A DNA stretch of 30,941 bases from a virus. The position numbers and the translations under genes were made by a program. This document shows positions 1 to 30,941 of the stretch, piece after piece. The stretch covers positions 1 to 30,941 of the IMG/VR virus record IMGVR_UViG_3300030406_000634; one strand, written 5' to 3'. Under the pieces are notes generated by a model that did no database searches, was not told where the DNA came from, and was given only the letters and a program-made list of their open reading frames with translations. Each line of letters begins with the position of its first letter. The stretch's first letter is position 1.

Positions 1-90
1 GAGGATTTGATGAATGACTACATCGACACAAGACGAAAAGAATCAAGACGTCCCTTCATCGATGGACCTCACTTCCAGCTCCACACCTAG
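1..90 (+). CDS. C-terminal fragment of a rightward gene cut by the window edge
   Basis: Frame 1 is open from the first base and stops at TAG 88-90, giving 29 codons; the other two rightward frames stop within the first 15 bases. The residues are polar and charged (it ends FIDGPHFQLHT) and I do not recognise them. It converges on the leftward gene ending at 149. It is in the same phase as the open gene at the right edge (30531-30941), so if the molecule were circular the two would form one 166-codon frame. That is possible but unproven. Confidence 0.4.
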   Translation, partial: EDLMNDYIDTRRKESRRPFIDGPHFQLHT

Positions 91-148
91 TCAGTTAGCT
101 TTTGACTTTGATGATTATGATGGGCCGCCAGATTTGTGGCTTCTTCAT

Positions 149-334
149 CTATGGCTTACTACTGTTTAGTTTTTTATTGATGTTTTCTTCTATTTGTTTT
201 TTTTGCTCGTGAAACATAGCATCATAATATTCTCTCCATTTTTTTTCTTCTGATGGCTTGATTAGAATATCAGCAATAGCTTCTCTGACTTCTTGTCTGA
301 TTATCTCTCGAAACTTATTTTTTATTGCTCCCAT
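149..334 (-). CDS. Hypothetical protein, 61 aa, last gene of the leftward run
   Basis: A 61-residue, strongly charged and probably all-helical protein, rich in Glu, Lys and Arg, with repeated amphipathic patterns in residues 5-55. No signal peptide or membrane segment is visible. Its start lies inside the end of the preceding leftward gene (13-base overlap), which suggests translational coupling. It is the most downstream gene of the leftward cluster and meets the rightward fragment at 1-90 tail to tail. I cannot assign a function; a small helical binding protein or anti-host factor is possible but only a guess. Confidence 0.6.
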   Translation of the reverse strand: MGAIKNKFREIIRQEVREAIADILIKPSEEKKWREYYDAMFHEQKKQIEENINKKLNSSKP

Positions 335-534
335 AACTTTTTCCTTTCTATGTAAAGAGAAATGATATCCTCAAAGTTGTCTGGCTTTCTTGGTGGTATT
401 GTGCTGTAGATATTGTAGGCTTCAAAGCATCTGTTTTCGTTATAGACTTTTTCGCTAAGTTTCTGACATTCTCTTGCAGACTCGAGATCAATAGTCAGCA
501 TGAGAATGATAGTGTGTGTCATCTTTTCTATCAT
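322..534 (-). CDS. Hypothetical protein, 70 aa
   Basis: The frame is open further upstream to 597, but that extension runs through a perfect inverted repeat (555-594). The ATG at 534 is preceded by GGAGATAACT, the initiation box typical of this phage, so I start here. The product begins MIEKMTHTIILML, then becomes hydrophilic and ends in a Lys/Glu-rich helix. No domain is recognised. It overlaps the next leftward gene by 13 bases and lies just downstream of two hairpins after the SSB gene, so its expression may be set by readthrough of them. Confidence 0.6.
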   Translation of the reverse strand: MIEKMTHTIILMLTIDLESARECQKLSEKVYNENRCFEAYNIYSTIPPRKPDNFEDIISLYIERKKLWEQ

Positions 535-550
535 AGTTATCTCCGCTGGT

Positions 551-594
551 AAAACTAGGAGGTCTGGCAAGCAGAGCAGTATTAGACCTCCTAG
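551..594 (-). terminator. Perfect 11-bp inverted repeat, likely leftward terminator or attenuator
   Basis: CTAGGAGGTCT at 555-565 pairs perfectly with AGACCTCCTAG at 584-594 across an 18-base loop. Read leftward, the stem is followed by TTTT (551-554), a short U-tract. It sits between the SSB-like gene and the 70-aa gene, upstream of the latter's ribosome binding site. The U-tract is short, so partial termination or attenuation is as likely as a full stop. Confidence 0.55.
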
Positions 595-597
595 CAT

Positions 598-640
598 GTT
601 TTAGGATTAGTTTATTTGGAGAAAACTATGTTCCTAAAAC
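598..640. repeat. 9-bp inverted repeat at the stop codon of the SSB-like gene
   Basis: GTTTTAGGA (598-606) and TCCTAAAAC (632-640) are exact inverted copies with a 25-base loop. The right arm covers the stop codon of the SSB-like gene. Together with the adjacent 555-594 hairpin it makes two tandem stem-loops after that gene, which may act as a 3' stabilising or terminating structure. Confidence 0.45.
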
Positions 641-1017
641 GGTATTTCATCATCTTGAAGTTCTTTGTCAATATTATTTTGTTCTGCTGATGCTCTTTTT
701 TCTGTAACCTCGAGCGATAATATTTGACCAGCTTTCGAGTCTTTTAGCCAAGCGGCGATACGCTTCTCTCCAGAGTTAACACCTATTACACCAGATATCT
801 GTGGTGCTGATGGATTGTCTGAGGAGTTATCCCACATGCGTCCTACTTTGACATACACATCTCGAACAACTTGTCCGTCTGGCATTGTATCTCTTGTGAT
901 AGCGATACGCTTTTCTTCACCGTCATCATTTAGAGTACCAGTACCAATCAGACTAAGATTTGTTTTTGTCTGCATGTAAAGCACACCTTTATTATTGTTA
1001 TCATATTGTTGATCCAT
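634..1017 (-). CDS. ssb: SSB-like single-stranded DNA-binding protein
   Basis: A 127-residue protein whose last residues, DDEIPF (122-127), match the acidic, aromatic-ended tip of bacterial and phage SSB proteins that recruits partner proteins. The rest is beta-rich and compatible with one OB fold, although I see no further diagnostic motif. The ATG at 1017 follows AGGAGGTAAT, so the start is secure; an in-frame Met at residue 15 is less well placed. It lies directly downstream of the annealing protein and exonuclease genes, the usual neighbours of an SSB in phage recombination modules. Its likely role is to coat replicating or recombining single strands and load the annealase. Confidence 0.7.
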   Translation of the reverse strand: MDQQYDNNNKGVLYMQTKTNLSLIGTGTLNDDGEEKRIAITRDTMPDGQVVRDVYVKVGRMWDNSSDNPSAPQISGVIGVNSGEKRIAAWLKDSKAGQILSLEVTEKRASAEQNNIDKELQDDEIPF

Positions 1018-1028
1018 ATTACCTCCTA

Positions 1029-1532
1029 TTAAATTAATGGATTTTTAGTATTTTTATTATTTCCAGGTTCATACTTATTGCCGTCATATTTGCCAAGAAA
1101 CATATCTGCATCACACCCTATGTGCGATAGAGCTTTTGTTAGTGCATCGGTCATTGCTGATTTAGTAGCTTCTTCATCACTAATTCTTCTGACTAAAGGC
1201 TTGCCGTTAACTTGTGCATTAGAGATAAATGTTCGACACCCAGCAACTGGTCCAAATTTATTTTCTGGTAGAGTATGCCAAACAGTGACACGCGCAACTA
1301 CCATCATCACATCAGCATGACATGGATAATCATACTCGACATCATATCCCCATCCTATACCAACTGGACCAAATGTTTCTGTCATTTTTTTAATCTGATA
1401 CTGAGCATCAACAGTATTAAAAGATCGAGAACCTATAGTTACTTTCTTCATATGCTTCTCATCTGTTTCACATATTGCGTTCCATATAGCCATTCGATCT
1501 TCATACAGCTTTGATTTTTCTACTTTATTCAT
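1029..1532 (-). CDS. Single-strand annealing recombinase, Rad52/ERF-like
   Basis: A 167-residue protein with the layout of phage single-strand annealing proteins. A region around FGPVGIGWGYDVE (54-66) is followed by a beta-rich core, then the motif DEEATKSAMTDALTKAL (119-135) and CDADMFLGKYD. The D-x-A-x-x-x-A-x-T-D-A-x-x-K-A pattern is typical of the Rad52/Sak/ERF-type families. It should form rings on single-stranded DNA and anneal complementary strands. The ATG at 1532 follows AAAGGAAAAAGC and overlaps the preceding stop as ATGA. The gene order exonuclease - 73 aa - annealase - SSB supports a Red-type recombination or replication-intermediate function. Exact subfamily assignment (Rad52 versus ERF) is uncertain. 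Confidence 0.75.
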   Translation of the reverse strand: MNKVEKSKLYEDRMAIWNAICETDEKHMKKVTIGSRSFNTVDAQYQIKKMTETFGPVGIGWGYDVEYDYPCHADVMMVVARVTVWHTLPENKFGPVAGCRTFISNAQVNGKPLVRRISDEEATKSAMTDALTKALSHIGCDADMFLGKYDGNKYEPGNNKNTKNPLI

Positions 1533-1750
1533 GCTTTTTCCTTTGCTTTTAATGCATTTAATTTAGCTAGTTTGGCAATCATTCTTACATCATTTGGATG
1601 CATTTTTAATTCATCAAACTCTCGTAAATTAAAATGTCTATCGTCTTCAACTATCATACTGAAATCATCATCTGGATGAATCTCAACCTTGTGTATCTCT
1701 AGCCACTTGCCTGACCAAAGATCTTTATCTTTCCTTCTTTTACCTCTCAT
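1529..1750 (-). CDS. Hypothetical 73-aa protein between exonuclease and annealase
   Basis: A small charged protein, basic at both ends (starting MRGKRRKDKD and ending in a Lys/Ala-rich helix) with an acidic middle (HPDDDFSMIVEDD, residues 25-37). No domain is recognised. It overlaps its upstream and downstream neighbours by the 4-base ATGA arrangement and has a good AAAGGAG site. Translation of exonuclease, this protein and annealase is therefore probably coupled one after another. By position it could bridge or modulate the exonuclease-annealase pair, but that is inference only. Confidence 0.7.
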   Translation of the reverse strand: MRGKRRKDKDLWSGKWLEIHKVEIHPDDDFSMIVEDDRHFNLREFDELKMHPNDVRMIAKLAKLNALKAKEKA

Positions 1751-2577
1751 GCTTGCTCCTTTACTTTAATAGTTCTTCTTTTGTCTGTTACGTTTACAGA
1801 TAATAAATCACAATCCATCTGATATACATCTGGTGGTATGTGGCTCATCAATCTTTTTTTTGCTGACTCGTTTTTCTTTGCAGACTCGAGCGTATCAACA
1901 TAGTCGTGTGCATCAGCCATGAACTCATTACTGCTGTTCATATCTAGCTTTACTTTCCTATCAATCGCGATGCTTGAAATATCTGGGGTTTCCGCATCAC
2001 GATTGCTAGGAGGTTTCTTCTTCACTACATGTTTCCAAAACTCTTGAATTTTACCAAGCATCTTGTATGAGTATTCTGGGTCGTATGCAATATGTTTTGA
2101 CTCCCATTTACTGTTGCCAAATATAACAGATAAGAAACAGCCATCTGGTTTGTAGTTATACTCTTCACAATGTTTATTATGTAAGTGCATATAGAACTGT
2201 ATCTGCGGCATGTATCTTTCGATTACATCGGTCATGTTTGTAAAAGCATTGGTATGTTTTGCTTCAACAATGTAGCTTTTATTTGCACTATCTATACACA
2301 TCATGTCTGCTGTACCTTTGAGTGGTACATAGCCATCATCATATCTAAACTCATGTTGAAGTTCGCTCTCAGTGCCAGCCATTTTATAGCCAGGTGAGTA
2401 TGATTGCACCCACCAATCAAGATTGAACTGCTCTGTGTGTATACCAAGCTGAACTGGTAAACTTTCTGAAAGATCTTCCGGTTCAACTATACCAAGCTTC
2501 TCTTGATACAAGTCAAACCATTCACCATTCATAATCCTGATGGCATCTGTGCCACCGATAAAATTTTGTCTATCCAT
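1747..2577 (-). CDS. YqaJ/lambda-exonuclease-type 5'-3' DNA exonuclease
   Basis: A 276-residue PDDEXK nuclease. The N-terminal IGGTDA (7-12) and the helix GIHTEQFNLDW (45-55) match the YqaJ family signature. The catalytic core is visible as GTAD with Asp91, then EAKH with Glu105 and Lys107, followed by PQIQFYMHL (124-132) carrying the conserved Gln and Tyr. This family resects duplex ends to give 3' single strands for an annealing partner, here the Rad52/ERF-like gene two positions downstream. The start at 2577 follows AAGGAGAAAACT. The C-terminal third (from about 200) is charged and less typical. Confidence 0.85.
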   Translation of the reverse strand: MDRQNFIGGTDAIRIMNGEWFDLYQEKLGIVEPEDLSESLPVQLGIHTEQFNLDWWVQSYSPGYKMAGTESELQHEFRYDDGYVPLKGTADMMCIDSANKSYIVEAKHTNAFTNMTDVIERYMPQIQFYMHLHNKHCEEYNYKPDGCFLSVIFGNSKWESKHIAYDPEYSYKMLGKIQEFWKHVVKKKPPSNRDAETPDISSIAIDRKVKLDMNSSNEFMADAHDYVDTLESAKKNESAKKRLMSHIPPDVYQMDCDLLSVNVTDKRRTIKVKEQA

Positions 2578-2610
2578 AGTTTTCTCCTTATTTATATGGC
2601 TATATTAGTT

Positions 2611-3096
2611 TCACTTCTGCAACTCGTCAACTTTATTCTGAAACAATTCGAGATAAATTTTACGCATCTCATACTCTTTCTTTACCAATGCGTAAACATC
2701 AGAGTAAGGTGGTAGAATACGAAAACTCTTAATAGATTGATTGTAGATATGCATAATGCAATCTGCTGGTAGATCTATCAAACTCTCGATCATAATATCT
2801 ACACGCGTACTACACTCGTCCATACTCGTTTCATAAGGACGCTGAAACAAGTACTTCCATCGAGAGAACAACTGCTCAACTCTCTCTCTTTTGTGTGGTG
2901 TTAGATATGCTTCGACATTCGCAACAGCGGCAATAGCATCAGGAAGTTTATCGACCTCGATGTTAATACCATTTACGCGAACAGTGGATAATGCATTGAG
3001 CTCACGAACCAATTGTGCATTTGCTCTTGATGGATCACGAAAAGAAAGGAGGGTAGCGACATTGCCACCCTCACTGATTGATACGACTTTAGACAT
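2611..3096 (-). CDS. Hypothetical protein, 161 aa, possible replication accessory
   Basis: The protein opens with a flexible polar segment and continues as a largely helical domain. A stretch near residues 110-145 (LPADCIMHIYNQSIKSFR, then PPYSDVYALVKKEYEMRK) resembles the region of phage replication accessory proteins where a helix is followed by a P-rich turn and another helix. The resemblance is weak and I do not claim the function. The start at 3096 follows AGGAGGTTAC. It sits just upstream of the YqaJ exonuclease, with a 33-base gap. Confidence 0.65.
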   Translation of the reverse strand: MSKVVSISEGGNVATLLSFRDPSRANAQLVRELNALSTVRVNGINIEVDKLPDAIAAVANVEAYLTPHKRERVEQLFSRWKYLFQRPYETSMDECSTRVDIMIESLIDLPADCIMHIYNQSIKSFRILPPYSDVYALVKKEYEMRKIYLELFQNKVDELQK

Positions 3097-3104
3097 GTAA
3101 CCTC

Positions 3105-3482
3105 CTATGCTGATTTATTAAATTTATAATCCTGAACCAAGTTTGAGAATTTTGGTAAAGTTGATTCAAGCATATCAATTAGTAATTTTATTTTTTTGTC
3201 GGTATTAGTTTTCGACATTGGTAAAGATATTTCACTCAATTCATCAATCATTTGTTTAGTATCGGCAAGAGTATTCATTATCTCTGCGTTTTCATCACAA
3301 TCGAGAACTGATTCTATCGCATAAAAATAGTGATATAATTTATTTGATAAGTCCTGAAGTTTCCACAACTGTTTAGCTGTTGCAATCTCTCTAGGGTTGT
3401 CACCACTTGTGACACCATAAAAATATTTTGACTGCACAGAGTTAAGAGTTGTGTAAGATTTAAGTGTATTAAGTATTTTCAT
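3105..3482 (-). CDS. Hypothetical protein, 125 aa
   Basis: The frame extends to 3530, but the ATG at 3482 is preceded by GGAGGATAGT and lies one base after the stop of the preceding gene, so I use it. The product is hydrophilic and helical, with possible coiled-coil segments in the second half (Leu/Ile spacing in residues 70-115). No enzymatic motif or membrane segment is seen. It sits between the resolvase-like nuclease and the 161-aa gene in the same leftward run. Confidence 0.6.
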   Translation of the reverse strand: MKILNTLKSYTTLNSVQSKYFYGVTSGDNPREIATAKQLWKLQDLSNKLYHYFYAIESVLDCDENAEIMNTLADTKQMIDELSEISLPMSKTNTDKKIKLLIDMLESTLPKFSNLVQDYKFNKSA

Positions 3483-3483
3483 A

Positions 3484-3810
3484 CTATCCTCCAATAAGTT
3501 TTTTAAATGTTGATTCCCATACTCGGTCACTAATTACTACACAGTATCGAGGGTCACCAGTCTTTCGCTTGCACACTGCGATATCCCTATCTTCAAGGAG
3601 ATTAAATACGTTTGGAAAAGAACTCTTATCTCGATACTTTACTTCTACAAAGAGAACTTGACCATCAATCTCGATAGTCAAATCCCCTTTGTATTCACCA
3701 CCTAAACTGCCCGATAGTGGTTGTTTCTTTGTCTTTATTCCTAAGTTATTCCATAGCTTTAGAAACCATCGTTCGTGATAGCTTCCTTTTGCTTTATTTT
3801 TGCTAACCAT
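3484..3810 (-). CDS. PDDEXK nuclease, Holliday-junction-resolvase-like
   Basis: A compact 108-residue nuclease. Glu13 in the first helix (KGSYHERWF), a glycine-rich turn (SGSLGGEYKGDL) with Asp43, and VEVK with Glu56 and Lys58 give the E...D...ExK pattern of small Hjc-like PDDEXK resolvases. Size and layout fit that group. It would resolve branched DNA made by annealing and replication before packaging. GAGGAGGATAC precedes ATG 3810; this site lies inside the end of the zinc-ribbon gene (52-base overlap). A VRR-NUC or other small nuclease is the main alternative. Confidence 0.7.
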   Translation of the reverse strand: MVSKNKAKGSYHERWFLKLWNNLGIKTKKQPLSGSLGGEYKGDLTIEIDGQVLFVEVKYRDKSSFPNVFNLLEDRDIAVCKRKTGDPRYCVVISDRVWESTFKKLIGG

Positions 3811-3989
3811 GTATCCTCCTCATAGCACTTGTGACATATCAAACTGCTCTTATATAGAAAGACTACAAAGTATTGAGTCTGTTGACCACAAGCATCACAT
3901 CTTTGCCATGCTCTTTGTACCTCTCCTTTATTTTTTTTGGAGTGTCGCAAGCTGGTCAATAGCTCTTTCAATCTTGATAGCAGTGTCAT
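3759..3989 (-). CDS. Small zinc-ribbon protein with uncertain start
   Basis: Two CxxC knuckles, Cys31/Cys34 and Cys52/Cys55, separated by 17 residues, indicate a zinc ribbon of 76 residues. The ATG at 3989 has no convincing ribosome binding site and lies 62 bases inside the preceding HTH gene. No better in-frame start exists before the first cysteine. An A8 run (T8 at 3931-3938 on the + strand) lies where the HTH gene stops. Loss of one A would fuse the HTH protein to this ribbon in frame. The ribbon could act as a DNA- or protein-binding module. Confidence 0.5.
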   Translation of the reverse strand: MTLLSRLKELLTSLRHSKKNKGEVQRAWQRCDACGQQTQYFVVFLYKSSLICHKCYEEDTWLAKIKQKEAITNDGF

Positions 3990-4119
3990 ACCTTAGTTCA
4001 GTGCCTTTTAGTTGTCTGTAGTAGGTAGTCTTTGATAAACCAGCCCAGTTAAAAGCATCACGCAAACTGACCTTCTGATTCTCTGATTGAATTGTTAGCT
4101 GTTCCAAATAACTTTTCAT
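3928..4119 (-). CDS. Small HTH transcriptional regulator, Cro/C1-like
   Basis: A 63-residue protein with one helix-turn-helix. VSLRDAFNWAGLSKTTYYRQLKG (17-39, quoted in outline) shows the A...G-S-x-x-T-x-Y pattern of a recognition helix, followed by a helix resembling those in lambda-repressor-type domains (IKIERAIDQLATL). There is no clear ribosome binding site before ATG 4119, and the first 62 bases overlap the preceding winged-helix gene. A TTG at 4065 has AGAAGG at good spacing and would give a 45-residue product. It probably binds an operator in the phage control region. Confidence 0.55.
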   Translation of the reverse strand: MKSYLEQLTIQSENQKVSLRDAFNWAGLSKTTYYRQLKGTELRYDTAIKIERAIDQLATLQKK

Positions 4120-4450
4120 AGAGTATAGGTCTACTACGCTTTGCTTGTAAAGACAAGTATCTATTGATTGTTTTGTTACCTAATGCGGTAATAAAATATT
4201 TTCTTACTAGTCCAGGTGCTTTTGGATTTGCATACAGTATGCGTTCATTATCTTGCATCTGTACTGATATGATAAATCCATAGCGATGCTCGAGCTGGTG
4301 TAATGTCGTGCTGATTGTTCCATGCTTGAGATCAGGCAGCTCTTTCCGAAAAGTAGAATATGATACTCTTGGTGGTTTTGGGTTTGACTTATCTGTATAT
4401 AGTTTTACTGTTGCTAATATACGAACTTGATTAGACGTTAGTTTTTTCAT
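4058..4450 (-). CDS. Winged-helix DNA-binding protein, 130 aa
   Basis: The N-terminal half fits a winged helix: LTSNQVRILATVKLY (helix 1), YSTFRKELPDL (helix 2), HGTISTTLHQLEHRYGFI (helix 3), then a short hairpin-like wing (ISVQMQDNERILY). The C-terminal half is basic. The frame extends to 4486, but that extension lies inside a GC-rich hairpin (4470-4493). ATG 4450 has AAGGATA upstream, so I start there. With the HTH gene that follows it forms a small regulator pair. MarR- or replication-initiator-like relatives are possible; no precise family is claimed. Confidence 0.55.
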   Translation of the reverse strand: MKKLTSNQVRILATVKLYTDKSNPKPPRVSYSTFRKELPDLKHGTISTTLHQLEHRYGFIISVQMQDNERILYANPKAPGLVRKYFITALGNKTINRYLSLQAKRSRPILYEKLFGTANNSIRESEGQFA

Positions 4451-4469
4451 GTTATAGTATCCTTCAAAC

Positions 4470-4501
4470 TGGGGAGGCTTGGACACCTCCCCATTTTTTT
4501 T
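4470..4501 (+). terminator. Strong intrinsic terminator facing rightward
   Basis: TGGGGAGG (4470-4477) pairs perfectly with CCTCCCCA (4486-4493) around an 8-base loop, followed on the + strand by eight T (4494-4501). Read leftward there is no T-tract, only GTTTG. So this is a rightward terminator placed between leftward genes, where it would stop antisense transcription. It also separates the 59-aa gene from the regulator pair. Confidence 0.65.
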
Positions 4502-4679
4502 ATGGTTGCATCCTTTTTTCAGTTAGGTGTTCAATAACTAAATCCATTAGAACTTCCATTGGAACATTAGTTGTTTTGATTCCTACTTCATCACAATAGT
4601 TTAGAAGATCAAGGCAAGGCATTGCGTTCACTTTGTCTTCTATCTCTTCTAGTATGATAGTATTAATTGGATGTGACAT
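4500..4679 (-). CDS. Hypothetical protein, 59 aa
   Basis: Three Met codons lie close together (4691, 4682, 4679). Only 4679 is at a normal distance from GGGAG (GGGAGCGATGATG), so it is the chosen start. The protein is acidic and helical (residues LEEIEDKV, VLMDLVIEHLTEK) with one cysteine in the middle. No domain is recognised. Its beginning overlaps the end of the upstream leftward gene by 17 bases. Confidence 0.55.
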   Translation of the reverse strand: MSHPINTIILEEIEDKVNAMPCLDLLNYCDEVGIKTTNVPMEVLMDLVIEHLTEKRMQP

Positions 4680-4938
4680 CATCGCTCCCATAATGTATTT
4701 TCCGACCAGCTATTTTGTCTTCACCATTGGTCGGTATATTGGTTTCATTTCTAGTGTCGTCTACAAATGCATAGTAGTCTACGATTTCTTTAATAGCATC
4801 TTTGACTCTACCAAAATCATAACGAACGCTGTTTGATGGTATACGTTGTTCGTCTTTCTCTAGTGATTCATAGAAAAGCATATCTCTGCGTAGTCTTTCT
4901 TCTAGTGTTACCATTTCTTTACCTCTTATTGTTTTCAT
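4663..4938 (-). CDS. Hypothetical protein, 91 aa
   Basis: A charged small protein with two predicted helices (LEERLRRDMLFYESLEK and the region FGRVKDAIKEIVDYY) and a polar C-terminus. The ATG at 4938 overlaps the preceding stop as TAATG and has AGAAGGA upstream. A second start at 4914 has AGAGGTAAAGAA and would shorten it by eight residues. There are no cysteines, membrane segments or known motifs. Confidence 0.6.
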   Translation of the reverse strand: MKTIRGKEMVTLEERLRRDMLFYESLEKDEQRIPSNSVRYDFGRVKDAIKEIVDYYAFVDDTRNETNIPTNGEDKIAGRKIHYGSDDVTSN

Positions 4939-5270
4939 TAGAATAGTTCCTTCTGTTGTGGCTCATCGCCTAGTTTATCTTTTAAGCTGGACAGAAACTC
5001 CTCATTGCTAGTTGGTTCATCACAATGAGTTGTACCGCCGTAATGCTCTGATCTGCGCGCTAGCATATACGAGCGATACCCAGTTTCTGTCAGCGGACTC
5101 TTTACTTGATTACCATTTACATCGGTTACAGTGAGTTCGAAGTGATCTACTACATAGGGCATACCATGCTCTGAATAGTTTAGATAATCACGACAAACTC
5201 GCACACTGTGTGTCAAGTTATGCCACACAAATGTTCCTACATCCTTAAAAGCTTTCTGCATACTTTGCAT
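4938..5270 (-). CDS. Hypothetical protein, 110 aa
   Basis: The N-terminal half looks beta-rich (SVRVCRDYLNY, YVVDHFELTVTDVNG) and the C-terminal tail is acidic and polar, ending in QQKELF. No family is recognised. AGGA precedes ATG 5270 at unusually short spacing, and the start overlaps the winged-helix gene upstream by 26 bases, so a second Met at residue 4 is possible. The stop overlaps the next start (TAATG). Confidence 0.55.
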   Translation of the reverse strand: MQSMQKAFKDVGTFVWHNLTHSVRVCRDYLNYSEHGMPYVVDHFELTVTDVNGNQVKSPLTETGYRSYMLARRSEHYGGTTHCDEPTSNEEFLSSLKDKLGDEPQQKELF

Positions 5271-5586
5271 AGTCCTTTTGCCAGAATGGCTTCATCATAG
5301 GAGCTACAGATTGACCAGCAAGCTCGGCATCCATAGTCATCTTTAGATCTTTCTCATAGTCTTTACGAAACATATATCTTGCAAAGTGAACACCGTTTTT
5401 TGTTTCTCTGATTGCTATGATGTCTGCTCCGTTTGTATTTAAATCATGGATTCTCGATGCGAGTCGTCGACAACCGAAACCTAAAGCTTCTTTGTCTGTG
5501 ATAGATCCGTGTAGTCTTATACATGCGAGAACTAATCCGCATTGCGAATCAGCTCTCGGTTCAATGAAGTATTTTTCATTGGTCAT
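5245..5586 (-). CDS. Winged helix-turn-helix protein, 113 aa
   Basis: Residues 14-75 show a winged helix of the short phage type. A first helix (QCGLVLACIRLHG) is followed by SITDKEALGFGCRRLASRIHDL, where a conserved G/C-R-R-L-A-S-R-I-x-D-L recognition helix is visible, and then a hydrophobic strand (ADIIAIRETKNG). It resembles the phage HTH proteins that Pfam groups as HTH_39. The start at 5586 follows GGAGGTAAACTA and overlaps the previous stop as TAATG. It is probably a DNA-binding regulator of early genes; the target is unknown. Confidence 0.65.
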   Translation of the reverse strand: MTNEKYFIEPRADSQCGLVLACIRLHGSITDKEALGFGCRRLASRIHDLNTNGADIIAIRETKNGVHFARYMFRKDYEKDLKMTMDAELAGQSVAPMMKPFWQKDYAKYAESF

Positions 5587-5957
5587 TAGTTTACCTCCGT
5601 AACTGTAGTTGTGAATTGTAATTCCTGGACTGGTGAATCAGGTCCACTCTCGATATGAATATCAAGTGTACGACATAACTCCGGTGCATATACTCTCTCA
5701 AGTTTATTGATTACATTATCTTTTTTGTCGTAAAACTTAATCGTATAGTCATCAGCCCAAGTTAGATCGATATCAACGCGACCTTTGTGCTTGAATCCAT
5801 TGGTATTCATTTTGATACCAGCTCTTCTTTCTTTTGATTCTGGTAATGCAAAACAGTTCATACCTACGATAACTCCCCAGCAGTTCATTGCATTTGGATC
5901 TGCATACTGTATTTGTCGTAGTATTTCTTTAGCGTAATAAAATGTTTGATCGTTCAT
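5586..5957 (-). CDS. Hypothetical protein, 123 aa
   Basis: The ATG at 5957 is preceded by GGAGAAAACT, identical to the site of the exonuclease gene; a TTG four codons earlier lies in that site and is not needed. The protein begins with a helix (FYYAKEILRQIQ) and continues with beta-rich segments (GRVDIDLTWADDYTIKFYD). The C-terminus ends in alternating strands (QELQFTTTVTEV). No catalytic motif or membrane segment is seen and no function can be given. Confidence 0.6.
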   Translation of the reverse strand: MNDQTFYYAKEILRQIQYADPNAMNCWGVIVGMNCFALPESKERRAGIKMNTNGFKHKGRVDIDLTWADDYTIKFYDKKDNVINKLERVYAPELCRTLDIHIESGPDSPVQELQFTTTVTEVN

Positions 5958-5990
5958 AGTTTTCTCCAATTCTAATTATAGATTAATTTT

Positions 5991-6350
5991 TTAACAAAAG
6001 CCACTCTTTACTCTGTACAATCCATTGATGTATCTTGTTTGAAAATCAACATACCATCTCATGAATGTATCGTTTGTAACCATACTTCTTACATAACCTG
6101 ATTCATGTTCAGATTCTTCATCGCCATATCTGGCTCTCCAACACCAACAGGCTTGACCATATGATTTGTCTACATAAAAGTATATATCAACTACATCATA
6201 ATTATTGGTCCAATGCTTACAGCTGGCATAAAACAAATCATCATAATCGAGTTCTTCTTTGAATTGTGGTTCGAACTGAATGACCTTGTAAGGAATTAAC
6301 TTTTTCGAATTAGCCATTGCAAGTTTTGGTGTGTACTTAATCATGTTCAT
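5991..6350 (-). CDS. Hypothetical protein, 119 aa, aromatic-rich
   Basis: A soluble protein very rich in Tyr, Trp and Phe. The segment VVDIYFYVDKSYGQACWCWRAR is a likely pair of beta strands, and a polar tail follows. GGAGTGAGAT precedes ATG 6350. No domain recognised. It lies 11 bases downstream of the 86-aa gene in the same run. Confidence 0.6.
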   Translation of the reverse strand: MNMIKYTPKLAMANSKKLIPYKVIQFEPQFKEELDYDDLFYASCKHWTNNYDVVDIYFYVDKSYGQACWCWRARYGDEESEHESGYVRSMVTNDTFMRWYVDFQTRYINGLYRVKSGFC

Positions 6351-6361
6351 ATCTCACTCCA

Positions 6362-6622
6362 TCAATCAGCAATATGTTTATATTTATTTTTATAAAGATA
6401 CCAAAAAACACCAGCCATCATCGCATCAGCTAGTCTTCTATATGAATGTGATCGTCGCGTCTTGTTACAGAAAACTTCCCAAACAATTTTACCATTTTTC
6501 ATCACATCCCATATTTGGATATCTCCATCTTGTTTCAAACGATAATACTCAATACTAGTAAACTCATCATCATACATATGATCTACACCATAATGTTTAT
6601 ATACTTCACTAAGCTTTATCAT
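6362..6622 (-). CDS. Hypothetical protein, 86 aa, first gene of the main leftward run
   Basis: ATG 6622 follows GGAGAGAACT, so I use it rather than the longer open frame to 6679, which would run into the structured segment upstream. The product has a beta-rich middle (GDIQIWDVMKNGKIVWEVF) and a C-terminal helix that is hydrophobic in part (LADAMMAGVFWYLYKN). One weak membrane association is conceivable. Directly upstream lies a long hairpin element (6649-6736) that would form its 5' leader. Confidence 0.6.
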   Translation of the reverse strand: MIKLSEVYKHYGVDHMYDDEFTSIEYYRLKQDGDIQIWDVMKNGKIVWEVFCNKTRRSHSYRRLADAMMAGVFWYLYKNKYKHIAD

Positions 6623-6648
6623 AGTTCTCTCCATTAAATTTATAACAC

Positions 6649-6736
6649 CTCGAAAAGCACTACGATTTCCAAGCGTCAAGGTCGCAACGCGCCGAAGGGA
6701 AACCTTGATGCGAGATGGAAATCATGTGCTATCGAG
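6649..6736. ncRNA. Long four-helix hairpin; candidate structured RNA or leader element
   Basis: Nested pairs are visible: 6649-6653 with 6732-6736 (CTCGA/TCGAG), 6656-6660 with 6726-6730 (AGCAC/GTGCT), 6664-6671 with 6716-6723 (GATTTCCA/TGGAAATC), and 6673-6682 with 6702-6711 (GCGTCAAGGT/ACCTTGATGC, one G-U). That is 28 pairs in 88 bases. The strand is unresolved: 6675:6709 is a G-U pair only on the + strand, while 6663:6724 is one only on the - strand. As a - strand RNA it would be the leader of the gene at 6362-6622. Confidence 0.45.
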
Positions 6737-6846
6737 ATCAAATTTTGATTAACAAATCATTCATAAACTTGCGTAAGTAACATTGCGCTGGCGCGGCAAC
6801 ACTCTCGCTAACGCGACCTCCCACCGATGTAGTGAGTGAGTGTGCT
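6737..6846. other. Non-coding segment with GC-rich hairpins
   Basis: No convincing gene is present. After an AT-rich spacer (6737-6780) the sequence becomes GC-rich against the genome background. TTGCGC at 6783-6788 pairs with GC-G-GCAA at 6793-6799. ACACTC at 6799-6804 pairs with GAGTGT at 6838-6843, enclosing a small hairpin TCGC-TAAC-GCGA (6805-6816). The segment ends against the 6847-6888 terminator, so on the + strand it could be the 3' part of a roughly 240-base RNA starting near 6649. Confidence 0.35.
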
Positions 6847-6888
6847 AAACCAGTTGTGGGTTGGCTTGGCTCGGCACAACTGGTTTTT
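6847..6888. terminator. Intrinsic terminator with 12-bp perfect stem
   Basis: AAACCAGTTGTG (6847-6858) pairs with CACAACTGGTTT (6875-6886) around a 16-base loop. On the + strand the stem ends in a run of five T (6884-6888). On the - strand the stem ends GGTTT and follows immediately after the stop codon of the micro-gene at 6887-6955. It can therefore serve both directions, with the better U-tract rightward. Confidence 0.7.
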
Positions 6889-6955
6889 ACACCGCTATAT
6901 GACACAAGATGATTATGCCAATAGCTATTACAATGATGTTAAATAAGTCTGTCAT
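6887..6955 (-). CDS. One-helix membrane microprotein, 22 aa
   Basis: ATG 6955 lies five bases after GAGG (TTGAGGTAATC), a strong ribosome binding site. The 22 codons begin MTDLFNIIVIAIGIII and end with HIAV, so nearly the whole peptide is one transmembrane helix with an acidic N-terminal tip. The TAA at 6887-6889 directly abuts the stem of the 6847-6888 terminator, as expected for the last gene of a transcript. It lies 56 bases downstream of the 250-aa gene. It could be a small inhibitor, holin-like or signalling peptide, but no family is recognised. Confidence 0.5.
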   Translation of the reverse strand: MTDLFNIIVIAIGIIILCHIAV

Positions 6956-6974
6956 GATTACCTCAATGTAATGA

Positions 6975-6999
6975 GAGCCACCCCAGTATGAGGTGACTC
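6975..6999 (-). other. 8-bp stem-loop between the 250-aa gene and the microprotein gene
   Basis: On the - strand GAGTCACC and GGTGGCTC pair over eight positions including one G-U; on the + strand that position would be a C-A mismatch, so the structure fits a leftward RNA. No U-tract follows. It may be an RNA processing or stability element rather than a terminator. Confidence 0.4.
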
Positions 7000-7011
7000 C
7001 CAATGTTATAG

Positions 7012-7764
7012 TTATACGTTGTTAGATTCTGGAGATTCATCAGCTTCATGCTTCTGAGTCACCTCATTGTTTTGACCATTCAAGACAGATTGGATAAGTT
7101 TTTCTCTGTCTAGATCCTCTAACAATTTAGCACCTGACTTTGCAGATTGCTCAGAATATGTTTCGTATTGCTCTCCAGTAGTTGCTAAGTACCACATCTC
7201 GATAACCTTAGTGATTCTTAGATTATCTTGTGCAGTACTTATGTTAGTCTTACCAACTTTAGAAAGATGTCGTAACTGTTCGTCAGTATCACTGTTTTTG
7301 CCTAATGCTCGGTCAATGATACGTCGTTCAGCTTTGGCTACTTGGTTACCTCCAATGTTTAACTGTCTGGTAATAGCATCATTAAACTGACCATTCTTAT
7401 CAGTCTTACGAGTACCCCAAAGTAAAGATTCCCAATATGGAACAGCTGACATTTTGCCAACTGGAATCATCTCATCAGTTTCTTCCCATATGGTATTACC
7501 AAGAGAATCTTTACCATTAGCCTTTTTATGAATATGTGTTTGACTATCAATGTCATACTGCATCTCATATGGATTATGTACTAAGTCATTACCCATCATG
7601 TGATTAAGTACATGAAGCATGCAGACCTCAACTGATAGTTTAGACAATGCACTCTGTACAGTTTTACTATCATACTCCTTATTGAGTTCTGTATAATCAT
7701 TAACTAATTCATCCTTACTAAATCTAGTACTTGTTACTTCTACATTATTATTATCTAAAGCCAT
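7012..7764 (-). CDS. Unknown protein, 250 aa, next to the control region
   Basis: The start is secure: AGGAGGTCATA before ATG 7764. The protein is hydrophilic and mostly helical. It has a polar N-terminus, a central region with IWEETDEMIPVGKMSAVPYW (about 93-112) and INGG-like QLNIGGNQVAKAERRIIDRAL, and a long acidic, Asn-rich C-terminal tail. I recognise no enzyme, HTH or membrane motif. It is separated from the rest of the leftward genes by non-coding structured DNA and lies next to the divergent control region. That placement is typical of a phage regulator or first-expressed host-takeover protein, but this is inference from position alone. Confidence 0.7.
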   Translation of the reverse strand: MALDNNNVEVTSTRFSKDELVNDYTELNKEYDSKTVQSALSKLSVEVCMLHVLNHMMGNDLVHNPYEMQYDIDSQTHIHKKANGKDSLGNTIWEETDEMIPVGKMSAVPYWESLLWGTRKTDKNGQFNDAITRQLNIGGNQVAKAERRIIDRALGKNSDTDEQLRHLSKVGKTNISTAQDNLRITKVIEMWYLATTGEQYETYSEQSAKSGAKLLEDLDREKLIQSVLNGQNNEVTQKHEADESPESNNV

Positions 7765-7850
7765 TATGACCTCCTATATTAAAATTAAAATGAAGTACAC
7801 ACACAACGATATGTACAGGTTCAAAAGCCTATAAATCTGACATGGTTCTC

Positions 7851-8009
7851 AATACCGAAACAACTCCGCGAGTTGCTTGGTGCAGAAAAGGGGACAAAGT
7901 TTTTGACACAGCCGAGATATGCAGAAAAGAAACTAAGCAGTGAGTGTGGCAAAAAGTTTGCAAGCAAGGGAGAAATAAATCAGGCTTGCCTTTTCTGGAT
8001 TTCGGTATT
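7851..8009. ncRNA. Closed multi-helix element, candidate structured RNA
   Basis: AATACCGAAA (7851-7860) and TTTCGGTATT (8000-8009) form a perfect 10-bp closing helix. Directly inside it is CAACTC-CGC-GAGTTG (7861-7875). A longer arm pairs 7895-7910 with 7945-7960 (CAAA, TTTTTG and CACA blocks, with G-G and A-G mismatches between). It abuts a fourth helix, 7961-7965 with 7984-7988 (CAAGC/GCTTG). Helices 1 and 2, and 3 and 4, touch without a spacer, as in coaxially stacked RNA junctions. No protein-coding frame here is convincing. Strand and function are unknown. Confidence 0.45.
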
Positions 8010-8255
8010 TAGGTTCTGGCAGATTTGTAGGACGGTCATCATGCCTATGATACAATCGTTAGATGTGTGTGTATTCGTGTCAATTGTGAGTAAGATTCTA
8101 CGATTATCTAAGCGATATGTAACGTAGTGTGTGTTTAGGAACGACGACACACCGAAGTGGAATATTGCTTACCATTCCGAGAACCCGAAGGGCATGCGTC
8201 TGCATTGCATATCCTGACACAAAGCTGGTTACACGAAGTGCAAATATTAAGAATC
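8010..8255. other. Non-coding control region with small GAA-loop hairpins
   Basis: No supported gene is present. Visible pairings are ATCG/TAGAT with ATCTA/CGAT (8055-8064 with 8106-8116), GTGTGT with ACACAC (8127-8132 with 8147-8152), GGAAT with ATTCC (8159-8163 with 8174-8178), CCC-GAA-GGG (8184-8192) and CAC-GAA-GTG (8232-8240). Some of these exclude each other. The segment lies between divergently transcribed arms, so it may hold operators or a replication origin. Confidence 0.35.
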
Positions 8256-8284
8256 TTGAATTAATGTATTGACATGAGTAGAAT
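8256..8284 (+). promoter_or_regulatory. Sigma70-type promoter for the rightward arm
   Basis: TTGAAT (8256-8261) and TAGAAT (8279-8284) are spaced by 17 bases, matching the -35 and -10 consensus at 4 and 5 of 6 positions. A start near 8291 would leave only 6 bases before ATG 8297 or 15 before ATG 8306. An overlapping TTGACA (8269-8274) has only a poor -10 (CAGAAT, 8293-8298) at 18 bases. Confidence 0.5.
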
Positions 8285-8296
8285 TAATGACGCAGA

Positions 8297-8674
8297 ATGA
8301 TCGGCATGGAACTTACAAGGATAACAGACAAACAGAAGAAGCTAGTTGATACACTAGTAGCAAAAGGCTGTAGTGTAAAACAAGCCAGTGAAGAAGCTGG
8401 ATACGCACAAGGAGAATCAGGTAGAGTCAGTGCAAGCAAGGCGTTGAAGACACCACATGTGCAACAGTATATGATGCAACAGATAGCAGACAGTATAGGA
8501 ATCAATGCTACGATAGCCAGTAATAAACTACTAAGACTAGCAAGTGGAGCTAAATCTGAGTATGTACAGCTTGAAGCTAGCAAGGATATACTAGATAGAG
8601 CTGGTTTTAAAGCACCAGATAAAGTAATGCATAGCCATGTAGGCAACATAAACGTTAAGATAGACTTGAGCTGA
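8297..8674 (+). CDS. terS: Terminase small subunit
   Basis: A 125-residue protein with an N-terminal HTH-like region (LTRITDKQKKLVDTLVAKGCSVKQASEEAGYA in outline, residues 6-37). A second helical region, EYVQLEASKDILDRAGF, matches the usual layout of small terminase subunits. It should bind the packaging site and load the large subunit encoded about 1.5 kb downstream. No ribosome binding site is seen before ATG 8297 or ATG 8306; together with the promoter just upstream this suggests a very short or absent leader. ATG 8306 (MELTRITDK) may be the true start. Confidence 0.75.
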   Translation: MIGMELTRITDKQKKLVDTLVAKGCSVKQASEEAGYAQGESGRVSASKALKTPHVQQYMMQQIADSIGINATIASNKLLRLASGAKSEYVQLEASKDILDRAGFKAPDKVMHSHVGNINVKIDLS

Positions 8675-8699
8675 TTATTGTCTGTAAGCTACACAGGTA

Positions 8700-8762
8700 T
8701 AGGGGCTACCCCAAAAAGTAGCACACCTACAAATAACAATGGTATAGCCCTAGCATTTTTTT
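8700..8762 (+). terminator. Possible terminator after the terminase small subunit gene
   Basis: TAGGGGCTA (8700-8708) can pair with TAGCCCTA (8745-8752) with one bulged G, followed by T7 at 8756-8762. A competing hairpin GGGG-CTA-CCCC (8702-8712) uses the same left arm, so the two are mutually exclusive, as in an attenuator. The loop is long, which lowers confidence. Confidence 0.4.
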
Positions 8763-8804
8763 CCAAAAAGGTACTTCATCACAGAAAAGAAAAAGGAGAG
8801 TAAT

Positions 8805-9173
8805 ATGAGAGTAGGAGTTATGATGGCTGGTCTGTTAAAAAAGTTATTGCATACAAAACAGAACGTAGATAGTCTTTCTGAAGAGGAGATAGTCAATGGC
8901 GAAGACACCACTGTGGCAGAGAAAGGGAGGGAAGAATCCCAAAGGCGGTCTAAACGCGGCAGGTCGAAGGTCAGCAAAAGCACAAGGGATGAATCTCAAA
9001 GCACCAGTAAAGTCAGGCGACAATCCTCGAAGAGCAAGCTTTCTAGCAAGAATGGGAAACGCTCGAGGACCGGAATACAAGGACGGAAAGCCGACTCGAC
9101 TTCTTCTCAGTCTAAGAGCATGGGGAGCATCAAGCAAAGCCGACGCACGAAAAAAAGCGGCGGCGATAAGTAA
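8805..9173 (+). CDS. Possible overprinted gene, 122 aa
   Basis: AAAAAGGAGAGTAAT before ATG 8805 is one of the best ribosome binding sites in the window, and the first 30 codons (MRVGVMMAGLLKKLLHTK... with an acidic stretch SEEE) do not overlap another gene. The frame then stays open for 93 more codons across the next gene in a different frame, giving a Ser/Arg/Lys-rich tail with no hydrophobic core. Either the whole product is made, or translation here mainly feeds the next gene. Function unknown. Confidence 0.45.
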   Translation: MRVGVMMAGLLKKLLHTKQNVDSLSEEEIVNGEDTTVAEKGREESQRRSKRGRSKVSKSTRDESQSTSKVRRQSSKSKLSSKNGKRSRTGIQGRKADSTSSQSKSMGSIKQSRRTKKSGGDK

Positions 9174-9204
9174 ACGCAACAAAGCTAAGAAAAAGAAAGG
9201 ATAG
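8896..9204 (+). CDS. Small basic phage protein with WQRKGGKNPKGGLNAAGR motif
   Basis: A 102-residue, strongly basic protein that starts MAKTPLWQRKGGKNPKGGL and contains NAAGRRS, NPRRASFLARM and a Lys-rich tail. This is a recognisable conserved phage family of unknown function (I believe related to DUF6321), often encoded near terminase genes. GAGGAGATAGTCA precedes ATG 8896. It probably binds nucleic acid, judging only from charge. A second open frame (8805-9173) overlaps 278 bases of it. Confidence 0.65.
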   Translation: MAKTPLWQRKGGKNPKGGLNAAGRRSAKAQGMNLKAPVKSGDNPRRASFLARMGNARGPEYKDGKPTRLLLSLRAWGASSKADARKKAAAISKRNKAKKKKG

Positions 9205-9207
9205 CAA

Positions 9208-9366
9208 ATGCCTGGACATTATGGTGGAAACACAATGGGATCAGCTCGAAAGAAAAAGAAAGAGAATGGTTCTAATGGAATGAATGGTTTGACAGCCAAG
9301 CAAAAGACTCTTCCAAAAAATTTACAGATGCTAATTCTCAAGAAGAAAAAGAAGAATGGCAGTTAA
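9208..9366 (+). CDS. Small basic protein, 52 aa
   Basis: ATG 9208 follows AAAGGATAGCAA, three bases after the previous stop. The product starts MPGHYGGNTMGSARKKKK, has a conserved-looking middle (LTAKQKTLPKNLQMLIL) and ends in a Lys run. The pattern K-Q-x-T-L-P-x-x-L-Q is one I associate with short phage proteins between the terminase genes, of unknown function. It overlaps the next gene by 11 bases. Confidence 0.6.
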   Translation: MPGHYGGNTMGSARKKKKENGSNGMNGLTAKQKTLPKNLQMLILKKKKKNGS

Positions 9367-9523
9367 CGAGGCTGGTAATTATACCAAACCAAAGATGCGT
9401 AAGGCTTTATTCAACTCTATAAAAAATAGAGCTGTTCAAGGTACGGCGGCTGGTAAGTGGTCAGCGCGAAAAGCACAACTTCTTGCAAAGCTTTATAAGA
9501 AGCGTGGAGGTGGTTATACCTAG
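9356..9523 (+). CDS. Small basic protein, 55 aa, WSARKAQLLAKLYKKRGGGY type
   Basis: The protein starts MAVNEAGNYTKPKMRKALF and ends with KWSARKAQLLAKLYKKRGGG. Both ends match a widespread short phage family of unknown function, which makes the gene secure despite its size. It is tightly overlapped by its neighbours on both sides. Basic charge suggests nucleic acid binding or a role in the capsid interior, which is inference. Confidence 0.7.
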   Translation: MAVNEAGNYTKPKMRKALFNSIKNRAVQGTAAGKWSARKAQLLAKLYKKRGGGYT

Positions 9524-9809
9524 TGATCCAAAAGTAGGTACTGGGAAAAAACCAAAAGGATCTGGTCGTAGACTTTATACAGATGAGAATCCTAAAGATA
9601 CTGTTTCTATAAAGTATGCAACAGTTGGTGATGCCAGACGTACTGCTAATAAGGTAAAGAAGATTAATAAACCTTATGCGCGAAAGATACAGATACTTAC
9701 TGTTATGGAGCAAAGAAGTAAGTATGGTGGTAAGCCAGAACAAGCACGTATTGCAAAGATGGCAAAGATTCAACTGAGAAAGAAGAAGAATGAAAAAGTC
9801 ACAACGTAG
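9510..9809 (+). CDS. Small basic phage protein, VGTGKKPKGSGRRLYTDENP family
   Basis: The conserved core GTGKKPKGSGRRLYTDENP, then DTVSIKYATVGDAR and YARKIQILTVMEQR, marks a known short phage family of unknown function. The start is uncertain. The only nearby in-frame candidate with a plausible context is GTG 9510, which overlaps the previous gene by 14 bases; TTG 9483 is an alternative. About 99 residues, basic, ending in a Lys-rich tail. It lies inside the terminase small/large gap cassette. Confidence 0.65.
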   Translation: MVIPSDPKVGTGKKPKGSGRRLYTDENPKDTVSIKYATVGDARRTANKVKKINKPYARKIQILTVMEQRSKYGGKPEQARIAKMAKIQLRKKKNEKVTT

Positions 9810-10032
9810 TTTAAAAGCATGGGGGGAACAAGATTGGCAAACCAAAAGTGGCAAGAAGTCTTCCGTGACTGGGGAAAGATATCTACCAAAGAAAGCAATC
9901 CAAGCTCTTTCAGCAGAAGAGTACGCACGAACCACAGCAGAGAAAAGAAAAGCAAAGAAGAAAGGGAAACAATTTTCTTCACAACCAAAAGCAATAGCAA
10001 AAAAGACAGCTCTCTATAGGAGATTCTCATGA
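9790..10032 (+). CDS. Small basic phage protein, 80 aa, GERYLP family
   Basis: The order RSLKAWGEQDW, SGKKSSVTGERYLPKKAI, then AEEYARTTAEKRKAKKKGKQ and SQPKAIAKK is characteristic of a conserved phage family of about 80 residues without known function. It is strongly basic. The start overlaps the previous gene by 20 bases with a purine-rich GAGAAAGAAGAAGA site, and the stop overlaps the next start as ATGA. It probably acts with its neighbours in head assembly or packaging, judging by position only. Confidence 0.7.
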   Translation: MKKSQRSLKAWGEQDWQTKSGKKSSVTGERYLPKKAIQALSAEEYARTTAEKRKAKKKGKQFSSQPKAIAKKTALYRRFS

Positions 10033-10232
10033 GCTTTATAAATAATCTAAAACCAGAAGAACATAGATATTTAAGACGTATAGTTAAAGAAATACACTTT
10101 CAATACTTTGATAAGAAACATGGAGCTTCTTTCGTCACTAATAAAATGCTGGATAACATAATAGAAAATATTGGACCTGAAGTTGCAGAGTCAATGATAA
10201 GAACTGGTGTAGATAAAGGTGACAGAGTTTAA
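10029..10232 (+). CDS. Hypothetical protein, 67 aa, upstream of terL
   Basis: A helical 67-residue protein (LKPEEHRYLRRIVKEIHFQYF, quoted in part: PEEHRYLRRIVKEIH) unlike the basic neighbours in being nearly neutral. AGGAGATTCTC precedes ATG 10029. It overlaps terL by 14 bases, so the two are probably translated in a coupled way. Similar short proteins precede terL in related phages, but no function is known to me. Confidence 0.65.
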   Translation: MSFINNLKPEEHRYLRRIVKEIHFQYFDKKHGASFVTNKMLDNIIENIGPEVAESMIRTGVDKGDRV

Positions 10233-11739
10233 GTACAAGCCTGACGGCAATGTTCTAAAAAGTTTTATGAAGGATGATAGTTTCTTTCGTGGTATCCGCG
10301 GCCCAGTTGGTTCTGGTAAATCTGTTGGATGCTGTGTCGAAGTATTCCGAAGGGCATTAGAACAGAAGCCAAATGATGATGGGGTGCGTAAATCTCGATG
10401 GGCTGTTATCCGAAACACCAATCCCCAGCTAAGAACTACAACAATAAAGACTTGGTTAGACTGGTTTCCAGAATCAGATTGGGGAAACTTTCACTGGTCT
10501 GTTCCTTACACTCACCACATAAAAAGAAATGATCTAGACCTAGAGGTAATTTTTTTAGCCTTAGATAGACCAGAAGATGTAAAGAAACTTCTATCCCTTG
10601 AACTTACTGGTATCTGGATTAACGAAGCAAGAGAGATTCCAAAAAGTATAGTTGATGCATGTACTATGCGTGTTGGTAGATATCCAAGTATGCGAGAGGG
10701 TGGTGCTAGTTGGTCTGGTGTTATCTGTGATACTAACGCACCAGAAGAAGATCATTGGTGGGCTATTATGGCTGGAGAAGTTCCTATACCAGATCACATA
10801 CCTCGAGAACAGGCGGCGATGTTGGTAAAGCCTGATAACTGGAAATTTTTTATTCAACCCCCAGCTATGATAGAAAAATTAAATGACCGCAAAGAAATCA
10901 CTTCTTATTCTCCCAACATTAAAGCAGAAAATAAAAAGAATATTCTAGAGAGTTATTATCCAAACCTTATTCAAGGTAAGACAAAAAACTGGATAGATGT
11001 ATATGTAATGAATCGATTGGGATTAATACAGGAAGGTAAGCCTGTATATCCTGACTTTGTTTCAGAAACACATATAGCAGATGAGGAGATACCTATAGCG
11101 GTGGGCATACCTTTATATGTTGGTATTGACTTTGGGCTAACGCCATCTGCTGTTTTTGGTCAGAAGGTTCGAGGTCGATGGTTGGTACAAGCTGAGATTG
11201 TAGCTGTTGATATGGGTGTAGTTCGTTTTGCTGAGTTACTACGACAAGAAATAGCGACACGATTTAATGGTCTTGATGTATATATTTATGGTGATCCAGC
11301 TGGTGATTTCAGAGCGCAAACAGATGAATCAACTCCTTTTCAGATTCTTAGGGGTGCTGGTCTGAAAGCAGTGCCAGCTCCAAGTAACAGTGTTGATCTA
11401 AGATTAGAGTCTGTTGCTTCTCAGTTAACAAAGATGTCTGAAGGATTACCAGCATTTCTAATTGATAGAAGATGCCCTACGTTAATTAAAGGTTTTCAAG
11501 GTGGCTATTGTTATAGACGCATGCAAGTATCTGGAGAAAGATATGATGATAAACCTGATAAAAATATGTACTCCCATATCCATGATGCCTTACAATATAT
11601 GATGTTAGGAGCTGGAGAAGGCAGAACATTAATAGCTGGTCAAAAACCAGTGAAAGCGTTTAATGCAAGAAAAGGCTTTGATATTTTTAGAAGATCGCCT
11701 ATTAATAGAAAAGGCGGTTCTTTTTGGAACAGATTATAG
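10219..11739 (+). CDS. terL: Terminase large subunit
   Basis: A 506-residue packaging motor. The ATPase half has Walker A GPVGSGKS (28-35), Walker B LTGIWINEA with Glu136, and a DTNAPEEDHW coupling motif (171-180). The RNase H-like nuclease half has GIDFG with Asp304, YGDPAG with Asp358 and HIHDALQYM with Asp455. This is the full set for ATP-driven DNA translocation into the prohead and cutting of concatemers. The start is GTG 10219 inside the previous gene; its ribosome binding site is weak, fitting coupled translation. Full length for the family. Confidence 0.93.
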   Translation: MTEFKYKPDGNVLKSFMKDDSFFRGIRGPVGSGKSVGCCVEVFRRALEQKPNDDGVRKSRWAVIRNTNPQLRTTTIKTWLDWFPESDWGNFHWSVPYTHHIKRNDLDLEVIFLALDRPEDVKKLLSLELTGIWINEAREIPKSIVDACTMRVGRYPSMREGGASWSGVICDTNAPEEDHWWAIMAGEVPIPDHIPREQAAMLVKPDNWKFFIQPPAMIEKLNDRKEITSYSPNIKAENKKNILESYYPNLIQGKTKNWIDVYVMNRLGLIQEGKPVYPDFVSETHIADEEIPIAVGIPLYVGIDFGLTPSAVFGQKVRGRWLVQAEIVAVDMGVVRFAELLRQEIATRFNGLDVYIYGDPAGDFRAQTDESTPFQILRGAGLKAVPAPSNSVDLRLESVASQLTKMSEGLPAFLIDRRCPTLIKGFQGGYCYRRMQVSGERYDDKPDKNMYSHIHDALQYMMLGAGEGRTLIAGQKPVKAFNARKGFDIFRRSPINRKGGSFWNRL

Positions 11740-11748
11740 GAGGTCAAT

Positions 11749-12027
11749 ATGTGCTTTGGCGGCGGTGGTAGTTCAGCTCCTGAACCAGTGAGTGAACCAG
11801 TAAAAGAGCAACAGAAAGCTCAAAAAGAAGAAGAAACCAAAAGAAAAGTAGAACGTAGGCAAGAAGAGAAAGAAGAAACAATTCAAGCCGAAACTCCTAT
11901 AGCAACATCTCTAACATATGAAACTGGTGCAAAAGCTGGTCAAAGAGTTATGAGAGGCAGTAGAGGTAGACGCGCACTATACACTTCTCAAAGAGGTGGC
12001 ATAGGTTATAGAAATCCATTACTCTAG
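11749..12027 (+). CDS. Small protein, 92 aa, MCFGGGGSS N-terminus
   Basis: The protein has a Gly/Ser-rich start (MCFGGGGSSAPEP), a long charged helix rich in Glu, Lys and Gln (residues 18-48), and a basic C-terminus with GSRGRRALYTSQRGGIGYR. AGGAGGTCAAT precedes ATG 11749. Short proteins of this build are common between terL and portal genes in podoviruses; I know no proven function. The cysteine at position 2 is suggestive of a lipid or surface attachment but no signal peptide is present. Confidence 0.65.
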   Translation: MCFGGGGSSAPEPVSEPVKEQQKAQKEEETKRKVERRQEEKEETIQAETPIATSLTYETGAKAGQRVMRGSRGRRALYTSQRGGIGYRNPLL

Positions 12028-12035
12028 GAACTATT

Positions 12036-13592
12036 GTGCATCAAGATAAAGAACTCATAGAACGCTTTATTCAGAAGTATGAAAGAGCAAAATCTATTAG
12101 AAGACGCTGGGAAAGTTTATTTGATGAGTGCTATGAGTTTGCAATGCCTATGCGTCAGACATTTGCTACACAATCTATTGGTGAAAGAAGAGATGATAAG
12201 ATCTTTGATGAAACAGCAGTTGTTGGTGTTCAAGAGTTTGCATCACGATTGCAAGCTGGCTTAGTTCCTAACTTTGCACGATGGGCTGACTTTACTGCTG
12301 GTAGTGAGATACCAAAAGAAGCTCGAGAAAAAATAGATAATGATTTAGAGGAAGTAACTGATTATGTATTTGAGGTTCTTCAAAACTCTAACTTTGGTCA
12401 AGAGGTTCATGAATCATTTATGGATCTGGCAATCGGTACTGGTGTACTACATGTCGAAGAGGGTGATTCTGTTAATCCAGTTAATTTTACTGCTTTGCCT
12501 TTACCTCATGTTGTTTTGGATGTTGGTCCTGACGATCATATCGATCATGTATATAGGGAAAGGGACATTAGGTATTCTGATATAAAAATACTCTATCCAG
12601 ATGCTACTATTGATGACAGGCTAAAAGGTGCGATGATGGCTAATCCTGATGGTCGAACACAGGTATTAGAAATCATTTGTAAAAATTATGATGTAATTAA
12701 TGAAGAAGCTTTTTTCTGTATTATCTTTGATATGAACACACGATGTCTATTGAAGTATGAAGAGTTCAAAGGAAATGGTAGCAATCCATTTATATGCTTT
12801 CGCTGGAGCAAAGATCCCGGTGCGGTCTATGGTCGAGGTCCACTTATTAGTGCGTTGAGTGCAATCAAAACTACTAATCTAACAATAGAACTTATATTAG
12901 AAAATGCACAGATGGCTATATCTGGTGTGTATCAAATGGATGATGATGGTGTTATTAATCCAGATACAATTAATCTAGTGCCTGGAACTGTAATACCTAA
13001 AGCACCAAACTCTGCTGGTTTACAACCAGTAAAGGCGGCTGGATCATTTGATGTTGCTCAGTTAATTCTATCCGATATGAGAAACAATATTAAAAAAGCA
13101 TTGTATAATGATATGCTCGGTAATCCAGATCGAACACCAGCCAGTGCTACAGAGATAGCAGAACGTATGGCAGATTTATCAAGACGTATTGGATCTGCTT
13201 TTGGTAGATTGCAAGCTGAGTTAGTACAGCCAGTTCTACAGCGTGTTGTTTATATTTTAAAGAAGCAAGGTCGTATTGAGATACCAACTTTAAATGGCAG
13301 ACAAGTAAAAGTACGATCTGTAAGTCCTTTATCACAAGCACAAGCCAACCAAGATATATCATCTGTTAATAGATTCTTGGAAGTTGTACAAACACGATTA
13401 GGACCAGATCTTGTAAATATTCTCATCAACTCTGAGCAAGTAGCAACTTATCTTGCCAAGAAGTTTGGTGTACCAGATAATTTAATTAGAGATTTAGAAG
13501 AGCGTAAACAGATTATTGAGTTTGCTCAACAACTACAACAACGACAATCAACAATGCAACAAGGACAAATGCGAAATGAACAAGCAAGCTAA
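12036..13592 (+). CDS. Portal (head-tail connector) protein, T7 gp8-like
   Basis: A 518-residue protein of the podovirus head-to-tail connector family. The N-terminal helical region (RRRWESLFDECYEFAMP) is followed by FDETAVVGVQEFASRLQAGLVP and NFARWADFTAG, a signature of this family, and the C-terminus is Gln-rich. It forms the dodecameric ring through which DNA is packaged and to which the tail attaches. The start is GTG 12036 with AGGAACTATT upstream. Its place between terL and scaffold fits. Confidence 0.9.
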   Translation: MHQDKELIERFIQKYERAKSIRRRWESLFDECYEFAMPMRQTFATQSIGERRDDKIFDETAVVGVQEFASRLQAGLVPNFARWADFTAGSEIPKEAREKIDNDLEEVTDYVFEVLQNSNFGQEVHESFMDLAIGTGVLHVEEGDSVNPVNFTALPLPHVVLDVGPDDHIDHVYRERDIRYSDIKILYPDATIDDRLKGAMMANPDGRTQVLEIICKNYDVINEEAFFCIIFDMNTRCLLKYEEFKGNGSNPFICFRWSKDPGAVYGRGPLISALSAIKTTNLTIELILENAQMAISGVYQMDDDGVINPDTINLVPGTVIPKAPNSAGLQPVKAAGSFDVAQLILSDMRNNIKKALYNDMLGNPDRTPASATEIAERMADLSRRIGSAFGRLQAELVQPVLQRVVYILKKQGRIEIPTLNGRQVKVRSVSPLSQAQANQDISSVNRFLEVVQTRLGPDLVNILINSEQVATYLAKKFGVPDNLIRDLEERKQIIEFAQQLQQRQSTMQQGQMRNEQAS

Positions 13593-13842
13593 CATAAGTG
13601 GTCTTGATGGATTCCCTAGAGGAACAGAAGATGAACAACAAATATCTTTAAATTTTGTTTCTCTGTTTTCATCACCAGCTGGTAAAGAAGTATTGAAGTA
13701 TTTAAGAAGTGTAACAATAGAAGCGGTACATGGATCTGCTGTAACTAATGATACTCTTCGACATGCAGAAGGTCAGCGATATATTGTTGGCTTAATTGAA
13801 AGACGTATTCAACATGGACATAAGGTGAAATCAAATGAGTGA
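13576..13842 (+). CDS. Bbp19-like small phage protein, 88 aa
   Basis: The frame is open from 13516, but ATG 13576 with AAGGACAAATGCGAA upstream is the likely start. The segment VSLFSSPAGKEVLKYLRS followed by DTLRHAEGQRYIVGLIERRI matches the small Bbp19-like phage family: one helix with the S-P-x-G-K-x-V pattern, then one with E-G-x-R. Such genes sit next to portal genes in many podoviruses. The role is unknown, possibly head assembly. It overlaps the portal gene by 17 bases and the scaffold gene by 8. Confidence 0.65.
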   Translation: MNKQANISGLDGFPRGTEDEQQISLNFVSLFSSPAGKEVLKYLRSVTIEAVHGSAVTNDTLRHAEGQRYIVGLIERRIQHGHKVKSNE

Positions 13843-14560
13843 AGAACAACAAACAGAAACTACTGAGCAAACAGCTAATGAAACAATAGAAGTACCTCAG
13901 GAGTATGCAGATGAAAGACCGAGTTGGTTACCAGAAAAATTTAAAACACCAGAAGATATGGCTAATTCTTACTCTAATCTTGAAGCTAAGATTGGACAAA
14001 AAGAAGAAGATATACGATCTGCTGTAATGAAAGAAATGGAAGAAACTGCTTTCTCCGAAAGACCAGCTACTTCTGATGATTATATATTACCTGAGTCTAT
14101 CGATTTAGATCAAGCCGCAGATAATAAATTATTAAACTGGTGGGCTGAACATTCCTTTGAAAATGGATTCTCTCAAGAAGAGTTTCAAAAAGGTATAGAA
14201 GCATTTAAAGATTCTATGGATGATGGATATAATGCTGAAACAGAGATGGAGCAATTAGGTGATAATGCAGAAGATCGTGTTGAAGCTGTTGGATTATTTG
14301 TACAGCAGAACTTTCCAGAAGAAGTTAGGGATGCTGTAGATAGTTTATGTGCTACGGCAAATGGTATAAAAGCTATGGAAATAATTATGAACAATATGAA
14401 GCAGACTCCTGTTAATGGATCTTCCTCTCCTACTGCTGTTTTAACAGAAGACAAGTTGCGAGAGATGATGAACGACCCTCGTTATTTTAATCCTAGCCAA
14501 AGGGATGCTGGTTTTGTTAGGATGGTAGATGACGGTTTTAAAAAGATGTATAACAAATGA
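13835..14560 (+). CDS. Capsid scaffolding protein
   Basis: A 241-residue acidic protein that starts with a Glu/Thr/Gln-rich disordered region. RPSWLPEKFKTPEDMANSYS (29-48) and LEAKIGQKEED follow, a hallmark of T7 gp9-type scaffolds, and the rest is mainly helical. The C-terminus carries the short basic helix DDGFKKMYNK, the part that usually contacts the coat protein. It should guide assembly of the coat shell and then leave. It has good context between portal and capsid genes. Confidence 0.85.
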   Translation: MSEEQQTETTEQTANETIEVPQEYADERPSWLPEKFKTPEDMANSYSNLEAKIGQKEEDIRSAVMKEMEETAFSERPATSDDYILPESIDLDQAADNKLLNWWAEHSFENGFSQEEFQKGIEAFKDSMDDGYNAETEMEQLGDNAEDRVEAVGLFVQQNFPEEVRDAVDSLCATANGIKAMEIIMNNMKQTPVNGSSSPTAVLTEDKLREMMNDPRYFNPSQRDAGFVRMVDDGFKKMYNK

Positions 14561-15116
14561 AAAAGAAAAAAGTAAAAAAGCCGATAAAGTATTGACTTAT
14601 ATCAGACGAGGTAACCTTGAGTTTCGACCATGTGTTATTTCTGATGTTGATATTATTGTCGATAATATGCGCCTACCTGATATCAGAGAGTGTGCATTGG
14701 TTGGGGTATCACCAAAGTTAGCCCTCCATGTTCCTTTTGTAGAAGAAGGAGCAAGAGGATTTACTATCTGCCATAATAATAAACCTATAGCTATGTGTGG
14801 TATCACACCTATGGATAAGTATATGCATACTGGTAAGATATGGTTTCTTGGTACAGATGATGTAGATAAAATATGGAAATCATTCTATAAACACTCCAAA
14901 CTAATACTTAGTTTCTTGTCTATTGACTATGATGTAGTAGAAAATTATGTGCCAGTAGATCATTATAAAACTATCAGATGGCTAAAATGGATAGGGTTTG
15001 AGGTAGAAAATCAGCAATATTTTATAGATCATCATGAGTTTGTACGAGTTTTCTATTGCAATTTAAATAAATTTGAGTCTAATAATAGATTAAGTGAAAG
15101 ACCCGTACTGCATTAG
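14529..15116 (+). CDS. GNAT-fold protein similar to T7 gp13
   Basis: A 195-residue protein with a GNAT-like layout: LEFRPCVISDVDIIVDNM (strand-helix start), ITPMDKYMHTGKIWFLGTDD, and VPVDHYKTIRWLKWIGFEV, matching the terminal N-x-x-x-I-R-F-L-K-x-x-G pattern of T7 gp13, an assembly protein. The acetyl-CoA loop (Q/R-x-x-G-x-G/A) is not evident, so a structural rather than enzymatic role is likely. AGGATGGTAG before ATG 14529 supports a 32-base overlap with the scaffold gene. TTG 14592 is an alternative. It lies before the capsid gene, unlike T7. Confidence 0.75.
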   Translation: MTVLKRCITNEKEKSKKADKVLTYIRRGNLEFRPCVISDVDIIVDNMRLPDIRECALVGVSPKLALHVPFVEEGARGFTICHNNKPIAMCGITPMDKYMHTGKIWFLGTDDVDKIWKSFYKHSKLILSFLSIDYDVVENYVPVDHYKTIRWLKWIGFEVENQQYFIDHHEFVRVFYCNLNKFESNNRLSERPVLH

Positions 15117-15201
15117 AGAAGCCCACTATGGATAACTTCGTTGAAAAATGCACAGGACAATCTGAATCGTAAATTGAAACTCTAACTAATGAGGTGCTTA
15201 A

Positions 15202-16017
15202 ATGGCTAATACTATTGACACAGCCTTTATCAAGCAGTTCGAGTCTGAAGTTCACCTTGCTTATCAGCGTATGGGTTCTAAACTAAGGAACACTGTGCGT
15301 ATGGCAAACAATGTGACTGCAAGTGTTGTACGCTTTCAGAAGATTGGAACTGGAACTGCGAGTACCAAGTCCAGAAATGGTCTTGTGACTCCAATGGAAC
15401 TAGCGCATACAACTGTTGAAGCGACAATGAGTGACTTCTATGCCGCAGAATATATCGACAAGTTGGATGAGTTAAAAATCAACATCAATGAGCGACAAGC
15501 TGTTGCAACTTCGGCGGCGGCGGCACTCGGTCGTAAAACTGATGAACTCCTATACACCGCTATGGATAGTGGTGCTAATTCAACTCAAATACATGATACA
15601 GGTTCAGCTCTTGCAAAAGCTGATTTGCTTTCATTATTTGAAACATTTGGTACTGCTAATATTCCAGAAGATGGCAATAGGTATCTTGCGATGCATCCAA
15701 AGGGATATGCTGACTTGTTTAATATAACTGAGTTTGCATCATCTGACTTTGTTGGTGAACAGAATCTACCTTTTGCTGGTGGAATGTCTATGAAAGAATT
15801 TCTTGGTTTCAAGATATTTTCAACTGCCGCTATTACAGCTGGTAAGAATATGGCATACCATACATCTGCTATAGGATTAGGTATTAACTCTGATGTTCAG
15901 ACAGAGATCAACTATATCGCTGAAAGAGCATCACATCTTGCAACATCTATGATGTCAATGGGTGCTGTTGTTATTGATGACAATGGTATCTATGAAGTCT
16001 TAGATAACAACTCATAG
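15202..16017 (+). CDS. Major capsid protein
   Basis: A 271-residue protein with the composition and layout of a phage coat protein. It has an N-terminal helix (FIKQFESEVHLAYQRMG), a central region with ATMSDFYAAEYIDKLDELK, a long loop, and a C-terminal domain ending in SMMSMGAVVIDDNGIYEV. It is short for an HK97-fold coat protein and has no obvious prohead protease next to it. GAGGTGCTTAA precedes ATG 15202. Position after scaffold and before the tail tubular genes is as expected. The 85 bases upstream hold no clear promoter. Confidence 0.85.
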   Translation: MANTIDTAFIKQFESEVHLAYQRMGSKLRNTVRMANNVTASVVRFQKIGTGTASTKSRNGLVTPMELAHTTVEATMSDFYAAEYIDKLDELKININERQAVATSAAAALGRKTDELLYTAMDSGANSTQIHDTGSALAKADLLSLFETFGTANIPEDGNRYLAMHPKGYADLFNITEFASSDFVGEQNLPFAGGMSMKEFLGFKIFSTAAITAGKNMAYHTSAIGLGINSDVQTEINYIAERASHLATSMMSMGAVVIDDNGIYEVLDNNS

Positions 16018-16028
16018 GAGGTATTGAA

Positions 16029-16292
16029 ATGGCTTATAGTGCTAGTGGATTATCTCGATTGGCTGGTGCATCAAATTTAAACTTGTGGGCTTATACAACT
16101 ACAGACGCTATTGCGGCTGTTAACTCCGCTGGTTATTTTAATGATGCCGCGAACATGCTAGCTGTTCGAGATGTTATTCTTGTTGCTGACACAAACACTC
16201 CTACGACACATTTTGTGACTGTTTTGTCAAATACTGGAACTGTAGTAGATGTATCTGATGGTACAGCTATTGCCGAAACAGACGGCGACTAA
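16029..16292 (+). CDS. Small capsid-associated protein, 87 aa (decoration candidate)
   Basis: A beta-rich, neutral protein: LNLWAYTTTDAIAAVNSAGYF, then VRDVILVAD and THFVTVLSNTGTVVDV. This pattern is common in short proteins next to capsid genes of marine podoviruses. The mixture of strands and small residues fits a capsid decoration or head-completion protein, but I know no direct proof. The ATG at 16029 has AGGAGGTATTGAA. The stop overlaps the next start as TAATG. Confidence 0.65.
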   Translation: MAYSASGLSRLAGASNLNLWAYTTTDAIAAVNSAGYFNDAANMLAVRDVILVADTNTPTTHFVTVLSNTGTVVDVSDGTAIAETDGD

Positions 16293-16879
16293 TGACTGCA
16301 ACTGCGGCAGATAGCGCAATAGATATTTCTAGTCGTGCTTTGATTCTGATAGGTGCTGAACCTATTACATCATTTACTGATGGAACAACAGAATCTCTAG
16401 TGGCTTCAAATCTTTATGAAGATATCTGCCGTAGTGCCTTATCTAATACACGATGGCGATTTGCAACAGATCAACGAGTGCTAAACAGATTAACTGAGGC
16501 ACCAACTGGTCGATATGATTTTGCTTATCAATTACCTTCTAATCATTTAATAACACATGCTGTTACAGTTAATGATTTGCCGATAGGCTATCAGATATAT
16601 GGTGATATGGTATTTGCTGATACTTCATCTCAGGATGTTGTTATTGCTGATTATACCTTTCGACAAACAGAAGAAAACTTTCCAAGTTATTTTACCATAG
16701 CTTTACAGTATGCTTTGGCTTCTGCTTTTGCTACATCTATTGCTCGAGATGCAACATTAATGCAGTTGATGACAAGCATGGCAGATCAGGCAATGCTTAA
16801 AGCTAGGAATATAGATTCACAACAGCAAACAACAAGAACTATACCACAAACTAGATTTGCTTTAACAAGGAGGAGTTAA
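16292..16879 (+). CDS. Tail tubular protein A, T7 gp11-like
   Basis: A 195-residue protein of the T7 gp11/adaptor family. Helices at the start (SAIDISSRALILIGAEPI) are followed by LYEDICRSALSNTRWRFAT, an x-L-x-x-x-W-x-F-A feature of these gatekeeper proteins. A beta-rich middle (YQLPSNHLITHAV) and a final helical segment (ALQYALASAFATSIA) complete it. It should form the ring under the portal. It begins on the stop of the previous gene (TAATG) and ends on the start of the next, so the three are coupled. Confidence 0.88.
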   Translation: MTATAADSAIDISSRALILIGAEPITSFTDGTTESLVASNLYEDICRSALSNTRWRFATDQRVLNRLTEAPTGRYDFAYQLPSNHLITHAVTVNDLPIGYQIYGDMVFADTSSQDVVIADYTFRQTEENFPSYFTIALQYALASAFATSIARDATLMQLMTSMADQAMLKARNIDSQQQTTRTIPQTRFALTRRS

Positions 16880-19143
16880 TGCGTAAAGCAAAGATACCTC
16901 TTACCAATTTTCAGTATGGTGAGCTAAGTCCTAGTTTAATATCCAGAACAGATACAAGAGTCTATAATGCCTCTGCTCAAAAAGTTGAGAACTTCTTTTT
17001 AAGGGCAGAAGGTGGTGTTATTAAACGTGCTGGTTTATCTAAGATATATGAGTTTGATACAACTGTTGATGCTACAAAAGTACAGCAACATAGATTAGTT
17101 CCTTTTATATTTTCTGATGATGAAAGATACATTGTATCCTTAGAGCATCAGAAGATTAGAGTATTTCAGATTGATACTAATAATACTGTTTCATTAGCAA
17201 CTACAATTACACAAGATGCAAATAGTGCTACATTACCTTTTACAAATACAAACATACATCAGGTTACATATGCACAATCTGGTGATGTAATGTTTATTGC
17301 TCATCAAACATTTATGGTTAGAAAGCTTGTTCGTACTGGATTAACATCGTTTCAAGTAGAAACAAAAACATTCGATACACAATCTGCTGGAGCAAAAATA
17401 TACCAGCCATACTTTCAGTTCCAAGATCTTGGTGTAACGTTAGATCCGTCAGCTAGTTCTGGCAATGGGATTACTCTTACTACCAGTGCCGCTTACTGGG
17501 ATTTGACTGGATCACAATCAGGTGGTAACTATCCTGATTCAAAACATGTTGGTACAACTATTCGTTATCATGGTCAGGAGATAGAGATTACTTCTGTTCA
17601 GTCTGCTACTCAGGCGACTGGAAATTGTTTAGCGACACTGAAGAAAAAACTTAAAGTAGATTCTTTTCGTACAGATAATGGAGTTGCTACAGTAACAGTT
17701 ACATTGGTTAATCATGGTTTTTCTGCTAGTGATGCTTTTGTTATCTCTAATGCTGATACTGTTGGTGGTATAAGCACAAGTAATTTAAATGGCTCTCGAA
17801 CTGTTTCAGAAGTGATAGATGATAATACTTTTACGTTTACCGCTGGTGGTAATGCTAATGATTCTACTGTTGGTGGGGGAACTCCTTTCTTAGAAACTCA
17901 TGCACCAGCCACTAACTGGTCAGAGCAATCGTATTCTACACTTAGAGGTTTTCCTGGAGCTGTTACTTTTCATCAGAATAGATTATGGTATGGAGGTACA
18001 ATATCACAACCTGATGGATTGTGGGCTAGTAAGTCTAATGAGTTCTTTAACTTTGATACTGGTGAAGCCGCGGATAATGATTCTATAGATATTCGTGCAT
18101 CTATTGGTGAAGTAAATACAATCCGACATTTAGTATCGAATAGAGATCTTCAAGCCTTTACAACTACAGATGAATTTATTGTGCCAGCTTTTGTTGAGAA
18201 GCCTACAACCCCTACAAATGCTACAATCAAAAGACAAACTTCTTTTGGTTCTTCTTTTGTGAAGCCTTATGTTTATGATGGTGCAACAGTGTATGTGCAA
18301 GGATCAGGGGAGATAGTTCGAGAAATGCTTTTTGATGATGGTCAGCAAGCCTATACCGGTCAACCTATCTCAAGCTTATCATCTCATTTAATTAAGAATC
18401 CTATTCAAGCAACTACATTAGCTGGTGGTATTGATCGTGCTGAGTCATATTATTTCTTAGTAGATGCTGATGGTACTCTAGCTATATTCAACTCTAATAG
18501 AGCAGAGCAAAGATATGGCTGGACACAGTTTACGAGTCAAGGTTCTTTTCATTCTCTTTGCACAGTTGATACTAGGGTGTATGCTGTAGTTAAGTTTGAT
18601 AAAGGAGATGGTACAAATAAATATATTCTCTGTGAGTTTGATAGTAGCTTTAATACTGATATGGCTAAAACATATTCTGGTAGTAACGGAGTCTTCTCCG
18701 TCAGTGCTGACTTTGCTAACGGTGCAGTCCTCGATGTGGTCAGTGGCACTCATTATCTTGGTCAGTTTACTGTGGCTAGTGGGAACATCGATGTATCGGC
18801 TGTGGACAATTCTCTTTCATCAGCAGAAATAGGATTTAAGTTTGATGTTACACTTACAACAAATCCTATCGATACAGCTACTCAACAAGGAGTATTATCT
18901 GGTGAGCCAAGAAGTCTAAATAAAGTTATTGTAGATTTAAGTAATACTTTGTCTTGTTCTGTTAACAATAAAAATTTAATTATTAGACAAGTAACAGATG
19001 ATTTAAGTCAAGCGCGAGTAGCAATTACTGGTAAGAAAGAATTTAGATTACTAGGATTCTCAAAAGATCCTCAAGTAACTGTAAGTCAATCTGCACCATT
19101 ATCATTACAAGTTAATTCAATTATAGCGGAGATTACATTTTAA
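16879..19143 (+). CDS. Tail tubular protein B, T7 gp12-like nozzle
   Basis: A 754-residue, beta-rich protein. It opens with NFQYGELSPSLISRTDTRVY and KVENFFLRAEGGVIKRAG, signatures of the T7 gp12 family. Later blocks such as FHQNRLWYGGT and GEVNTIRHLVSNRDLQAFTT fit its beta-propeller-like core. It forms the tail nozzle below gp11. AGGAGGAGTTA precedes ATG 16879. Length is close to that of T7 gp12 (about 794). Confidence 0.9.
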   Translation: MRKAKIPLTNFQYGELSPSLISRTDTRVYNASAQKVENFFLRAEGGVIKRAGLSKIYEFDTTVDATKVQQHRLVPFIFSDDERYIVSLEHQKIRVFQIDTNNTVSLATTITQDANSATLPFTNTNIHQVTYAQSGDVMFIAHQTFMVRKLVRTGLTSFQVETKTFDTQSAGAKIYQPYFQFQDLGVTLDPSASSGNGITLTTSAAYWDLTGSQSGGNYPDSKHVGTTIRYHGQEIEITSVQSATQATGNCLATLKKKLKVDSFRTDNGVATVTVTLVNHGFSASDAFVISNADTVGGISTSNLNGSRTVSEVIDDNTFTFTAGGNANDSTVGGGTPFLETHAPATNWSEQSYSTLRGFPGAVTFHQNRLWYGGTISQPDGLWASKSNEFFNFDTGEAADNDSIDIRASIGEVNTIRHLVSNRDLQAFTTTDEFIVPAFVEKPTTPTNATIKRQTSFGSSFVKPYVYDGATVYVQGSGEIVREMLFDDGQQAYTGQPISSLSSHLIKNPIQATTLAGGIDRAESYYFLVDADGTLAIFNSNRAEQRYGWTQFTSQGSFHSLCTVDTRVYAVVKFDKGDGTNKYILCEFDSSFNTDMAKTYSGSNGVFSVSADFANGAVLDVVSGTHYLGQFTVASGNIDVSAVDNSLSSAEIGFKFDVTLTTNPIDTATQQGVLSGEPRSLNKVIVDLSNTLSCSVNNKNLIIRQVTDDLSQARVAITGKKEFRLLGFSKDPQVTVSQSAPLSLQVNSIIAEITF

Positions 19144-19586
19144 TGGATATTTTTTCAGCATTAGGTTTTGCAAGTTCTTTATTTGGTGCGGCGGCAACTA
19201 TTGAAAGAGGTCGTGAGATTCGCCGACAGAAAGAAGCAGAAGCACAACAGTTAGAGCAAGAACGTAGACAAGCTGAGATTAATACACTCCAGCAACATAA
19301 TGATTTACTAGCAGAACTAGATCAGGCTGAAGATGTTAATAGAGCTACCTTTGCTTTTCTTAATAGAGATGATGATAATTCTGTTAGAGCTTTCAATGAA
19401 GCACAGACAGAGATATCAGATAGAGATATAAGACGTATTGATGCACAAGGGTTATATGCTAGTGAGCAGTTACGATTAAGAAGTGTTGGTGCTTTAAGAG
19501 CTGGTCGAGCCGCAGAAAGGGCAGCTAACTTAAATGCTATGGCTACTATATTCTCTGCATCATATAAGGCTACACAAACAGGATAG
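19143..19586 (+). CDS. Internal virion protein, T7 gp14-like
   Basis: A 147-residue protein with a hydrophobic N-terminal helix (FSALGFASSLFGAAATI, residues 3-19) followed by a long Glu/Gln/Arg-rich helix, probably coiled coil (22-60), and a basic second helix. This is the layout of the ejected gp14-type core protein, which inserts into the outer membrane at infection. It overlaps the nozzle gene stop as TAATG without its own ribosome binding site, so its expression is coupled. Confidence 0.75.
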   Translation: MDIFSALGFASSLFGAAATIERGREIRRQKEAEAQQLEQERRQAEINTLQQHNDLLAELDQAEDVNRATFAFLNRDDDNSVRAFNEAQTEISDRDIRRIDAQGLYASEQLRLRSVGALRAGRAAERAANLNAMATIFSASYKATQTG

Positions 19587-19591
19587 TTATA

Positions 19592-22500
19592 ATGGTAGTA
19601 CGACAGAAACAAAGATTTAGAAATCAACAGATAGGTGTGATTCGTACTGATATGTCAGTAGCAAATAGTCTTGCTGATATATCAAATAGCATGGAGCGTA
19701 TATCTAATACAGCTTTTAGAGAAGCCGCAGTTCGAGCAGAAGAGAAAGGCAGAAAGTTCGTAGCAGATTTACCTGACAATCAAATCATGGGTATTGATGA
19801 AAAAGGTCAACCAGTAAATTTATTAAATGATCTTAGGACATCTCTCTCTACTAAAGGCTATGGAACAATAGCCAAAAGAACTATCGAGCGTGAGATAAGA
19901 AGACGTTTTGCAACAGTTGCTAAAAATACTTATGTAAATAAAGCCGCAGAACTATCGGCTAAATATAGGTTTCAGCCAACAAAATTCCAAGAAGAGTTTT
20001 CTAACTTTCTATTAACACAAGCCCAGCCTTATGATGGAGAATATCGTAATGCAATATTAGATGGTGGAACTGCATATGGTGCGGCAGTCAAAAGTAATAT
20101 TGTTAAAAACTCACTTATAAACCAGCAAAGAATATCCGCTGAGAACTGGTCAGTAGAAGCAGAAAAAACATACTCTAATGATTATGCGTTAGGTATAGCT
20201 AATCTTGGTAGTGATATTGCTGGTTTTGAGAATGTTATGAAAGAAGATCTTGCTCATAACGAAACTAAAAATATTGCTACTAATCTACAGTTTAATGGCG
20301 CACTTAAAATAAATGGTAACGGTTATACTAATACTAGGAAGTCAAACTATGGTCAGGGTGTTGTTATGGGATTTCACCAGCGACTACTTGATTCAGATCC
20401 TTTATTAGCAAACGATTTACAGCGTGCTATTACAAATAAAAACAAAACACTTCGAGGACTAGATAAACTTAAAGAAAAGCTGGGTGAAGAAGGTGTTAAA
20501 CGTATATCAAAAGCTTTATCTTTTGTAGAAAACAATGGAGATATACTTGCTCTTGAGCGATCTGTTACAAAACAAAAGGTAGTAGCATCTAATAGAAATT
20601 CTTTACTCTCTGCTCAAGAATCAGAGATAGATGAATCATTCCAAGAAACAGTATTGGAAAATAATGAAACTATTCAAAATGAATTACTAACACCAGACTT
20701 TACTGATCGATTTGAAAAAGAAATAAGTATAGCTAATGATTCTGTTGAGGTCGGTAAGATACTCGAGAGATTTATAAATGATACATACAGTAAAGGTCTT
20801 ACTAAGCAAAAGATAACTGTCGGTGATAGAACACTAAAAGCTAAGAACTCTCCTTTAACACAGACACAAGTAAGCGGAGTTATTGCAGATCTTCGTAAAT
20901 CAGCAGAAACAGAAATAGCGTCTAGGCTTATAAACTCTACAAAAGATACTGCTGGTAATGTAGATCTTGTAAAAGCTAATAGAATAATACGCTATCTAGG
21001 TGATACTGACGTTAGAAATTTAGCTGGTTTTTCTCAACCAGAGATTACTAGACTAAGACAGTTTGAAGACTTTACATCTCTACCAAGAGAGGTTGTAGAG
21101 AAGATGTATCCATTTGGTCCACAGATACAGCCCTCACAATATTCTAAATCTATTCGAGCAAGTATTGCTAATAGTATGGCAAATATTATTGATGATATTA
21201 CTTCGAGCAAAGGAATTACAGAAAAACAAGCGGCTACTCAGTCATACTTTAAGCAGTTAGATGTAGGTGCTGTTATGATGGGTAATAGCTCAACTCCTGA
21301 AAGAGAAAATGTAGATGAGTATGTTTTTGGAGATATTCCCAACTTACCTAAAGAGCAACGTCCTCGATTATACTTTGATCCTAGTTTTGTAACGAGTCCA
21401 GATTTTGCTGATGCACGAACACGCATAGCACAACTCGTTATCAATCAAAATGCTATGCCAGAATCTTTAAGAAAATCAATGCAAGCTTTTGTTGCTGGAA
21501 ATAATATCAATTCCCAACAGTTTGCAGCTTATCGAACATTTATAAAAGGTTTTGTTGAAGATACAACATTTGATGAAAAAACTAATACTGTTGCTCAAAA
21601 AAATGTTTTTGCTAATCATTCTGTAAATACTGAGGTTACATTTATTAAACAGCTTGAGGCGGCTATTGAAATAAATGGTGAGGAGAACGCTTTTTCTACA
21701 TATCAAAAGTTTATTGAATTACAAAATGATAGAGAAAGACTTAACAATGCTATTACTGAAATATTCCAAAAAGAAGAAAAGTATGGAGGTAAATCTGGTC
21801 GTTCTCTAATGTTTGAGATTGTTGCTAGAAAAACTGGTGGCAGAAATACTGTTCCCTATCGATTGCTAACCCAGCAGAATGGTGCGGCTCTTGATATGTA
21901 TATATATAGAAAGCTATCTACAAACAGAGGATTCGAATCTACAAAAGATTTTGGTAAGTTTATAGAACAAACACTGAAGCAAAGTTTTGGTAGTGGTGAT
22001 GGGTTTATTCTTGAATCACATATGATAAATGCCAGCGATGGTGAGAAGTTAACACGCTTTGCTCCTATGATTCTTTTTGGTGGCAATAAGGAATATGCAA
22101 AAGATTTTAAAAAGTTTTCAGCAGATCAGGTTTCTGTCTTAACTGATGGTAAGGTAAATCTTATTGCTGGAACAACAAATGGTTTTGGTGGGGATGATAC
22201 ACAGGTTGGTAACTTCTTTTCTCTTAGAGGTGTTACAGCAGAATCACAAGCACTGAAGGGATTTCTTATTCCTGAGAATGATGCTTCTATTGTACCTATT
22301 ACTTCTCTTGATGAAGAAGAGTTTGAGATTCGAGAGCAGAATAAAATACGCACATCTTTTCTTTTATATGTATCTTACAACGGAGAGCTTGTGCCTTACA
22401 TCCGTGAGATTAGTCCTAATGAAAGAGATTTTGTTCGTATATCTTTGAAAGATTATGCACAGTTTAAGAACTTTGAAAAAGGTATTGTGATTCCAGCAGA

Positions 22501-22747
22501 AGCAGTTACCCAGCCAGATGATAAGAGCTTCTTATCTATAGATCTAAATAAAGAAACACCAGCTGAAACAGAAGAAAGAAAACAAGAAGAGCAAGATAAA
22601 ATGGAATCCTTAGAACTTCTTCAACAACAACTTATGACTCCAGGTGTTCTTGATAGTAAGAAATCTAAGCTGGTTGAAAGAATTATGCGTACACCAATGT
22701 CGCCAGAAGCAAAGATAAGAGAGCTACAAAAGATAAGAGATCAATGA
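19592..22747 (+). CDS. Large internal virion protein, 1051 aa (gp15 position)
   Basis: A very long, charged, largely helical protein: AEEKGRKFVADLPDNQI near residue 50, many Lys/Glu helices, and a Glu-rich C-terminus (from about 980). By size and position it corresponds to T7 gp15, an ejection tunnel protein released into the host with the DNA. I see no lytic transglycosylase or endopeptidase motif, so a cell-wall-degrading role is not supported. AGGATAGTTATA precedes ATG 19592. The stop overlaps the next start (ATGA). Confidence 0.75.
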   Translation: MVVRQKQRFRNQQIGVIRTDMSVANSLADISNSMERISNTAFREAAVRAEEKGRKFVADLPDNQIMGIDEKGQPVNLLNDLRTSLSTKGYGTIAKRTIEREIRRRFATVAKNTYVNKAAELSAKYRFQPTKFQEEFSNFLLTQAQPYDGEYRNAILDGGTAYGAAVKSNIVKNSLINQQRISAENWSVEAEKTYSNDYALGIANLGSDIAGFENVMKEDLAHNETKNIATNLQFNGALKINGNGYTNTRKSNYGQGVVMGFHQRLLDSDPLLANDLQRAITNKNKTLRGLDKLKEKLGEEGVKRISKALSFVENNGDILALERSVTKQKVVASNRNSLLSAQESEIDESFQETVLENNETIQNELLTPDFTDRFEKEISIANDSVEVGKILERFINDTYSKGLTKQKITVGDRTLKAKNSPLTQTQVSGVIADLRKSAETEIASRLINSTKDTAGNVDLVKANRIIRYLGDTDVRNLAGFSQPEITRLRQFEDFTSLPREVVEKMYPFGPQIQPSQYSKSIRASIANSMANIIDDITSSKGITEKQAATQSYFKQLDVGAVMMGNSSTPERENVDEYVFGDIPNLPKEQRPRLYFDPSFVTSPDFADARTRIAQLVINQNAMPESLRKSMQAFVAGNNINSQQFAAYRTFIKGFVEDTTFDEKTNTVAQKNVFANHSVNTEVTFIKQLEAAIEINGEENAFSTYQKFIELQNDRERLNNAITEIFQKEEKYGGKSGRSLMFEIVARKTGGRNTVPYRLLTQQNGAALDMYIYRKLSTNRGFESTKDFGKFIEQTLKQSFGSGDGFILESHMINASDGEKLTRFAPMILFGGNKEYAKDFKKFSADQVSVLTDGKVNLIAGTTNGFGGDDTQVGNFFSLRGVTAESQALKGFLIPENDASIVPITSLDEEEFEIREQNKIRTSFLLYVSYNGELVPYIREISPNERDFVRISLKDYAQFKNFEKGIVIPAEAVTQPDDKSFLSIDLNKETPAETEERKQEEQDKMESLELLQQQLMTPGVLDSKKSKLVERIMRTPMSPEAKIRELQKIRDQ

Positions 22748-25700
22748 GAAGATTAGACGAAAAAGTTTATAGCTATGATCCAAAGCTAAGATTTACTGAA
22801 CAAGTATTTCCAGATCAAGCACAGAGTCCTTCTTGGTTTGATACTCTTAATGCTTCTCTTGCTTATCAATATCAACCCTACTTAAATGCAATGTATAATC
22901 GCAGTCGCTATGCACGTATACAACCTGATCCAGAATATGTACCAGCGAATGATATTGAAGGCTATGAACAGTATAAAAATGATTTGCTACATGCAAAAAC
23001 ACAAGAGCATATGAATGATCTAAAAGCACAAATAGATCATATGAAGCAAACACGAGAAACTATTGCTAACTCTTCACTAATGAATCAATTTACAACCCAG
23101 CTATTCGATCCTATTAATTTATTTGCTTTGCCTTTTGGCGGCCCAACTTTAGGTATAGCTAAATCAGCAATTAGAGTTGGAGCTGGTGCTACTGTTATTC
23201 AAGCTCCGCTCGAGGCTGGTAGACAAATCTATGATCCTACTTCTACACCAGCAGAGTCAGTAATAAATATGGGAACTACTTTTGCTATTGGTTCTACTTT
23301 GGGCGGTCTGTTGGCAGTGCCTAGTACAATGAGAGCAAACACATTCTTAAAAACTCAACAAGAAATATCTGAGATGAATAATGCTATAGCCTTAACATTA
23401 CCAGAACAAAGACTGCAAATAGGTAATAGAGATCTAAGAATATTTGATCCAGAAGGATTAAAGATAGATATGAGTAGATTTTCTGATGCTGATGTACAAC
23501 GACTATCTAATGAGTTTGAGGCAAAAGCATATTTGCAAACAGAATTTGGTTTCTTTGATACTAAAGTAACTCAAGACTTTTCTAAATATATGAAAGGTGA
23601 AAATGCATTACGCACACTCGAAACTAAAAAAGGTGCGCCTAAGAGTGCGTATAGTTTAAAAGAAAATCTATTTACACGAAGCTGGTTATACAAAGGTATA
23701 ACTACACCATTCAAAAGAACTCTACAAAATAAACGCATAAGCCAAGAAACGAAGTTTGATTTCATTAGGCTAATGGGAGATCATGGTGTCGCTATGGAGG
23801 GAAATCAAGTTGGTGTTAAAACTCCTCATTCTGTCTATATCAAGGCATCTGAATATGAAGGAGAGTGGGTAGCAGTACATGACCAGCTTATGACTTTGTA
23901 TGGAGAGGCATCAGGTAAAGGTAAACCATTTGGTGCATCTTTTGATTATGGTACATTTTTTCGTAGAGGTTATGATGATTGGCTTTCTGAAACATGGAAA
24001 AAGAGTTTACTGCAACCAGATAATCTTAATGAAATAGAAAAAGGAGCAGTTCAAGCATGGAATGGATTCTTTGAAAAATGGGATGATAGACTGCAAGCAT
24101 CTGGTTTAATTGCAAATGAAGCAAATTTATCTGCAAGAAATAGACAGTTATCTACTATTCTTGATGACTATGGTAAAGAATATAACTTAACTAAAACTAT
24201 TAAATTAAAATCTGGTGAAGAAATTAAACAGCAATTATCTGCAAGAGTTGACGATAGAATAAGTGAAGTATTTGAAGACTTAGATAATAATGCATCTATT
24301 AAACCTAACGAACGAAATATACTTAAAAATCAAATAGCAAAACTAAAAGACGAAAGAGATCAAGTTAGAGCTAATCTTCAAAAGCAAGAAGGTGATGTTC
24401 CAAATCCAAGTCTTAAAGAAAAGTTCTTCCCTCGATTCTGGAATAAGCAAGCTATCAATGATCGTATGGAAGACTTTAAAGAAATACTTAGAAAGCATTT
24501 CAAAACAAAAGCTTATGATATTGTCAAGACAACTACACCTCGAGGTAACGTTAAGTTTGAAAGACAGCTGGTAAATCTATCAGAAAAAGAAATAGAATCT
24601 AAGATAGATGCTACCATAAATAAGATACTCTATGGACAAGACGATCCTATGGCTGATGATGCAATATTCTATGGGTATGGTAAGTCTAAGCATTTTAAAC
24701 ATAGACAGATTGAGATAGCAAATAGTGAGGTTGTTGATTTTATAATACAGAATCCAGTGCAAGTTATGATGGCATACACTAATCGAACAGCGGCACAACA
24801 TGAGTTTGTAAAGAGTTTTGGTCATGCTGATCCTGAGATTGTTGCTAATAATATTCTTCTCCGTGAAGCTAAACAAGGAATGGATCTAAATAATATAAAC
24901 AAACTTAGAAGAGATTTCTTGCATAGCTATGATCGTGTTGCTGGTGTTGTCTTGCAGAATCCAGAAGCCCTCAGTAACAGAACAGCAGATGTGTTAAAGA
25001 ACCTTGCTACTCTTAATTATCTTGGTAGTGCTGGTTTCTCTACTCTTCCTGATGCCGCGGCAATAATGATGACTAATGAACTCAAGCCTTTGTTCAAGCA
25101 GTTATTTAGAGTTTTAAATGATGAGCGTGTTCGTATGAACGCCAATGAAGCACGACTTGCTGGAGAAATGTTAGAGATTCTGAAAGGCGATGTGCATATG
25201 CGTCTTATGGAAGATAGCATGAATAATGTTTTTAATAATGGGATTGTATCAAAAACTAAGAATGTTTTCTTTCAATTAAATTTATTAGGTCCAATGACAC
25301 GCATTATGAAGCATATGTCATCTATGGCACACTCTCATACTATTATTGATTACTCTGTAAAGATGGCACAGAAAAGAGCAAATAAGTTAGAGCTAGAATA
25401 TTTATCACGCTATGGCATGGACTTAGATGATGCTAAAAAGATAGATCAGCTTGTTAAAGATAATGTTATTGAGAATAGCAATGGTTTTTATTTGGCGAAT
25501 ACCAAAGCCTGGAAGGATGAAAATACAGCTAGAATGTTTAGAAGAACTCTTAATGCTACTGTAAAGAATACTGTTCTTATGGGGTCACCAGCAGATAAAC
25601 CAATAAATGTTGATGGTGTTTTTTATATTCCTATGCGTGTTGCTAGGATAATGGGTATGAAAGAGGATAGACGAATAAAGGGCTATGCTCGAGTAGAGAA

Positions 25701-26238
25701 CGCTTTGATTGGATTGCCATTTCAATTCTATTCTTATTCTTTTGCCGCACTAAACAAGATAACCACTTTATATACACAAGACCAAGTTCTAAATAGAGCA
25801 GTTGGCATAGCGGCATCAATGGGTCTAGCGTATATGGGTATGCAACTAAAATATAGATCAAATCCTTTTGTATTAGAGCAAATGCCATTAGAAGATAAGA
25901 TAGCACGATCCTTCGATATGTCTGGATTAGCCGCTTTATATTCTGATATGTATTATACCGGAATACAAATGTCTTTAGCACTAGGAGGTCCAGACTTGAC
26001 TATGGGAATGATTAGTCCTAAGTTCCCACAAGAGTATAATCCAGTGGATGCTATACTCGCTCCACTAGGATCAGGACCAAGTATTGCGTATGATTTAGGT
26101 ACTAGTGCATATAAGTTTACACAAGGCGATTATGACGGTGCAAAAGATTTTATTAGCAATTTACCTTTTGCTAGGTTATGGTTTCTAAGGGACTTTACAA
26201 ATGATTTAGGTCGTACTGTTGCTGGAAGATTGGGGTAA
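22744..26238 (+). CDS. Giant internal virion protein, 1164 aa (gp16 position)
   Basis: A giant ejection protein. The block FDPINLFALPFGGPTLGIAK, then GAGATVIQAPLEAGRQIYDPT (quoted in part), around residues 118-165 is a hydrophobic segment often seen near the N-terminus of large podovirus internal proteins. A long helical middle with KDERDQVRANLQKQE follows, and near the end there are short hydrophobic stretches (IGLPFQFYSYSFAALNK, AVGIAASMGLAYMG). It corresponds by place to T7 gp16, but no N-terminal transglycosylase domain is visible. It begins on the previous stop (ATGA). Confidence 0.75.
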   Translation: MRRLDEKVYSYDPKLRFTEQVFPDQAQSPSWFDTLNASLAYQYQPYLNAMYNRSRYARIQPDPEYVPANDIEGYEQYKNDLLHAKTQEHMNDLKAQIDHMKQTRETIANSSLMNQFTTQLFDPINLFALPFGGPTLGIAKSAIRVGAGATVIQAPLEAGRQIYDPTSTPAESVINMGTTFAIGSTLGGLLAVPSTMRANTFLKTQQEISEMNNAIALTLPEQRLQIGNRDLRIFDPEGLKIDMSRFSDADVQRLSNEFEAKAYLQTEFGFFDTKVTQDFSKYMKGENALRTLETKKGAPKSAYSLKENLFTRSWLYKGITTPFKRTLQNKRISQETKFDFIRLMGDHGVAMEGNQVGVKTPHSVYIKASEYEGEWVAVHDQLMTLYGEASGKGKPFGASFDYGTFFRRGYDDWLSETWKKSLLQPDNLNEIEKGAVQAWNGFFEKWDDRLQASGLIANEANLSARNRQLSTILDDYGKEYNLTKTIKLKSGEEIKQQLSARVDDRISEVFEDLDNNASIKPNERNILKNQIAKLKDERDQVRANLQKQEGDVPNPSLKEKFFPRFWNKQAINDRMEDFKEILRKHFKTKAYDIVKTTTPRGNVKFERQLVNLSEKEIESKIDATINKILYGQDDPMADDAIFYGYGKSKHFKHRQIEIANSEVVDFIIQNPVQVMMAYTNRTAAQHEFVKSFGHADPEIVANNILLREAKQGMDLNNINKLRRDFLHSYDRVAGVVLQNPEALSNRTADVLKNLATLNYLGSAGFSTLPDAAAIMMTNELKPLFKQLFRVLNDERVRMNANEARLAGEMLEILKGDVHMRLMEDSMNNVFNNGIVSKTKNVFFQLNLLGPMTRIMKHMSSMAHSHTIIDYSVKMAQKRANKLELEYLSRYGMDLDDAKKIDQLVKDNVIENSNGFYLANTKAWKDENTARMFRRTLNATVKNTVLMGSPADKPINVDGVFYIPMRVARIMGMKEDRRIKGYARVENALIGLPFQFYSYSFAALNKITTLYTQDQVLNRAVGIAASMGLAYMGMQLKYRSNPFVLEQMPLEDKIARSFDMSGLAALYSDMYYTGIQMSLALGGPDLTMGMISPKFPQEYNPVDAILAPLGSGPSIAYDLGTSAYKFTQGDYDGAKDFISNLPFARLWFLRDFTNDLGRTVAGRLG

Positions 26239-26241
26239 GAT

Positions 26242-29235
26242 ATGACAATAGCAGTTTCAAATAATACACCAAGAGTTTCATACACTGTATCTCAAGGTGC
26301 TACACAAACTTCTTTCACTGTTTCCTTTGAATTTTTTGCAGAAGCAGATCTGAATGTTTATGTAGATGGCACTCTTAAAACAATAACTTCAGACTACACA
26401 GTATCAGGTGGTAATGGCTCTACTGGTACAGTTACGATGAGTGTGACTGGTGCTACTGGTGGATCAACTGTAGTTATTACTAGAGATATTGCACTCGAAA
26501 GGACAACTGATTTCCCAACTCAAGGTGCCTTTAATATTTCTTCTCTGAATACAGAACTAGATAAACTCGTAGCTATAGATGCAGATGTTGATGATACTAT
26601 TAGTAGATCTATACGATTAAAAGATCAGGACGATTCAGCATCAATGGAGTTGCCGCTCAAAGCATCGAGAGTAGGTACAGTTATGGCTTTTAATGCTACT
26701 ACTGGTGCTGTTGAAGCTGGACCAAGTATTTCTTCTGTAACGACTGTAGCAACGCAGTCAGCTAACATAAATACTGTAGCTGGTATAAGTTCAAATGTTA
26801 CTACTGTAGCTGGTATACAGGCAAATGTAACGACTGTAGCTGGTATTGCAAGCAATGTTACGACAGTTGCTGGAGCTATATCAAATATAAATGCTTTGGC
26901 GGCATCTGATGTTATAACTGATATGTCATTGTTAGCTACATCTGATGTTATAGCGGATATGGCTTTGCTTGCTAATGCTGATGTTATAGCAGATATGAAT
27001 ACATTAGCTGTAACTGATGTTATCAACGATATAAATTTACTAGCAACTTCAGATATTGTAAGCGATTTAAATACACTAGCAACATCTGACATCGTTTCAG
27101 ATATAAATACATTGGCAACGTCTGATATTGTAAGTGATTTAAACACTCTAGCTACAAGTGATATTGTTTCTGATATTAATACACTAGCTACTAGCGATAT
27201 TGTTACTGACCTAAATTTGTTAGCAACTTCTGATTTTGTTTCGGATTTAAATACGTTAGCCACTACTACAAATGTAAATAATATTTCTACTGTTGCTGGA
27301 ATCTCATCAAATATTTCTACTGTTGCTGGCATTTCTGCCAATGTAACTACAGTTGCTGGTATACAAGCTAACGTGACATCTGTTGCTGGTATAGCAAGTA
27401 ATGTTACAACTGTTGCAAGCAATATATCTGGTGTAAATAGTTTTGCTGATAGGTATAGAGTTGCTTCTTCTGCACCGACTTCATCGTTAGATGTTGGTGA
27501 TTTATACTTTGATACGACTGCTAATGAGTTGAAGGTATATAAATCATCCGGTTGGGCGGCGGCTGGTTCTACAGTAAACGGAACGTCTGCTCGATTTACT
27601 TACAACATATCTGGCACACCAACATCAGTCACAGGAGCTGATGCAAACGGCAATACTCTAGCGTATGATGCTGGATTTATTGATGTGTATTTGAATGGGG
27701 TCAGATTGTCTGGTGCTGACATAACGATTACGTCTGGTGATACTGTGACCTTTGCGTCTGCTTTAGCAGATGGTGACTTAGTTGATATTGTTGCGTTTGG
27801 TACGTTCAGCGTAGCAAATATTACATCAACTGGTGCGTTAAACTCTGGGTCTATTACCAGCGGATTTGGAAACATCGATACTGGCTCGTCTACAATCACA
27901 ACAACTGGTGCTATATCTGGTGGAGCATTGTCAGGCACATCACTTGATTTGAATGGTGGTGAATTAATTCTTGATGCGGATAATGATACGTCTATTACGG
28001 CTGACACAGATGACCAGATAGATTTTAAAACTGGTGGTACTGATAGAGTGGTTATTGATAGCAGTGGGAAAGTTCTTCTTGGAACAACCCAACAACGCGG
28101 TCACATGACTTTACAAATTGAAGGAGATGGAAGTGGCTCTACTGCACAAGGTTCTATATTTTTACGAAGAGGACTTAGCACTTCTAGCATAGGTGGTAAT
28201 GTTGGTGCTGACTTAGGCTTAATACAATTTGGCGATAATGATGGTGGTATATATGCAAAGATAGAAGCAAAAAGTGATGCGTCTGCTGCTAATAATGACT
28301 ATCCCGGCAGACTACAGTTTTTTACCACAGCAGATGGTGCGTCTAGTCCTACTGAACGCATGAGGATTGATTCTTCAGGCAATGTTGGAATTTCTGCTAT
28401 TCCGTCAGGAGAAGCTGCTGCTGCTCATGTTGTAAGATTAGGTGACCAAGTATGTATTGCTGAATATGATGATGGCTCTAATCCTGAACAATTTAATCTT
28501 TTTCATAATTCAGATTCTTCTGAAACATATATAGAAACAGGTACAGCATCAGTTATTCAACAAAGAGCAGGAGAAATAATTTTTAAAAATGCTGCATCAG
28601 GTAGTGCTGGTGCTGCTATTAGTTTTGCAGAACGCATGAGGCTAACATCAACTGGACGTTTATTATTAGGAACAACAGACGATGTTGACCAAGCTATGAG
28701 AATTAAAGTAGATGGCTCATCTCCTACTTATGGAATAAAAATACACAACAGCAAAACATCAAGCACAAGAAATTTTATTGAATTTGGAGTAAACTCATCA
28801 TTTAGTCCTGTAGGTTCTATTAAATCAAATGGAAGTTCTACAAGTTATAATACAAGTTCAGACTACAGACTAAAAGAAAATGTAGTTACAGATTGGGATG
28901 CAACTACAAGACTAAAACAACTTAAACCATCAAGATTTAATTTTAAGATAAATAAAGATCAAACAGTTGATGGATTTCTAGCACATGAAGTATCGAGTAT
29001 AGTTCCAGAAGCAGTTACTGGCGAAAAAGATGCTATGACAAAAGAGGTGCTTTATGTAGATGAAGATAAAATACCAGAAGGCAAAAAAGTGGGTGATGTC
29101 AAGACACCCTCTGATATTAATCCACAAGGCATAGACCAGAGCAAACTTGTGCCACTGCTTACAAAAGCACTACAAGAATCACTGGCTCGTATTGAAACAC
29201 TTGAAGCTAAAGTAACAGCATTGGAGGGTAAATAA
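26242..29235 (+). CDS. Tail fibre with T7 gp17-type N-terminus and S74 self-cleaving chaperone
   Basis: A 997-residue fibre. Residues 1-145 match the T7 gp17 N-terminal domain that docks on the tail (SFTVSFEFFAEADLNVYVDG, then TDFPTQGAFN). A shaft of short tandem repeats covers about 177-396. A repeated module LILDADNDTSI...IDSSGKVLLGT lies near 575-615. The C-terminus is an intramolecular chaperone of the peptidase S74 type: SDYRLKEN has Ser873 and Lys878 five apart, as in the known Ser-Lys cleavage dyads, so cleavage before Ser873 would release about 125 residues. The stretch from about residue 680 has GCWGC sites that the rest of the genome lacks. Confidence 0.9.
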   Translation: MTIAVSNNTPRVSYTVSQGATQTSFTVSFEFFAEADLNVYVDGTLKTITSDYTVSGGNGSTGTVTMSVTGATGGSTVVITRDIALERTTDFPTQGAFNISSLNTELDKLVAIDADVDDTISRSIRLKDQDDSASMELPLKASRVGTVMAFNATTGAVEAGPSISSVTTVATQSANINTVAGISSNVTTVAGIQANVTTVAGIASNVTTVAGAISNINALAASDVITDMSLLATSDVIADMALLANADVIADMNTLAVTDVINDINLLATSDIVSDLNTLATSDIVSDINTLATSDIVSDLNTLATSDIVSDINTLATSDIVTDLNLLATSDFVSDLNTLATTTNVNNISTVAGISSNISTVAGISANVTTVAGIQANVTSVAGIASNVTTVASNISGVNSFADRYRVASSAPTSSLDVGDLYFDTTANELKVYKSSGWAAAGSTVNGTSARFTYNISGTPTSVTGADANGNTLAYDAGFIDVYLNGVRLSGADITITSGDTVTFASALADGDLVDIVAFGTFSVANITSTGALNSGSITSGFGNIDTGSSTITTTGAISGGALSGTSLDLNGGELILDADNDTSITADTDDQIDFKTGGTDRVVIDSSGKVLLGTTQQRGHMTLQIEGDGSGSTAQGSIFLRRGLSTSSIGGNVGADLGLIQFGDNDGGIYAKIEAKSDASAANNDYPGRLQFFTTADGASSPTERMRIDSSGNVGISAIPSGEAAAAHVVRLGDQVCIAEYDDGSNPEQFNLFHNSDSSETYIETGTASVIQQRAGEIIFKNAASGSAGAAISFAERMRLTSTGRLLLGTTDDVDQAMRIKVDGSSPTYGIKIHNSKTSSTRNFIEFGVNSSFSPVGSIKSNGSSTSYNTSSDYRLKENVVTDWDATTRLKQLKPSRFNFKINKDQTVDGFLAHEVSSIVPEAVTGEKDAMTKEVLYVDEDKIPEGKKVGDVKTPSDINPQGIDQSKLVPLLTKALQESLARIETLEAKVTALEGK
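26770..27430 (+). repeat. Tandem repeats in the fibre shaft
   Basis: Two repeat types are nested symmetrically. A 10-residue (30-base) unit TVAGIxxNVT occurs at both ends (about 26770-26890 and 27290-27430). A 12-residue (36-base) unit TSDIVSDLNTLA, more divergent at first, fills the centre (about 26900-27270), with several nearly identical copies in a row. The regular Ile/Val/Leu spacing suits a trimeric coiled or beta shaft. Copies differ mostly at third codon positions. Confidence 0.85.
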
Positions 29236-30255
29236 ATGAGTAACGCACGTAACCTTGCCAACCTTCTTGGCACAAAAACAAAAGTCAAAGATGTAGATGT
29301 TGATGGTACAGAGCTTATTCTTGATGCTGATGGGGATACGAGCATAGAAGCAAGTTCTGATGACACGATTGTAATCGACACAGGAGGTTCAGAGAGAGCC
29401 AGAATAGATGGAAGTGGGAACTTATTTGTTTCAGCAACGGCAACAAGTGGGTTTCAATCTAGTTCATCTGAATCAGGCAGTATTATTTATGGTGCTGGTG
29501 GTATTGCATCAAACTCAGCAAGTAATGATGTTACTGCTGTGTTTAATCGACTTGGTAATGATGGGAGTATTATACAACTTAAAAAAGATGGTAGCACTGT
29601 GGGGAATATTGAAACCTCTGGTGGAAATTTAATTGTTCAAGGAAGCACCGCCACTGGAAAAACAGGAATTAAATTTGGTGGTGCAGAATTTATACCACAA
29701 GATAATGGAAATAGTGACAATGGAGTAGATTTAGGAATGTCCTCTGCACGTTTCAAAGACCTCTATCTAGGTGGTGGAATATACGTTGGTGGCACTGGGT
29801 CGGCAAATTATTTAGATGACTACGAAGAGGGAACGTGGACACCAGCTTTTGTTGGTGCAACTAATAGTCCTGGTCTTCACAATAATGTAGGTAGATATAC
29901 GAGAATAGGAAGATTAGTTGTAGTGCAATTTTTTCAGCAAACATCTGGAAGTCCAGCTCCTACATTCAGTAATAATAGTGCTGCTTTTCAAATTAGTGGA
30001 GTTCCTTTTTCAGTTCAGGGTCATGGCTACACAGGAAGTCAAGGTAGTATGAATGCTCAAGCATTTCATTATAATGGAAGTAATAATACACAAAGCACTC
30101 AAGCAGATTTTGTTTCACCCAACATAACTGGTAGTGACCTATTAGAGTTTCAAGTTACAGATAGTGGTTCAACAAGGGGTGTCGTTAATAATACTGGTGC
30201 TAAAGCATCACCTTATGTAATTGAGGTAACAATATCTTATTTCACAGATGCGTAA
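29236..30255 (+). CDS. Second fibre-like protein, 339 aa
   Basis: The protein opens MSNARNLANLLG, typical of fibre-associated proteins in marine phages, then repeats the module GTELILDADGDTSI...ERARIDGSGNLFVS found in the main fibre. A Gly/Ser-rich beta region follows (VDLGMSSARFKDLYLGGGIYVGG), then a terminal domain with DDYEEGTWTPAF (about 194-205) and NNVGRYTRIGRLVVVQ, seen in phage tip proteins. No S74 motif is present. GGAGGGTAAATA lies just before ATG 29236. It probably forms a distal receptor-binding tip or an alternative fibre. Confidence 0.75.
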   Translation: MSNARNLANLLGTKTKVKDVDVDGTELILDADGDTSIEASSDDTIVIDTGGSERARIDGSGNLFVSATATSGFQSSSSESGSIIYGAGGIASNSASNDVTAVFNRLGNDGSIIQLKKDGSTVGNIETSGGNLIVQGSTATGKTGIKFGGAEFIPQDNGNSDNGVDLGMSSARFKDLYLGGGIYVGGTGSANYLDDYEEGTWTPAFVGATNSPGLHNNVGRYTRIGRLVVVQFFQQTSGSPAPTFSNNSAAFQISGVPFSVQGHGYTGSQGSMNAQAFHYNGSNNTQSTQADFVSPNITGSDLLEFQVTDSGSTRGVVNNTGAKASPYVIEVTISYFTDA

Positions 30256-30269
30256 AAGGAGAGGATAAA

Positions 30270-30521
30270 ATGGCAATAACAAAAGAAGTAGTACAAGATA
30301 AAATTGAGATAGTAGGTGAGTTTAAAAAAATTCATGTGCGAACAGCAACTGTAATAAAAGAAGATGGTGTAGAGTTATCACGTTCTTTTCATCGTCATGT
30401 TGTAAATCCAAATAGCGATAGTTCAAATGAAAGCGCTGATGTAAAAGCATTAGTAACACAGTTTCATACAGACGAAGTTAAAAAAGCATTTACTGATTAC
30501 TTAGCAAAACAAAATTTATAA
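30270..30521 (+). CDS. Small protein, 83 aa, downstream of the fibres
   Basis: AAAAGGAGAGGATAAA before ATG 30270 is a strong site. The protein is soluble: beta-rich first half (KIEIVGEFKKIHVRTATVI) and a helical end (DEVKKAFTDYLAKQ). The motif SRSFHRHVVNP is familiar from short proteins next to fibre genes in marine phages, but its function is unknown to me. It lies between the fibre module and the partial gene at the right edge. Confidence 0.65.
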   Translation: MAITKEVVQDKIEIVGEFKKIHVRTATVIKEDGVELSRSFHRHVVNPNSDSSNESADVKALVTQFHTDEVKKAFTDYLAKQNL

Positions 30522-30530
30522 AGTTACTAA

Positions 30531-30941
30531 ATGCTCGACCCATTAACAATTAGTGCCGCCGTTGCAACAGCTAACACGGCATTTAATGGGTTGAAGCGTG
30601 CTTTTCAGGTTGGCAAAGATATTCAGAGTATGGGGAATGACTTATCCAAATGGATGAGTGCCGCATCAGATATCGAAAACGCACAGAAGAGAGCTAAGAA
30701 TCCTTCTTTCATTACTAAACTTACACGCAGAGGTAGTATTGAACAAGAAGCTGTTGAAGCACTGACTGCTAAGAAACGACTCGAAGAACAGCGATACGAA
30801 CTCCAACAGTTTATTAAGTTTAGGCATGGTGTTAATGCATGGAATGAACTTCTTAAAATGGAAGCAGACATACGCAAACGTAGGCAGAAAGAGATATATG
30901 ATAAACAAGTATTGCGACAAAAGATAATTACAGTTATCGTT
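30531..30941 (+). CDS. Partial gene at the right edge, 137 codons visible
   Basis: Open from ATG 30531 to the end of the window without stop. The start MLDPLTISAAVATANTAFNG is followed by a helix (GLKRAFQVGKDIQSMGNDL) and a long Lys/Arg/Glu-rich helical region up to RRQKEIYDKQVL. The visible end is hydrophobic (IITVIV), which suggests the start of a membrane segment. Similar proteins occur after fibre genes in marine podoviruses; a role in lysis or tail is possible but unproven. There is no clear ribosome binding site; 9 bases separate it from the previous stop. Confidence 0.65.
   Translation, partial: MLDPLTISAAVATANTAFNGLKRAFQVGKDIQSMGNDLSKWMSAASDIENAQKRAKNPSFITKLTRRGSIEQEAVEALTAKKRLEEQRYELQQFIKFRHGVNAWNELLKMEADIRKRRQKEIYDKQVLRQKIITVIV

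Follow-up and report, generated by a model that had tools for sequence, protein, structure and literature searches.

Within the 30,941-nt stretch of DNA analysed here (IMG/VR record IMGVR_UViG_3300030406_000634, hereafter the window), which probably belongs to a marine phage with SAR11-type hosts, GCWGC sites are nearly eliminated from the backbone, whereas the distal fibre genes carry them at the expected frequency and are depleted of GATC. We consider it likely (probability of roughly 0.84) that host restriction purged GCWGC from this lineage and that the fibre is a recombined cassette, whose distal part came from a GATC-avoiding, GCWGC-tolerant pool. Restriction by hosts, through a putative enzyme, is by far the best explanation of the avoidance itself.

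The backbone (1–26241) is encoded on both strands, with recombination and early genes on the minus strand and terminase, portal, capsid, tail and internal virion genes on the plus strand, and it avoids GCWGC, GAGAC, GGCC and GAATGC while tolerating GATC. The preliminary description of this DNA had reported, by eye, only three GCWGC sites and more than 30 GCSGC sites in the first 28.2 kb, and exact counts agree: GCWGC occurs there at 4336, 19521 and 21524, and 44 of the window's 46 GCSGC sites lie in the same interval. When set against a maximal-order Markov model, as that description had proposed, GCWGC in positions 1–28200 falls far below expectation (3 vs. 39.1) and GCSGC exceeds it (44 vs. 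30.6). No 5-mer of the backbone is avoided more strongly than GCWGC, and the near neighbours of this word are not depleted under the Markov model (GCAGA and CCAGC are over-represented, and GCSGC is in excess). Codon-preserving shuffles of the backbone predict 38.0 GCWGC sites against the 3 present, with a minimum of 28 in 500 shuffles, and 8.8 GCSGC sites against 41 observed. The depletion is due neither to codon usage nor to protein sequence.

Two explanations that dispense with selection for site loss can be weighed against these counts and against a sister genome that retains the sites. If GCG and GCC ahead of GC-initial codons were mere style, and the fibre simply had another codon usage, the avoided word should fall mostly on Ala-Ala codons, as it does: such pairs are indeed spelled in the way noted previously, with 36 GCC or GCG (14 and 22) against 2 GCA and no GCT, although GCT and GCA account for 543 of the 624 backbone Ala codons elsewhere. 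However, the shuffles hold both codon usage and protein fixed, the same amino acids are written with GCT or GCA in sister G003 (62 GCWGC and 6 GCSGC sites), and Ala usage in the fibre matches that of the backbone (GCT.45 vs..44; GCA.45 vs..38), such that only the junction context differs; in the fibre, all seven Ala codons preceding a GC- codon are GCT. A codon or dinucleotide preference is therefore extremely improbable and was excluded. Loss by host GCWGC methylation and subsequent deamination is highly improbable as well: C-to-T changes would be likely under C5 methylation of this motif, but at most a few of the 41 alignable G003 sites fit a C-to-T or G-to-A change, and 20 of the 41 are GCSGC in the window, mostly synonymous replacements that run from W to S against a 37% GC composition rather than to GTWGC or GCWAC. 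The GCSGC excess likewise contradicts deamination, and the unavoided GCWGA sites of G003 are mostly retained.

In relatives of the window, avoidance of GCWGC is either present or absent. Scoring contigs as off when GCWGC sites are nearly gone and as on when they are near the expected number, we found an all-or-none distribution among 60 related contigs (26 off, 31 on), and a portal tree requires at least five changes of state, with sister L003 opposite to the window. GATC, GAGAC, GGCC, GAATGC and CCWGG likewise switch between related contigs. Whether sisters share the avoidance thus has a divided answer: G001 and G002 do, with 3 and 2 backbone sites, while the nearest sister, which is on, and G003 hold sites. 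Cultured SAR11 phages also take either state, being off in HTVC031P (0 observed/39 expected), HTVC021P (0/41), HTVC109P (0/46) and Hodr (3/41) and on in Kolga (56/58) and Lederberg (74/63); because avoiding as well as tolerant phages have been isolated on the single host HTCC1062, the pressure cannot come from this strain alone. Selection against a GCWGC-type site in the backbone, as first proposed in the preliminary description, is accordingly supported by the Markov model, the codon shuffle, the on/off states of relatives and the sister replacements. Searches for C5 or N6/N4 methyltransferases (PF00145, PF01555) returned no match in 44 phage records; as far as these families go, self-methylation that would make avoidance needless is absent, and a phage-borne methyltransferase was dropped as a cause of tolerance.

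In the fibre stretch, all seven of the GCTGC sites originally noted (six within 28285–28616, at 28285, 28414, 28417, 28420, 28591 and 28612, and one at 29980) were recovered by exact count, close to the 5.6 expected in 28201–30550 under the Markov model and to the 6.9 expected in the fibre (28039–30255) under codon-preserving shuffles. The absence of GCSGC from this stretch is real, but we no longer count it as a sign of foreignness because only 0.5 (Markov) to 1.4 (shuffle) sites are expected by chance. Since the sites at 28414, 28417 and 28420 form a single GCTGCTGCTGC run, the evidence from GCWGC in this short module comes from five independent places; at the residual rate of the backbone, about 0.5 would be expected, and a hand-calculated Poisson probability is ~2e-4 for five events and ~2e-6 for seven. 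GATC, which the surrounding backbone tolerates, occurs once in 26624–30255 against 14.7 expected, so that by this word the foreign fingerprint begins earlier than by GCWGC, at ~26624. GANTC and GCGC in the fibres are also below the codon-sampling prediction, and the codon-based expectation is thus imperfect for fibre genes.

The fibre locus, all of it on the plus strand, is built of parts with different affinities. The conserved N-terminal anchor (26242–26772), the start of an ORF spanning 26242–29235, is present in at least 80 marine phage contigs and retains GATC, the last one at 26623. The proximal fibre of LED repeats (26624–28038) contains GCSGC but neither GATC (4.9 expected) nor GCWGC (2.6 expected), and appears to derive from a background avoiding both; its segment 26673–27698 is 88% identical to L232, although the two backbones are only 74% identical. 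A GCTGC site (28285–28289), for whose region no DNA match was found in the loci fetched for comparison, lies shortly upstream of a 262-bp domain (28360–28621) that holds five of the seven sites. There follows a C-terminal Peptidase_S74 domain (chaperone of endosialidase; 28858–29019) with the module's sole GATC (28957), flanked by a block (28845–29033) that is 81–85% identical to L215 and L186. The second fibre-like gene (29236–30255; 339 aa) has no GATC (3.8 expected), one GCTGC (29980) and the only GAATGC of the genome (30051), and its block 29555–29834 is 91.8% identical to L086. Beyond a small ORF (30270–30521; 76–82% nucleotide identity in G006, L209 and L086), a conserved downstream anchor, an open ORF (30531–30941), carries the remaining GCSGC sites at 30555 and 30660, in keeping with the return of this word previously placed from 30553 on. 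This anchor is 92–97% identical in L200, L204, L220, L231 and L227, yet the fibres of these contigs differ.

Two phages with unrelated backbones match the 262-bp domain at 90–95% DNA identity (L082, 90.5%; L085, 94.9% over 197 bp); L083 and L084 match it at 84%. L082 carries all five of the domain's GCTGC sites, and none of ten backbone and fibre proteins of the window has a homologue in it. Both L082 and L085, which are partial contigs, are GCWGC-tolerant and GATC-avoiding (observed/expected GATC 2/50 and 0/10; GCWGC 41/40 and 15/15). At the protein level the domain had no match among phage records, and elsewhere mostly relatives at 30–44%. Because these sites are common to unrelated phages, they record the origin of the fibre tip, and comparison of the sequences suggests that they are ancestral.

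Exchange of fibre cassettes is also seen between other phages of this set. Fibre and backbone identity differ by more than 3 points in 42 of 59 pairs, reaching 94.9% vs. 69.2% in L229/L233, and fibre DNA more similar than the backbone indicates recombination between phages; near-identical cassettes occur in both GATC-avoiding and GATC-tolerant backbones, and relatives' fibres contain 11 GATC against 137 expected. Across lineages the N-terminus is conserved, the distal part diverges, and distal DNA can be closer than the backbone, all of which supports viewing the fibre as a mosaic whose parts were drawn from an exchange pool, one that has a restriction history separate from that of the backbones. 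Fibres are nearly always restricted to the degree of their backbones or beyond: where the two are discordant, the fibre is the more restricted in 26 loci to 0 for GATC and 6 to 1 for GCWGC. The one exception is the window; no other avoiding genome was found whose fibre tolerates GCWGC. The proposal of foreign fibre DNA therefore holds, given a domain common to other phage types and the GATC depletion, but a single module with its border at 28280 gives way to a mosaic starting at ~26624.

Could the fibre instead have been inherited with the backbone, with GCWGC pressure lost and sites re-accumulating first in the fibre by chance? Fibres evolve fast and three sites are present in the backbone, but that count is on par with G001 and G002, the module's sites are shared with L082 and L085, and the module has a GATC depletion of its own, making this unlikely. 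A chimeric assembly joining a foreign fibre to the backbone is very unlikely: fibre repeats are a known assembly hazard and the contig ends are close, but L081 reproduces 21645–29227 at 99.99%, a span that takes in both backbone and fibre together with the six sites of 28285–28612, the distance from fibre start to downstream anchor is the same as in L200, L204 and L231, and fibre/backbone discordance recurs in the finished genomes of three cultured pelagiphages. L081 possibly comes from related samples and ends at 29227, so that support for the 3′ junction is from synteny only.

A search of 385 genomes found no GCWGC restriction-modification system and one of the Bsp6I family, adjoining gyrB in L432, a small AT-rich alphaproteobacterium (28% GC, 1.2-Mb genome) and the only genome of its order in the set. 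L432 avoids GCSGC (32 observed/128 expected) as strongly as GCWGC (61/155), so its system behaves as a GCNGC type and was rejected as the source of the pressure. Portal relatives in genome contigs were scattered over MAGs of different phyla, probably as misbinned phage contigs or distant prophages, and were discarded as a guide to the host.

We propose that the lineage was long exposed to hosts with a type II enzyme cutting GCWGC (GCAGC/GCTGC), and that selection removed sites chiefly via synonymous W-to-S changes in Ala-Ala codons. The fibre gene is a cassette between the conserved N-terminal anchor and the conserved downstream ORF, which domains enter by recombination with co-infecting marine phages, as the excess of its DNA identity over that of the backbone shows. 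Its distal part, centred on 28360–28621, would have come from a pool avoiding GATC but not GCWGC, and with it came five GCTGC sites in DNA almost devoid of GATC; the persistence of these sites may reflect a young import or a move of the phage, through its new fibre, to hosts lacking the enzyme. More tentatively, and at slightly less than even odds, cassettes purged of a site may enter any backbone, while site-bearing ones seldom enter restricted backbones, so that the pool ratchets toward "universal donor" DNA.

Rusinov et al. (2018, PMC6286503) report that about one in ten viral genomes has eliminated a site completely or almost so, and plasmids offer an analogue (Shaw et al. 2023, PMC10359461). 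The window fits this picture, as a dsDNA phage of lytic type from which an orthodox Type II-type site has all but vanished; unlike in that viral survey, the comparison here is of states in close relatives and in different modules of a single genome, the fibre fingerprint is opposite to that of the backbone, and the restriction enzyme is putative. Its fibre resembles the Peptidase_S74 fibres of T7-like and marine podoviruses in its N-terminal anchor, variable distal domains, C-terminal S74 chaperone and sharing of domains with other phage types, but provenance here is read from restriction-site content and cassettes cross mostly one way. The nearest cultured relative, Pelagibacter phage EXVC031P Hodr (OQ414635, host HTCC1062; portal 59% aa identity), has the same fingerprint for GCWGC, GAGAC (0/15) and GATC (tolerated), but does not avoid GGCC or GAATGC and is distant (69.5% DNA identity over 34% of the query). 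A GANTC methylation motif of CcrM type has been linked to SAR11 phage phylogeny in a study that does not mention GCWGC (PMC9516812); the window's backbone shows no avoidance of GANTC. Restriction-site avoidance and fibre swapping are each known; here one is read against the other within single genomes, a combination for which our literature search found no prior report.

SAR11 bacteria are generally regarded as poor in restriction-type defences. If our reading is true, the on/off fingerprints would mean that Type II restriction goes unrecognised in SAR11-type hosts in the wild, and would let the restriction enzymes of uncultivated marine bacteria be mapped from sequence alone, in a form open to testing. 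Site content would trace the origin of a host-range module and the hosts passed through, and offers a way to spot recent fibre imports and host jumps; if the ratchet operates, the window would represent either an import of very recent date or a jump to hosts free of GCWGC restriction.

Because GCAGC is the reverse complement of GCTGC, GCWGC and an asymmetric GCAGC describe one set of sites, and the enzyme compatible with their avoidance would presumably be BbvI-like or TseI/ApeKI-like. The GCWGC site list of the preliminary description was exact on recount, and the avoidance it had claimed before 28.2 kb held up against a Markov model, with 3 sites in 1-28200 versus 39.1 expected. No other 5-mer in this interval is as strongly depleted as GCWGC under the maximal-order model, and GCSGC occurs 44 times (30.6 expected). 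When backbone genes were shuffled 500 times with protein sequence and codon usage held fixed, the 3 observed GCWGC sites compared with 38.0 expected (minimum over all shuffles, 28) and the 41 GCSGC sites with 8.8. Other words avoided in 1-28200 (Markov model: GAGAC/GTCTC, 0 versus 25.4; GGCC, 3 versus 21.4; GAATGC, 0 versus 9.9) form a pattern as if left by past encounters with several restriction enzymes. Over the whole window (1-30941), GAGAC/GTCTC is absent (25-29 expected), GGCC occurs 3 times (21-23 expected), and the sole GAATGC lies at 30051, inside a fibre gene.

Among 80 relatives retrieved by portal protein, GCWGC counts are bimodal (observed/expected), with a low group (e.g., 0/33, 1/33, 1/26, 0/27, 0/44) and a high group (e.g., 40/41, 70/73, 44/50). 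Scanning every 4-6-mer systematically across 60 contigs, which are partly non-independent, found GCAGC avoided in 26 and tolerated in 31, GATC in 15 and 37, GAGAC in 9 and 31, GGCC in 12 and 19, GAATGC in 10 and 14, and CCAGG (CCWGG) in 27 and 2; mapped onto a portal tree with 46 rows, GCWGC, GATC and GAGAC each show five or more changes of state. The sister phage G003 (L003), whose portal is ~90% identical to the window's, shows the opposite GCWGC state: at 20 of 41 alignable places its GCWGC sites read GCSGC in the window, whereas its GCWGA control words are mostly kept. These W-to-S replacements, together with the bimodal, switching states, demonstrate that the backbone signal is selection against one specific word. 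CATG behaved as an on/off word in a single relative (L074; 1 versus 47 expected). GAGCAC/GTGCTC is nearly missing across the window and ~60 relatives (26 of 365 expected) and likewise in MEP301 and CRP-902 (0/9 each), and no relative tolerates it; since it never switches, unlike the other words, its depletion may have a cause other than restriction.

The agent of GCWGC avoidance would be a Type II restriction enzyme in the natural hosts, selecting against sites in the backbone. Screening for such a host enzyme turned up, in an alphaproteobacterial genome (L432, G100:C32; 1.2 Mb, 28% GC), a complete C5-methylase and Bsp6I-family endonuclease pair adjoining gyrB. This genome avoids GCWGC (61/155) and GCSGC (32/128) alike, as a GCNGC system would, so that the pair, likely such a system, was ruled out as the source of the pressure. 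The C5 and N6/N4 methyltransferase families (PF00145, PF01555) had no match in 44 phage records. Lederberg (MT647605) carries a gene annotated as 'putative methylase' (22398-22829), yet without a PF00145 or PF01555 match, within its longest GCWGC-free gap (20543-26083).

The tail-fibre ORF (26242-29235, plus strand) comprises a conserved N-terminal part (26242-26772, plus strand) present in many marine phages, then LED repeats, with a Peptidase_S74 chaperone domain in its C-terminal part, and is directly followed by a second fibre-like gene. Across 28039-30255, GCWGC stands at expectation (7 versus 6.9, codon-preserving shuffle). Five of the seven GCTGC sites fall in a fibre domain at 28360-28621 (plus strand), whose DNA is 90.5% identical to that of phage L082, which has all five, and 94.9% identical over 197 bp to that of phage L085. 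Homologues of the window's terminase, portal, capsid, tail and internal proteins are absent from both contigs; genes for ribonucleotide reductase and gp46/47-like proteins are present on L082, whose NrdA is closest to pelagiphage enzymes, and the L085 adaptor protein is closest to those of DSL-LC04 and HTVC023P. Both tolerate GCWGC (41/40 and 15/15) and avoid GATC (2/50 and 0/10). A domain and sites shared with GCWGC-tolerant foreign phages indicate that these GCTGC sites came in with the domain, bearing out the import of foreign fibre DNA proposed in the preliminary description. A second contig, L081, reproduces the window's arrangement as far as 29227. On the 3' side of the fibre, the block 30531-30941 has 92-97% DNA identity to relatives with backbones only ~70-75% alike and, from sequence comparison, is a possible homology anchor for cassette exchange.

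The fibre also contains a GATC desert (1 versus 14.7 expected in 26624-30255, against 90 versus 100 in the backbone) that holds the contig's two largest GATC gaps and matches the fingerprint of the pool holding L082 and L085. GCWGC tolerance starts only past ~28039, but the GATC signal starts at ~26624, right behind the conserved N-terminal anchor, and 26624-28038 lacks both words (GATC, 0 versus 4.9; GCWGC, 0 versus 2.6). Within that stretch, 26673-27698 is 88% identical to locus L232, the two backbones being 74% identical. The fibre is thus a mosaic of segments with differing restriction histories.

Backbones and distal fibres of 66 loci with the same N-terminal anchor were compared with a codon-sampled expectation. 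In the window's subclade, fibres belonging to GATC-tolerant backbones (735 versus 740) hold 11 GATC versus 137 expected; outer-clade fibres are at expectation (85 versus 79), so the depletion is no artefact of the method. Discordance is nearly one-way: GATC-free fibres occur with 26 of 43 GATC-tolerant backbones and GATC-tolerant fibres with none of the eight GATC-avoiding backbones classed, and for GCWGC a tolerant fibre sits in an avoiding backbone once (the window only) and the opposite occurs six times, although several loci are near-duplicates and these counts overstate independence. Fibre cassettes have been exchanged, with cassettes >90% identical sitting in ~69% identical backbones of opposite fingerprint (e.g., loci L229/L233). 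The mirror image of the window's case is seen in loci L262-L265 (G030:9552-13545), in which the backbone tolerates both GCWGC and GATC whereas its fibre holds 0-1 GCWGC and 0 GATC. GANTC reaches 0.42 (inner clade) and 0.51 (outer clade) of expectation in fibres and is not depleted in backbones. Three cultured pelagiphages with finished genomes and backbones that tolerate GATC have their longest stretch free of GATC over or beside tail-fibre genes (HTVC119P, 28035-33450, 0 versus 10.5; HTVC200P, 28178-37142, 0 versus 19.4; Kolga, 17324-22496, 0 versus 10.1); these regions were picked by gap, so the test is that they coincide with fibre genes, not the count.

The modularity of tail fibres is textbook knowledge. 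Restriction-site avoidance is also already established (PMC6286503). No report that reads one against the other within genomes was found in the literature collection searched. The fibre swap would have taken place inside a co-infected host or via shared intermediates, and the GCTGC sites would persist either because the import is young or because the host changed. Cultured pelagiphages likewise show on/off states for GCWGC, GATC and GGCC, and strain HTCC1062 is infected both by avoiding phages (HTVC031P, HTVC021P, Hodr) and by tolerant ones (HTVC023P, Lederberg, HTVC028P), indicating that the restriction fingerprint of a phage mirrors the hosts it encounters in nature rather than its isolation strain.
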